64,000 nucleotides of DNA from Taiwanofungus camphoratus (Eukaryota; Basidiomycota; Agaricomycetes; Polyporales; Taiwanofungaceae): the NCBI GenBank assembly GCA_003999685.1, contig CP021228.1, positions 806,001 to 870,000 of the forward strand, read 5' to 3'. Positions 1 through 64,000 of this stretch are shown here, one piece after another. The notes beneath the pieces are model-generated. The model was not told where the DNA came from. It saw only the letters and a program-made list of their open reading frames with translations, and did not search any database. Position 1 is the stretch's first letter. Each line of letters opens with the position of its first letter. A program made the translations under genes and the position numbers.

Positions 1-10
1 GGGGGGGGGG

Positions 11-1280
11 TCAATACTTGAAATAGGGATGGGAGAACGAGGTCGCTGGAAGTTCTGAAATGTCTGTTAGCTTTGGGGCGTAGGTCGGGGAGTTCAGGGA
101 TGTAGGAGATGTACTATGACCTGCAACAGAGGCTATAGGAGAGTCGTAGTGCTATCGTGGGACATAGGGATGATGCAATGTGAGCCTTTGGGTATAACTA
201 AGGCGGAGGCCCACTGGATAGGTGCTATAGGTTGTACTGAAGGGTGCGAAGTCACGTCGACTTCGTGGATTGTAGTGCGTAGTTTGAAAGACGTAGGCGT
301 AGTTCATAGATATATCACAAGCATAGATGTAGTTTAAAGACACTGAAACTGAGCTAGGGTGAAGGCTTAGGGGCTTAGGACCATTTCTAAGGCTGCACTC
401 ACGGCACTTTTCTGAGATCAGAGCTACAGGGGAACTTGTATTCCAAAGGGAGAAGCGTGCACCGAGGGGTCTCTCCGGTACATGATAAACTACCTCTGAC
501 TAAATAGGAGAGAGTGAGGTGAACTGTTCTGATGTGAAGTGATCCTTACAAGTCCGAAATGTGTATTAAAGTGCATGGGCTCTAAAGTGAACACAAGGAG
601 GATAGGAACTAAATAGGAACTGAAACAGGGAAATTATGTATGGTAGAAAGGTGACCAAGTTCATCCATGAGGGCGGAATGACTATCCAAGAGCAGCCATG
701 CACTGTGATCAACTGTCTTAGTGGGCTAAGAGCATACAAAGTTTCTAGCAGTGGGACTTGTTCTAATCGAGGTAGGAGATGCCCTAAATGGGTAGAGGAT
801 CATATGGATGCGCCATAGAAGGATCTTATGACATAGGATCGAGACCCATGGGGCGCGCAAGGCTTCCTAAGTCCAGCCTTTGAAACTTTGGATCGTTTTG
901 GAGCCTATCAGAGGTGCCTGCAGTCACAAGGGATTGGAGAGACTTAGCTAAGCCTTCTTAGCTAAACCTCAGATGAGTGACATAGTAGCTGGGGCCTGGA
1001 CCCAATAGAACAATATGGGAGGGCCGGCAGTGTCTGATAGTGGACTTAGCAGGAGTTAGAGACTTCATGGCTAGTGTTTGAAGCTTCGTAGCACCTCATG
1101 TGACTTTGCAGGACTTCATAGGGTGTTAGAAGGGTTTAGAAGGCAAAGGAGGTGTTAGGAACATCATAGGAACCTATCCCACCTGTTGTAGGCTGTAAAA
1201 GAGTCATAGGATGGTCTGTGAGAGGATTAGAAAGCTCCTAAAATCACGATTCAGAGCCCAGGAGACTACAGGACTCATCA
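11..1280 (-). repeat. LTR of the main Gypsy family, minus strand, cut by the window edge
   Basis: Read on the minus strand it begins TGATGAGTCC at 1280 and follows the full LTR at 12187-13952 until it runs off the window. It shares the block around 470-500 (RC of the region near 13000) and the palindromic TTAGCTAA words. No polypurine tract is attached at its 5' end, so it is not obviously part of a complete element. Positions 1-10 are ten G residues, possibly a contig or assembly edge. Confidence 0.8.
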
Positions 1281-1281
1281 G

Positions 1282-2457
1282 TGTCCCAATGAGTTGGGAG
1301 AGTGCTAAAGCGGTGTGTTACCTGTGAAGGATACCAGAGGGAAAGGTAAGTGAAGGGACATGGCAGAGAAACTACCTAGACCACTGTCAGGGGCCTAAAA
1401 GTCTAGTGTGTGCAGAGGAGTAAGGGGCCAATGAATCCTGCACGACAGGATCTTATGCCAAGGTGCGGACAGTCCCAGGAAGGTAAGAGCGTGGTCTTCT
1501 AATCCAATGGCAGCGGGCTGATCAAATGCCGGCCAGGTGCAAAGGAGTCAAAGGAACTGAGGATGCCCTGATGGTAAACCGAGAACTGAAGGATAAACCG
1601 AAAACCAATGTAATCAGGATAGGGGATACTGCTGAGGGCTGATGGCGTAGGAATGGGACGTAGGGCTGGTGTAGGCAATGACTGATAGACTGGACTGTGT
1701 GCAACACGTGCCTATGGGGTATAACGAGGGCAGAGGCACACCGGATGAGAAGGAGGAGGGGGACTGGTTACTCAGACCGAAGTTACTCCAACTTCGGGAA
1801 CGTAGGATGTAGAAGACGTAGAACTGCTGCGATATACGATATAATAGGACTGCTGGCTGACGATAGGCATAGATACAATGGAGGGGAACCTTGTCAGACT
1901 GTAGGGAAGCCTTAGAGCAGGGGAAACCCAAATCTGAACTCTGGGGGACAAGTCTGTAGATTCTGCGAGACAAGACGAGAGCATGTATCTTCTCTCCCAT
2001 CTGGTAGGTACAGGAGACTACATAAGGAGTCCGTGGTGTCAAAGTATCTTACGCAAAATAAAACCGAAGAAACCAAAAACAAACTGAAAATCATAAAATC
2101 TAGGATCCGATTAGCATACCATATGGGGAACTAAACTGAAGTAGGACATGAAACAGGGACACTGAATGCGGTAGAAAGGTTATGGGGGAATGGCACAAGG
2201 TGGAGGATTCTTATCTAGAGATCATCATATGGAAAATGGGCTATCTAACCAGGCCTTGAGGGGAACAGGGACCTAAGAGTGCTGAACCGTCAAGCCGATG
2301 CGTAGGGAGTCTAGGCAATATCAAGGGATCATATGAATGTCATGAACAAGAGGCCGGGACTCCGGACCAAGAGACTGAGAACCAGAACCAAGGACCGAAG
2401 ACCGAAAACTGAAGTGGCTTTTCTCGGTTGATCTCAATCAAAGGCCCAGAGTCATCA
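1282..2457 (-). repeat. Divergent LTR of a related family, minus strand
   Basis: On the minus strand it starts TGATGACTCTGGGCC at 2457, resembling the TGATGAGTCC start of the main family. It shares several words in the same order: the region around 1710-1750 matches the main LTR around 15800-15840, the word ggtagaaagg occurs near 2170, and an RC of the ...taagatcctgt... block lies near 1440. At about 1.18 kb it is shorter than the 1.70-1.77 kb main LTR. It sits directly against the partial LTR to its left. Boundaries are inferred from the TG...CA ends. Confidence 0.55.
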
Positions 2458-2790
2458 GAGGTCAGAAGGATGCTAGGGGAGGTGGCAGGCATGCATTCTA
2501 GAGCGTGAGGGACCACTTCTCTTCAACAGGGCTTCCAGAGTGTCAGGCAGACCTTCTATCATCGGAAATCCCATTGTTCTTCCTGAATAGGAAGGCTGGA
2601 TTGTCAAGGCGTGAGTAGACACATACAGCGCACCTGCCTGCTGAGTTAGGGCACTCCCTAGTGATTGAATAGAGCTCTCTGTCCTTGTTACAACATTCGG
2701 ACTTCCGAAACTCGGCAGTACATTTCGAGAAAGGGGCGAGAGACTGAAAATATGCAAATTCAGGGCATGGAGTTGTACCGGACCTATCAC
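2458..2790. other. Unassigned stretch between LTR remnants
   Basis: No recognisable gene. Minus-strand open frames of about 100 codons exist but have no family signature that I recognise. It is probably decayed internal sequence of the neighbouring element. Confidence 0.3.
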
Positions 2791-3534
2791 CGTAGTTCAT
2801 AGTACGCAAATAGTTAGGATGCCACTTGTGCTACGCCACTCCCAATGCACCTTATATTATAGCACAGTAGTATAAACATGATGTATGATGTCTTGAAACA
2901 ACAGAGAAGTTTTCCCCTATCCTGCAAAGCTCAAGAAGAGCCCCTTTGAGTCAGTCTTCTACTGCGTTCTATGGCGTCTTTTCGTCTTCAATTACGTTTG
3001 AAGAGTTGCATTTACTATCTGCCTTCTACAGTATCTTGAAGGGTTGCGTCTAGTCTTACGTCTGCCTTCAAGTCACCTTGAAGGGTTGCGTTCAGCTAAG
3101 TTCTCACATTTAGCCTCTCCTTAGTACAGTACATCATAGTAGCGCATTGAAGCTACATTGAATAGTCATGACACACGTCATAGGTCATCGAAGACCTTCA
3201 AAGATGTCTCTCAACCAATTTGAGATCGGGAACCCTTTGCTGCTGACTCTCCTTGCATACTAACTAGTTCTATAGCCTTTCAGCTTCTCTAGGTCGTACC
3301 CAGTAGGGGTTGGAGTGTTATAGAGCATATCAATGGACCATGGCATGTGATCTAAGAAGCACCATGAGTAAGCGTAAGTAAGGCAATATGAGTCATTGGG
3401 TCATATTAGCAATATGTATGCGTAAGACAGAATGTGTGAGCGGGGCCCGATATGAGTCAGTGTTCATGAGTAAGTGGTAATACAACCTAGGGAGTCCTGA
3501 ACAGAGGGATGAACCTAGAGAGTAGGTCCGACGC
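2791..3534 (-). mobile_element. Decayed internal fragment of the Gypsy element (antisense-gene promoter region)
   Basis: From 2791 to about 3331 this is a diverged reverse complement of 10982-11610. Beyond it, to about 3400, it weakly resembles the first exon of the antisense gene (10981 downward). It keeps at least three of the five hairpin repeats found at 11223-11411. So a second, older copy of the element carried the same antisense-gene upstream region. The rest, up to 3534, is unassigned. Confidence 0.6.
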
Positions 3535-3939
3535 TGATATGACCTAGGGGACCCTGGTACCTAGGGAGTGCTCCGCAACGTGGCTGTGGGGTAGTGTGAT
3601 AACTGTGAGGATGTGAGGGTAGGAGCTACAACCTGTATGATACCGGGAAACCTGTATGTCTTGTTTTGTAAGTGGGGGAGTAAGGGGTCAAGGGTCCTGC
3701 ACAACAGGATCTTGTTCCTAAGTGCTATACGATCCCTAAGGCCTTGCGAGGCCCTCCGAAGTACGTGAAGTCGTTCGAGATTCTGCGAAGTCCTTCGAAG
3801 TTTTAGCTAAATCGCACAAGCTGACTTCGTAGGAGCTGTGAAGTCCTTTTAGCTAGAGTTAGCTAAAGGGCATAAGACTTAGAGGTTTGTTAGAGTGAGA
3901 TGGGTGAGGTTTAACTAGCATAGAGGACCTGTAGGAGAG
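3535..3939 (-). repeat. 3' part of a minus-strand LTR, split by the permuted element
   Basis: Reverse complement of about 13479-13952: it begins tgatatgacctagg (the LTR 3' end) and stops at gtaggagag, exactly where the LTR fragment at 15604 resumes with gag-gtcgg. The two pieces total about 1.70 kb, the length of the uninterrupted copy at 18717-20415. Confidence 0.85.
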
Positions 3940-5178
3940 ATTTACCAACTTCGGAGACGTCGTGAAGTCTTCGATGATGTGGAAGTACCCCAGCGCAGAA
4001 GGCAGGGTGCTCCTAACACGCAGTCCAATCCTAGAAACCCGCCCATAGCCAACGCACCTCCGATAGGACGCGCTCAGCATCCAGTAGTGGATCCCCCTGC
4101 TAACCAAGATGGCCCAGTGGCGGAGGCGCAGAACCAGATCCCTCCTACCATTCTAAGGCGATCCAATTATCCCTCTAATTCAGCGCCTTCACCTCTGAAG
4201 CCTGCGAATGCGTCTGATCCACCCACGAACTCATCGGAGCATGCCTCGTCTACACCTAACGTACCAGCCCAACCAGCATCACAGGCAGCCATTCCACCGC
4301 CCACTCCACCAGTACATCCTTTCGCTAGTGCTCGAGATGCTACTTATGCACCTCTGAACCTTCGAAATTTCGCAGCAGCTCTGAAGCCTACAGCAGACAA
4401 AGGCAAGGACTTGGCCTATAAGACGATCACCCCGGTTCATCAGGAGAAACTTACAGAGGAAATATTCGCGCGATCTATGAGAACACCAGTGGTTACACTA
4501 ACGCCTGATGAGCTACTATCTATATCCCCAGACGTTCGTGCGCGATATCGCGAGGCTATCACCCCTAAATGTGTGCCTATGGATCCTAAGGCTACTCATA
4601 TGGCTCAAATTACAGAACTCTCAGACGATCTCGCTTCTAAAACGACGCTAGCAACCTCCGAACTATCGTGCCACGGTGAACCCCTTGTCCCTGGTTCGAC
4701 CATCATTCCAGACCCCTACGAAACGTACTTACGACACGTACCCGGAAAGGAAGAACCCTCCGAAATCATAGTAGCCCGCGACTCGAACTCTATCCGTTCT
4801 ATCGAAGCCCTAATCGACAACAAAGAGCGAATCGAATGCATCATGGACCCTGGGTCACAAGTGGTTGCGATGTCAGAGCAAGTCTGTCATGCCTTAGGGC
4901 TAATCTACGACCCTTCCGTGCAGCTAAATATGCAGTCTGCTAATGGCAGTATTGACCGTTCCTTAGGACTGGTTCGAAACGTCTCGTTCCAAGTAGGCGA
5001 CATTGTGTTGTACCTACAGATGCACGTCATATGCAATCCCTCCTACGATATCCTTCTAGGCCGTCCCTTCGATGTGGTAACCGAGAGTGTGGTTAAGAAC
5101 TTCGGAAACGAGGAGCAGACCATCACAATCGTATGCCCGAACACGAGCGAAGTCGCGACCATCCCTACGATGCCTTGA
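3940..5178 (+). pseudogene. Gag C-terminus plus retropepsin-like protease (pol 5' part)
   Basis: Frame is open from 3940; the first in-frame GTG is at 3979 but the true start lies in gag (see 13974-15606). A Pro/Ala/Gln-rich linker covers about the first 130 residues. The aspartic protease domain follows, with active-site motif MDPGSQVVAMSE at about 4850 and the family's ILLGRPF flap-to-C-terminal motif near 5050. The common retroviral triad is D-T/S-G; here it reads D-P-G-S, which I recall as usual in this basidiomycete Gypsy group. The frame closes with TGA at 5176-5178. RT continues in the -1 frame, so either a frameshift or a mutation separates them. Confidence 0.8.
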
Positions 5179-5213
5179 GGACGTCAAAAGTTCTTACCAG
5201 CCCATCATCATAG

Positions 5214-6986
5214 TTGCCCCCACGCGAACTCTTCAAATCATTTGCGATCAGGTTTTTAGACTTCGAGGATTTGAGAAATCAAGGAGAGGTCGCCCTGGTC
5301 GTTGAGTACGAATCTGATACCCCTAAAATCGTGTCTTTCGCTGCTGTAAATGCGGCAGATAACAATTCTGTTCCTGCGCTCTATCTATCAGTCTCTAACT
5401 CTGTGTCTAGCTATCTGCAGTCTCTCTATTTTAGTGAAACTTTGAAAGTCTCGGAAGGTCCTGCTGATCATACTAGGTGGCTATCTGGCTTTCTAGCAGC
5501 AGCAACACCGCCCGAGGCTCCCTCCCTTTCGCACGATAATCCAAATTCTCTCCCTATGCTTTCGCTCTCCGCCTCTAAAGACATATCCTCTATCCCCATT
5601 CCAGGTCCCAGGAACGCTACGAAGGTCACGAAGTTAGCCCGAAGACCTTCCCTTGCTTCTAATCCGATGATATCCCTTCCTAAGTTGTCAGATTCTTCCC
5701 CTATTCCTACATTTGCAGCATCAAAAAAGAAGTACAAGCCCGTAGCGCTGAAGACTCGCCCTATTCTGGAAGCATTGGACGAACAATTCCGAATCATTCG
5801 CGAAATTAAAGGCGACCCTTTAGCGACAATGCCTACCCTATCACCGACTCCACCACCTTTCGAACCTACTTCGCGATATACGCAAGAACGGCACGATCTC
5901 ACGGACAAGCTACACAGCGGAGACTTCTTACAACCAGCAGAGAGGGACCTCCTACATCACTTTATGACCCTACACACTGATGCATTCACTTGGAATGACT
6001 CTGAAAGGGGGTGCTTCAAGCCGGAGTACTTCCCTCCTATCGACTTTCCGGTAGTACCGCACACGCCATGGGTACAAAAGAACATTCCTATCCCACCCGG
6101 AATCTACAACAAAGTGTGCACAATCATCAAAAAGAAGATCGCAGCTGGGGTCTACGAACCTTCGAATTCTTCCTATCGTTCACGATGGTTTTGTGTGGTG
6201 AAGAAAGATGGAAAGTCCCTACGCCTTGTACATAGTCTGGAACCCCTCAACGCTGTCACGATTCAACACTCAGACATTCCCCCGACTCTCGAACATCTCG
6301 CAGAACAGTTCGGAGGACGACCTTGTGGTGCTATGTTGGATCTATATGTAGGCTATGATGAACGCTTGATAGCAGAGACTTCGCGCGATCTTACAACATT
6401 TCAAACACCTTTCGGAGCTATGAGATTGGTCACTCTACCTATGGGGTGGACCAACTCGGTCCCTATCTTCCATGATGATGTTACGCACATCCTACAGCCC
6501 GAAATTCCTCACCTAATGGTTCCCTATATCGACGATGTTCCGGTCAAAGGCCCTGAAAGTTTGTACGATCTCGTACCTATTTCGGAGAATCCAGGCATTC
6601 AAAAGTTTGTTTGGGAACATTTTACGAACCTCAATAGGATAGTCACACGCATGCGCTATGCAGGAGGTACCTTTTCTGGAGTTAAAAGCATTCTAATTGC
6701 CCGCGAAATCACCGTTGTAGGGCATCGGTGTACTCCAGAAGGTCGCCTACCGGACGAGTCTCGTGTTGCAGCCATACGCAACTGGGGACCTTGTGCGACC
6801 CTATCTGACATTCGAGCCTTTTTAGGAACCATTGGAGTAGTCCGTATCTTCATCCGAAACTTCGCACATTGTGCAGATGCCTTAGTACACCTAACGCGAA
6901 AGGCAGTACCCTTCGAATTTGGTCCAGCGCAAATCACAGCGCAGGAGGACCTTAAGGATGCTTTGCTGTCCTCCCCAGCTCTCTGA
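5214..6986 (+). pseudogene. Gypsy reverse transcriptase
   Basis: Reverse transcriptase domain in the C-terminal two thirds. Visible blocks are the primer-grip/finger region (VKKDGKSLRLVHSLEPLN), LPMGWTNSVPIFHDDV, and the catalytic loop PYIDDVPVKG (YIDD, replacing the more common YxDD of retroviruses). The thumb/connection region ends at SSPAL. The first 200 residues are a Ser/Pro-rich linker. A single TGA at 6984-6986 separates it from RNase H in the same frame; the family normally has Arg about here, so CGA to TGA is the simplest explanation (inference). A TAG at 5211-5213 blocks the frame upstream. Confidence 0.85.
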
Positions 6987-6998
6987 TCCATTAACTAT

Positions 6999-7571
6999 TT
7001 GTCAGGTGCGCCCGTGATCTTAGCGGTTGACACCTCCTATATTGCAGTTGGCTATCACCTTTGCCAATGCGATGAGGACAACCCTAAAGTTCGATTCTAC
7101 AATCATTTCGGATCCATCACCCTAAATGATCGCGAGCGGAGGTTCTCGCAACTGAAGTTAGAGATCTACGGATTGTTTCGAGCACTTCGCGTACTACGAA
7201 TCTACCTAATCGGAGTTAGGAACCTTATAGTAGAGGTTGACGTACGCTATATCAAAGGGATGTTACAGAATCCGGACATCGCACCCAGCGTGAGTATAAA
7301 TCGCTGGATCGTATCGATTCTAACATTCCATTTCACCCTAGTACATGTACCAGGTACGATGCATGGACCAGACAGACTATCAAGACGAACCCCCCAGCCA
7401 GGAGATCAAGAAGAGAGCAGCGAAGAAGACTTCGAAGACTGGATAGACAAAATGCACTCATTTCTACATCACATCCAAGCCCCCCCTTCTCATCCTATAC
7501 CATCGATTTCTACCCTATTCCCTTACGAATTCGCCTCTAACATTCCTATCACAACCCCACACCTCCGATAG
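6999..7571 (+). pseudogene. Gypsy RNase H domain
   Basis: Same frame as the RT segment, just after its TGA. It shows ILAVDTSYIAVGY (first acidic residue), RFSQLKLEIYGLFRALR (the Glu helix), LIVEVDVRYIKGML (Asp), and HVPGTMHGPDRLSR at the C-terminus. It degrades the RNA strand of the cDNA hybrid. An acidic tether (EESSEEDFEDWID) follows before the frame closes. Integrase lies in the -1 frame from here. Confidence 0.85.
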
Positions 7572-7591
7572 CTCCAACCTTCGCCTCCGAG

Positions 7592-7628
7592 TTGGCTGAG
7601 GACAGCCAAGGTTTCAATAGGGAGGAGG
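7592..7628 (+). promoter_or_regulatory. Candidate central polypurine tract with 5' hairpin
   Basis: A perfect 7-bp stem (ttggctg / cagccaa) with loop agga is followed by g-gtttcaatagggaggagg. It matches 32 of 37 positions of the segment directly before the LTR (12150-12186). Four of the five differences form two compensatory base-pair swaps in the stem. The position, at the N-terminus of the integrase frame, recalls the central PPT of lentiviruses and Ty1. The priming function is inference. Confidence 0.55.
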
Positions 7629-9067
7629 AGAGCTACGATAGCGTCCCAAGATCCGAAATGGCCAAGGAAGCCGACGCAAGACTTGACGTAGTAGCAAAAT
7701 TCCTACGAAGCCTCGCGAGACCTGCCAACCTATCGGATTCAGAATACGAAGGTTTCGTAAAATACTGTCTTCTATTCTTCCTCGATGAGGACATACTATG
7801 GCGCAAAGATCCACAAGGAGCTCACAAACTAGTTGTAAAGCAGGCAGATCGTCTACGAATCCTCCGAGAATGTCACGACGCAGTCGCGCACCGAGGAATA
7901 CACACTACGAAGGTGCTGATTTCGGAGCGGTTTTGGTGGCCCTACCACCATATCGACATTGCCTGGTATGTTCGAAGCTGCCACCTATGCCAGATTCGCC
8001 AAGTGTGGCAGATCCTAATCCCTCCTACGGTCGCTACGCCCGCTCCGATCTTCGCAAAGGTTCATATAGATACCATGCATATGCCCCCTTTTAACGGATT
8101 TAGGTACTTGGTGCAAGGCCAGTGTTCTCTAACCCAGTACTCCGAATTTCGGATGCTTCACAAGGAGACGGCTAAAGCTTTGGCAGAATGGCTCTTCGAA
8201 GACTTTGTTTGTAGGTGGGGCGCGCTATCGGAGATAGTCACGGACAACGGCGCTCCCTTCGTAAAAGCTACGAACTACATAGCGAAGAAGTACCAGCTAC
8301 GACACATCCGAATTAGCGGGTACAATTTGCATGCCAACGGACTGGTGGAGAGACCTCACTTTGACGTTAGGCAGGCTCTATTCAAGGCCGTGGATGGCGA
8401 AGAGTCTAAATGGTCTCAGGCAACGTACTCAGTCTTCTGGTCCGAAAGGATCACAACTCGAAAGTGCATGGGATGTTCGCCCTATTTCGTGGTCACTGGC
8501 ACCCACCCTGTTATCCCTTTGGATGTCGTGGAGGCCACCTATATCCTTCCTCCTCCGTCCTCCATGCTATCCACGACCGATCTTATCGCACGTCGAGCTA
8601 TCACATTGCAAAAGTGGGTGACTCAGGTAGCGCAACTACATTTGAAGGTCTACAAAGCGCGAAGACAAGCTGCTCTGCGATTCGAAGAAAAGCATAAGCA
8701 CTCCATCCACGATTTCAACTTCGAAAAGGGCGATTTAGTACTAATTCGCAACACGCAGATAGAAAAGTCCCTAAATTGGAAGATGCGACCTCGCTACCTC
8801 GGCCCAGTACTCGTAGTATCTAGGAACAAAGGTGGTGCTTATATCCTATGTGAATTGGATGGTTCAGTACTCAACAGGCCTACGGCAGCCTTCCGAGTCA
8901 TCCCCTACTTAGCGCGAAAAGCTCTCGAACTTCCTACCGAACTCTTGGACGTGTCGACAGAGCGACTTCGCGAATTAGAGCTGACTACCACCCAAGGCGA
9001 TGACGAAGAACTAGGATCGTATCCCTACTCTCCTAAGTCTGACTCTAGCCCATCCGAAGCTCACTAA
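7592..9067 (+). pseudogene. Gypsy integrase
   Basis: Zinc-binding HHCC domain at about residues 90-135 (ECHDAVAHRG ... SCHLCQIRQ). The catalytic core follows, with D in HIDTMHMPPF, D in VTDNGAPF and E in NGLVERPHF, giving a complete DDE triad. A GPY/F-like C-terminal module is present (MRPRYLGPVLVVSRNKGGAY). No chromodomain is recognisable; the tail is acidic. The first codon shown (TTG) is only the edge of an open frame. The native protein should be a pol cleavage product reached by frameshift or ancestral in-frame fusion. This is the least damaged part of pol. Confidence 0.88.
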
Positions 9068-9600
9068 AGAATCAGAGGAGCAATCGACGATACCCCGACT
9101 TTAGCTAAGATTACGCTACGTCCATTTTACTTTTTGCTTACCTTTTGGTCATGTTTTACTTTCCCCAACAAGCCCCCACTCAGTTTTGATAGCTACGAAG
9201 TTCCGAATGTCTACGAATTTTTACTTACAACATCTCCTAAATTTTACTATAGGGATTCAACTCACGAAGTCGCGATATCGTTCTAAAAGCTCCTAAAATG
9301 CCAAGCAGAGCGAAGATTGCACGAGGGGCCTTAAGCCCTTCAAGGCCATGATGATTTACTGAGCCTAAACGAGCGCATTTTATCCCCCTAAGTCTTCTAA
9401 TTCATCTCTGTGTTGTTTGGTTACTTCACACTCTTAGGAACCTTTTCGCAAGGACGACGTTTGCATCCGCTACATTCAGACTAATGTACACATATTGGAG
9501 AAGGTCCCTAGCAAAGGGACGCGCAATGAGAGAGGATACAGCACGTTGGTGCGACGGATACGGAACGGGCGAGACGACGAACTATGAACCCCCCCACCTT
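9068..9600. other. Element spacer between integrase and the antisense gene
   Basis: About 530 bp, T-rich around 9120-9180 (tttactttttgcttacc). It is the shared 3' flank of pol (plus) and the antisense gene (minus), so it should hold convergent 3' ends. No open frame with recognisable content. Confidence 0.4.
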
Positions 9601-10981
9601 CTACACCTCGGCCTCGGCATCTTCCTCATCCTGCTTGGACTCGCCGGAGGGACCAGGATCGGTAGAGGAGGCGGTGACGCGATGGCGAGGAAGAGGGAGA
9701 GAACTCAAGTCAAGCGGCGCAGGTGTACGACCGGTTAGGGCGGTTTCGGCACGATAGAGCCCCGAGATGTAGTCTTCGAGACGCATCGCGCGACTTTCGG
9801 CCATCGCGCGGTCATACCAGAGGCCTTCGACAATGGCTTGATGCGCAGGGGTGAGGCCATCCAAGTATTCGGCGCCGTTAAGGGCCAGCGAGGCCTCAAG
9901 CGACATCGTAGGCGCAGGGGTCGACTTCGCCTTCTTGGGCTCGCGGGCGCGAGGCGGGGACACCTGAGGAGGTTGGCCCACAGCTAGGGGACGTCCTAAC
10001 ATCAGCAATGACGCGATAACGAGGGCGCGAGGAGCCCTACCGCGCTTCGAAACGCGCACTCCGCACTCCTTACCGTCTACAGAGAATCCACCCCAATAAC
10101 ACCCCTGCGACTCTCGCAGGCACTTACCGCACTTCACAGCACCCACAGGGAGTTCGCACTCGAAGTCGGTGGTGTAGGTGCTGCAGTGATCGCACTGGAA
10201 AGCAATAATAAGTCGCGAACAGCCACGAAAAAGAAGCATACTCACCTTCGCATGAGTTCGCCTATGCTCCGCCGCCTTCGCCATGTTAGCCAGGGCTTCG
10301 GGTGTCGGAGGAGCCTTCGCCTTCGCAGTGTCCTTCCCCTGAGTAGGAGGGACCCCTACGAAGACACCTGAACTCGTGGACGAGGCGAGTTTGCCGACTT
10401 GGCCGCTAGAAATGGAGGCCATGATTGAGCTGGCCTGGGAAGCCATGCGAGTAGAAGCTGCTGCCTTGGCCCAAGCTGAGGGACGACGAGTGTGCGATGA
10501 GGTACGACTAGGGGCCGGCGAAGGAGCAGAAGACAAAGCCGCAAGCTGGGCAGTGCGTTCAAGCGCAGCGTGCTCGGCCGCCTCCACACGAAGTCGTTCA
10601 GTCACGCGGGCGAGTTTGCGCTGTGCGTCTCGCTCTTGAAGCATAGCGGCGAACTGAGGAAAGCCAGTGCGGGCCCACGAGATCCACGATGAGTCCGCGA
10701 GAGGGAGGATCGCTGTCAAGCCTTCGACGATGGCAGCCTCTAAGGTAGGATCGGCAGGAGCGTTCGAAGCCTGGGACAGGACCCGCCAGTTACCCTATAA
10801 CGCAGTGAAGACAATGTAAGGAGCAATCGAGGAGGGTACGTACCACACGATGTCCCAAGTTCCTCGCCCACCGCAAGTAATCTTCAGCCTCCGCTACGCC
10901 CTCTGGACGAGAATCGAGGAGCGCCAGGACATCGCTGTGAGCTAGGCTAACACCATCAGAGTCCATATTGTTGATGCGCAC
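9601..10981 (-). CDS. Spliced antisense accessory gene of the retroelement, Cys-rich protein
   Basis: Four-exon model on the minus strand: 10981-10844, 10794-10246, 10194-10074 and 9995-9601. Introns are 49, 51 and 78 nt with donors GTACGT, GTGAGT and GTAAGG and acceptors TATAG, CCAG and TTAG. Exons sum to 1203 nt, an uninterrupted 400-residue frame from ATG to TAG. The N-terminus is hydrophilic; a basic, Ala/Glu-rich probable coiled-coil stretch follows (about residues 75-125). Exon 3 encodes C-x2-C-x8-C-x8-C-x2-C-x6-C. This spacing resembles the fungal Zn2Cys6 cluster but has a longer first loop and lacks its usual Lys/Arg run. The C-terminus is acidic. I do not recognise the family. Position and strand suggest an accessory or regulatory role for the element. 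An alternative is a captured host gene. Confidence 0.65.
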
Positions 10982-11222
10982 TATAGCACTCCAACCCCTA
11001 CTGGGTACGACCTAGAGAAGCTGGAAGGCTATAGAACTAGTTAGTGTGGAGGGGAGAGTCAGCAGCAAAGAGTTCCCGATCTCAAATGGATCGAGAGACG
11101 TCTACGAAGGTCTTTGACGACCTTCTACGTGTGTCGCGACTGCTCGACGTAGCTTTGATGCGCTACTATGCTGTACTATACTAGGGAGAGGCTTAAACGT
11201 GAGAACTTAGCTGATACGCAGC

Positions 11223-11411
11223 CCTTCGAAATACTGTAGAAGGCGGACTTGGGTTAGAGAGAGATGCTAGCGCAACCCTTCGATGTGGCTCGAAGGCGGA
11301 CGTAAGACTGAACGCAACTTCTTTGACGGATGTCGAAGACGGACGAGATGCAACCCTTCAGAATACTGTAGAAGGCGGATAGTAGACGCAACTCTTCGAA
11401 CGTAATCGAAG
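11223..11411. repeat. Array of five hairpin repeats upstream of the antisense gene
   Basis: Five units of about 35-50 bp share the core gcaac-CTTCGA-n-TCGAAG-rCGGA. Stems are at 11223-27/11239-43, 11277-83/11290-96, 11321-27/11332-38 (one G-T pair), 11355-59/11371-75 and 11394-99/11406-11. They lie about 240-430 bp 5' of the antisense ATG, a promoter or leader position. Related hairpins occur in the old copy at about 2975-3095. Confidence 0.6.
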
Positions 11412-12149
11412 ACGGAAGGACGCAGTAGGACGCAGTAGGTGACTAAATCGAAGGTGCTCTTCTTGAGCTCTGTAGGATGGGGGAAAACTTCTCTGTTGTT
11501 CCGAGACACCATACATCGCGTTTATACTACTGTACTATAATGTAAGGCGCATCGGGAGTGGCATAGTACGAGTGGCATCCTAACTACTTGCGTACTACGA
11601 ACTATGGAGTGGCCTGTAGAGGGAGTGGCTACTTGTCGTCACTAGAAAGGCTGAAACAAAGGAACATACATGAAATATACTAAGACAAGACCTGGGGCCG
11701 TAGCGTTATCGAGTACATCAAGTGGCGCATCGTAGCAAATCGAGCGATATCGGAGTGGCGAGACCGGTCACATGCGAGGACATTGAGTGGCAACTGCGTG
11801 TGGCGTATTGTGCGTAGAGGGACCGGCACACCGGAACATCGGACCGGAACTGGCGGAGTGGCGGTGGCATGATTCGAGGCTATCAGAGAGTCCCGCGGTG
11901 GCTTTTCGGGCTGTATCGGACACGTCGAGTGGCGTCGAAGCCATGACTAAGGTCCTAGGGTCGAGTGAGGGCGCTCCGCGGGGCCTAGAAGGGCCTGGTG
12001 CCTATCATCGTCAAACATGATGGGGAAAGGAAAGGCAAAAGGGGGGGAAGGAGAAAAAGATAAGAGGCACCCACGATTAGCTTCTATCAGGATATCGCCC
12101 GCTTCACGGATCGGACGCGATAGGCTACAAATTCCCACAGTCGCGCACA
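11412..12149 (+). other. Element 3' untranslated region
   Basis: No convincing gene. Segment 11774-12017 recurs in diverged form at 18200-18450, marking it as a regular part of the element's 3' internal region. The word gagtggc recurs many times between 11553 and 11930 (for example near 11552, 11566, 11600, 11620, 11754 and 11785). A TATA-like tactataatgtaagg lies near 11530. Confidence 0.5.
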
Positions 12150-12186
12150 CTGACTGAGGACAGTCAGGATTTCAATAGGGAGGAGG
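12150..12186 (+). promoter_or_regulatory. Hairpin plus 3' polypurine tract
   Basis: Stem ctgactg / cagtcag with loop agga (12150-12167), then a tract ending aatagggaggagg at 12186, directly against the LTR start TGATGAG at 12187. It is the expected plus-strand primer site of the element. The hairpin is shared with 7592-7628 through compensatory changes. Confidence 0.75.
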
Positions 12187-13952
12187 TGATGAGTCCCGTA
12201 GCCTCCTGGGCCCTGAATCGCGATTTTAGAAGCTTTCTAATCCCCCAACCGACCACTCTAAGACTCTTCTACAGCCTACAACAGGAGGGATAAATCCCTA
12301 TAATATTCCTAATGCCCCCTTTCCTTCCTAAACCCTCCTAACACCCTACAAAGTCTTGCGAAGTCACACGAGGTGCTACGAGGTTTCGAATGCTAGATGC
12401 GAAGTCCCTAACTCCTGCTAAGTCCACTATCGGACACTGCCGGCCCTCCCATACTGTTCCATTGGATCTAGGTCCTATCTACTACGTCACTCATCCCGGG
12501 CTTAGCTAAGAAGTCTTAGCTAAGTCTCTCCTAGCTCTTGTGATTGCAGCTACCTCTGATAGGCTCCGAAACGGTCCGAAGTTCTGGAAGTTGGACTTAG
12601 GAAGCCTTGTGCACCCCCATGGGTCTCGATCCTATGCCATAAGATCATCCTAGGGCGTATCCATATGGCCCTCCACCCAGTTAGGACACCTCCTACCCCG
12701 ATTAGGCCAAGTCCCGCTGCTAAGAACTTTGTGCGCTCTTAGCCCACTAAGATAGGTGATCACGGCGTATGGCTGCTCTCGGATAGTCATCCCGCCCTCG
12801 TGAATGAAGTTGGTCACCTTTCTACCATATGTAGTTCCCCTGTTTCAGTTCCTAATTAGTTCCTATCCTCCTCGTGTTCACTTCGGAGTCCATGCGCTTT
12901 AGTACACATTTCGGACTCATAGGGATCACTTCGCGCAAAAATAGTTCACCTCACGCTCCCCTATTTAGTCAGAGGTAGTTTACTATGTAAGAGAGAGACC
13001 CCTCAGTGCACGCTTCTCTCTTTGGAATACAAGTTCCCCTGTAGCTCCAATCTCAGGAAAGCGTCGCAAGTACAACCTTAGGAATGGTCCTAAGGCCCCT
13101 AAGTCTCCACCCCAGCTCCGTTTCAGTACCTTTGAACTACGTCTACGCTCGTGATATATCTACGAACCACGTCTACGCTTCCCGAACTACGCACTACGAT
13201 CTACGAAGTCGCCGTGACTTCGCGCCCTTCAGCACCTCTTATAGCACCTATCCGGTGGGCCTCCACCTTAGTTATACCCTTAGGCTCACGTTGCGTCATT
13301 CCTACGTCCTACGAATAACCCTACAACTCCCCCATAGCCTTCATTTCAGGCTATAGCACCTCCCTCTACGCCCTCGAACTCTCCGACCCACACCTCGAAG
13401 TCATCAGACACTTCAGAGCTTCCAGCAACCTCGTTCCCCCATTCCTATTCCAAGTATTAGCTGTCCGAACCATCCGACCTCTCCTACAAGTCTCCTATGC
13501 TAGCCAAACCTCGCCCACCTCGCTCTAACAAACCTCTAAGCCTTACGCCCTTTAGCTAACTCTAGCTAAAAGGACTTCGCAGCAGTCTCGTACCCTCTGC
13601 CGCTTAGTAGAAATTATAGTCCATTGGCTTATTGCTCCCTAACTCTATACAGCCTACGAAGTCAGCTCGCGCGATTTAGCTAAAACTTCGAAGGACTTCG
13701 CAGAATCTCGAAGAACTCCGCGTACTTCAGAGGGCCTTGCAAGGCCTTAGGGATCGTATAGCACATAGGAATAAGATCCTGTTGTGCAGGACCCTTGACC
13801 CCTTACTCCCCTATTTACAAAAACAAGACATACAGGTTTCCCGGTATCATACAGGTTGTAGCTCCTACCCGCACATCCTCACAGTTATCACACCACCCCA
13901 CAGCCACGTCACGGAGCACTCCCTAGGTGCCAGGGTCCCCTAGGTCGCATCA
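12187..13952 (+). repeat. LTR of the permuted element (full length, 1766 bp)
   Basis: Begins TGATGAG after the polypurine tract and ends cgcatca four bases before the primer-binding site, so it serves as both 3' and 5' LTR, as in a one-LTR circle. It contains palindromes CTTAGCTAAG at 12501-12510 and 12515-12524 and further TTAGCTAA sites at about 13551-13570 and 13676. Nearly identical over its first 1.3 kb to the minus-strand LTR at 15604-16898. It has about 65 bp (around 13590-13655) that is missing from the other copies. The 90-codon frame at 13084-13356 is not considered a gene. Confidence 0.85.
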
Positions 13953-13956
13953 TTTC

Positions 13957-13973
13957 TGGAGCCCACCGCGGGG
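13957..13973 (+). promoter_or_regulatory. Primer-binding site
   Basis: TGGAGCCCACCGCGGGG starts four bases after the LTR end. It begins with TGG, complementary to a tRNA 3' CCA, as expected for minus-strand priming. I cannot assign the tRNA without a tRNA list for the species. Confidence 0.65.
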
Positions 13974-15606
13974 GGGAGCAGTCAAGATTTCATTGCCTTC
14001 AGATTATCCTACGTCTAACCAGTCCTCTCCGAGAAACAGCGATCAGTTACTATCCGAGTTCTTTCAGGTCGGCTATCGTTACTACACTCAAGCAGGCCTT
14101 CCACGAAGCACCTCTTCGCGAACACCTACAACTATCCCCTCCAATATCATTTCTACACTCGAATCTTCTCAATCGACCCCCGACTTTGAGGCTCTTTTTG
14201 AAGGGTCTCTAGACACGCTTACCACGTCCGAAGACTCACCAATTGAGGACTTCAAACCTCAGTCCACGTCCCCTGAGCTTCCTAACACCTCCGAAGAAAG
14301 CGGTCCTTCTTCAGTGTCTGACCCTATCTTAGTCCATTTACCAGAATCCCCTCAGCTATCCTCTATGCCTCCATCAACTTCGTGTTCCCCTCCAATTCCT
14401 TCTATTACACTTTCCGACGCTTCTACGTCCCAATCCTCTTCAGCTAGCATCAACTCAGCTTCAAACCCATCTCTGACCACACCCACTTTAGCTAATCCCC
14501 TAAATTCTATTTCTGTGTCAACCATGAACGCACCTCCACTCATGCCACCTCGAGGAGATTGTACATCCCCCACCTTCGATCCTGACCAGCCTAGGACCAT
14601 CTGAAGGTATTTTCAGGACTTAGAGTCGCTTTTTGTCCGCTGCCAGATAGCGGATGAGGCAACAAAGAAACACTGGACTACTCGCTACCCTCCTATCGAT
14701 GTTTCGGACCTATGGGAGTCCCTCCCTGAGTGTTCCGATGTCACGAAGACCTACGAAGACTTCAAGAAGGAGATTAGAAGCCTCTACCCAGGCACAAAGG
14801 ACGATAGAATGTGGTCTATGTCTGACTTGGATCAGTTGATAGGAGAACGTGCTAGAATTGGAATCAACAATGCGGCAGACTTAGGAAGCTTCTATTGTGA
14901 GTTTTATGCCATCACAAAGTATCTAATTTCGAAGAATAGGTTGTCTACCATCGAGCAAAGCCGTGCTTTCACGAGGGCCTTCCAGCCTTCACTATGGGCT
15001 CGCGTGTCTACTAGGCTACAGCTAAAGTTCCCTGATCACTTACCCGATGATCCCTACACCTTGGACCAGCTACATAGCGCAGCGAAGTTCGTACTCCTTG
15101 GTACTTCTACGACTCTTACCTCTGCTACGACTGTAACTACTTCGACCACTGCCGTGCCCGTAGGGGGCTCATCGCTAAAGATAGAGGATCTACAGACGTT
15201 CGCAGAGATCCTCACGAAGTCCGTAACCAGTGCGCTAGCCTCTGTTCTTGCGAACCAGCAACCCCCCCGATTGGACAGTTCGCGCAGCGAGCACACCCAT
15301 GTAGAAGGCCAGTACTGTCACTATTGCGGGGACTTGGACTGCTGCACTAGGTGTTGCAAGCACATTGAGCAAGACATCAAGGATGGCAAGTGCAAGTGCA
15401 ACCCAGATGGAAAGATAGTACTGCCAAATGGAAATTTCGTACCCAGAACGATCCCAGGACGTACGATTTGCGATAGGCTTTACGAATATCATTGACGAAA
15501 TGGCACAAATTCCTCCCCACAGCTCCTATTCGAAATCGACAATCGCCTAAGTGTGCCCGCATTCTCACTATCCGCCGAGGATCGTATAGCCACTTTAGAA
15601 CACGAG
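13974..15606 (+). pseudogene. Gypsy gag (N-terminal part, up to the permutation breakpoint)
   Basis: One frame throughout. A Ser/Pro/Thr-rich leader is followed by a likely start at ATG 14524 (MNAPPLMPPRGD), as I recall for the family. The capsid-like core includes RYFQDLESLF and SRAFTRAFQPSLWARV. A knuckle-like CHYCGDLDCCTRCC has Cys where the usual CCHC His would be. Two in-frame TGA codons (14602-14604 and 15493-15495) interrupt it; both fit CGA to TGA. The last residues, from about 15550, form a coiled-coil start that continues at 3940. Confidence 0.75.
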
Positions 15607-16898
15607 GTCGGAGGGTTTGGAGAGCTAATACTTGGGATAGAAATTGGAGAACGAGGTTGCTGGAAGCTCTGAAGTGTCTGATGGCTTTGAGGTGTGGGTC
15701 GGAGAGTTCGAGGACGTAGAGGGAGGTGCTATAGCCTGAAATGAAGGCTATGGGGGAGTTGTAGGGTTATTCGTAGGACGTAGGAATGACGCAACGTGAG
15801 CCTAAGGGTATAACTAAGGTGGAGGCCCACCGGATAGGTGCTATAAGAGGTGCTGAAGGGCGCGAAGTCACGGCGACTTCGTAGATCGTAGTGCGTAGTT
15901 CGGGAAGCGTAGACGTGGTTCGTAGATATATCACGAGCGTAGACGTAGTTCAAAGGTACTGAAACGGAGCTGGGGTGGAGACTTAGGGGCCTTAGGACCA
16001 TTCCTAAGGTTGTACTTGCGACGCTTTCCTGAGATTGGAGCTACAGGGGAACTTGTATTCCAAAGAGAGAAGCGTGCACTGAGGGGTCTCTCTCTTACAT
16101 AGTAAACTACCTCTGACTAAATAGGGGAGCGTGAGGTGAACTATTTTTGCGCGAAGTGATCCCTATGAGTCCGAAATGTGTACTAAAGCGCATGGACTCC
16201 GAAGTGAACACGAGGAGGATAGGAACTAATTAGGAACTGAAACAGGGGAACTACATATGGTAGAAAGGTGACCAACTTCATTCACGAGGGCGGGATGACT
16301 ATCCGAGAGCAGCCATACGCCGTGATCACCTATCTTAGTGGGCTAAGAGCGCACAAAGTTCTTAGCAGCGGGACTTGGCCTAATCGGGGTAGGAGGTGTC
16401 CTAACTGGGTGGAGGGCCATATGGATACGCCCTAGGATGATCTTATGGCATAGGATCGAGACCCATGGGGGTGCACAAGGCTTCCTAAGTCCAACTTCCA
16501 GAACTTCGGACCGTTTCGGAGCCTATCAGAGGTAGCTGCAATCACAAGAGCTAGGAGAGACTTAGCTAAGACTTCTTAGCTAAGCCCGGGATGAGTGACG
16601 TAGTAGATAGGACCTAGATCCAATGGAACAGTATGGGAGGGCCGGCAGTGTCCGATAGTGGACTTAGCAGGAGTTAGGGACTTCGCATCTAGCATTCGAA
16701 ACCTCGTAGCACCTCGTGTGACTTCGCAAGACTTTGTAGGGTGTTAGGAGGGTTTAGGAAGGAAAGGGGGCATTAGGAATATTATAGGGATTTATCCCTC
16801 CTGTTGTAGGCTGTAGAAGAGTCTTAGAGTGGTCGGTTGGGGGATTAGAAAGCTCCTAAAATCGCGATTCAGGGCCCAGGAGGCTACGGGACTCATCA
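15604..16898 (-). repeat. 5' part of the split minus-strand LTR
   Basis: Reverse complement of 12187 to about 13478, nearly identical, ending at TGATGAG (16898). It is joined at 15604-15606 (GAG) to gag of the permuted element. Together with 3535-3939 it restores one LTR. No polypurine tract flanks its 5' end, and the flanks of the restored LTR (gacgc / gcggc) do not form a clean target duplication. Confidence 0.85.
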
Positions 16899-16931
16899 GC
16901 GGCATCCCTTCCACACCTTACTTACCCAGAT

Positions 16932-17329
16932 TGACTGACGGGCCGACCGTCCCCGCTTACGCCATGGTAGTTATGTACTTTTGGGCCGCTGACTCCTCTT
17001 GCCTTATGCGGTCTCTGAGGGGCTGCTAGTATACCTGGGGGTTGGTGGTGGCAGTATAAAGGAGGGTCCCACTGCTGGAGGTTCCCCTAGTCGTATTCTC
17101 TTTGTTCATCCTTTCCTAAAGTGTACTACGCATTAGTACCAATACACGCTAGTCTTTACACATCTTCTCGCACCTCAAGAAGCCCGTAAAGACTATTGCG
17201 ACTACATAGGGCTTGTAGTTGAAGACTACCGAGAATCGTGACTCGTCGTCACCGTCGCTCCTCTTCGACCCTTCGCTGCACACCGCTCCAAGCTTCTGCA
17301 GCATTACCAGGGTGAACCCCCCGGTAACA
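16932..17329 (+). repeat. Probable LTR of another retroelement family
   Basis: A 398-bp TG...CA segment opening with gactgacgggccgaccg and closing with ccccccggtaaca. A TATA box (tataaa at 17055-17060) lies about 100 bp before a T-rich promoter-like stretch. Ends and internal TATA fit a solo LTR, but no clear target duplication is visible. Confidence 0.45.
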
Positions 17330-17341
17330 GAGAGTGTCATG

Positions 17342-18460
17342 AGTGCAGCCTTGGGAACAGTCCTAAGCCCCTAAAGTCTCCACCCTAGCTCTGTTTCAGT
17401 GTCCCTAAACTACATCTACACTTGTGATATATGTCTATGCCCCTCCAACTACGCACTATGATCCATGAAGTCGACGTGACTTCACATTTTTCAGTACACC
17501 TTATATCATTTATCCAGTGGGCCCCCACCTTAGTTATACTCAAAGGCTCACATTGTGTCATTCCTACATCCTACAATATTACTGTGATCCTCCTATAGCC
17601 TCCAATTCAGATTATATCACACCCCTTACGCTCTCGAACTCCTCAACCTACGCCTCAAAGCTAGCAGATACTTTGGAGCATTCAGTAACCTTGTTATCTC
17701 CCTACAAACTCCCAGTATACACTCTATGAACCATCTGACCTCTTCTATAGATCCTCACACCAGTCCAATCTCTTGTACTTTGCTCTACAAACTTCAAAGT
17801 GTTGACCTTCTTAGCTAACTTTAGCTAAAGACTTTGGAGAAGTCTAGCATCGCTTGCCACCTACTTGAACCTCTATTCCATTGACTCATTGCCTCCTAAC
17901 TTCTAGCATCCTACAAAGTCAGATAGTGCATGTTAGCCAAAACTTCAAAGGACTTTGCACACTTTGGAGGACCTCACAAGGTCTTCGAGATCATCTAGCA
18001 CATAAGAGCAAGATCCTGTTGCGCAAGACCCTTGGCCCCTTACTCCCTCACTCACAAAAACAAGACATACATAGGTCTCCCAGTATCATACAGATTGTGG
18101 CTCCCCTTCTCATATCCCCACAGTTCACCCCACTGCTTCTTAGCCACGTTTTGGAGCACTTCCTAGGTCCCAGGGTCCTCTAGGTCATATCATCAGACCT
18201 ATCAATGTGCGAGAACATTGAGTGGCAACTGCATGTGGTGTATTGTGCATAGAGGGAATGGTGCACCGGAACATCAGACCAGAACTGCTGAAGTGGCTGT
18301 GGTGTGATTTGAAGCTATTGGAGAGTGTTATGGTGTCTTTTCAGGCTGTATCAGATGTGTCAAGTGGCGTTGAAGACATGACTAAGGTCCTAGGGTTGAG
18401 TGAGGGCACTCTGCGGGGCCTAGAAGGGCCTGGCACCTATCAATGCCATGATGACTAGTT
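17342..18460 (+). mobile_element. Deletion derivative: 3' half of an LTR joined to the element's 3' internal region
   Basis: 17342-18192 is a strongly diverged copy of about 13055-13952, with many C-to-T and G-to-A changes. Directly after its ...tatca end comes 18193-18460, a copy of about 11766-12017, instead of a primer-binding site and gag. Nearly the whole coding region is thus deleted. Confidence 0.7.
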
Positions 18461-18716
18461 CTGTTGACCACATCAGTCTTTCTCTGAGCCCAACGCAGCA
18501 CATTTCTGGTACAGAGCCTGACAGCATATCCCACGGTGTTCTGCAAAAACCATATGCCCTAGAGGAGTTGAGATCAAGCGAGATATGTCTAAATACTTCC
18601 AGTGCATTTGTTTAAGCCCTCATCCACACAAGGTCTCTCGGAAATTGTCAAGTGATTGAATGCATGCCCAAACAATATTCTTCTCTCTGGTCTCATGACT
18701 TTATAGAATTGAGCGA
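18461..18716. other. Unassigned AT-richer gap between LTR remnants
   Basis: About 256 bp with base composition more like the unique DNA to the right. No open frame, no polypurine tract before the next LTR. Possibly the original host insertion site. Confidence 0.35.
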
Positions 18717-20415
18717 TGATGAGTCCTGTGGCCTCCTGGGCCCTGAATCACGATTTTAGGAGCTCTCTAATCCCCTAACAGACCATACTATGACTCTTCT
18801 ACAGCCTACGACAGGTGGGATAGGTTCCTATAATGTGCCTAACACCTCCTGCGCTTTCTAAACCCTTCTAACACCCTACAAAGTCCTGCGAAGTTGCACG
18901 AGGTGCTACGAGATTTCGAATGCTAGCCACGAAGTCTCTAACTCCTGCTAAGTCCACTATCGGACACTGCCAGCCCTCCCATATTGTTCTATTGGATCTA
19001 GGCCCCAGCTACTACGTCACTCATCCCGGGTTTAGCTAAGAAGTCTTAGCTAAGTCTCTCCTAGCTCTTGTGATTGCAGCCACCTCCGACAGGCTCCGAA
19101 ACGGTCCGAAGTTCCGAAGGCTGGGCTTAGGAAGCCTTGCACACCCCCTGGGTCTCGATCCTATGCCATAAGGTCCTTCTATGGTGCAGCCATATGATCC
19201 CCTACCCATTTAGGGCATCTCCTACCTCGATTAGAACAAGTCCCACTGCTAGAAACTTTGTATGCTCTTAGCCCACTAAGACAGTTGATCACAGTGCATG
19301 GCTGCTCTTGGATAGTCATTCCGCCCTCATGGATGGACTTGGTCACCTTTCTACCATACGTAGTTCCCCTGTTTCAGTTCCTATTTAGTTCATATCCTCC
19401 TTGTGTTCACTTCGAGTCCATGCACCTTAGTATACTTTTCGGACTTGTAAGGATCACTTCGCGCAAGAATAGTTCACCTCATGCTCCCCTATTTAGTCAG
19501 AGGTAGTTTACCATGTACGAGAGAGACCCCTCAGTGCACACTTCTCCCTTTGGAATACAAGTTCCCCTGTAGTTCTGATTTCAGAAAAGTGCCACAAGTA
19601 CCACCTTAGAAACGGTCCTAAGCCCCTAAGTCTCCACCTCAGCTCTGTTTCGGCATCTTTGAACTACGTCTATGCTCATGATATATCTACGAACCATGTC
19701 TATGCTCTTCAGACTACGCACTACAAACCACGAAGTCGCTGTGACTTCGCACCCTTCAGCACCTCTTATAGCACCTATCCGGTGGGCCTCCACCTTAGTT
19801 ATACCCTTAGGCTCACGTTGTGTCATCCCTACGTCCTACGAATAGCCCTACAACTCTCCTATAGCCTTCATTTTAGGCCATAAGTACATCCCCCTACGCC
19901 TTCAAACTCCCTGACCTACACCTCGAAGTCATCTGACACTTCGGAACTTCCAGCAACCTCATTCTCCCATACCTATTCCAAGTATTAGCTCTCTGAACCA
20001 TCCGACCTCTTCTACAGGTCTCCTACGCTAGCCAAATCTCGCCCACCTTGCTTTAACAAGCCTTGAAGCCTTACGCCCTTTAGCTAACTCTAGTTAAAGA
20101 CTTTGCAGCAGTCTCCCTACGAAGTCAGCTCGTGCGCTTTAGCTAAAACTTCAAAGGACTTCGCAGAACTTCAAAGGACTTCGCATACTTCGGAGGGCCT
20201 CACAAGGCCTTAGGGATCGTCTAGCACTTAGGAACAAGATCCTGTTGCACAGGACCCTTGACCCCTTACTCCCTCACTTACAAAAACAAGACATACAGGT
20301 TTCCCGGTATCATACAGGTTGTAGCTCCTCCCCTCACATCCCCACAGTTCACACACTACCTCCTAGCCACGTTGCGGAGCACTCCCTAGGTACCAGGGTC
20401 CCCTAGGTCATATCA
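18717..20415 (+). repeat. Full-length solo LTR of the main family
   Basis: Begins TGATGAGTCC and ends ggtcatatca (1699 bp). Flanked by unique-looking DNA with no PPT or PBS, so it reads as a solo LTR. The flanks agcga and gcggt are similar but not identical, so no intact target duplication is seen. Confidence 0.8.
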
Positions 20416-21031
20416 GCGGTCAAATCTGTGATGCAAGCCTCTGGCCTGTGGCAAAGTGTTCTTCATCATCCATTTTTGTTTACCGAGTATCTAAATGATG
20501 ACATGTCGAAGTTTCAGGGCTCTGCATCAGGAAAAATCAGGGTAACTCCTGATGCTACAGCAACTACAACCAAATCTGTGGCACTATATGGTGCTATAGA
20601 TTGAGGATGTAGCAAATCCAGCTACATAGTTACCTGCATTCTTCCTGATGTGTGACACTGAACGAGAAACCCCTTAATGTTTTCAAAATGAGGTTTGGCC
20701 TTTACATGCAGTTGGATCAGTGATTTTCACTTAACCTCGGTCCTCAACAAGTTCTAGGTGTTCCTGTTGGTCAGTCACAATTGCAGTATGTAAACAAGTC
20801 TTACTCGTAGAAATGTTCGTACTAACCATGACTACATGTACCATAGTCATGGGTGAATGTATTGAAACATACTTGAGATATTTCTCTCAAACGCATAATC
20901 AGAAAGCTAACTGACAGAACTTCGACTGGTTGAGAATATGGGATTAATGACCAATGCCTATTGATGAGCTCATTTTGTAACCATATCACTAGAGCCTATC
21001 ACTGTTATTACAATCGATCCTAAAGAGAAAA
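20416..21031. other. Gene-free stretch
   Basis: AT-rich unique sequence, no coding frame of note. It forms the 3' flank of the SDR-like gene. Confidence 0.4.
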
Positions 21032-22439
21032 TCAAACAGGAGTCAATCTTTCACTCCCCCATTTGTTCTCTAACGCGATCAAACTGTCAACGGCATCGAG
21101 TACCGTTATTTTCCACGGAGTCAGTTCCCGCATTCCGAGTAATCTCCTTGCCTCTGTGTTATCAATCACGGACTCAGGGGCAGGGTCGGCTTCCTTGGCA
21201 GCGACAGACAGGCGGTACTTGATTTCTGGACGCTGGACAGCGATGTAATCAACTGCATCCTTCCAGCTGAACCATTCACCGGAGATGAGGATACGCTTCC
21301 GGCTTGCATTCGGCAGAGAAGTCACTGCATTGATTAAGCAGCTTACAACATCCCGAATGTCGACGCCAGCACCAAAAGCAATGGGAGGTTTTCCAGTGGG
21401 ATCAAGAAGAGTTCAAATGAACGTGTTTGTGCTCAACGTGGATAGTTTTGCATCGGGGGCTTGAAAACCAGGGGCAAATGGACCAAAGAAGAATGGCGGG
21501 TTGACTGTATTGATGTGCTCAAGTAAGGGCATCTGTTTGAAGTGACTCAAGTGAGCGAGGGATGCTTACTGGTTACAACACTAATGTGGGGATGTTTTTC
21601 AGCAAAGGCCCAGATGGCACGTTCTTGGAGAGTTTTCTCAGCGCCGTATACAAAAAATGGATCACGAGTTCCATCTAAAGCTTCTACTCTCGTGGCCGTG
21701 TTCCAGTCTTGTAATGATAGTTAGCGGGGTTCTGATGACGAAGGTTGCCTGTGACAGCAGTCACCTTGGTCTGTGAGCATATGTTGGGGAGGATCAAGCA
21801 GTTTGCCTCTGACAGTGACCAGTCTGCCTCGAACGGTGATTAGACTGCTGGCGAATGCAAATTTCTTGATACCTGCTAGCTCAGCTTGACGTAGAATGTT
21901 CAGACTTCCTTGAACTGCCGTCTGGTAAAGGTATGTACCCATAACAGTGTTTACGGATTGATGGACCTACATCTATTTGAGCTGCAGGTGACTCTGCCCT
22001 GCCTGGGAGAGGAGCCGCCTGGTGAATTACCGCTTCAGCACCTAAATATGCAGTAGTCTAGTCAACGATGAGTACTGCATGTAACATAATCCTAATCACC
22101 TTCCAAAGCATTAGTGAAGTCTGCCGTCATGAGATCGTCTATTGGGACAACTTCGTATCTATCTTGATACCCAGGATAGCCATCTCGAGCCAATTGAACC
22201 TTGCTTGAACGAGCGGTACTAAAGAAAACAAGTGATAGATTCCATACTGGGCCCGAGCAAGTACTTATGAACGCACCCTCGCACCCGATATCCATTTTGT
22301 AGAAGCTGGTAGACGATATGAGACCCTAAAAATCCGGTCACTCCTGTAACCTACAACGCGCCATCAGCAAGAAACGACTCATTGCGTCAGGTACAGCAGG
22401 CGGAATAGCACGAACAAGGATGAGGGGCTTGTGTGCCAT
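21032..22439 (-). pseudogene. Extended SDR (NAD(P)-dependent epimerase / CCR-like reductase) with one nonsense codon
   Basis: Spliced minus-strand model from ATG at 22439 (MAHKPLIL in exon 1). Exon 2 gives the Rossmann motif VTGVTGFLGSH, followed by the TARSS cofactor-loop region and EVVPIDDLMT. Later exons give AVIHQAAPLPGRAE, GSLNILRQAELAGIKKF, VYGAEKTLQE (the YxxxK pair) and NPPFFFGPFAPGFQAP. The final part ends KWGSERLTPV at 21032. Introns are about 50-80 nt; the one before DWNTATR has a GCTAAC branch-like site. A TGA at 21413-21415 lies in frame after TNTFI, with homologous sequence continuing. Otherwise intact, about 340 residues. Family members reduce aldehydes or carbonyls with NADPH. 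A recent nonsense mutation, sequence error or polymorphism are all possible. Confidence 0.7.
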
Positions 22440-24064
22440 AGCTGGGGAGGCAAGTACTTTGCAGCAACGGCCCTGCGTGCCCGCCTCACATCCTGCTACC
22501 GGATTTGAAATAGAAGTTCCCACCACGGTTGGTTTGCCATTGGCTATGCACATTCTGGATCCGTCTCTACTTAGATTCGAGCTGGGAATTTCCCATATTC
22601 GAGGTAGAATAGCAAGAGCCGCTAATGATCATCAATACTAACCACGTATTCGGCACCCACCCCAAGTCGGCACCCTCAGGATTCTCGCATTCACTACACT
22701 CAATTTTCCTCACTCTTTTTATGTACATATATTTTCACATTCCTGCTCTCATCTCGAGCTTGAACGACGGTGGAGTGATTGGGGAGTCCCTTTTTCTCGG
22801 GCAACAGCAGGTGCTGTCACGCCTTGGAATCACGCACGCCAGCGGAGTACGCTGTTGACGACAAAGTCCGACCATCTCCGTCTACCTGTCCTGCTCTGAG
22901 CTTTAGCTGCCTGTGAAATATGCCCTCACATGATCTGTGACAGCCCCGTTACTGCCGACTTGGGGGGATGCCGAATACGTGGTTAGGCATAGTACACCGA
23001 ACGCTTTCAATCAATACCGGAGGAGATACGTCAGCGGGTGTGACATACTGTATGCAGGTGATTGTAACTGTCAGTGTCAGTTCAGACAGTCCTTGATGTA
23101 GCTTACTGTTTTTTGTTCAGCCAGGAGATACCTCACTATTATCTTCGCCTGTTTCCAGCTTGTACTTGCAATCTTCATTTTCGACTGAGAAAGCTCACAT
23201 ATTATGTAGCTTTGAACGCCAGAATGCAAAGACCAACGACTACTCTTTCAGGCGGTCCATCTTCTGTCTTCAATAGTAATGAAGCTCGGTCCCTCCTATT
23301 ACGGATACCTTTCATTTTGGGGTACTACCACCGCCCGCACGCTGCATCAGTGCGCGGGAACGGGTAGACTGCCAATTTCGAAAGAAGGCACGACACACCC
23401 AGCGTTCTAGTATGTAAGGCGCGTACAACACTTCTCTACTGCCCGGCCTCCGGCATTGGCATAAGGTCCCCTTTGCCCTTTGGCGTTAACTGAGAAGTTT
23501 CGTTGCCAGACTCGAGACTTGCAACGTGTCTCCTGCATCGTATTGATACCGGAGGAAGCGGAGACAGACAACGGACGATACAGAGTGTACTTGCACTCCC
23601 GCATGATATTGTTCAGTCCGATCTGATCGACGCTGACCATAGTACCGTACTTACTGGCACGATCAGTAGGTCAAGTACACTTCAACTCAGTTCCAACTCT
23701 GAATTGTTCTCTCGAATCAATCGGATTCAATCCGCTGACGACGATTCTATGCACCATGATCTCGAACTTGTTGATATAGCGTCGACTAGTACTGCACAAC
23801 CATGCACTGGTTGCTTCCATCTCGGATTAAGGGTATGAAGAACATCAGAGTGCGGCCAAGACACATGTGTCCATTAATCATCATCAGCGGTGACGCCAAA
23901 TGAATCGTATTGGACCGTGCCTTGAAGCTTCAAGCTTGAGGCCTGAGGCCTGAGGTGCTGAGAAATCAGATGAAGGTACGAACTCAATGACATGGACCCA
24001 CGACTCTGGGGGCATGACCAGGACTCCTCTGGATTCGAGATTTCTCCCTTTTGGCATTCACTGA
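22440..24064. other. Intergenic region between divergent oxidoreductase genes
   Basis: About 1.6 kb. Frames of 60-110 codons exist but lack recognisable motifs, and I see no credible gene. It contains the divergent promoters of the SDR-like gene (minus) and the flavin monooxygenase (plus). Confidence 0.45.
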
Positions 24065-26832
24065 ATGTTGCGCCTCCCCTGCTCGCGACTGTCTCGACGC
24101 GTCGCAGCAAATACAACGCCTGCTTACCTGTATCTTCCATCTAGTAGCCCCCTCACCGTGCGAGGACTTTCCGGAATGGCAGATAATATCCGCTCGTCGT
24201 CGGCTCGAGTCCGCATGCCATGGACGGGCCCTTTCGTGCTCCCGACCACAGACAGGCTCAAATCACAGGTTCCTGCCGATACAAGCCCTCTGCAAGTGGC
24301 GCAGAAGTGGCTAGCAGACTTTGCCAAAGCATTGGACTCTCACCCGTCTGCTGTGGTGCAGCTGTTCCTCGAAGATGGATTCTGGCGGGATCTGCTTGCT
24401 GTGTCATGGGACTTTCGTTCCATTCGGGGAGCGGGCAATATCCTGGAGCACCTCGAGACCCATCTTTTTCGTTCCGGCTTGCGCTCGTTCACGCTAGCAC
24501 AGGATCCTCTGCGTGGCCCAGTGTTGCGCAGCCCGTTTCCAGACTTGACATTTTTGCAGTTCTGCTTCAACTTTGAGGACGCGGTAGGGAAGGGCTCCGG
24601 GACGTGTCGGTTGGTGTGCGACTCGGACGATAAATGGAAGGCGTACACGATGTTCACCAGCCTAGACGCTCTCGACGACTTTCCAGAGAAAGTACGGAAT
24701 GTCGATTTGTTTCTGTTGGCCTCTCTTGTTAGCTATAACTTCGTCGCAGGTCGGTGCTTTGCGAGGCTCCAAAATGTATCAGGGCACTTGGCGGCAGAAG
24801 CGCCTCGCAGAGATGGAATTTGCGGATGACCTTCCGACGGTGATGATCATTGGGGCAGGCCATAGTGGGTTGGAGGTCGCTGCACGACTGCAAAGCTTGG
24901 GCGTTCGCACGCTGGTTATCGAGCGAGGCGCTCGGGTTGGTGATAACGTTGGTGAATTTCGCCTGTGATGTTTTTGCATGCTCATTGTAGGCAAAACTGA
25001 CAGTGGAGGAATCGCTACGAGACTTTATGTCTCCATGACCCCGTTTGTAAGCCGTCGCATATCTGAAACGAGCCGTACCTACTCAAGCTAACGCGGTGTC
25101 TTAAGGGTATGATCAAATGCCGTATCTGCCGTGAGTGGTTTTCACCTGTAATCGCCCAGTTTGAATGGCTGATACAATGCCAGTTTTCCTTCTTCTTGGC
25201 CTGTTTATCCAGCAGCGCCAAAAGTAAGCATGTTTCCAGTTAAAACTTCGATTCTTTGCAGATTCCTACTTTTACGTGTGACTGACCATTCGTCAAGTTG
25301 GGTGACTGGCTTGAGAACTACGCGTCATCGCTGGACTTGAATGTATGGACGTCTTCGGAAGTAAAGGGAGCGCGATGGGACGACCCAAAGAAAGGCTGGA
25401 CACTGAACGTCCGGCGAGGCAACTCGGACCGGACGTTGCAAGCCAATCATCTTGTCTTTGCGACCGGTCTGGGTGGAGGGGTACCCAAGATTCCTGCCAT
25501 TCCTGGACGAGTGAGTGATGGATTGCGTTGGCCGGTGTATCGATCTAATTAAAACTCGCGTGTAGGAAGTGTTCGAAGGCCGAGTGCTCCATTCTTCCGA
25601 ATTCACCACCGCCAAAGAGTATGCCGGGCTTAAAGTCGTTGTTGTGGGTGCCTGCAATTCTGGTAAGAAGGCTTCCTCATAATCGCAGACGCGACTTGAC
25701 ATGTTGACGTGCACCTGAAGCGAACGATATTGCATATGACTTTTCTCAGCGCGGGGCCGATGTCACCATGTGAGTTGCCGTCCATTTTGTGATTCTGTAC
25801 TGACGGTCTGGTAGGTTTCAGCGCTCGTCGACGTTTGTGATCTCGGCCAAGGCTATCAGCGCGATGCTTGGCGGTAGGCTGCATTCCCGTCTGTGCATCC
25901 GAATTCGTCTCACGCAGCCGCCACAGGATTGTACTTTGAAGGGAACCCAACCGAGTTTGCCGACCATATGAACGCCTCGTTGCCGTTGGCGGTCAGCAGA
26001 CAGCTTCATCAACGCGTGTTTCCACGACTCGCTGCATCCATCGATAAGTACGTTCATGTCGTTCTGTGTGATGCACCGCTAAATGCGTAGACGCGGGCAG
26101 GGATACCCTTGAGGGTTTGGAGCGAGTCGGATTCAAAACGAACTTGGGACCAGACAATGCTGGTCTACTGCCCCTTTTGTATGGCCGTGCAGGTGGATAC
26201 TACGTAGGTAGGTATGCCGTATCGTTCTCGAAAACGAACACCTCCAAGACTTACCACGTACTTAGACACTGGAGCGTCCCAGCACGTCATCGACGGCAAG
26301 ATCAAGCTGAAGAGTGGTGGTTCCATTGAGGAATTCACAAGGACTGGCTTACGCTTCTCAGATGGCTCGGAGCTTCCGGCCGATGTGGTCATTTATGCGA
26401 CGGGGTGAATCTCGTTTCTCGCCCTGGTGAAGTCGGTAAGTCGAGGTTTTGCTAACTGTTGACGCCGGGCGGTCAGCTTCGGTGACGCGCGCCAGGTAGT
26501 CCAGTAGGTGTGTGGGGCAACCGTGCACTCCAAGCTGACCCCGGTATGGGGTCTCGATCACGAAGGCGAGATCCGGTCGGCGTGGCGGGAGTCTGGTCAC
26601 GAAAAGCTGTGGTTCGCAATTGGTACGTCGTGAGTCTCGAATGTGTGTCATCGACTGAACGTACTTGCGAAATGCAGGGAATTTACCTCTGTCTCGCTAT
26701 TACAGCACTTTCCTGGCACTGAGTACGTCCCTTGCTTGGTATCGTTGTGTTGTGTAATCTTGTCTAATAGCCCTTGCAGGAATCAAAGCTGAAGAGGCCG
26801 GTCTTGTTGAACCGAGCGGGATCAACGCGTAG
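24065..26832 (+). pseudogene. Flavin-containing monooxygenase (FMO/YUCCA-like) with one nonsense codon
   Basis: Many short introns. ATG at 24065 gives an Arg/Ser-rich leader; ATG 24176 (MADNIRSS) is an alternative. An N-terminal NTF2-like region (AVVQLFLEDGFWRDLLA) is followed by the FAD motif GAGHSGLEVAARL near 24855, then WRNRYETLCLHDPVWYDQ and WPVYPAAPK across four small exons. Next come LVFATGLGGG, the FMO-type motif FEGRVLHSSEF, the NADPH Rossmann VVVVGACNSAND, and GLRFSDGSELPADVVIYATG. After GFGDARQVVQ a TAG at 26505-26507 interrupts the frame, but homologous sequence continues (LTPVWGLDHEGEIRSAW) to TAG at 26830-26832. Only this codon breaks it; CAG to TAG is the simplest cause. Substrate unknown. 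Confidence 0.75.
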
Positions 26833-28529
26833 GTTAGTTCTCCTGAACACGATGTGTGTGTTGTGTTGTGTTTGATTGATTCCTTGTACTTGGTGTCGCA
26901 GCTTTCGTGACCAGTTTCCCCGAGTCTCAACAAGTGACATAAATACAGATCGCTGGACCCGAGAAGCTCGTTATGCGATGTTTACTTTTATAATTCCACC
27001 CATACTACTCACTGGAATCAAGTGATTCTCTGTTCGTAACTGAGGCGTATCACTCTCACTAGTAGCTACGTATTCAAGATGCCCACCCGGACACTAAAGT
27101 CATTGGCTGCTATCTCACCAGCGCGTTACATTTTGGGAGTAGCCTGTGTTTCAACGTTGAATGTGCACTCTCAGAGCGCCCACCATAGCGGCCATTATAT
27201 ACTCGGTACGCTCGCAAATACTACACTACCATTACTGGTGTAAATAGCCAGAGTCCGCGGTGGAATATGCACAAACCAAAACGCAGTCGTCGCTTCTACA
27301 GTCATGACAAATGTGATAACAAACAGCCAGAACATCTTTGCCAGCATTATCCCAGGATGCCGATGCTACAGGGTAACATGCCTGTGTGTCCAGCGTGAAG
27401 GTCAACATAATATTGGCCATTAGTTATAAGTACATGGTCTGCCCGAATCGCCAGCTGAAATATGAAGAGGAGCGCAGCAATCCCTCCGAATTTGTATGGG
27501 CCATCGGATGCAAAATGTGCGAGCTGATGCGAGCTTCTGACGCAGACACCCCAGGAATGAGACCCAAGTACGAGACGACTTGCTTCAAAAGAGCAGAGGG
27601 CCGAGATAGTCTTTGGCAACGACAGCCCTGTATTACATATAGTCAACACCCATAGTAGGGCCTGAACAAATGCATCGGCCGTGTTTTATGTACGGTGTGT
27701 CTGGCCTGCTTGTCTTACCCAACGCAGACATACAACAGCCGCTACGCGTCGCGAAATCCTCCTTTTCCAGACGCTTACCGTTCGTTTTTCCCTGGGTGGG
27801 GGTTGGGGATATGCGAAGGTAAAAACGATTCACGAGGGAACTGGTGAGAACGAACGGCATGAAGCCGAAATGCGAGCATTCTGACTTGCAGATGGGCTGG
27901 GTACGCAGTTCGACATTGTGGTTTGAGCGTTATTACGTGGTGAGCTCCGAGACTCAAGCTCGGGCTATGATACCAGATTTGACGGATTTAGGTTCAGATC
28001 ACTATATTTCATGCATGAGCCTGATCGTGAAATCCGAGATGTGCTAGAATTCGGTGTACAGGGTCAGTGAAAGTAAGAGCCACAAGCCTGACCTGGCTGC
28101 ATGCTGTATTAGGGGAGTGGAAGGGCTCCACCGAACTGTCCATACAATAAGGTTGTCGGTTCCCACCTGTTGAACATTTCCCTGAAGTTTTCTTGACCCA
28201 TGTGGAAGATAATGATATTTGATATTCGTGATAGTGAACGAAGCCTGATAGATGAGAGTCGAGCACCGAGCGCCAACTGAGGGCACCTACACCCGCACAT
28301 GATGGTCGTCATCGTACATATACTGACGGACCTCGTACCTGAGTTAACAGTTTGTTCCTAGTAGCAAGCAGTGCAGGTAAAATGAAGGAATGTCTATCTC
28401 GCTGCCCACCGGAAGACTTCGACATAAATCCTACCTGCGAATTTACATACTGGCGTCGGTTATCAGAACAGGAGTCGACGATGGAACATGACCACGCCGC
28501 CTCACACGCGCATTCGCCTTGAAGCCCGG
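26833..28529. other. Intergenic region with possible gene relics
   Basis: About 1.7 kb without a convincing gene. The minus strand at 27232-27650 holds short hydrophobic frames (for example LAKMFWLFVITFVMTVEA near 27310-27360) that may be a decayed membrane-protein gene, too fragmentary to name. Confidence 0.35.
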
Positions 28530-30139
28530 TTAACGCAAAAGCTCGCCAACTGCATGAAAGACCTCCTTCAAGCCATCCACGAGGGCGATCTCCTCTCGCA
28601 CCCGGCCAACAAAGTCGTCATAGCACTCTCTGACCCGTTCCTTGGTGAATTCCAGTGGAGGCACGAGCTCTGGCGGCGCTTGCTCCCACAGAACCGGCGG
28701 GGGCCCGCCACAGCCGCTATTGCCCGACGACGTCTGCAGGGGGCGAATTGAGCGGACGATCGAAAAAATATATAGCATCGAGTGCGAGGGACGGTACCTT
28801 GACACAGGCACCTCGCAGGGCATGCAGGACCATCCGCCAGAACGTCAGCCAGCTGCTCGAATGCACAACTTCAGACAGCCTGTCCAGAGCAGAGGTCAGA
28901 AACGAGAGTCTTACTTCCACCCTGCATCCTTCTCGACCACGTCTTGCACTATCTGCACCCACTCGTGTTTCCATCCGTCGCTTTCAGAATCTCTTGTTTC
29001 CTCTCCACCATCTCCCTCGCGAGGAGCGCCTGTAGGAGCGGAGCGCACGATGTTTTTTCTTTGTGAGAGCAGTTCCCTGACATCCTCGAGCGCGCGCTCC
29101 ACTTCCGCGACTTTGGCGCACATGGCAGCATAGAGAGAGGGGAGGTTCACGGCGTTGCACCAGTTGTGGTTGATCGATATGCACGTTGTCAGGTTCTCGA
29201 CCTGTCAGAACGATATGTATTTCTGTGCGCGGCCGAGGATTGAACAAGCTGTACCTGGTGATACCATCCACTCGGGCTGGGCAAACAAATTCGTCGCATT
29301 GTCAACATAATCGTACATTGAGGGCTCATATAAGCGTCTAAATCCAACGCTTACACGAAAATAGTCTCGCCTGCTTTTTGCTCGACTACAATCGGCTGAG
29401 CCTGCACGAATCCAGGATATTCATCGGGATTCACGTCTCGGACGTCATACACTGTCTCCATGTGTTCTTCACGGCCCTTCCTGAATAGATGCTCCGTCTG
29501 CTCTGGCGGAAAGAGCCACCAGCGCTTGCGCCCGTAGACATTCGTTGACCACGAGTACGACGTATAAACATCACGGTGCAGCGGCGTGAACGTCCCAGCC
29601 GCACCCACATACACGAAACGGAAATCGTCGTCCGTGCATGCGGAATAGTACGCGTTCATCCAGTCGTCCTGGAATATGTCAGGTGTCGAGTAGAACAACT
29701 CAGGCTTCGCGTCTTTTTCCATAGCCTGTCTCTGATGAATCTCTCTTGTGAGATGCCAGTCTTTGATGTAGAGGGAGCTGCCGAGTCCGCTTCTCCAGAG
29801 GGCGACGACCTCGTGGAACGCCATGGTCTCCCGCTTCTGGTCGGTGAAATCGCGAGTATCGCAGTCCGCGACGGTCACCTGACAATTGCCATATCGTTCT
29901 ATGAGGTAGTCCCAGTCTATCTGAACATTATGGTCGCTTGGACTACCTGGCTCTGGCGGGCTGGCGGTCGCAGCTGTTGATGGAGTAACAAAATGCACGA
30001 GCCATTCTCTGAACGCCGGCCAAGTGGCTACCAGAGATGGACCTAATATGACTGGTCTATTGGGAAGCAAGTATGAACGAAAGAAATCCTGGTAGGTGGG
30101 CGGATTTGCCAGAAAGTCACAGCATAAGTCGCTGCACAT
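28530..30139 (-). CDS. JmjC-domain protein, JMJD4-like 2-oxoglutarate hydroxylase
   Basis: Best in-frame start is ATG at 30139 (MCSDLCCDFLANPP). The large first exon carries YIKDWHL, the iron site TPLHRDVYTSYSWSTNV (HxD) and RKRWWLFPPEQTEHLF. Short exons then give VPSGWYHQVENLTTC and ISINHNWCN, with the third iron ligand His. A helical tail follows (EVERALEDVRELLSQRK, then FTKERVRECYDDFVGRV) to the stop at 28530. Introns begin GTAAGC, GTACAG, GTAAGA and GTACCG. Human JMJD4 hydroxylates translation termination factor eRF1; the same role here is inference from the family. Divergent from the thioesterase gene at 30357. Confidence 0.85.
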
Positions 30140-30356
30140 TTGTTGATGAAAGTCGATGCCGTGCCGCTTCGGGGATCGGGGTCGGACTACATATCGAGCA
30201 GTGACCGTGCATTTGATCACCTCAAGACTTGACTTCAGGCTTTACGCGCACGCACAGTACATACTCCTTCTCCTTACTGCGTAGAGAGGCCACCGCGGCC
30301 CAGACAAGATTTCAGGCAAGGCAATTTTGGAGGTCCAGCGACTTCCGAGGCTCGAA
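30140..30356. promoter_or_regulatory. Short divergent promoter, JMJD4-like / thioesterase
   Basis: Only 217 bp separate the two proposed start codons, so both promoters and 5' leaders must share it. No TATA box is evident. Confidence 0.5.
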
Positions 30357-31451
30357 ATGCTGGCCAGCGCTCTGCTTCGTCGCAATGCTCCCCAAGGTGT
30401 CCGCTCTGCACTGCGAATACCACGCCGATACACGTCAACTGCGACAGGCTCCTCGTCTCCTTCATCGTTCTTCAGGTATTTCCGCCTGTTCTCTGCAGCC
30501 ACGACGCTCGCGGTCACGTCCTACGCCATCGGCTCGCTCTACCCTCCGACGCTCGCGACATACATCTCCCCGCGGTCCGCCCCCCCGCCTCTACATCCCG
30601 ACGACCCATCCTGCATCGCTTACACTGCCACTCTCGAGGAATCTCTCCAGAAACTCCCGGTCCTCACCGCCCTTCGCGCGCGCGAGGACGCGCAAGAGTG
30701 GTACGAGGCGCGGCCGTACCAGAACGTCCCCGAGGAGCGCCGCGCGAACAGTTTCACCGGGGGCACGCTGAAGGGGCCCGGGAAGCTCGCGCTGTCGCCC
30801 CTCATCCGCGCGCGGAAAGACGACAGCGAGAGCTGGAACTTCGTACATGTCGGGCGGGGCGTGTGCGGGCACGAGGGCATCGTGCATGGCGGGCTGCTGG
30901 CGACCATGCTGGACGAGAGCCTCGGCCGGACGGTGAGTGCGATTTGGGCGCATCAAAGTTGGCGTGGCTGAGACAGTACATGTAGGCGCTCTTGAACCTC
31001 CCAGACAAGATCGGTGTTACAGCGTATCTGCATCTGAACTACCGCGCACCTACACGCGCTGACCAGGTAAGGATGCCCTTCTCACGTGCAGCACCGATTG
31101 TGACCTCTCGCAGTTCCTCGTCGTGAAGACGCGTCTCGTCGAGGCCAAAGGGCGCAAGTCCAAAGTCGCTGGGTCCATCGAGGACATGCAGGGCAACGTC
31201 CTCGTCGAAGCAGAGTGAGCCTTTCTCTCCTGCTGTCCCTTCGCCTCCCCTCCGAAGACACCAGACTGACGATGACGAACAGAGCGCTCTTCATCCAGCC
31301 GCGCTACGCAAAGCTACTCGACAATCGTCGTATGCGCGAGATGCTCGGCGAGCCCGCAGACTCGAAAGAGCCCATAGTTGAGGGCGTTGTTGCACCTGTA
31401 CCTGTGGGGCTGCCTGGGGTCACTCCGGCGATGGGAGAGGCCAAACCATGA
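30357..31451 (+). CDS. Hotdog-fold acyl-CoA thioesterase (PaaI/THEM4-like), probably mitochondrial
   Basis: ATG at 30357 opens an Arg-rich, acid-poor leader (MLASALLRRNAPQGVRSALR) typical of a mitochondrial presequence. A hydrophobic stretch follows (LFSAATTLAVTSYAIGSLYP) that could anchor the protein in the membrane. The hotdog domain begins around NFVHVGRGVCGHEG and carries the characteristic helix IVHGGLLATMLDESLGR. It continues in three more exons (AYLHLNYRAPTRADQ, then FLVVKTRLVEAKGRKSKVAG, then ALFIQPRYAK) to TGA at 31449-31451. Introns are about 50-70 nt. The family hydrolyses acyl-CoA to free acid and CoA; chain-length preference cannot be read from sequence. Confidence 0.85.
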
Positions 31452-31936
31452 TATTACATCCCGCATTGCATAGATGGATGACAACTGACCACAGGCTTAG
31501 CCTTAGATTTTGACATAGAGATGCTTTATACACTACGACAACAGTACAAGGCATGTGGTAGCATGTCGGTATTAGTGCGAGGTGCGCTGGCCGTTCGGCC
31601 AGGGAGCGCACCGCAAGACTGTCGTTTCGCGATTGGCATTATTTTATTATAATGTATTGACCGTGTCGTCCCAAGCATTCCCCTCGACCAGCCGCTCTTG
31701 AAGCAGTGACTGCACCCTCCGCGGCCCATCCTTTCTTCAAACTCAGAAGTCGCCCATTATTTGGTGTTGCGGAGAGGACGCGATATGAGGATGCGTTGGT
31801 CTGCTCTGTGTTGAGATGCATATAAGCCCCGCGTGCGCGTCATGCTAAAGACGATCTCCCCGCTCCTGCGCTATCCCATAACTTCGAAACAACCGGCATG
31901 CAGGGATGACCTGAGTGCAAAGTGCTACAAGCAGCG
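31452..31936. other. Convergent intergenic region
   Basis: 3' flanks of the thioesterase (+) and XPF (-) genes. Poly-A-signal-like attttattataatg lies near 31640. No gene seen. Confidence 0.4.
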
Positions 31937-34900
31937 TCATGCTTTCCGTTCGCCGCGATGCATGAACTCCCAGCAGGCCTTGCCAGGCTCAACCCCCAGA
32001 ATTTCTTGCACTTGCGGCAGACCGAGCTCGCACAGCTCCCTGACGCTCCCCACCTTGCTCATGACGTGCTTCACGTTCTTCGCAGTGATGCCCGGGAGCG
32101 AGCGCAGAAGCTCCTCGGCCGCGGCATTGATCCCCGCGCCCACGTTCGGGTCTTCCTCGGCCCCAACGACGATCGCTTTCGTAGGATCCGGCTCGAAGCT
32201 GTTGGTCTTCAAGTCCTTGAAGATCTCGGCGGTCGCATAGGGCGACGAAGACCAGATGATACGGACTCTCGGGAAGGTCAAGGTGAGAAGAACAAGTTTG
32301 GACTGGATGCTGGTTGCCGCGGTATTGACCGTTTCCGAAGCCGCACCGGCCTTCTTCTTGGTGGCATATTTAGTCGAAGATTTTGCATAAGCTTTAATAT
32401 CCGCTACGGCCTGATACGGATGAGTGACTCGAAACAGTGAGCACGGTCTGTTGCACTTACTTCGAGTGAGAAAGACTTGTGCTCCTCGAATTCAATGAGC
32501 AAGATCGGCTGCTTATAGTGCACGGACATAAGCTCGCACTGAGTGTACCTAACATGTCTCGTTAGTAGAACGTACCCCCCGCTCTGCGAATACGTACAGA
32601 CGGCCGCTGTTGAAACTGGATACAAGGTCTGGAATGCTCTTTCGCTCAACGCAAATATCCGGGGTCAAGATGTAGTCGCCCACTGTCAAGGTGACGGGGA
32701 TGACAAGAAGCTGAGAGGCGTGCAGCAGAGATGGCAACGAGGACCGGAACTCTCTCATATCGACGATCACCTGCCATGATGTGTCGAGACAATAGAGCGG
32801 AATGTGTACTCGAAGTAACTTACTCGAGATGGTTCGGTAGAGACGTCCTTTCTACCACCAGCGATTCTGGAACTGATTGTCTTGATCAGTGCCTCTCCTG
32901 TTCCTCCGGCTCTCCGCTCTTCCATGATGGGCATCAACATGGACTACATGATAAAGTCAGCTCCTAACTATCAGACTAGGAATAGTGAAATTATGATCAT
33001 ACCCCGCGCTCTTTGATCAGTCGTTCAAAGGATTCCTTCTCACGTCTCAACCCGGTTAAGTACTTGCCCTCTTCGCAACTCAATCTGTACATCATGAAAT
33101 ATACTCGAACCCCCAATCCGGGATTGGAGTTTCTATAGACCTGAAGCACTGGTGAGTCAGCATACAAGTAGATAGCATCCAGACCAAAATTGCCCCAAAC
33201 CTCGATGCGGCGGATAAATTCAAGGTTGGGCTCGAACATGACGATGAATCGCGGTTGCAGTTCCTGAAGCATCCGGTCGTCTGCATCATCAGAGTATGGT
33301 CGTACAAGGATAGTCTGTTGCGGAGCCAGTAGTCCATAGTGAGCATCGAAGTCCACATCAAAATCAATGAGAGTAATGTCATCAGGCCCCTCATTTTGAT
33401 GGGCGGTCCCGTCCTGAGTAGATAGGCTATGGCTGCTGTCAGTACCAGTGCTATCAGGTGCTCGATATACTCACAATGCAGCAATATCGTCAGCTTCCTC
33501 CCTCAGGTCTCCCTCGCCGACCAATACATCTGACCGTGCGGATTCTACATTGTCTCTGCTAGTTGTGGCAGCAGGCGCTCCGCCCCTGACACGCCTCCTA
33601 TTCGCAGCGCGCTCTCGCCTTTCTCTGTCCTTCTTCTTCAACGCCTCGCTTACCTCTGCTTCTCCATCGTCCTGGTTCTTCTTTCCCTCAGGCATGGCAA
33701 AGTGCCTTCTACCTTCTTGCTTTCGGTCGTTTAGCTTACTTTTCCACCACAAATACAGCCGCAATTTGCCCTCCATCATCTTTCGCGCGCGAGAACCCCG
33801 AGGTGCTTCAGGATCCATTGTTGACAGAAACTCGCTGACGAGAGTGCAGGTGCGCAGCGAGGATGTCATGACGAGGACGGTGTTTGTTCCCGGAGAAACT
33901 GCATGTATCAAATGAATTGCTGGTCTCGCTCTAAAGCACACCTTTCACTCACGAGATGTCATTCGAGATTCAAGCCTCATCATCTCTTCTTCGATCTCTT
34001 GCAATACGTCGGCTAGTAAGTTCCACTTCGGCAATTCCTCTAGCACGGGGTCCATTCCTTCCGGGAGCCATTTGGGGCGCCGCTGTGCTACTGGGTGTCT
34101 CGCAATTGCCGTCGGTTGGGTGTTCTCTTCAACTTGGGTTTCCATCTGGTTCAAAGCTTCCCAAGCATCTTCATCATCAATCAGACTAATGACCGGCGGG
34201 GGAGGAGCCTGGGCTTGTTTCGATGTAGAACTCATCGTGTAGCTCCTCCGTTTTGCATACTGAAAGATGGTATTCGCAGCATCCGTCAGTAGCCACGGCG
34301 ATTGATTTTGACGAGCAGCACCAGATTCCGTGACAGTATTAGAGGTAATCAGAGTTTCGAGGTAAGCGTGGAATGCAAGCGCGTCGTATGTTAGTAAGTA
34401 ACTGGTGCACAGACTGTTAGTTCGGACATCAGAGATAGCGCAGAACGCATACTTGAGTAACCGACGCAATGTGGCCAAATCACCAACCAACTGCTTCGTC
34501 TTCGGGCCCACCTTGTGCCATACAGGATCGAGAATCCTCCGGACGATCATATCGAATGATCTAGAGTATGCATTGTCGATGTTGAGATCATCTAAATCCA
34601 ACTAAGGTTGTTCGTCCTATGAATAGATGCGGTTGTAAGCAGAAAATTTACTCACTGCAGTATTGGCGCGCTTTAGCTCAGACAATGTAGTGGTCATGCA
34701 CTGCACAATAGCGTGATGTATTTCTGCCATGGATTCGGTCATATTCTGATGCAATTCTACCAAATCTGGGCGTTTTAGGTCGAGGGACTCTTTCACTTCT
34801 GCATGGAACCTATAATTATAGCCGCCACTGATATACCAAGTTCACCGTTCTAAGCATCTGATGGGACGCACCTGGGGTAAATGTGGACGGTGCGCAATTG

Positions 34901-35552
34901 TAGTTCTTTCATGATAGTTCTGAGTGGCGACATGCCACTTGTGATGTGTTCAGGCTGGTCGGTGAATGCCTTCAAGAAACCACTCTTATTCATCTCGCGG
35001 AAAAGACGAACAATGAAGGCTTCCGCTGAAGTAGGGGTTACTCTTATCTCCAAAGTACAACGTATATCACATCAGCACTAGCATATGGAACTGTAAACAA
35101 GACTACTCTCACTTCTCAGCATGCAGAACTATAATTCCCGTAATGAGGTGTGTTGGGATATCCGATGATAACATGTCCACAGTGAATATCTGCGACGTGA
35201 TGGACAAGAGTCCGCCTTTCTTATACAGGTCTTGTCTGCGTAAATTCAGTGAGAATCTGGGGGAAATGACGCACTTAAGAACCCACCTATCCCTCTTACC
35301 TGTTTCAAATCCCACTATGCGAAGCCCCGGTTTTCTGCATCCCATGATACCAAGCTCTTCTCCAATGGCAGATTCTTCTTCTTGTGAGGCGTTTACCAGT
35401 AGAACAAGATTGTTTGGGGAATCATATATTTGCAAGAGCTTGCATAGTATTCGTCGCAATCCAAGACCGCGGGCTAGCAGTAGCAGTTCACTTGTAGAAG
35501 GATCATGTATTTTGTCTAAAATATGTTTGTGGAAAGGTAGCAGAGTTGCCAT
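31937..35552 (-). CDS. rad1/XPF: DNA repair endonuclease XPF/Rad1 (ERCC4 family)
   Basis: Start ATG at 35552 ([14 protein letters not shown]). The N-terminal helicase-like region has [18 protein letters not shown] and [20 protein letters not shown]. Middle exons carry an acidic/basic linker (33471-33941, with a [16 protein letters not shown] stretch that could be nuclear targeting). The nuclease core lies at 32404-32770: [32 protein letters not shown] (the GDxnERKxxxD signature), and [12 protein letters not shown]. The C-terminal helix-hairpin-helix domain ([17 protein letters not shown]) ends at 31937. With Rad10/ERCC1 it cuts 5' of bubbles in nucleotide excision repair and trims flaps in recombination. 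All landmarks are present. It is transcribed divergently from DNA2. Confidence 0.92.
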
Positions 35553-35955
35553 GCTGGTAACAGAACTTCAATGCTGTTCGGAACCTCAACCACAGATGAA
35601 AATGTGCCCAGAAACAGCTGTTTCAATTCTTCACCGGACTTCGAGTTTCTCTGCAGCGTCACTCCGCCTCTTTCTGTGTGCTAAATTTATTTGAAGCTGA
35701 ATGAACTGAGAGGTCAAGCACTGTTGTGGAGACAGTGATGGGGATGGATAAGCACCTGACTTGTCGAGCTTTCTTAGACTATCGCGTGACCTACGCGTCG
35801 CGCAAACACGTACAAAGAGCGCGTCCTTCCAGGTTATATATTCTGCAACGACCGAATAGCCCGTGCCCCGCACGATATCAACGCATCCGTTGACACAAAG
35901 CGACACCAATCGAAACAACCTGAGGTGCTCAAGACGTATAACAAGCTATCCCATT
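35553..35955. promoter_or_regulatory. Divergent promoter of XPF and DNA2
   Basis: 403 bp between the two start codons. The sequence acgcgtcgcgcaaac lies near 35790; its ACGCGT core matches the yeast MCB cell-cycle box that often precedes replication genes. Function not tested. Confidence 0.45.
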
Positions 35956-38900
35956 ATGCCTCCGATTGCTCGCACAGAACGCGAAGAGGCTGATTTCATG
36001 AACGACCTATTGTTTGGCCTCGATAATTCTTTCCCCAGCACTGTTCCTTCTTCAAAACTACTACCAAAGAAAATTTCTCGCGCAACGCTTCATCAGACTC
36101 CGAAGCGACGCTGCGTTAAACACGGCCCCACGACTCCGAAGACTACTCTGAGGACACCTGCAGGGATTTTCGTTGCGCAAGATGTCGACATAGATCAACT
36201 CGTTGAGGGTGCCGAAGACTGGGACTGGGATGATATGAACTCCGAATGTATGACATCGAAGGAAAACGCATCGCCCACACAAGCTGTTAGCTCCTCGCCG
36301 CTTCTCTTTCTTGTGTTGCTCACACAACCTTTAGTTAGCAATAGCATCTTCCCCTGAATACCATCCTGCACCATGCACTCGCTGTATCGTGAAAGCTGTC
36401 CATGAAGTACATCCGGAAAGCAGCTTCCAGAAGGTGCGCTTACTTCATTCTTGAACCATCTTATCCTCTTCCGAAAGGGCGTGCTTTGTGCCTGCAAAAA
36501 ATGCATCAGCACCTTAGAGGACAGGCCATTCGTGGACTTGGTAAATCTCTGCGACTATTAGAAACTGCACCGCACTTCTGCGCACAGTATACTCTATTGG
36601 GTCAAACATCTGCATGCATGTCACAATAGGCTCGATGCTCATCTTCTCCGTTCGACTTCAAGAGCAAGGTGTCTCGGCAGATGTTCGGCGTCATATACAT
36701 TGTAAACTATTGGGTCAAAAAGGTGCTGCAGATTGAGTAACCATGAAGGACTATTAGGCAGCCTCGCCTCTGGAGAAACTACTCCAATACGAAGTCAACT
36801 CAGAAAGGACAGGCTGCATGCATGGGCGAGGTGCCCTTTGGACCCTTTGCACTTTCTTGTAATCTTCGCCTTACTTCGCACTGACTTGTTGGTTGAATGA
36901 TAGACATTGACAGTAGAAACTATCCCCAGCAAAGAGCGCCGATGCGTCGTTTTACGCGACGATTGGACGGACGCAGACGTGCAGGTCGGTGAGTGAAATT
37001 AAACCGTCTGCTCTGCTGTGCAAATCTCAACACCTTGTCACCGTTCAGGCGACGTGATCAATGTCATCGGGACTTTCACGTCGTCATCCTCAGTGCCCTC
37101 GTCCCCCAAAACCGTGTCATCCATCACGATCACCGCCAAGTCAAACCTCTTCATTCACCACCCGGATCTGTTGATCACGGCAACGTCGCTGTCGAGTGCG
37201 CCGCAGTGTCGGCGGAAACCTCTGATTTCGAATCTGGTACGGGGATCGGTGGATGCGACACCTGCACTGGTATGGGGAAATATTCTGCATGAGGTAATGC
37301 AGGCATGCTTGGGCGCAGGGCGGTGGGATGACCGGTGGGTGGACGAGAAGATTACAGAGGTGGTAAACCAGGGTTTGGGGGAGCTGATGCGCGTGAACAT
37401 GGGAGTGGAGCAGGCGAAGAAGGAGGTGCGGGCGAGGGCGAAAGGGGTAAAAAGGTTCGCCGAGAAGTATATTGCACAGGAGCCGAAGGTCAGTCAGCGA
37501 CTTGGCATTCAGCGACCGATTCTTACACCACTGCTGAAATCCCTAGCCCGATGCATTGATGACGAATACGCGTGCTGCACAAGGGCAGACGTCACTTTTA
37601 GCGATATCTCGATTACACGACATTGAAGAAGATATCTGGTCTCCTACATACGGGCTGAAAGGCAAGCTTGACGCATCCGTGCAAGTTGTAGTATCGGATA
37701 TCGACCATAGCTCGAGTCCCTTCGCAAAAGCAGCGCCCAGAAAGGCGACTCAAAATTTGACGATGCCTCTCGAGATAAAGACGGGACGCGCTGTTGCAGG
37801 AATGGAACACCGAGCGCAGACGATGTTGTACACACTGCTGATGGCAGAACGCTATAGCGTCGAAGTGCCAAGTGGGCTGCTGTATTACACTCAAAGTGAT
37901 GAAGTCGTGCGCGTACCCGCAGCGAAGAATGAGGTGCGCGCTTTGCTGGTTGCACGCAATGAGATGGCAGGATATATGATGCGGAGAATGCGAGTCCCTG
38001 GTGCCGTAGCGCATTCACACATCAGGAAAGAAGGCAATGCAGGCCTTGACGACGAGCGAGAAGGGGATTCGTTCTTACCTCCGACTATCGATGATGCATG
38101 GCAATGCGGAAAATGCTATGCACTGGATACCTGCATGCTTTATCGCAAGGTAGGTCTCTAGCATGTGGTCTGTACTTGCACTTGTGTCATATCCTTACAA
38201 TGCTTGGTTCTCTATGCTTGCACAGGCTGTCGAGAACATTGTCGACACTACGTCTCCAATTGCAGATATCTATTCTCTAAAGACCTCACACCTGAGCCCT
38301 ACGCAGACTGCCTTCTTTAAAAATTGGGAGGCTCTTATCTCGCTAGAAGAACAAGATCTCATTCGTTTTCAAAAGGAGCTTTGGACGATGGGTGCAAAGG
38401 AACGCGAAGACCATGGCAGGTGTTTCAGCAACATGATCTTAGATGTATCTTATCGCGCTCCGGCATCCACCCCGAAGCCGACATTACATAAAGAAGGGAA
38501 GATCCATCGATTCACGTATCGCTTTGTCAAGAGCTCGCTGGTCCACACCTCACTGCTCAATGGTCATATGAGCTCTGGAGATGCAATCACCGTCTCCGTT
38601 GAGCCGGGTCTACTGGCGCTTGCTAGAGGATTCATCGTGAACCTCACCCCACAAGAAGTAGTTGTAGGCGTGGACCATGAACTGAACCTAGAAGCAATTG
38701 GGAGACGGCTGAAGAGTCCCTGGAGTGAACACGCCAAACAGCCTATTTTTCGGATAGACAAAGACGAGCTTTTCGGTGGGATGGGCCGTATGCGCGACAA
38801 TCTGGCGCAGCTATTCTATGTGGATGGAGACAATCGGCGTCTTGAACTCGTTGTCGATCTCAAGGCTCCTCGTTTCGAGCCAGATAACAACGTCACAGCC

Positions 38901-40675
38901 ACAAATGCAAATCTGCCCACAGCAGCTCATCTTAACGAGGACCAACGAGCTGCAGTGAAGAAAGTGATGAGTGCTCAAGACTATGCGCTCATTCTTGGTA
39001 TGCCGGGAACAGGGAAGACTACTGTCATTGCTGCCTTGATCAAGGAGCTTGCGAGCAAAGGGAAGACAGTATTACTTGCTTCGTATACGCATTCTGCCGT
39101 CGACACGATCTTACTCAAGTTACAAGATGTTGCGGATTTTGGTATATTGCGATTAGGAAATCTCGACAAGGTGAGTATTACTTGAGACAATGTGCCAGTC
39201 AGTTGATACTGATTCCATGTAACAGATACACCCGGATGTGCAAAAGTTCACATTGTCCGCTCAACGACGTGCTACTACAATAGAACAGTTGGAGCATCAA
39301 GTGATGACCCCACCAGTGGTTGCTACAACCTGTTTATCTATAGACCAGTTCGTACTTGAGCGGTACTTTGGGGTATCAGAGAAATTGCTAACATTCTTGG
39401 TCCATAGTCCCCTTTTTTCGCTACGCAAGTTTGATTATTGTATCGTCGATGAAGCATCTCAGATCACATTACCTACGTGTCTCGGTCCTTTGCGATTTGC
39501 AGATAAATTTGTCCTTGTTGGTGACCATTTCCAGCTACCTCCCCTGGTAAGTGAACCTGTACTTCGTAGACTATGTGAAGCTTACCTGGAGCAGGTCCGC
39601 AATCGCGCCGCACGTAAAGGAGGATTGGATATCTCCCTCTTTCGACGGCTTTCCGATGCTCATCCAATTTCCGTAGTCGACTTGACACAGCAATATAGGA
39701 TGAATGCAGATATTATGCTACTATCAAATAAACTCATATACAACGATCGACTTCGTTGCGGGTCGGAGGCAGTGGCTAAACGTAGTCTGCAATTGCCTGA
39801 TCCCTCGCAGCTTCATAAGCTGCATAGTAGTGCCGGCTCTCCCTGTCGGCGGGATGCTTGCTGGCTGGCTAAACTGATGGATGAAAGGTAATTATTATCT
39901 TCGACCGATACATTCTCTTACTCATTGCTCTTTAGTTGTAAAGCTGTATTTGTTGATACGGATGCCGTTCCTGCATACGACTCGCGGATTGGGGATCTTG
40001 TGGAGAATCAAGTCGAAGCTCGCCTTGTACAACAAGTGGCCGAATGCCTGCTGCGAAGTGGAGTGCGGCCGAATCAGATCGGAGTACTTTCGCTTTATCG
40101 GCAGCAGATCAAACTCCTTTCATACCTGTTACAAGACCGAGAGGGCATTGAAGTCTTGACAGCTGATCGGAGTCAGGGACGAGACAAAGACTGCATCATC
40201 ATCTCCATGGTGCGATCCAACGACCACGGACAGGCATGTGTTTTGTCGCTGGTCCGGAGACCGTATATTGACTGCCTCTGGCTTGGTTCAGGTGGGTGAC
40301 CTCATGAAAGACTGGCGTAGGATGAATGTTTCGTTCACCCGAGCCCGATCCAAGCTTATTATCTTTGGCTCACGGAAAACATTACAAAGCACACCACTGC
40401 TAGGCGAATTCTTCGACCTGATGGAGGCTCAAAATTGGATTATGCGATTGCCCCCCAACGCACATGAGCTACATGAGCTACACATATTGCCAAGACAGAG
40501 ATCCAAGAAGCGATCCGCTGATGACTCAGGTGCCGCAATCGATACATTCTCTCCAGAGTTGAATGAGAATGTCGGTGCAAGGCCTCAGAAACGGGGGAAG
40601 AAAGGAATAGTCTCCGAAGAGGGCGTCTTGAGGGGAAGACCTATCTTGAGAGACCTTGTGAACGGTGCAAAGTGA
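35956..40675 (+). CDS. DNA2: DNA replication helicase/nuclease DNA2
   Basis: ATG at 35956 (MPPIARTEREEADFMNDLLFG). The nuclease half has CTRCIVKAVHEVHP, GNILHEVMQACLGAG (first Fe-S Cys), GLKGKLDA and MPLEIKTGR (PD-ExK residues), then WQCGKCYALDTCMLYRK (three remaining Fe-S cysteines). The SF1 helicase half has GMPGTGKTT (Walker A) near 39005, DYCIVDEASQ (Walker B), VGDHFQLPPL, LTQQYRMN, and the C-terminal motifs VLTADRSQGRDKDC and NVSFTRARSKLI. A basic tail (KKRSADD... KRGKKG) closes at TGA 40673-40675. About eight introns. It processes Okazaki flaps and resects double-strand breaks in the nucleus. All key residues are present; the exons between 36250 and 37060 are the least certain. Confidence 0.92.
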
Positions 40676-41010
40676 CGACCCTAATCTGGATATTTATTGT
40701 TTAAATTGTATGAACTTAGCTTATGTCATTATTAATAACGACAGAGCCGCGTATAGAGATCAACACATTTTTATGCATTGAATGTCGTGGTGCATGAGAA
40801 ACCTGAGATTGAGGAATCTTAAATGTTTGCGTGGTCATCAGAACTGATACAACCCGGCCGGATGTGCTTCACCATCTTCACTGTCTTGAACTTCGTGTCG
40901 GTATTTGTTATGTCAATCTTAAGCCCTCTAGAAAGTGTAAATGATCATTCCGAGAACCACATGAGTAGAATAGTAGTAATTAATGAAGGGTGAGATCCAA
41001 CTCTTGACCC
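40676..41010. other. Convergent intergenic region
   Basis: 3' flanks of DNA2 (+) and Puf6 (-). AT-rich with ttattgtttaaattg near 40695. No gene seen. Confidence 0.4.
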
Positions 41011-43463
41011 CTAACCTAGCGCCTTCAACTGCTGGAACAGCACTCCTGCTCCCTTACTAGAAGAATCTTGGATTTCTTTTCGTGTCTGCTCCCCAAACCA
41101 GTTTTTCAATGATGTCTTCTCCTCGTTCTCGCCTACTGTTAGACACAGCGCAGAGACCACAAAAGCCCCATCACCACATGCCATGGCAACCGTCGCTTCA
41201 CGTCCAACAAGCCGCACGAACCGCGCGGCGAACGCAGGCGCTGAGAAGAGCGGCGCTTGCTCAACTGCTTGTGCTGCATGTGAGAAGTGACCCCCCTGGA
41301 GTAACGTCTTGTAGATCCGCGATGTGTGAGGGAGGGAAATAGGGTGTGGTACTGCGGGGTCGGGTGAAGGGTATGGGACGGAAAGCGCTTTCAGCAGAGC
41401 ATCAGATGCAGCAGACTTGTCTGTCACCACGTTTAAACAGTGAGGCATGAAGATGGGTAGGTCAAAGAAAGTAGTCAATGCTTACCGCCTTCTGCACTCA
41501 GCATGATCTCGCATACTACAAGGCTCCCACCCGTGTCTCGCGAAACTTCTGGCCCACTCTGAGATACCCACTCCAGGAGGCCTTCGCTCGCTGCCCTTCT
41601 AATCTCTGCTGTACGCGCTGTGTCGTCTTTCTTACTAGTACGCGCTCGGATAGAATCTGTCTCTTGCAGCAGGCTTATCTTAATGGCAACCGTTTGTATC
41701 AGCCTGGATCATAGATAAAGTGATAGAAGAGTGTGTATGTACCTGCGCTGGTGTGAAATGCCGTCGTGTCCGCGGTGCAACGAGGTAGATGAGGGCACGG
41801 CGGCCTTGAGGAGAGGTGACAAGCGAAGATGCCGAGGCGGTGATGTCGGACACAAGGGATTTGGCGGTAAGTTTCGTGTCGCTGCAGATAGAGCTTCGGT
41901 CATTTATGTCGACCGCTAAGCTGTCAAACTTACTCGATGATATCGAGTGCTGAGAAGAGCACCAATTGCGCTTCGTCATCTGTGCACATGCGTACTACAT
42001 GGGGTTTGATAGTCTTGACGATGTGTTTGCGATCCTACATACCTCACTGTTGATGAATGCCATATGGGTATAAACAGGGAGTGCAGTGTACCTTTGCTGT
42101 GCCTTGAGCGATAAACTCCCGGACAACACGGCTTCCGTCCTTTGTGTGCACCATTTCTGCCAAAGCGTCCTGGCAGCTAATGAGGTCCGTCAAAAATTGT
42201 AGGGGTTTCTGTAGTCAGAAATTTACCTCTCGAACATCTCGCGACGAAGTTTTTCCTGTTCCGATTCGTCAACTAGGCTATTCACTGCGGAAAGATACTC
42301 CCAGAGCGCACGGTGAACTATGGCATGTGCGACCGCTCCCTTGTCTGAGTTGTTGAATCTGGATGAGAACAGGTCAGTCGGAATAGATGAGGCGTCGCTG
42401 TGAAGGCTGTATACATCGTGATAAGGTTGTCCTTCAACGAGGCCATGACCCTCCGTTTCCTCTCCCCCTCCGTACCATCAAGAATACCCTTTAGACCCTG
42501 CTTAGACTGCTCCTTCTCCGCATCACTGCCCGCAGTGACAGTGAACAGACTCGCCTCCTTGCCGTAGAAGTCCCGAAGTAACAACGAGCGCTCGTACGCG
42601 TTGGCGTACAATTCAAACGCATCCGCTAAGACACTCGATGCTTCACGGTGCAGGAGAAGCCGCAGGACGTGGCCCTGGAACTCCCGCAGGATGGCGGCGC
42701 GGTGGGCAGGGCAGAAGCGGATGAGCTTCGTGATGAGGAACTAAGCGTGGTGGAATTAGCAGACGCACTTTCGTGGAAAATGTGGTACACACCTTCGAGT
42801 ACTTGCTCTGCGCGAGCTCCTTGTAGCGTCCCTGCAGCTCCGTCGCGACCTCGTTCCGCTCCTTCTCCCCGCCATACTTCACAATGGTCTGGACTATGCG
42901 ACTAGCGTCGTGCTTGAACACGATATCCTTCACCTTCCCCCTGATGATATCCATCAGAGCATGGATGTGCTTCGTACGCTCGGCTTTTGTGAGGTTCTTC
43001 TGGCGCGCGAGCGTCCATGCGCGCTTGGCTTCAGTGAGGAGCTCAGAATGGGGCTTGGCGGCACGGCGTTGATCGAGGAGAGCGCGCTGTGCCTTGTGTG
43101 ATTCTCGCGAAACTAGAAAACGACTCAGCATAGTGTCGCGACATCAGACAGCGTGGCAGACGACTAACCGTTAGGATCCTTTATGGGAACAGCATCAGCT
43201 TGATCATCCATCTCATCCCTCTCTTCCCCCTCCAGCTCCTCGTTAATATCTACTTCATCGTGCTGCTCTCCGTCCGACTCATCTTCTGAGCTAGTGGGTC
43301 CATCATCTTTAAAAGGCTGTGTGACTGGACGGCTCCGCTTCTTGCCTTTGTCAAAAGCGACGGTGGTAGCGTTTTCTGTCTGTTCAATGTGTGCTTTTTT
43401 GATCTTGGGACCAGCCTGTCCTGTAGCTGGACGTTTTCGTGATGTTTTGTTTGCAGAGACCAT
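41011..43463 (-). CDS. PUF6: Pumilio-family nucleolar protein Puf6/PUM3 (CPL domain)
   Basis: ATG at 43463. A basic and then acidic N-terminal tail (SEDESDGEQHDEVDINEELE) precedes the helical repeats: HIHALMDIIRGKVKDIVFKH, then DASRIVQTIVKYGG (a PUF-type repeat), ELQGRYKELAQSKYSK, FLITKLIRFCPAHR and EASSVLADAFELYA. The CPL-like C-terminal half follows: DGSRVVREFIAQGTAK, IKPHVVRMCTDDEAQLVLFS, SDITASASSLVTSPQGRRAL, GSLVVCEIMLSAEGGK. It stops at 41011. Nine or so exons with 50-80 nt introns. Known homologues bind RNA non-specifically and help assemble the 60S subunit in the nucleolus; yeast Puf6 also represses ASH1 mRNA. The promoter has a CACGTGAC box 61 bp before the ATG. Confidence 0.88.
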
Positions 43464-43523
43464 CGCCTGCAGACTGCAATGTCAAGCAAGATGGTAAATT
43501 TGGGAAAAATCAGTGCATTAGAT

Positions 43524-43529
43524 CACGTG
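43524..43529. promoter_or_regulatory. CACGTG E-box in the PUF6 promoter
   Basis: Palindromic tCACGTGac, 61 bp upstream of the PUF6 ATG on the minus strand. The same core with the AC flank precedes UTP7 (49313-49318). Confidence 0.45.
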
Positions 43530-44485
43530 ACTGTCGAGGTGAACTGTAAGAAATCCCGGCCCCTGTGTCTCGGCATCTGCCGGCCTTGCATCTAGGTTTC
43601 TAGCTGGGAAAAGGTCTTGTCAAACTCCTGCACTTTGATCTGGAGTACCATTATCACTAACGTTGCGCTATAACACCACCGGCGGAGAACGGATTGATAT
43701 TTTGACTGTGGAATTGGAATTCCTCATTCCTGAACCGTGTTCTAATCATCTGCTGAGAAGGGGCCATCTCTCAAAACTCAATTGATGTGATTCAGTGTGC
43801 CTATTATGGGCCTGGTGAAGAAAGTGCCAAATTCAGAATTTTCCTCGAACCTTGAGGAATATCTTATCTGAGATCCGTAGACTCGGAATTGTTGCCTCGC
43901 GGAGCCAAATACCGTTGATTTCTGAATCCCTCCTTCAAACGATGAAAGCATGTCACAGCGCAATTACCAAGTCAATGAAAAATACCATTATTGCTGGCTC
44001 TTCCAGGGTGTTGAATACTCTGTGCGCACTTGCAATGATAGGTCAAGACCTTATAGTTCGGCCCAAGCTACATTGTGGGTTTCGAAGACCTTGGAACGCT
44101 GGCGGTGCTGAGATGACCCAAGAATGTCCATGGCCAACTGAGTTGATATCAAAGAGATTGCTTGGCAACCTGCGCGAGGCATTGCAGCTTCCGCATGACT
44201 TTGTCCCATTCCCACTTCAGAATTTATCTTCATGGGCGTGAATCACCGGAACGGTCCTCGACGCCCTCCCTACGACATATTCGTTGTAAGTGTCGAGATG
44301 GTGGCTGTAGTGCCTACCGGCCTCTCGGCTGGATGTTACTGAAACAGAAGCTCCGAACGCAGCAATACAGTCACCGGGTGGGCCAAGGTGATCATCACCA
44401 ATCAGTATGTTCGGCGCTTTGACGAAAGGCATATATGACTGCCACCATCCTATTACCCCAAGATCTATAATACCATTGCCCTCTT
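43530..44485. other. Intergenic region upstream of PUF6 and the DUF6533 gene
   Basis: About 950 bp, divergent promoters. Frames up to 129 codons (43852-44241) show no family motif and are probably chance. Confidence 0.4.
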
Positions 44486-46081
44486 ATGTCAGGTCCTTTC
44501 CCTGCACCAGACGTTATCGCGCATGACCAGGCGGGTCTGCTGGTTTTCGGGAATCAGTATCGAATCACCCGTGCCTTCTGGAGTAGGTCGCTTGTTCATG
44601 TTCTGACACGCGACCATTCCGAGCTAATCTTTCATAGTAATGTCTCTGGCTCTAATGGTGTATGACTACTGTGCGTTTTAGCAACTCCTTGAATCCTTAA
44701 AGATGTCATACTGAAAATTTTCCTGTAGGTCTTACCTTCAATGATGAAGTACGTGTCAGTAACTGACTCCGGAGTTCACAATAGACCACGACCCTTGCAG
44801 TTGCGGTATATGTGGGAAGGACGATTCGTGTGGACTCGTGTGCTGTTCTGGATGGTAAGTACGATCCGCCGGTAGTTGATGAATATCTTAGTGGTTTTTT
44901 TGATTACTAGAACCGATATTGGCCGTCTGTTCTCTCCCTCCGTATTTTGACAATTCACTGATCTTCGACTTCATGCACAGCATGGCGAACCTGATGTTAG
45001 TGCTCCAGCGCATATTCAATTCATGACGCCTGTTTCTAACCGTTATGGCGCAGATTTGACAACATAAGTATGGGAATGCACCGTTTCACCTTGACGTGAG
45101 ACTGAGGTGCTCTCGTTTAGTTTTAGGTGTAGCTCACCCCTCTGATATCGAAGTGAGCTTGTTGGCCTCCCGATCTTTTATGAACAGAGTGGCTGATGGG
45201 TATTCTAGTTGTACGTCAGTAAGGAGAAGCTCTGTCTAAATTTGAATACTTACACTTGGATCCTACGTTCAGGTGTTCGTTCTGGTTCAAGTGGTTTTTC
45301 TATGCAAACATGACCACGCGTGTCTGCATAAGTGGTAAGTTCACAACGTCGACACGTCGACGAGACGCTGAATCCCTCATCAAATCTTAGCAATTCTCAT
45401 CTTGAGGCTCCATGTGATGTTCAATTGCGACAGACGCTTGCTGATCACACTGTGCGCCCTATTCTGTGCGGAGTTTGCAGCAGAGTCCACAATCATGGCA
45501 CGCGTAGTCTACAGTGCTAAAGGTGCGTGATTTGGCGTCCGGAAAGTCTATGTTCGATCAGTCATCGCCTCCTTTCTTCGTCGAAGTCTATCCTATGCCT
45601 CCGCAGTTCTCTAAGCTCACGGGGTGTGTGCCGATTGTAACCCAACGCTATGCGTGGGCATATTGGCTCCCAGTCCTTGTGTTCGAAAGTATAATGCTTT
45701 CACTCTCTGTCGTGAAATCTGTGCGGCAGGCGCAAGAGGACACCCGGACACCTTACGTCATGGTCGTGCTTCTGCGGGACTCAGTCGTCTACTACGGCGG
45801 TATCATTGGCCCTATCCTGATCAACTGCATCGTGTGGAAGTCAAAAGTTTGTGCTCTCCATGCGACTCGTCACTTAAGCTCATTCGCTACGCACATACAG
45901 GTGTCGCTCTTCTTCGCCTTCGTTCCGTCAGTCTATTTTCGCATTGAAGTTAATACCTACGTTGATCTGCGACTATGTTCAGAACATCGCTCATGATGAA
46001 CTCAATACTGGGTTGTCGGATGTTGGTGCGTGGTCTGCGACTTCATCACCCATCGCGATCGATCTCATTTCCTGCAGTTGA
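44486..46081 (+). CDS. DUF6533-type multi-pass membrane protein
   Basis: ATG at 44486 (MSGPFPAPDVIAHDQAG). Many very short exons separated by 45-60 nt introns: SLALMVYDY, LTFNDEV, RYMWEGRFVWTRVLFWM and NRYWPSV reproduce the family N-terminus (YD..LTF..E...W). Further exons contain hydrophobic helices (AYWLPVLVFESIMLSLSVVK, then MVVLLRDSVVYYGGIIGPIL). The last exon, ending TGA 46079-46081, has a conserved-looking hydrophilic tail (YVQNIAHDELNTG). The family is expanded in Agaricomycetes and has no known function. Exons between 44990 and 45510 are uncertain, and a pseudogene cannot be excluded. Confidence 0.65.
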
Positions 46082-46866
46082 ACATACAGAAAGCAGGCAA
46101 AGCCTACCACGATTATAGATTGCGCAGCAAAGCTTTTCATGCAGAGACTGTGGACACTATACTACACATTCGGCGCCTAAACTACCGCGGTTCCGACCGC
46201 AGTCGTATGAATTAGGTGTCCTCGACATTAGCTATGAGACGTTCAATTGAACCCACATCTGTATGTTTGAGTGAAAGAATGTAACATATCTATCTGCTGG
46301 CTCCGTTATCTGCATGCATAGAACATGCACGAGAGGAAGCCTCGTGTTTATAAACTGCCTGGTTTCAGCTCTGGTAAGTACGGGGATGCTTCGAGGCTTC
46401 ATGAAACAGCCATGAGTTCGCCGAGACAGTGCATACGGAGTCGGCCCGCAGTCCAACATGTACAATTCGAGCAAGGACTAAGCACGCGAGTCGGATCATG
46501 GGAGGTGCGACAACTCTTCTCTGGACAACTGAAACGATCAGATCCAATGTCATAAAGTTCCAACAACTTTTTCAAATCAATGAGGTGAACATTTCCTCAT
46601 GGCGATGGAATACTTTTCTTTCGGGTGTCCTACAGTGGTGGCGACAGAGTTCGAACCCATCCGTGCGATGTCAAGGGCATCATTCAACATCCAAAAACCA
46701 ATTGCAGGCCGAGCACTCTCAGGGGCACCTGGCGTTAGTGTCATGCCTCACCTTTCATCTTATTATAATTGCATATAGGCGGCCAAGACTGACTCGAAAT
46801 TCATTATCTCTGAGTCCAATGGTAATAATCCGGAAAACAGGCTACATGCTTTATGGGAGCCCACTG
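46082..46866. other. Gene-free stretch
   Basis: 3' flanks of the DUF6533 gene (+) and UTP7 (-). No supported coding frame. Confidence 0.4.
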
Positions 46867-49146
46867 TCATGTCGACCGCCTAAACCGATCCAAGGCCGAC
46901 GGTTTCCGGCCTTCTTCTGCTCCATTGGCAGCCGCCCTTGCTCTGCGCCCCTCTTCCCTCTGCTTTTCCAGCTTCGCACGAACTGCAATCTGTTGTAATG
47001 ACATTGGTAAGCACATGGAAAGAGCTTATCAGTCTCAGACGCACAGCACGAGGGTCAATGACGTTTTTCCGCTGCTTGCGCAGGTACCTGAACAAGTAGT
47101 GTCATGGTCAGTCACGCGGCAACATAGGGGCATGCGAGGAGGGCAGTGTCGTACCTCTTCAGACTTTTGTTCTTCCCACGCATCTTCTTCTTCTCCTTTT
47201 CTTCACGCGTGGGTTTCTTTACGGGCTCGGTTCCCTCCTCGCCTTCAGCGTCTTGCGCCTCCATATCTTCGGTCTCGTCTGCTTTCCCTTGAACGCGCAG
47301 CCGCTCCAGACGAGGTAGCCGGGCAAAAGGAATATCTACCTGACCGTCTACGGCGGTGGAGAGCTTCGGCGGGGGAGCCAATGAGCCGACGAATTCAGGA
47401 TCAAGCGCAATCATGTCCGGTTGGATCTACGTTAGAAAATTTTGTAATCAGGAAAGAACCAATCATCTAAACGATGAAATCGCGTGCCTTATCCAACAAA
47501 CTCTTCACTTCCCTCTCCCGTCTAGCCTTCTTGTTCTCGAACGGATCAGCTTCAGCGCTGTCGAAGTTCGGCTCGCCGGATCCAGGAACCAAGATGCTGG
47601 ATAGGCCGGCAGAATGACCGACGGTAAGTATATCGTGGAATGGGCAGAACCGCACTGAAGTCAGTGGACGATGAGGGATTGGATGGGTGAGGTATAATGG
47701 TGGGGAAACGGTTGCAGAGAATGGTGTTTGTATTGATGGCTTCGTGTGGACCTAGAGTGACAAGGATGGGTATTCAGCGCCGAGTATCGATGAAGGGCAG
47801 AGAAGCCGTACGTTCACACTTCCACCACTAGCGACCGCCAGCGCACCCTTCTGACTCCATTCGAGCTCTCCGCCTCCTCCCCTGGCGTTCCACTGCCGTA
47901 CTGCACCTTTCCAGTTCCGACAATCCCATACCTTTACCGCTCCATCATGTCCTGATGTGGCCATGTAACGCCCACCAGTGCTCGAATCCACACTGACACT
48001 CGTCACAGGGCCGAGGTGAGCCAGCAAGCGGACGGCTGGGTGCGGCAAGTTCGGTGTCCAAAGCGTGACCGTGCCATTTTGATGCCCGAGGTGGATGACA
48101 GCATTGTGGACGTTTTGAGTCATGGTATTGCATGCGCCCAGCTTTGTGCGATGCTCAACAAGAAGCTGACCCGTCGAGGTGTCCTGGTATTTCAAGTATC
48201 CGGCGTTCCCCTGTATACAGAGGCATGTGAGCGTGATCATGCAAGGGAGGTGCTTCGTCGAAACCGATGACATACCACACTTGCAAGTAGCCAATGGAAG
48301 GGAAGAAACTCCAACCGTGTTGGCTCGATGTGACTTTTCAGTCGATGAAGCTCGACTCCGTCTCGGTCATATATAAACGCATACTTCTGTTGAGCTACTG
48401 CAAAATGGGAGTGATCATGCAAGAAACTGATGGAAATGTTTGCGTTAAAATGCTATGATAATCCTGACAGGGAAACACTAACGTGATGTCTCGGCATGTC
48501 TCCCGTAACTGCAGCTCAGTATGAAGGGTTCCTGTCTGCCAGTCGAACGTTGCTACATGACCCTTTTTACCGACAACGGCCAGGTGTCTGAACGAAGGTC
48601 GCCAATGAGTTTTCCGTGCAATCCATTATAGCAACTAGACAGGTAGTCCAAAATCGTCGTGACTCAAAAGACATACCTTCCGTTTCGAGTATACCTAGAT
48701 CGATATGGACCACCGTCCAGTGTCCATTCTTTCCTACCATGAGCCGCTTCTTGCCCTGCGGCTTTCACAATTTCATCCTGTCCAACCCTCCATGTCTTCT
48801 CCAACTCTCCCTCCACCTCTATGGTTCCAGCCTCTTCTGTCAACAAGAGTTCAGCGTCCTTCAATAATAATTTTGATCGTGCAGAGTGAGTAGATTGTCG
48901 CGTCAACTGCGAACGTAGCTTCTTGTTCTGGATATGTGGGTACTTTGGAACATTGTCCGGCGGCGGTGAAGACGGCCGTAGTGATTTGGGGACGGAGGTA
49001 TGGAGTGACACAGAGGTCAGTGTGCGGTCAGTAGAAGTCGAAGCTTGCGGTGACCTGTTAGGTTTGCTACCATTTTCATCTTTGAGTATTTTTCTTCTCT
49101 TCGCCACAGGTCGAATAGCATCAGCTTTTGCAATCAGAGAGTCCAT
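46867..49146 (-). CDS. UTP7: U3 snoRNP WD40 protein Utp7/WDR46 (BING4 family)
   Basis: ATG at 49146 (MDSLIAKADAIRPVAKRRK). A basic N-terminal tail and helix (RSKLLLKDAELLLTEEAG) precede the WD40 propeller: HLAVVGKKGHVATFDWQTG, EFLPFHWLLASVG, AVIHLGHQNGTVTLWTPN, RYMATSGHDGAVKVWDCRN. The BING4 C-terminal signature follows: DPFENKKARREREVKSLLDK, then IQPDMIALDPEFVGSLA. A Lys/Arg-rich tail ends TGA 46867-46869. About seven introns. The protein is part of the small-subunit processome that cleaves pre-rRNA in the nucleolus. Divergent from IES6, sharing a 282-bp promoter. Confidence 0.9.
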
Positions 49147-49312
49147 TTTGAATCCCCCTGTTTTGAAAAAAGCAGTAAAATGCTGTAAATATTTTCTAAA
49201 CAGCTTTGAAAAACCTCTGTGAAAGTTTGATAAGAAAATCAGCAAGTCGCAATACAGGCGGGTGGATACTATCAGTATGGAGGATTTTGGGAGGGGCTAC
49301 AGCACAGTTAGC

Positions 49313-49318
49313 CACGTG
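49313..49318. promoter_or_regulatory. CACGTG E-box in the UTP7/IES6 promoter
   Basis: cCACGTGac lies 167 bp upstream of the UTP7 ATG and about 110 bp upstream of the IES6 start, within their shared promoter. Confidence 0.4.
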
Positions 49319-49428
49319 ACAGAGAACTTAGAGATCGAAGGCCCACGCACGGCGGCGCGCGTGTCTTGCGCGTCTCACTGGCAAACCTGGGTATATCATT
49401 CTGGTGGACAAACCATAGTATAGGTCCG

Positions 49429-50205
49429 ATGTACGCTTGAGCGGTCTCTTCAGCTGTCTTTTGTCTCATCACGCCCTTCGTTAGGCCTCCGAAAGGCGGT
49501 TACAAGAGGAAGGGGCCAGGTACTGCCGCCAATAGCGACGACTCCCCGACTCCTCCAGTCGTCGTATGTTGGTTTATCTTTAACCAGCTAGAAAGTGGGT
49601 TCATTATTTCGCCAGACTTTGGCAGAGCAGTTCTCTTATCTCCACCACCCACGTCCCTTCAAGAACCCCAATTACGTTAAGAATGCCAATCGAAGGACCA
49701 AGAACTTGAAGGCAATGCTCACTCAGGAGCGCGAACGCGAGCGAGTTGAGAGGGAGAGGAGAAGACAAGAGAAAGAAGAACAAATGGAGATTGATGGAGA
49801 GCGAATAGAGACTACAGCAGAAGAAGACATTCCAACATGTACGTCCCTAGCACTCTCCAGCTAAATGATCATTCGCGTGAGCGTCTCATCTCTTAGACTC
49901 ATCCATCGAAGCGCCACCTTCGGTTTTGCCCCAAAGGCGTTATTGTGATATAACTGGACTGGAAGTAAGGCATACGACAAATGGGTCTTTTCTATCGCTC
50001 ATGTTCCTCATTGATCCGCAGGGTCCTTACACGGATCCTGCTACCGGTCTTCGGTACCACGACAAAAGTATATATGAACTCATCAAGGGATTGGTAGGTG
50101 ATTTCGATTTCGTGCGGTTTCGTTTGCAATTGATCGTTTCAGCAGAGTGCTACTGCAGCAAAAGATTATTTGGCAGCCAGGGGTGTAAATCCCATAGTCC
50201 GATGA
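49429..50205 (+). CDS. IES6: INO80 complex subunit Ies6/INO80C (YL1 C-terminal domain)
   Basis: The proposed start codon is split by an intron: AT at 49429-49430, intron 49431-49484 (GTACGC...TTAG), G at 49485, giving MPPKGGYKRKGPGTAANS. The next intron (52 nt, ending cgccag) leads to TLAEQFSYLHHPRPFKNPNY, the family's N-terminal motif, then a charged helix (QERERERVERERRRQEKEEQ). Later exons give SSIEAPPSVLPQRRYCDITG, GPYTDPATGLRYHDKSIYEL and DYLAARGVNPIVR with TGA 50203-50205: a complete YL1_C domain. Ies6 works with Arp5 in the INO80 nucleosome remodeller. Unspliced, the ATG would read only Met-Tyr-Ala-stop. Confidence 0.85.
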
Positions 50206-51300
50206 GTATCGCACTCCGCTGTGAGCCCTGGGAAGAGTGTGTGAGATTGCAAATTAAAGGCTTTGACGCATGTCGTGGTGGTGACGCTCGGTGCGCCGCG
50301 TGGTCATTTCGTCTGAGCCGTTCGTTTCCTTGAGTTGTATCAGGACAATTTCTCTGAAGGATTAGTTAGGTGTGTACATGTGCGAATATACTTTAATTCA
50401 ACAATGTTTTGTCTATCTATTAAGTGCCGGCCTTATTGTGAACTGATCTCTTGCCTTCTAGTTTGACTGTAACAGAAATTGCCTCATCTGTAAAAGCTTG
50501 GGCTCTGGGATCTTGTAGCGAGAACGATGATTCAATGGCATTGCATAGCGCGGATGGAAGGAACTCCCGGGGTCCTCTCGCTCTTTAACTGTGAACACAC
50601 AGGGAAACCTCTTGTCCGACGCCATCGGTCCCTAGTGTCAGTTGAGACAGCTTCCAATGTTATTCCTTGCTCTGGTACTTTGAACCTGTGAAAAGAGTCT
50701 GCTTGTCATCCAGTACCATTCCGATTTAACCCCGCGTTCGCCGCATTATTGCAGCTCCTTCGTACGCTTTTCATATAGTCTCCGACCTTCGTCGTTCACT
50801 GGAATCTCTACTTGCCTGCCGGCACAGGGAACATGTTCGTTGCATAGGCTCGGTCTAAATTGAATATTGTTGTCTGCTTTACAGGTCTAAATTCTCTTGA
50901 GCCGACGTTTTGGGACGGCCGCCATAAGACCTTCGTGAGACTACCTTATGTTCTCGAGCGTCAATATCTCTTGGGCATAAACTGCTAAGCGCGTTCCAGC
51001 GTCCTGCCTGTCCTATCCCGTCGTTCTAGACGCTGGAGTAGCTCATAGGATTGACTGCGAGTTTGAAATCCATCCGGTCCGGTGAGCGCTGAATCTTGTC
51101 AGCTACGACACTTTTCGCTCATCATTTGGACTACCCGTGTTACACCGCCATTCCCCGGAACCTTGACTGTTCCCACGACATAGCCGGGGTATCCTCAGGT
51201 CCGCTCCCGTTCGTGACTGCTACACTTGTCGGCGTATTTCAACCAGGAGCCCATGCGCCTTCAGTCTCACTGTCGTCTCCAACGTCTTGCGTACTGAATA
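50206..51300. other. Gene-free stretch
   Basis: About 1.1 kb between IES6 and the DUF6534 gene. No supported gene; it contains the promoter of the latter. Confidence 0.4.
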
Positions 51301-53338
51301 ATGACTACATCCTTTGAAAATCAATTTGGTGGTCTACTCTTGACGGTGCTTATATCTATGATGTTCGCCGCATCTCCTCTTTATATAACGACTCACTAAG
51401 TCATGCAAATACCAGCTTTTATGGAGTGACAACAACGCAAGCTTATGTGTACTGGTGGCATTATCCCGATGATAGCAAGTTCGTTCGTGCACTCGTCGTC
51501 TGCATTTGGTGAGTCGGAATTGGGTCCAAGTCTCTTTCAATAGCTGTATAGACCTGCCCTTAGGGTTGTAGAGACTGTTCATTCTGCTTTGTCTATGCAC
51601 GAGATCTATACCTACCTTATCCTCGACTATGGCCACGCAACAGCTGTCGAGATGATCGTATGGTGAGCGCCAGCAGATAGTGGATACACCTCTCCTGTGA
51701 ATATTCATCTCGTCTTTATCAGGAGTATCGGCGTGAGCTTTGCATACGCTCCTACATTCAGTCTTGGATTGCTGATATGAGAGCATACAGGCGAGATATC
51801 TCCTCGAGGTATGTGCCTATGAGTTCAACGATACTCTAAAAGCGACTAGCTCATTCACAGGTTTGCATGGTGAATATGGTGCACGGGTAAGATCCTTCCA
51901 TGATTGTGGCTTCATAGATGTATGTTCAACGACTCATGGCGTACAGATTATTCACATATCGGATCTGGATGTGTGCGTGTTCTCCTGAAGATCTACTATT
52001 TTGGTGATTTACCATAAGACACAGTAAATGAGCGATCTATCAAGTCAATTGTTATTCCCGTAGGTGTTTGTTCCCCTCTCGTCAATTACTTACCCCAACC
52101 GTATACAGATCATTTTCATCACCATGCGTTTCGGTATGTTCACAAATTATGGATGAAGACTTCACCGATGCATATTTTGGCTATCGCAGGTCTTGGTCTC
52201 GGTATGTACCGCACTATATCATACATGGAACAAATGCGATTATAAGTGACACTTCCTTTGTCGTGTAGCTCTCGTTATTTTTGCGTAAGTCTCTCCGTTC
52301 TCCAGCAGCTCAGAATCACATTTTTTACACTGTTCTGCGAAGAGAGACGGCTGGAAATTTCAGCATTTACCGCGATAGTCATTCTGCACCCTTTGTACGT
52401 TTTTCTCCTTTTGACCTAGTTGATCACAGCGTGACATGTCCGGTACCAGATAATCACCATCTGCAGTATCTGTGTTTCACTACTGGACGACCTTAATATT
52501 ACTCTGACTCTGGTTGTTTCCCTTTATAAGAGGCGATCTGGGGTTCGAGCGTTAGTTGACGTTCACCTGATGCTCATCCTGCAGACAAGCTTAATTTAAT
52601 ATTGATCCACTATTGCAGAGGAGACGAAATCCTCAGATTGCTGATGGCATACATCGTCAACACAGGCCTCTTGCCAATGTAGGTACTAGCCGTTCTCCTG
52701 TGCAATTTTGTGACTGAATTACGTACCATCCTCCCCATGTAGGCTCAACGCGGTGGCTATACTATTTACGGTATATAATTTGCCTCAACTATTATAAGAC
52801 AGATCATTCACTGACATGAACTTTAGTTCCTATTCAACAAAGGTAGTCTCCTATATGGTGGGCTCATGCTAATGCAATGCAACTGTACGTGCATTACTGA
52901 GCTGTATATTGCTGTGATTGATGTTGATCCCCAAGTATATGCAAACTCTCTTCTTGCAACGTATGTATCAACTTGTTACTGTTTCCATGCTGAACATCCA
53001 AGATGGTAATCATGTCTACAGACTCAACGCTAGGCGAGGTTTGAATCACAGGCGGTGGACCTTAGCAGAACATGACTGGACCTCCATAGAGCTCGGAGTG
53101 AGCCAGCAGCAGGCAGAGCATGATCCACCGGTAAGCTCGGTCGAAATGCTGGTGTCGTATTGAACCAATCTGTTCTTTCAAGCGACACATTGAGATCTTT
53201 CAACGGACATTGAAGACAACCAACGATATGACTGATATCATGGTGCGAAGCCAACCTGAGCGCCCCAACTCCGCGATCGCAGTTGGGCTGGGTCAAGGCC
53301 AGCATTCTAGTAATGTTGCCGGCTATTTTAATCAATAG
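51301..53338 (+). CDS. DUF6534-type multi-pass membrane protein
   Basis: ATG at 51301 (MTTSFENQFGGLLLTVLISM). Exons continue with YGVTTTQAYVYWWHYPDDSK, FVRALVVCIW, LVETVHSALCMHEIYTYLIL and DYGHATAVEMIVW: the usual first four-helix block of this family. The C-terminal block has ILRLLMAYIVNTGLLPM and the signature YANSLLATLNARRGL, ending in a hydrophilic tail (VAGYFNQ, TAG 53336-53338). Very small exons separated by 45-60 nt introns. Exons between 51720 and 52600 are hard to place and may include defects. Function is unknown; the family is expanded in mushrooms. Confidence 0.68.
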
Positions 53339-53922
53339 GCGGCTCCATCTGTGCAAATATGTAGAGTAAACCCTGATATAAAGCTGGTACTTACTTATTA
53401 TATTATACTATAATACAATGCATACGTACACACTGATACAGGTACGAAGGGCCGTTCCTGTTTGAGACTGGCTAAGTCCTGAATACTTCCCTTTCTTTCC
53501 GTTGGATATTTAGCGCCGATGGGGACCTTTCGGCAATTCCACATGAAGTCAGTGATCTGACTTCCTTCCATCGCAACCCAGTCAACATTGCACATAGCGT
53601 CCACGGTACAACTTGAAGGTCTTTCCATGCAATCCAGGTGAGCTGATACCCGACCTGAGTCCATGTTTGGGATCAATTACGACGACAACTTTGATTGGCA
53701 GGACGGCAAAGCTGTGCATGTGGATGCGGGTCATCATGGCTTATAAGCCCGCGGGTCTGCGTACGAGCAATCTCGCCACGTCTTGACCGACGACCAGGTA
53801 TCATATTTGCTTTTCTTTAATCTTTCGAATCGGTGGCTGGCCCACTTTCACTTTCGCTCTTTATTCGTTGCTTTCGGTCGTCTACTCGCTCACGCCTGAT
53901 CACGAGAGTTCACGTCCACGAT
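53339..53922. other. Intergenic region
   Basis: 584 bp with AT-rich ttattatattatactataata near 53395-53416. No gene supported. Confidence 0.4.
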
Positions 53923-55469
53923 ATGTTGAACAGAACCGCAGGATCGCTCGGTCGCAATGCCGGCCCCGTCTCACCCGCACTCCTCAAGCTCGAGCCCGAA
54001 CAGCGCATGCGGTTCGTGTGGTCGAGCCACAAGGTCAGCCAGGTGCTCGGCGCGACACCTGTCGTAGATATCACTTCACCCTCGGTCAGCACTTCTACTC
54101 CTCCCACGACGCCTGTCTCAACCAGGAACCTGAAGCACCTGCCGTCGTTCCTCGCGCAGCACTCACCTGTCACCTTCATCCACCCCTTCACGTCCAAAGC
54201 ATCCGCACGCGACGACACTATCAAGTCACCTGTCAACATCGCCGAAGAGAACACTGCACAACCTGTTACTGCCACACGACGTCGGTCGAACAAACTCCGT
54301 CGCCGCAATGCTCCAACTGCACTTTATTTAGGTCAAGCGCAGCGTACCGAGGCATTGCCATTGTCCTTCCGCTATGGTCTGCTGAAGTGGGTTTCCTCTG
54401 TATCCTCCGCCCCTGCTCCTACCAGATATACTAAAAATGACCATGTATCAGGACCCCCCACACAGCATCCTTTACACCTCTATCCCCCGTCTCATCGCTC
54501 TCGCCGATCACGGAAGCACAAGTCGAGCGCGCCAAGTTCGAGAAGCTGGACAAGTTAGACAAGCTTGCGCGATGCGCGGGCGACGGAATCCCGCTGGAGT
54601 TCCTGTACCCATCACTCGGGCAGGTGGGCGCGGAGGCAGAGAAAATCACGTCTTTCCTGGACCTGTACCGCATGGGTGCCCAGGATGACGGGGAGTTGTT
54701 CAAGACGTCTCCCGCGAAGGACGAGGAGGCCACAGTCATCGAGGATGTGACTCCGACCATACCCCAGAGAGCAAGCAGGAGGGTGAGCCGGGGGCTTGCG
54801 ATGCGTCGGCGCCGCAGTCGGTCAGTTGGTGACTTCTACAGCTTCGCGGATGCGCTTGAGATGAGCAGTGCGCGAGCTGACTTCAAGACCGAGAATCGCT
54901 ACAGCGGAGCGCTGCACTCACCATCGTACCTCGTTCCTCCGCCCACAGCCACCAGCGCGTCCGTGCATCCTTATGCAAACCCCTTCGTGTCTCCCTGCAT
55001 TATCGAAGACACTCAATCCCGAGCTGCAGTCGATGCAGACACTGCCGAGCGCACAGTCAAACCTGGGCTCGGGCTCGTGCGCCACAAGTCCCTCACGCAC
55101 GCAAAGCAGTCCATCCTCCGCACAGACGCGAAGGTCATGGCGGCCTTCCGCTCTGGCTTCCCCACGCGCCCGCTTGACCTCGCGCCGCAGCCTGCGCCCA
55201 CCGGTCCGCTCCCGTCGCCCCCCGTCTTGCACGATGTGCGCTCGCCGCGCGTGCCGTACTGGGTACGCAGCTCCTTCCGCCCTCGAGACTCCGTTCAGGC
55301 GCTGCAGTACGCGAACGCCACCGTGGATCCATACGCGCGGGCGAGAAAGGATGCGAGTGCTGGTCGGCAGCCTGCGGTCACGCCGCGCACGCAAAGGTTC
55401 GAACGCAGAATGGGCTGGGGTGGCGAATGGAACCAGGGAAGCGTGATTGATACGTTGAAAGAGTTGTAA
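53923..55469 (+). CDS. Unrecognised basic, Ser/Pro-rich protein
   Basis: ATG at 53923 (MLNRTAGSLGRNAGPV), a frame of about 150 codons, then one proposed 65-nt intron (donor gtgggt near 54379, acceptor tatcag near 54453). A second exon runs to TAA at 55467-55469; spliced, the protein is about 490 residues. Visible features: RMRFVWSSHKVSQVLG near the N-terminus, a basic patch RRRSNKLRRRN, a helical EAQVERAKFEKLDKLARC, a second basic patch RRVSRGLAMRRRRSRSV, and proline-rich disordered regions. No signal peptide or membrane span. I do not recognise a family. Composition suggests a nuclear or cytoskeletal intrinsically disordered protein, but that is only a guess. Confidence 0.6.
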
Positions 55470-55852
55470 ATCGACATGCGTATTTGAAAATCTCAATGTT
55501 GTGCGACAGGTAATTTTTACCAGGTAATACAGGCTAAGTACATCTACAAGTAGTTTGGCACCCATTGAAAGCAGTGGTCTTCACCGAAATCCCTGTAAGA
55601 AACTGAGGTCGAACGGCCGACTCAATGCAATATCGCCATGTTTGCTTCCGTGTCTGTGAGACGTGACCCATTAGAGAACCTCAACAAGTAGCACACAATG
55701 TTCAACACTAATGGGATGAGGCACAAAACCTCAAAGCATATACAGCATGTTGCATGCAGCAATAAAACACCAGTAGTGCATAGTACGGACGATCAGATCG
55801 CCTTTTGACAGTGGATACTTTCCCAGACCGACAACCTAAGGAGATTAGCCGC
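55470..55852. other. Convergent intergenic region
   Basis: 3' flanks of the hypothetical gene (+) and eL8 (-). No gene seen. Confidence 0.4.
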
Positions 55853-57260
55853 TTAGAGCTTGGCAGCGTTAGCAGCGGTAAGAGTTTGGCCGGCAGCCTT
55901 GGCACGCTTGCGAAGCATCTGAGCAGACTTGTTGCCGCGAACACCTCCGCCCCACTGTCGCCGCTGTTCCTCGTACTTGTCAGAGCTACAGCGAGGAAGT
56001 CAACAAGAGAATCGAGGGTACACAGCTAACAGTGGCCGCTCACAAGTTGGCCTTCGCGGCACTGACAAGGGTGCTGAGCTCGCGCTGGTCCTCACTCTTA
56101 ACGTCCTGAAGCGTGAGGACGGCTGCAGTCTTCTTGTGCACGACGGTGCCGAGGCGGGCCTTACCCTTGACGATGACGTACGGAACACCCATCTTGCGGC
56201 AGAGCGCGGGGAGAAAGACGACGAGCTCGATAGGGTCGACGTCGTGTGCGATGACGACAAGCGACGCCTTCTTGGCCTCAATAAGGGCAACACAGTGGTT
56301 CAGACCGTACTTGACAAACAAGGGCTTCTTCGAGTCCTGATGATAGCTGTCAGACGATCTCAATCAAAATCACATTAACTACTGACCTTGGCCTGAGCCT
56401 CCTTCTCCTCAGCCGTGGCCTTAGCGACGGCCTCAAGACGAGCCTTCTTCTCCTGCTTCGTCTCAGGGCGATACCTAACCGACAACTTATTAGCAGCGCA
56501 CAAGTGCAACATCCACATAGCAAACATACTTGTTCAACAGCTTGAACAACTGCGTGGCAGTGTTCTTGTCGAGAGTGTGTGAGAACTGTGCAATGGCAGG
56601 AGGCACCTTGAGGCGCTGGTTAAGGATGACCTTCTGACGCTGGAGGCGGACGTATTCGGGCCACTTGACGAAGCGCGTCAGGTCAGTCTTGGGTTGGATG
56701 TCCTGGCCTAACCATCGAGGAGATCAGATGAGGACATGAACCACAGTGATACCAGACATACCAATGCCAAAGTTCTTGGGACGAGACTCGAAGAGGGGGT
56801 TCTTCTGGGTTTTGGTACCCTTGCTGACGCCGTACGGGGCGGGGGCAGGCTTCTTGCCAGATCCTTTGGTGGCCTTGGGCTGGTCATTGAGACGAGGCAC
56901 GTTAGCGATCTGCGCAATGACATGAGAGCCAATGCGGTCGTAATGCGCTCGGAGCTCTAATGCCCGCACTCAAACCTCGATGGAGGTTGATGAGTGCGAG
57001 CCCAGCATCCGCTTCCTCGATGCCTCATCGCACATCCATGAGGACTGCTCGGCAGGAAGCTTGGACATACGTCTATTGCTGGACGGGTGTTCTGGCAGCT
57101 GGACAACTATAGGTGTTTCCCATGAGTGAGGAAACAGGAAGGGCATCCAGATGAGAAACACACCATCCATGTCATCGCCTCAGACTCTGCCAGATTTCCC
57201 AAGTGCTGAGAGCTCCGGGCGCATCATACGATGCATTCCGGACAGCCATAAGCTTACCAT
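55853..57260 (-). CDS. RPL8: 60S ribosomal protein eL8 (L7a/L8)
   Basis: Clear eL8 sequence: [59 protein letters not shown], then [58 protein letters not shown] and the C-terminal [20 protein letters not shown], with TAA at 55853-55855. The coding exon opens [10 protein letters not shown] at 56879 without its own Met. The best start is an ATG at 57258-57260 followed at once by a strong donor (GTAAGC), a 378-nt intron and acceptor ...gaccag at 56880. Exon 1 would thus encode only Met, a common layout for fungal ribosomal protein genes. At least four further introns. The protein binds rRNA in the large subunit. Confidence 0.9.
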
Positions 57261-57818
57261 CTTGGTTGATTATGCTTGAAGGAGGAGTCTTGATTCTGGA
57301 CGACGGTCGGTAGCCTTCGTAAACTTCGGGAAGACAGTTTCGTTCAGAACTCCGACTGAAATACTCGCCTCGTTATGGCGGTCCCGAGACGGCTCCGTGA
57401 AACTCCGCCCCTAACACTCCGATTGACTTGTGGCACATCAGGGCTCAGCTAGCCAGTCAATGAACACCGATTTGGATGTTGACACTCTGGATCAAATGGC
57501 AAGGACGGTCTGTCAGAAAACTATTATGCAATGATTGAAACACCCCCATATTCAAGATGGGGCTGCTTGTGGTTGACCTTGATTATCACTGCATTCCAAC
57601 CAAGTCCCAAGCCAGATTGGATCCGATATATATAGCCTTGTACACTACAACGGTGAGATATTTGCCAGTGGGACCTGGTCCAGTCACAGCTGCCTCATGT
57701 TCCTGCTATAGACCCTTGGTCTGATTGCCCTATTGTTCAACAAAGACAGCCACGGGGAGCCACCACCCTGCGCATGACATTCATCATCCCAAAGCAACGC
57801 CACCTCAGATAAATCGCT
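57261..57818. other. Divergent intergenic region, eL8 / kinase
   Basis: 558 bp. A TATA-like gatatatatagcc lies near 57625, about 190 bp upstream of the kinase ATG. No gene seen. Confidence 0.4.
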
Positions 57819-60451
57819 ATGGACGAGCCACTTGTTACTCCTCACCGAGGAGAGTCAGCGATCTTAACCGCTAACGATGAAACACCCACGATTGCGAGAC
57901 AGACGAGAAGCCTTGAAAAGCGTCGTACAGAATTGTTCAGAGATATGGGGGGATTGGCTCCCCAGATTACGGTTGACTTCTTTCTTGAAAATATTCTCCC
58001 TCCACTGCCTAAGGAGCTCGATGTAGATGAGGTTGTCACTGCACTCAAGGAACGCGGCCACATTACACACTTGAATCGATGGGACGGCTTTGCAATTGAC
58101 CCCGCTGACTCCATTGAACACGAAGGCAAGACCTTTGCGCCGCTCGAGGTGATGGCGAACGCGATTGCAGAGGTAGCGGCTAGTCTAACCGGGGTTGATA
58201 GCGTCTTGGAATTTCAAAACAATCCACACCTCGGTCCAAGCTGGGTAGACTCGAGGTCCCGACCCGACGGATACTTTGTATTGCGAGACAGACGCAGCGG
58301 GATCCGCTGGGCTGACATTGGAGTTTCCTGCGAGTACCACAAGTGGGTTGAGATGGATACAGAGCGCGATGTGAGTATTCGCTTCATAGGTGATGTAGAC
58401 ACGTCTCAATTGTATACTGCAGAATGTCCAGAAGGTGATATGGAGCATGGAGCACTGTATGCGCGACGATCCACGTCGCCGGTTCACGTTCGGGTTGACA
58501 ATAGAAGACACACAGATGAAATTGTGGTTCTGCAGCCGCGCTGGGCTGCTAGTCTCTGAACCGTTCAACTTTATAGAGGTGAATCGCTATATTTCTGCAC
58601 GGAAGGTTGTTCCTCACGTTATGGACAGGAGCATGCAACTGTCACTTGTATCTTTCTATCGTTTCTTTATGCCGAACAACATGACATGGGTTGGGATCCA
58701 ACAATGACCTATGTCAAGGATCGGGAAGGCAGGATTCAATATCACAGTGACGGTACTCCCCGATATGACATCACCGTACGCACGCCGCAAACTGAGGAAG
58801 TCATATATCGCACAACCAAAGTGCTCTCCGATGCGGGTGCCGATGTTCCGTTAGGAAAGGGCACCCGTGTTTGGGAGGCCAAGAAGGTCGTGGATGACGA
58901 GGAATGCGGCGAGCCTGTCGCACTCAAGGACTCATGGGTCAATAACGATTGTGACCGCGAGGGTGACCTTTTCGCCAGCCTGCGTGATTCTGCGCCATCC
59001 GAACTGATTCGGGAGAGTATCGACACCCGTTTCTTGACGGTGCTCCATCATGGCGATGTCTATATTCATGGCGAGGCTGATGAAACTCGCATTGTGATGC
59101 CTCGTGGTGTGGACATTCCCAAAAAATGTCCAAGATACGACCTCTTCGTTCCTATTTCAATGGACGAAAGACCCCCTATCGGACATTATCTTACTCCGGA
59201 AGAGTACAAAGCAAGGATACATAGAACACCCCCAACATATCATTCTAGGGCCCATTATCGTATCGTTTTCAAGGAAATTTGCCAGCCACTGCATAAAATA
59301 ACTTCATTGGCCCTGGTCTTGAAGGTTCTCAGCCACATAGTCCATGGTAAGCGGCCCTTATCGTTGACCGTTTCTTTTTCATTGCTTACCTTATCACCTC
59401 GACCAGCACTGCAGCTCATGCACAACAGCGGGTGGGTCCACCGTGACATAAGTGTGGGAAATATCCTTGTAGACAAGGATGGAAATGGAAGACTGGGGGA
59501 TCTGGAGTACGCGCAGAAAATGGGCCAACAGAGTTCACCTGAATGTTGTATGGTGCGTGCCAAGTTGTTGTTCAAATGTGTCAAATTTGTCATGATCTGA
59601 GTACTGAACTTGGCTAGGGAACGGCTGGTTTCATCGCGGCAGAAGTTAGTCTGCAAGACTACCTGTCCATACGGGAGCCTACAAATCATGCTTCCTCTAG
59701 TAGCGATGAGGATGAAACAGATACTTCCTCCGCCTCCGCAGGCAATGGTGACAAAAATAATATCAGATCTATATTGACAGCTCCACACAAACGCCGGGTC
59801 AGAAAAATAGATGCCAATAAGTGGCCGCATTGGGAATTTCGATACAATCCGCTTCATGACCTTGAATCTGTCTGGTGGGTCGCAGTCTATTTCCTCTTCA
59901 AAAGGAAAATGGTTCGCGACAGTGGAGAAGACCCGGTATACAAAGAACAACTTGAAGTTCAGAGGCGATATGCGAATAAGTTGTTTTACGACAAGACAGA
60001 AAGATTTCGTGTCATGACTTGTGCCAATATTTTCTCCAACAAGCTGCACTGTCTCAACTCACCCGCTTGGAAATTCGGCCAGGTTTTAGAGAATTTGAGG
60101 CAACGGCTGGCTCGCTGCTACTGCAAGGCCGAGCAATTCGAGCACCTTGCTGCGATTGACCATACGGTTGCCGACCGACTGCACGAAAGCTTTTCCCGGA
60201 CATTCTTGGGCCTTGCCAAATACCTGTGTGTCGAGGTGGGTCCTCTCAGACTGGAGCCACGACAGAATCGGCAAGTCGAGACGAAAGCTGAACCCGAGGC
60301 GCAATCCTCGGAACGGAAGCGCCAGCGGGAACAGGAAGAGGAAGAGAGCAGCGATATAGAAGAGTCGACGTCGCAGGGATCAAGAGACGGAAGTTCTGGC
60401 GCAGCACCTCTCAAACCTCTTGTGGGGAGCAAGAAGAGGCGGTGCGATTAG
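57819..60451 (+). CDS. Fungal-type protein kinase (FunK1-like)
   Basis: ATG at 57819. The N-terminal region has DFFLENILPPLPKELDV and WADIGVSCEYHKW. After a short intron comes the FunK1 block MEHCMRDDPRRRFTFGLTIE, then KLWFCSRAGLLVSEPFNFIE, and in the next exon FLYAEQHDMGWDPT. The kinase domain follows: EPVALKDSW (probable ATP-binding Lys), MHNSGWVHRDISVGNILVDK (HRDxxxxN catalytic loop), and GDLEYA where DFG is normal (DLE, as usual in this family). The activation/APE-like region reads GTAGFIAAE; the C-terminal lobe has HDLESVWWVAVYFLF. An acidic/basic tail ends RRCD-TAG at 60451. FunK1 kinases are expanded in multicellular basidiomycetes; substrates unknown. Confidence 0.85.
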
Positions 60452-61142
60452 AAGTCAATTTTTGCGTGTAACATAGCAGTGTACAATCCGGTTCTCAGGA
60501 CGGTTGATTGACATCAGCAGTCGGCGTTATGAGTATGATGAGCGGGATATGTAAGGATATCATTGCGACGTCGTTCGTCCAAGATTGCGCTGCCTATTTC
60601 TTCAATATTTGGCCTTAATCTGTGGGTCCGCTGTCAACTATGTTGGAATTTAGTTCTTTTGGCAAGAAACTTACAAAAAAAGTCAAGCATTTCAGGCAAA
60701 GTTTATCTGACATTAGTATAATTGTCTTGTCTTGATCAACTTCCATCCTCGTGACAAGGCAACAAGACACTTCAAGACTAGAAAAAGCAACTAGGGAGTT
60801 TTGCTGATGCACTGGCAGCGGCTAGCACCGCAGCCCAAACAACGGAAGACGAGAAAGGGATGATGGAGCGAATTGCACACACCCCTGCAAGCAACTAAAG
60901 CACACCTCCCAGCTGTACTGCCGGGCAGGCGCCAGCGGGCCATCAGCCGCGGTCAGCAGAACGATACGATTGAATCAATCACAACACACAAAGAGGTAGT
61001 GTTACAGACATGTATGTACAGCACCCCTCTCCCTCCCCCTCCAGACTCCACGGCAGACATCCCCACCGCGCTGCCGACAGCGTTAGTAACACACACGCGC
61101 CTGCCGGGCACCCTTCCCCCCCACAAAGCAGCACACGACGCC
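60452..61142. other. Convergent intergenic region
   Basis: 3' flanks of the kinase (+) and the carrier (-). No convincing gene. Confidence 0.4.
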
Positions 61143-61193
61143 CTCACGCCTCACGCCTCACGCCTCACGCCTCACGCCTCACGCCTCACGCCA
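61143..61193. repeat. Seven-bp minisatellite (CTCACGC)n at the carrier's stop codon
   Basis: Seven near-perfect tandem copies. On the coding (minus) strand this is (GCGTGAG)n and includes the last codons (W-R-E-A) and the TGA of the carrier gene. Confidence 0.85.
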
Positions 61194-62975
61194 CGCGCGC
61201 ACCCAGTCAACCGCGTTCCGCAGCTGCTCGAGCGTGACGAAGATGAGGATCGTCGTCGGCTGCAGCCGCGTCCACGCAGGCAGCCAGCCCTTGAACATGA
61301 ACATCGCGCCCTCGTTCCGCATCGACGTCCGGATCACCTGCAGTGTCGACTGGTGGGGAGGGAGGGGGAGGGGGAGGGGGAGGGGGAGGGGGAGGGGGAG
61401 GAGGGGTCCGCAGCCGCAGGAGGGGGTGGGGGAGTCAGCGGGTTGGGGCGGGGGAGTCAGCGGATCAGCGGGTGCGGTCGGGGATCGCGAAGGGCGGGCA
61501 CACGCACGCTTCCCTCTGCGCCCGAGGCGCTCATGATCCGGCTCTGGAACGCCGCCCGTCAGACACACGCAGCCGGCGCAGAAGCGCGCTCCTCACCTTG
61601 ATCACGTCCGCGGGCGAGCACACCGTCGTCGCCACCGTGCCCTGCCGGCGCGCATCAGCACAGTGAGTCAGCACGGGAAGGGGGGAAGGGGGGAAGGGGG
61701 AAGGGGGAAGGGAGGCGCACCGCAGCGAAGCTCGCGGCGACGTGCACGCCGACGTTGTCCTCAAAGTACGCCGTCTTGAGCAGCTCCGCCTTGAAGAAGT
61801 CGTACCTGCGCCGCGCCCGTCAGCCGCGCGAAGGGGGGAAGGAGAGGGAGAGGGAGAGGGAGAGGAAGGGACGCACGACGCAAGTTGGCTGGCGTTCATG
61901 AGCACCGCGCGGAACACGTTCGGCCCGACGCCGCGCCCGAGGCTCGACCAGCCCTCCTCGCGGACCATCTGTCGTCGCGCGGAGGGGCAGCGGCAGCGGG
62001 CGTGCGAGGATGAGTGCGAGACACGCAACGCCAGTAGTCAGCGGTCAGCGGTCAGCGAGCGAGGCATACGGGCAGAATTGCAGCGACGTACGCGGACGAG
62101 CCCGTCGAGCGCATGCTTGTAGTTGAGCCGCTGCTCGGGCGGCTTCGCGAGGTCGCCCTGCAGCCGGACCTGGCGGGCGCGGCGGGCGCGGGTGAGCTGG
62201 GCGTTGGCGAGACGCGCGAGCAGGGGAGACACTCACCATAATGATCTCTGTGCGTGGGGACGGGATGGGTCAGCTCGCACGCGCACAGGCGCAGGCAGTC
62301 CGTGCGCACCTCCTGGGTTCCCCACGAGCCCAGCAATGCCTCCCGCTGTGCAGGACGGGAACACAGGGCGTGTCAGTCCCAAAGCCAGAGCCAGAGCAGG
62401 CGCACAAGCGCGACGCACCCATGCTCCCCGCGAGCGCGAGCTGCCACGCGGGGGACTGTGGACCTGCGCACGCAACACACACCGCTAAGCAACGGCGCCG
62501 GACGCAGCAGAGGAACGGGGCACTCACCGGCGCCGAGCAGCTTCTTGCTCTCGTCGTACGCCCAGAAGCGGCAGAGCGAGTAGCTCATCTGGCGCAGCCA
62601 CGTGCCGGTGATGCCGTCGAACAGCCCGCGCACGCCCGCGGTGTGCACGGTCTTGCGGATCGACGCGATCATGCGCTTGTCGCCGACCGCCTGCATGCGC
62701 ACCTTGGTCAGGTCGAGCGGGCTGTGCGAGGGATGCGGTGAGGACGCGCAGCGAGAGAGAGGAGGTCGGGTGACGTACTGTGTTATCGAGGCTGCGATGG
62801 TCGCGGCGACGCCTGCAGCCCAGAAGCGGGCGATGAGAAGGTTAGACGGACCGAGCTGCTGAGCACCGGACGCACCTCCCAGCCAGAACGGGTACGGTTG
62901 CTTCTTCTTCGGGGGGGCCAGGTCTGGGGGTGGGGCGACGGGCAGGGACGCTGGAGATTCGAGTTGCTTGGACAT
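61179..62975 (-). CDS. DIC1: Mitochondrial carrier (SLC25), dicarboxylate-carrier-like
   Basis: ATG at 62975; a Pro-rich N-terminal tail, then PYPFWLGG and VAATIAASITH. Three SLC25 repeats are visible: PLDLTKVRMQ (near 62715), NPGEIIMVRLQGDL (near 62235-62160), and SPADVIKVR (near 61605). RMIASIRKTVHTAGVRGLFD, LNYKHALDGLVR, REEGWSSLGRGVGPNVFRAV, NEGAMFMFKGWLPAWTRLQP complete the repeat helices. PLDLTKVRMQ with the PGEIIMVRLQ variant resembles yeast Dic1 (malate/succinate for phosphate exchange across the inner membrane); substrate specificity is inferred. Eight or so exons; introns are very GC-rich and several contain expanded pyrimidine tracts. Stop TGA at 61179-61181. Confidence 0.85.
61352..61405. 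repeat. (GGGGGA)n purine tract within a carrier intron
   Basis: On the coding strand it is (CCCTCC)n, about 50 nt, ending ccctccccaccag at the 3' splice site. It is an expanded polypyrimidine tract. Similar tracts lie at 61678-61712 and 61843-61870 in two other introns of the gene. Confidence 0.85.
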
Positions 62976-63830
62976 GGGAGGGTATTTTCGCAGTAGCTAG
63001 CGGTGTGCTGCGACGATTAAGATGGCGAATTCGCTTTGGGCAGCACGATGCGCGCTTGCGGGAGGCAGGATTGGTCAGGGCCCGTCGCGAATGGCCAAGG
63101 CGGGCGCTGTGCTGATATACGTGCGAAGCGGGTCGTGCGAGCGGAGTGCTGTTTATAGCGGGTGCACCCACGCCGGTTTTGGCCGACACGAGGGCAGCGG
63201 GGCAGGGAGCGTTTGCGGAGGCGCATTCGCAGACCAGGCGAGCGGTGGCAGTATCGCCCGGCAGACAGGGGAAACGCGGGGGAAGACACAGCTGATGTTC
63301 TCACCTGACGCCAGCTGACCTCGAGCGTGCTTCGATGGGCCGGATTGGGAGGAGCAGCCCCAAGCGCCCAGCTGCTAAGCAATGAGCGTCTGCCGTGCGT
63401 TGAAGCCCCAGCCAGCGCGTCCTATTGGCAATCGTGTCAGGTTGGCAACTGCAGACACGAATCAAGTCGCGCCGCCTGCAAGTCAATGTCGAAGGCCTCT
63501 GGGTGGTTTCGTAGCGTCTTCATGCTCGCCGCACGCCTTGTCCACGGGATCGTCACACGACACGGGGGCTCTCCGAATCGACACGCTGCTAGCCAGAATC
63601 CGGCGAGGGGACACGGTCAGCTGGCTTGCTCAGCACGTGAGCGACGCCCGTCGCGGTGAGTACATGGGGAAGACGCGATGGTATATCTCTGAGAAAATTC
63701 TTCACGACCTCCCGAGAAATCGATCAAGAAAAATGATCTAAAACTGGAGCCTACATTGTTCTATTCCTGCAAGCATAGTTTGTTCGACTGTATGAGTCTC
63801 GCAGCTCGTCCTAATAGAGATGAATAAATA
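62976..63830. other. Upstream region of the carrier gene, no supported gene
   Basis: GC-rich sequence with overlapping frames of 60-120 codons on both strands (for example 63382-63741 plus). None shows a family signature, and codon content looks like background. Confidence 0.4.
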
Positions 63831-63949
63831 CTCAGTCTCGCGTTATACGAGTACTGTTGGGATTGGAATAAATACTACTCTATGTCAGTAAAAGTAGCAT
63901 GCTCTAGAATTGACTCTACGCACCTCAGTCTCGTGTTATACGAGTACTG
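63831..63949. repeat. Pair of 26-bp direct repeats with internal palindrome
   Basis: ctcagtctcgcgttatacga... at 63831-63856 recurs at 63924-63949 with one mismatch. The second copy contains CTCGT-GTTAT-ACGAG. Part of an AT-rich stretch containing two aataaatact words. Confidence 0.6.
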
Positions 63950-64000
63950 ACATGCGTCGACGGAAACTTTGCACGGATACTCTACTGATTACGTAAGCGG

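Follow-up and report, generated by a model that had tools for sequence, protein, structure and literature searches.

HBZ of HTLV-1 is an antisense accessory gene located on the 3' LTR side of the virus, which is spliced and encodes a bZIP repressor. In fungi, an antisense gene of the Boty-like elements, brtn, was reportedly described by Zhao et al. in 2011. Excerpts of two further papers present brtn as an antisense gene of a Gypsy element of the ascomycete Botrytis cinerea (PMC8365987, PMC4227169), and part of a third cites the HBZ protein as nuclear (PMC11963269). Antisense genes located between pol and the 3' LTR, termed aORF-3R, are known from the plant elements Grande (gene23), RIRE2, Retand (ORF4) and PvRetro13; in the passages of a review that deal with them, transcription of Grande gene23 starts from a promoter of its own and the protein is nuclear, and the functions of the aORF-3R are called unknown (PMC7264820).

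The gene analyzed here is carried by an element of the basidiomycete Taiwanofungus camphoratus, designated F1; it is antisense to pol, lies between pol and the 3' LTR, is multicopy and is conserved. It shares its place, orientation, presence in many copies and pol-like constraint with the aORF-3R of maize Grande, rice RIRE2, Silene Retand and PvRetro13, and differs from them in its fungal host and apparently in its three conserved introns. In Retand, as far as excerpts on that element tell, a TRP28 domain is common, in contrast to the six-cysteine motif of the F1 gene, and the word "intron" does not occur in the available part of the Retand paper (PMC11963269). The likeness to brtn is one of description, and that gene has an ascomycete host. 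The likeness to HBZ is also one of description, a bZIP protein standing against a cysteine motif. A literature search, conducted at the level of listings and largely outside subscription journals, retrieved no basidiomycete antisense gene of a Gypsy or other LTR element. What is new is a basidiomycete member of the aORF-3R with three conserved introns backed by codon-level evidence, a six-cysteine motif and a host-locus homologue.

The carrier element

The searched T. camphoratus assembly comprises 33.2 Mb in 15 contigs, and the available portion of the genome paper describes a burst-like expansion of Gypsy elements (PMC8865532). The window is the whole stretch of 64,000 nucleotides that was analyzed (C9:806001-870000), and coordinates given without a contig refer to it. 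LTRs together with protease, reverse transcriptase (RT), RNase H and integrase in the expected order identify the carrier as a Ty3/Gypsy LTR retrotransposon, the parts of which, with one foreign insertion, are found in the window as follows.

3919..5178, plus strand: open frame with the aspartyl protease domain (PF13650, E 2.7e-8)
5214..6986, plus strand: RT part of pol, closed by a stop in the window copy (assigned by position; YIDD motif by eye)
6987..7571, plus strand: RNase H part of pol (PF17917, E 9.7e-11)
7541..9067, plus strand: integrase part of pol, convergent with the antisense gene (PF17921, E 5.4e-15)
10972..12007, minus strand: solo LTR of family F4, 1.04 kb, inserted within the first codons of the antisense gene
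12187..13952, plus strand: F1 3' LTR, repeated on both flanks of the internal region in other copies
13953..15606, plus strand: 5' internal (gag-side) part of F1, joined to position 3937 in other copies

Comparison of the window with eight other genomic regions gave the layout of F1, which runs from an LTR (as in 12187-13952) through the gag side (13953-15606), pol with the antisense gene (3937-10968) and about 180 bp (12007-12187) to the other LTR. The RT region (5214-6986) has no Pfam RVT match at E <= 1, unlike the protease, RNase H and integrase, which reflects either a divergent RT lineage or damage in the window copy. The F4 solo LTR is flanked by TTGT and TCGT, which is interpreted as a target duplication of 4 bp in which one base has changed.

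The window copy of F1 (3535-16899) is circularly permuted, in the order pol, antisense gene, LTR and gag side, and sits within an inverted F1 LTR split at its position 13480, as would result from the insertion of a one-LTR circle into an LTR. Within pol, a 39-nt stretch (7593-7631) is 87% identical to 12151-12189 at the 3' polypurine tract, the likeness extending to AATAGGGAGGAGG and to a short hairpin whose changes are paired; this stretch is a possible central polypurine tract. On another contig, C10:627326-659921 (L009-L013) holds four F1 antisense genes that all point the same way at intervals of 10468, 10469 and 10468 bp, and is a tandem array of near-identical elements.

Exon-intron structure and selection

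The minus-strand frame that a sequence-only reading of the window had noticed between integrase and the 3' LTR runs for 397 codons without a stop (10794-9601), and in 2000 order-1 Markov shuffles of the region such a length was never reached in any of the six frames (longest 327). Exon 1 lies in a phase different from that of this frame. The gene is organized as follows, all features being on the minus strand.

10844..10966, minus strand: exon 1, ATG at 10966-10964 (copy alignment and codon-position pattern; same join in public models P0001 and P0003)
10795..10843, minus strand: intron 1, 49 nt, GTACGT..TTATAG (GT 35/35, AG 35/35, L033 excluded)
10246..10794, minus strand: exon 2, N-terminal helical part and low-complexity linker (near-far omega-like 0.339)
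10195..10245, minus strand: intron 2, 51 nt, GTGAGT..TTCCAG (GT 36/36, AG 35/36)
10041..10194, minus strand: exon 3, six-cysteine motif at 10194-10099 (exon end set by P0003)
9984..10040, minus strand: intron 3 as corrected, 57 nt, GTAGGG..CCCTAG (GT 34/36, AG 36/36; matches P0003)
9601..9983, minus strand: exon 4, basic patch, helical hairpin, acidic tail and stop (near-far omega-like 0.409; helices modelled with confidence)

The counts refer to an alignment of 36 sequences, namely the window and 35 copies taken from the genome matches to the frame, of which 30 are close (window included, 28 distinct) and five divergent, and in which L033 lacks the 5' part of the gene. Throughout this alignment the GT and AG sites of the three introns are retained save three exceptions; at the acceptors the base preceding AG alternates between C and T while AG itself is kept, the intron 2 acceptor forms an in-frame TAG in 19 of the 30 close copies, and branch-point-like CTTAT (intron 2) and CTGAT or CTAAT (intron 3) are visible by eye. 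Splice-site conservation and P0003 bear out introns 1 and 2 of the sequence-only reading (10843/10795 and 10245/10195), and its join of HAK to CDHC is present. Its third intron, at 10073/9996, was wrong at both ends, the acceptor reading TAA in seven of the 36 aligned sequences and P0003 coding through the donor. An intron at 10073-9984 was dropped as well, as P0003 keeps coding past 10073 and resumes at the position matching 9984; the stretch 10073-10041 varies in a pattern intermediate between coding and intron. Judged from the aligned sequences and the model, intron 3 is best placed at 10040-9984, so that the four exons of that reading stand and its 400-residue product becomes one of 402.

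The public model P0003 (AcV5_005875), an entry representing three sequences, has introns 1 and 2 and the third join in common with the homologous gene L035, in which the third intron starts with GC by eye and is an apparent GC-AG intron. P0001 agrees with the proposed intron 1 and exon 2 end and departs thereafter, and P0002 has the proposed intron 1 acceptor with an earlier donor. According to the available part of the genome paper, the prediction pipeline behind these models used RNA-seq, which does not in itself prove reads at these introns (PMC8865532).

The genome contains at least 60 near-full-length matches to the F1 antisense gene (60 of 104 scored among 126 candidates), defined as starting at codon 1 or 2, reaching codon 397 and being at least 89% identical. 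A convergent integrase adjoins 56 of these 60 at a distance of 537-543 bp, and is found beside three of nine intermediate and 16 of 35 weak matches (540-1395 bp). For unpaired matches the integrase may be absent or missed, because many candidates remained unscored: L057, one of those unpaired, lies beside pieces of RT, RNase H and integrase that share 65-81% identity with those of the window, and of 11 integrase matches lacking an antisense match the one inspected (L067) does carry the gene. The observation that gag and pol have stops and the antisense frame has none holds for the window copy and fails for the family, in which a 1284-codon frame with no reported stop holds 26 of 85 scored integrase matches (354 candidates) and nine of the 30 close antisense copies are interrupted by a stop or have lost a splice site. 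If spliced, 21 of the 30 close copies are intact, against seven open if unspliced; six of six divergent copies are damaged. In-frame stops recur in separate copies at spliced codons 96, 108 and 220, either from shared descent or from mutation hot spots.

Near-far divergence of the spliced frame is 0.130, 0.096 and 0.313 at codon positions 1, 2 and 3, and in the introns 0.306, 0.302 and 0.319, similar to the third codon positions. Between subfamilies the spliced frame has an omega-like ratio of 0.362, indicating purifying selection, and the other antisense frames of exon 2 give 1.6-2.0. Treated by the same method, integrase gives 0.397 and part of RT 0.261, so that the antisense gene (0.33-0.48) is constrained in the range of pol (0.26-0.40). 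Comparison of the aligned copies thus shows codon-level purifying selection on the predicted protein. An origin of the open frame as a by-product of chance or of a plus-strand coding frame is hardly credible: the plus-strand frame in the shared third-position register also has low values (0.48 in exon 2, 0.46 in exon 4), but it has stops within both exons, none of the shuffles produced such a frame, and the splice sites are conserved on the minus strand. Selection for an antisense RNA instead of a protein, for instance as double-stranded RNA that would silence the element, is very improbable; antisense transcripts of plant elements have been discussed as silencing RNA in passages of PMC7264820, yet the selection seen here tracks codons and ends at intron borders.

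A protein gene with introns can persist in such an element because the RNA copied during retrotransposition is the sense strand, in which the antisense introns are not introns. By the same reasoning, their presence implies that the antisense transcript would be separate from the genomic RNA.

The predicted protein

The product is predicted to consist of N-terminal helices, a long helix, a low-complexity linker, the six-cysteine motif, basic patches, a helical hairpin and an acidic tail. The motif, C-x2-C-x8-C-x8-C-x2-C-x6-C, keeps all six cysteines in each of 10 aligned domains, and the pattern is present in 32 of the 34 loci L029-L062 (absent from L037 and L038), though interrupted by a stop in L043 and L062. 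The spacing of Gal4-type Zn2Cys6 domains is C-x2-C-x6-C-x5-12-C-x2-C-x6-8-C, from which the antisense motif deviates in the second spacer alone, with eight residues instead of six between cysteines 2 and 3. Both have six cysteines, among them two C-x2-C pairs, and six residues in the last spacer; in the F1 motif, moreover, cysteines 2 and 3 enclose no stretch of basic residues, and there is no profile similarity. There was no match to Pfam Zn_clus (PF00172) at E <= 10 with the 391-residue spliced model or with 10 domain sequences; the former search and some of the protein searches used this earlier model, which is short of 11 residues after the motif. An hhalign comparison with five Zn2Cys6 domains gave a probability of 1.2%. 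Two AlphaFold2 models (mean pLDDT 51.2 and pTM 0.32; mean pLDDT 65.6 and pTM 0.37) are confident for the helices only and fall below 50 across the cysteines. The Zn2Cys6-like cluster of the sequence-only reading is thus retained as a six-cysteine pattern, and Gal4-type homology finds no support in Pfam or hhalign.

The putative function is read from the motif alone, and own transcription and a regulatory role are plausible. Transcription of the antisense gene would start at a promoter within or next to the 3' LTR and run towards pol, and the host would splice the transcript. The product may be a nuclear protein that regulates or supports its own element and combines a basic patch with a putatively metal-binding six-cysteine module and a helical segment for pairing; metal binding, nuclear location and regulation are all suggested by sequence features. 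Alternatively, the protein might be real but have its target outside transcription, in the particle, the pre-integration complex or import into the nucleus. Such roles have been discussed, in passages of a review, for plant antisense proteins whose role is unknown (PMC7264820), the cysteine module is not a recognized DNA-binding family, and the protein is constrained about as much as pol. We regard this alternative as rather unlikely, as a separate host-type transcript, the basic patch and the two C-x2-C pairs would fit a nuclear nucleic-acid-binding protein at least equally well.

Homologues in other families and at a host locus

Homologues with the same six cysteines are found antisense in two further families, F3 (L057, L037 and L068) and F4 (L055, L056, L058-L062 and L067, with L056 and L059-L062 assigned by the cysteine domain alone). 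They are 16-30% identical to F1 in the rows compared, whereas the integrase matches of F3- and F4-type elements reach about 62-72%, and therefore the antisense protein changes faster between families. The distance from the near end of the LTR to the start codon is about 180 bp in F1 and about 250 bp in F4 (252 bp in L058). A preference of the F4-type solo LTR for the antisense start was considered and dropped: an F4-type LTR lies at a like distance before five F4 genes (984-1047 bp from the cysteine match, same strand) and is therefore the 3' LTR of F4 itself. In L067 it lies by eye only 19 bp from the ATG, probably through deletion.

A stand-alone intact homologue, L035, is found at a host locus (with L063 and L064; C3:1158980-1167900). 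In its flanks of 5.0 kb and 2.5 kb no match to gag or pol falls below E 0.79, and there are neither DNA matches to the other genomic regions compared nor repeats around the gene. It lies between a gene with the RNA12 domain (PF10443, E 1.3e-17 and 4.8e-9) and a 672-residue frame with FG-like repeats that has no Pfam match. L035 is 34-44% identical to F1 and 20-30% to F3 and F4, and groups with F1 against F3 and F4 (86/89 support) in an unrooted tree with long branches flagged; it is possibly a domesticated or an ancestral gene. The latter would make L035 the source, its copy having been taken into the element as genomic DNA with introns included. The isolated position of L035, with flanks free of pol and gag matches, and the introns of its model P0003 in the same places agree with such a capture. 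However, T. camphoratus was the only named species matched in protein searches of limited sensitivity (shared 5-residue words, with at most 8000 candidates scored), and domestication of an F1-like gene would explain equally well, in the unrooted tree, why L035 is closest to F1. Capture from the host is thus doubtful, though not negligible.

At the level of sequence comparison, the data show a four-exon structure, codon-level selection, the same place and orientation in three families, and a homologue at a host locus; copies and public models together give strong support to a protein gene that is spliced, antisense and part of a Gypsy element. In our judgement the probable explanation is a genuine three-intron protein gene, antisense between pol and the 3' LTR of a Gypsy lineage and acting as proposed above. 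The narrower picture, in which a Gypsy lineage carries a spliced, nuclear, zinc-cluster-like antisense regulator with a free-standing host version (L035/P0003), is a tentative one that we would not expect to hold in full. If true, element and host would hold rival copies of one regulator. The three conserved introns are a built-in sign of separate, host-type transcription. Many copies, 21 of the 30 close ones intact, and a homologue at a host locus make two questions testable in a fungus for which genomes and RNA-seq are public: whether the protein is a regulator or a helper, and whether the gene was captured or domesticated.
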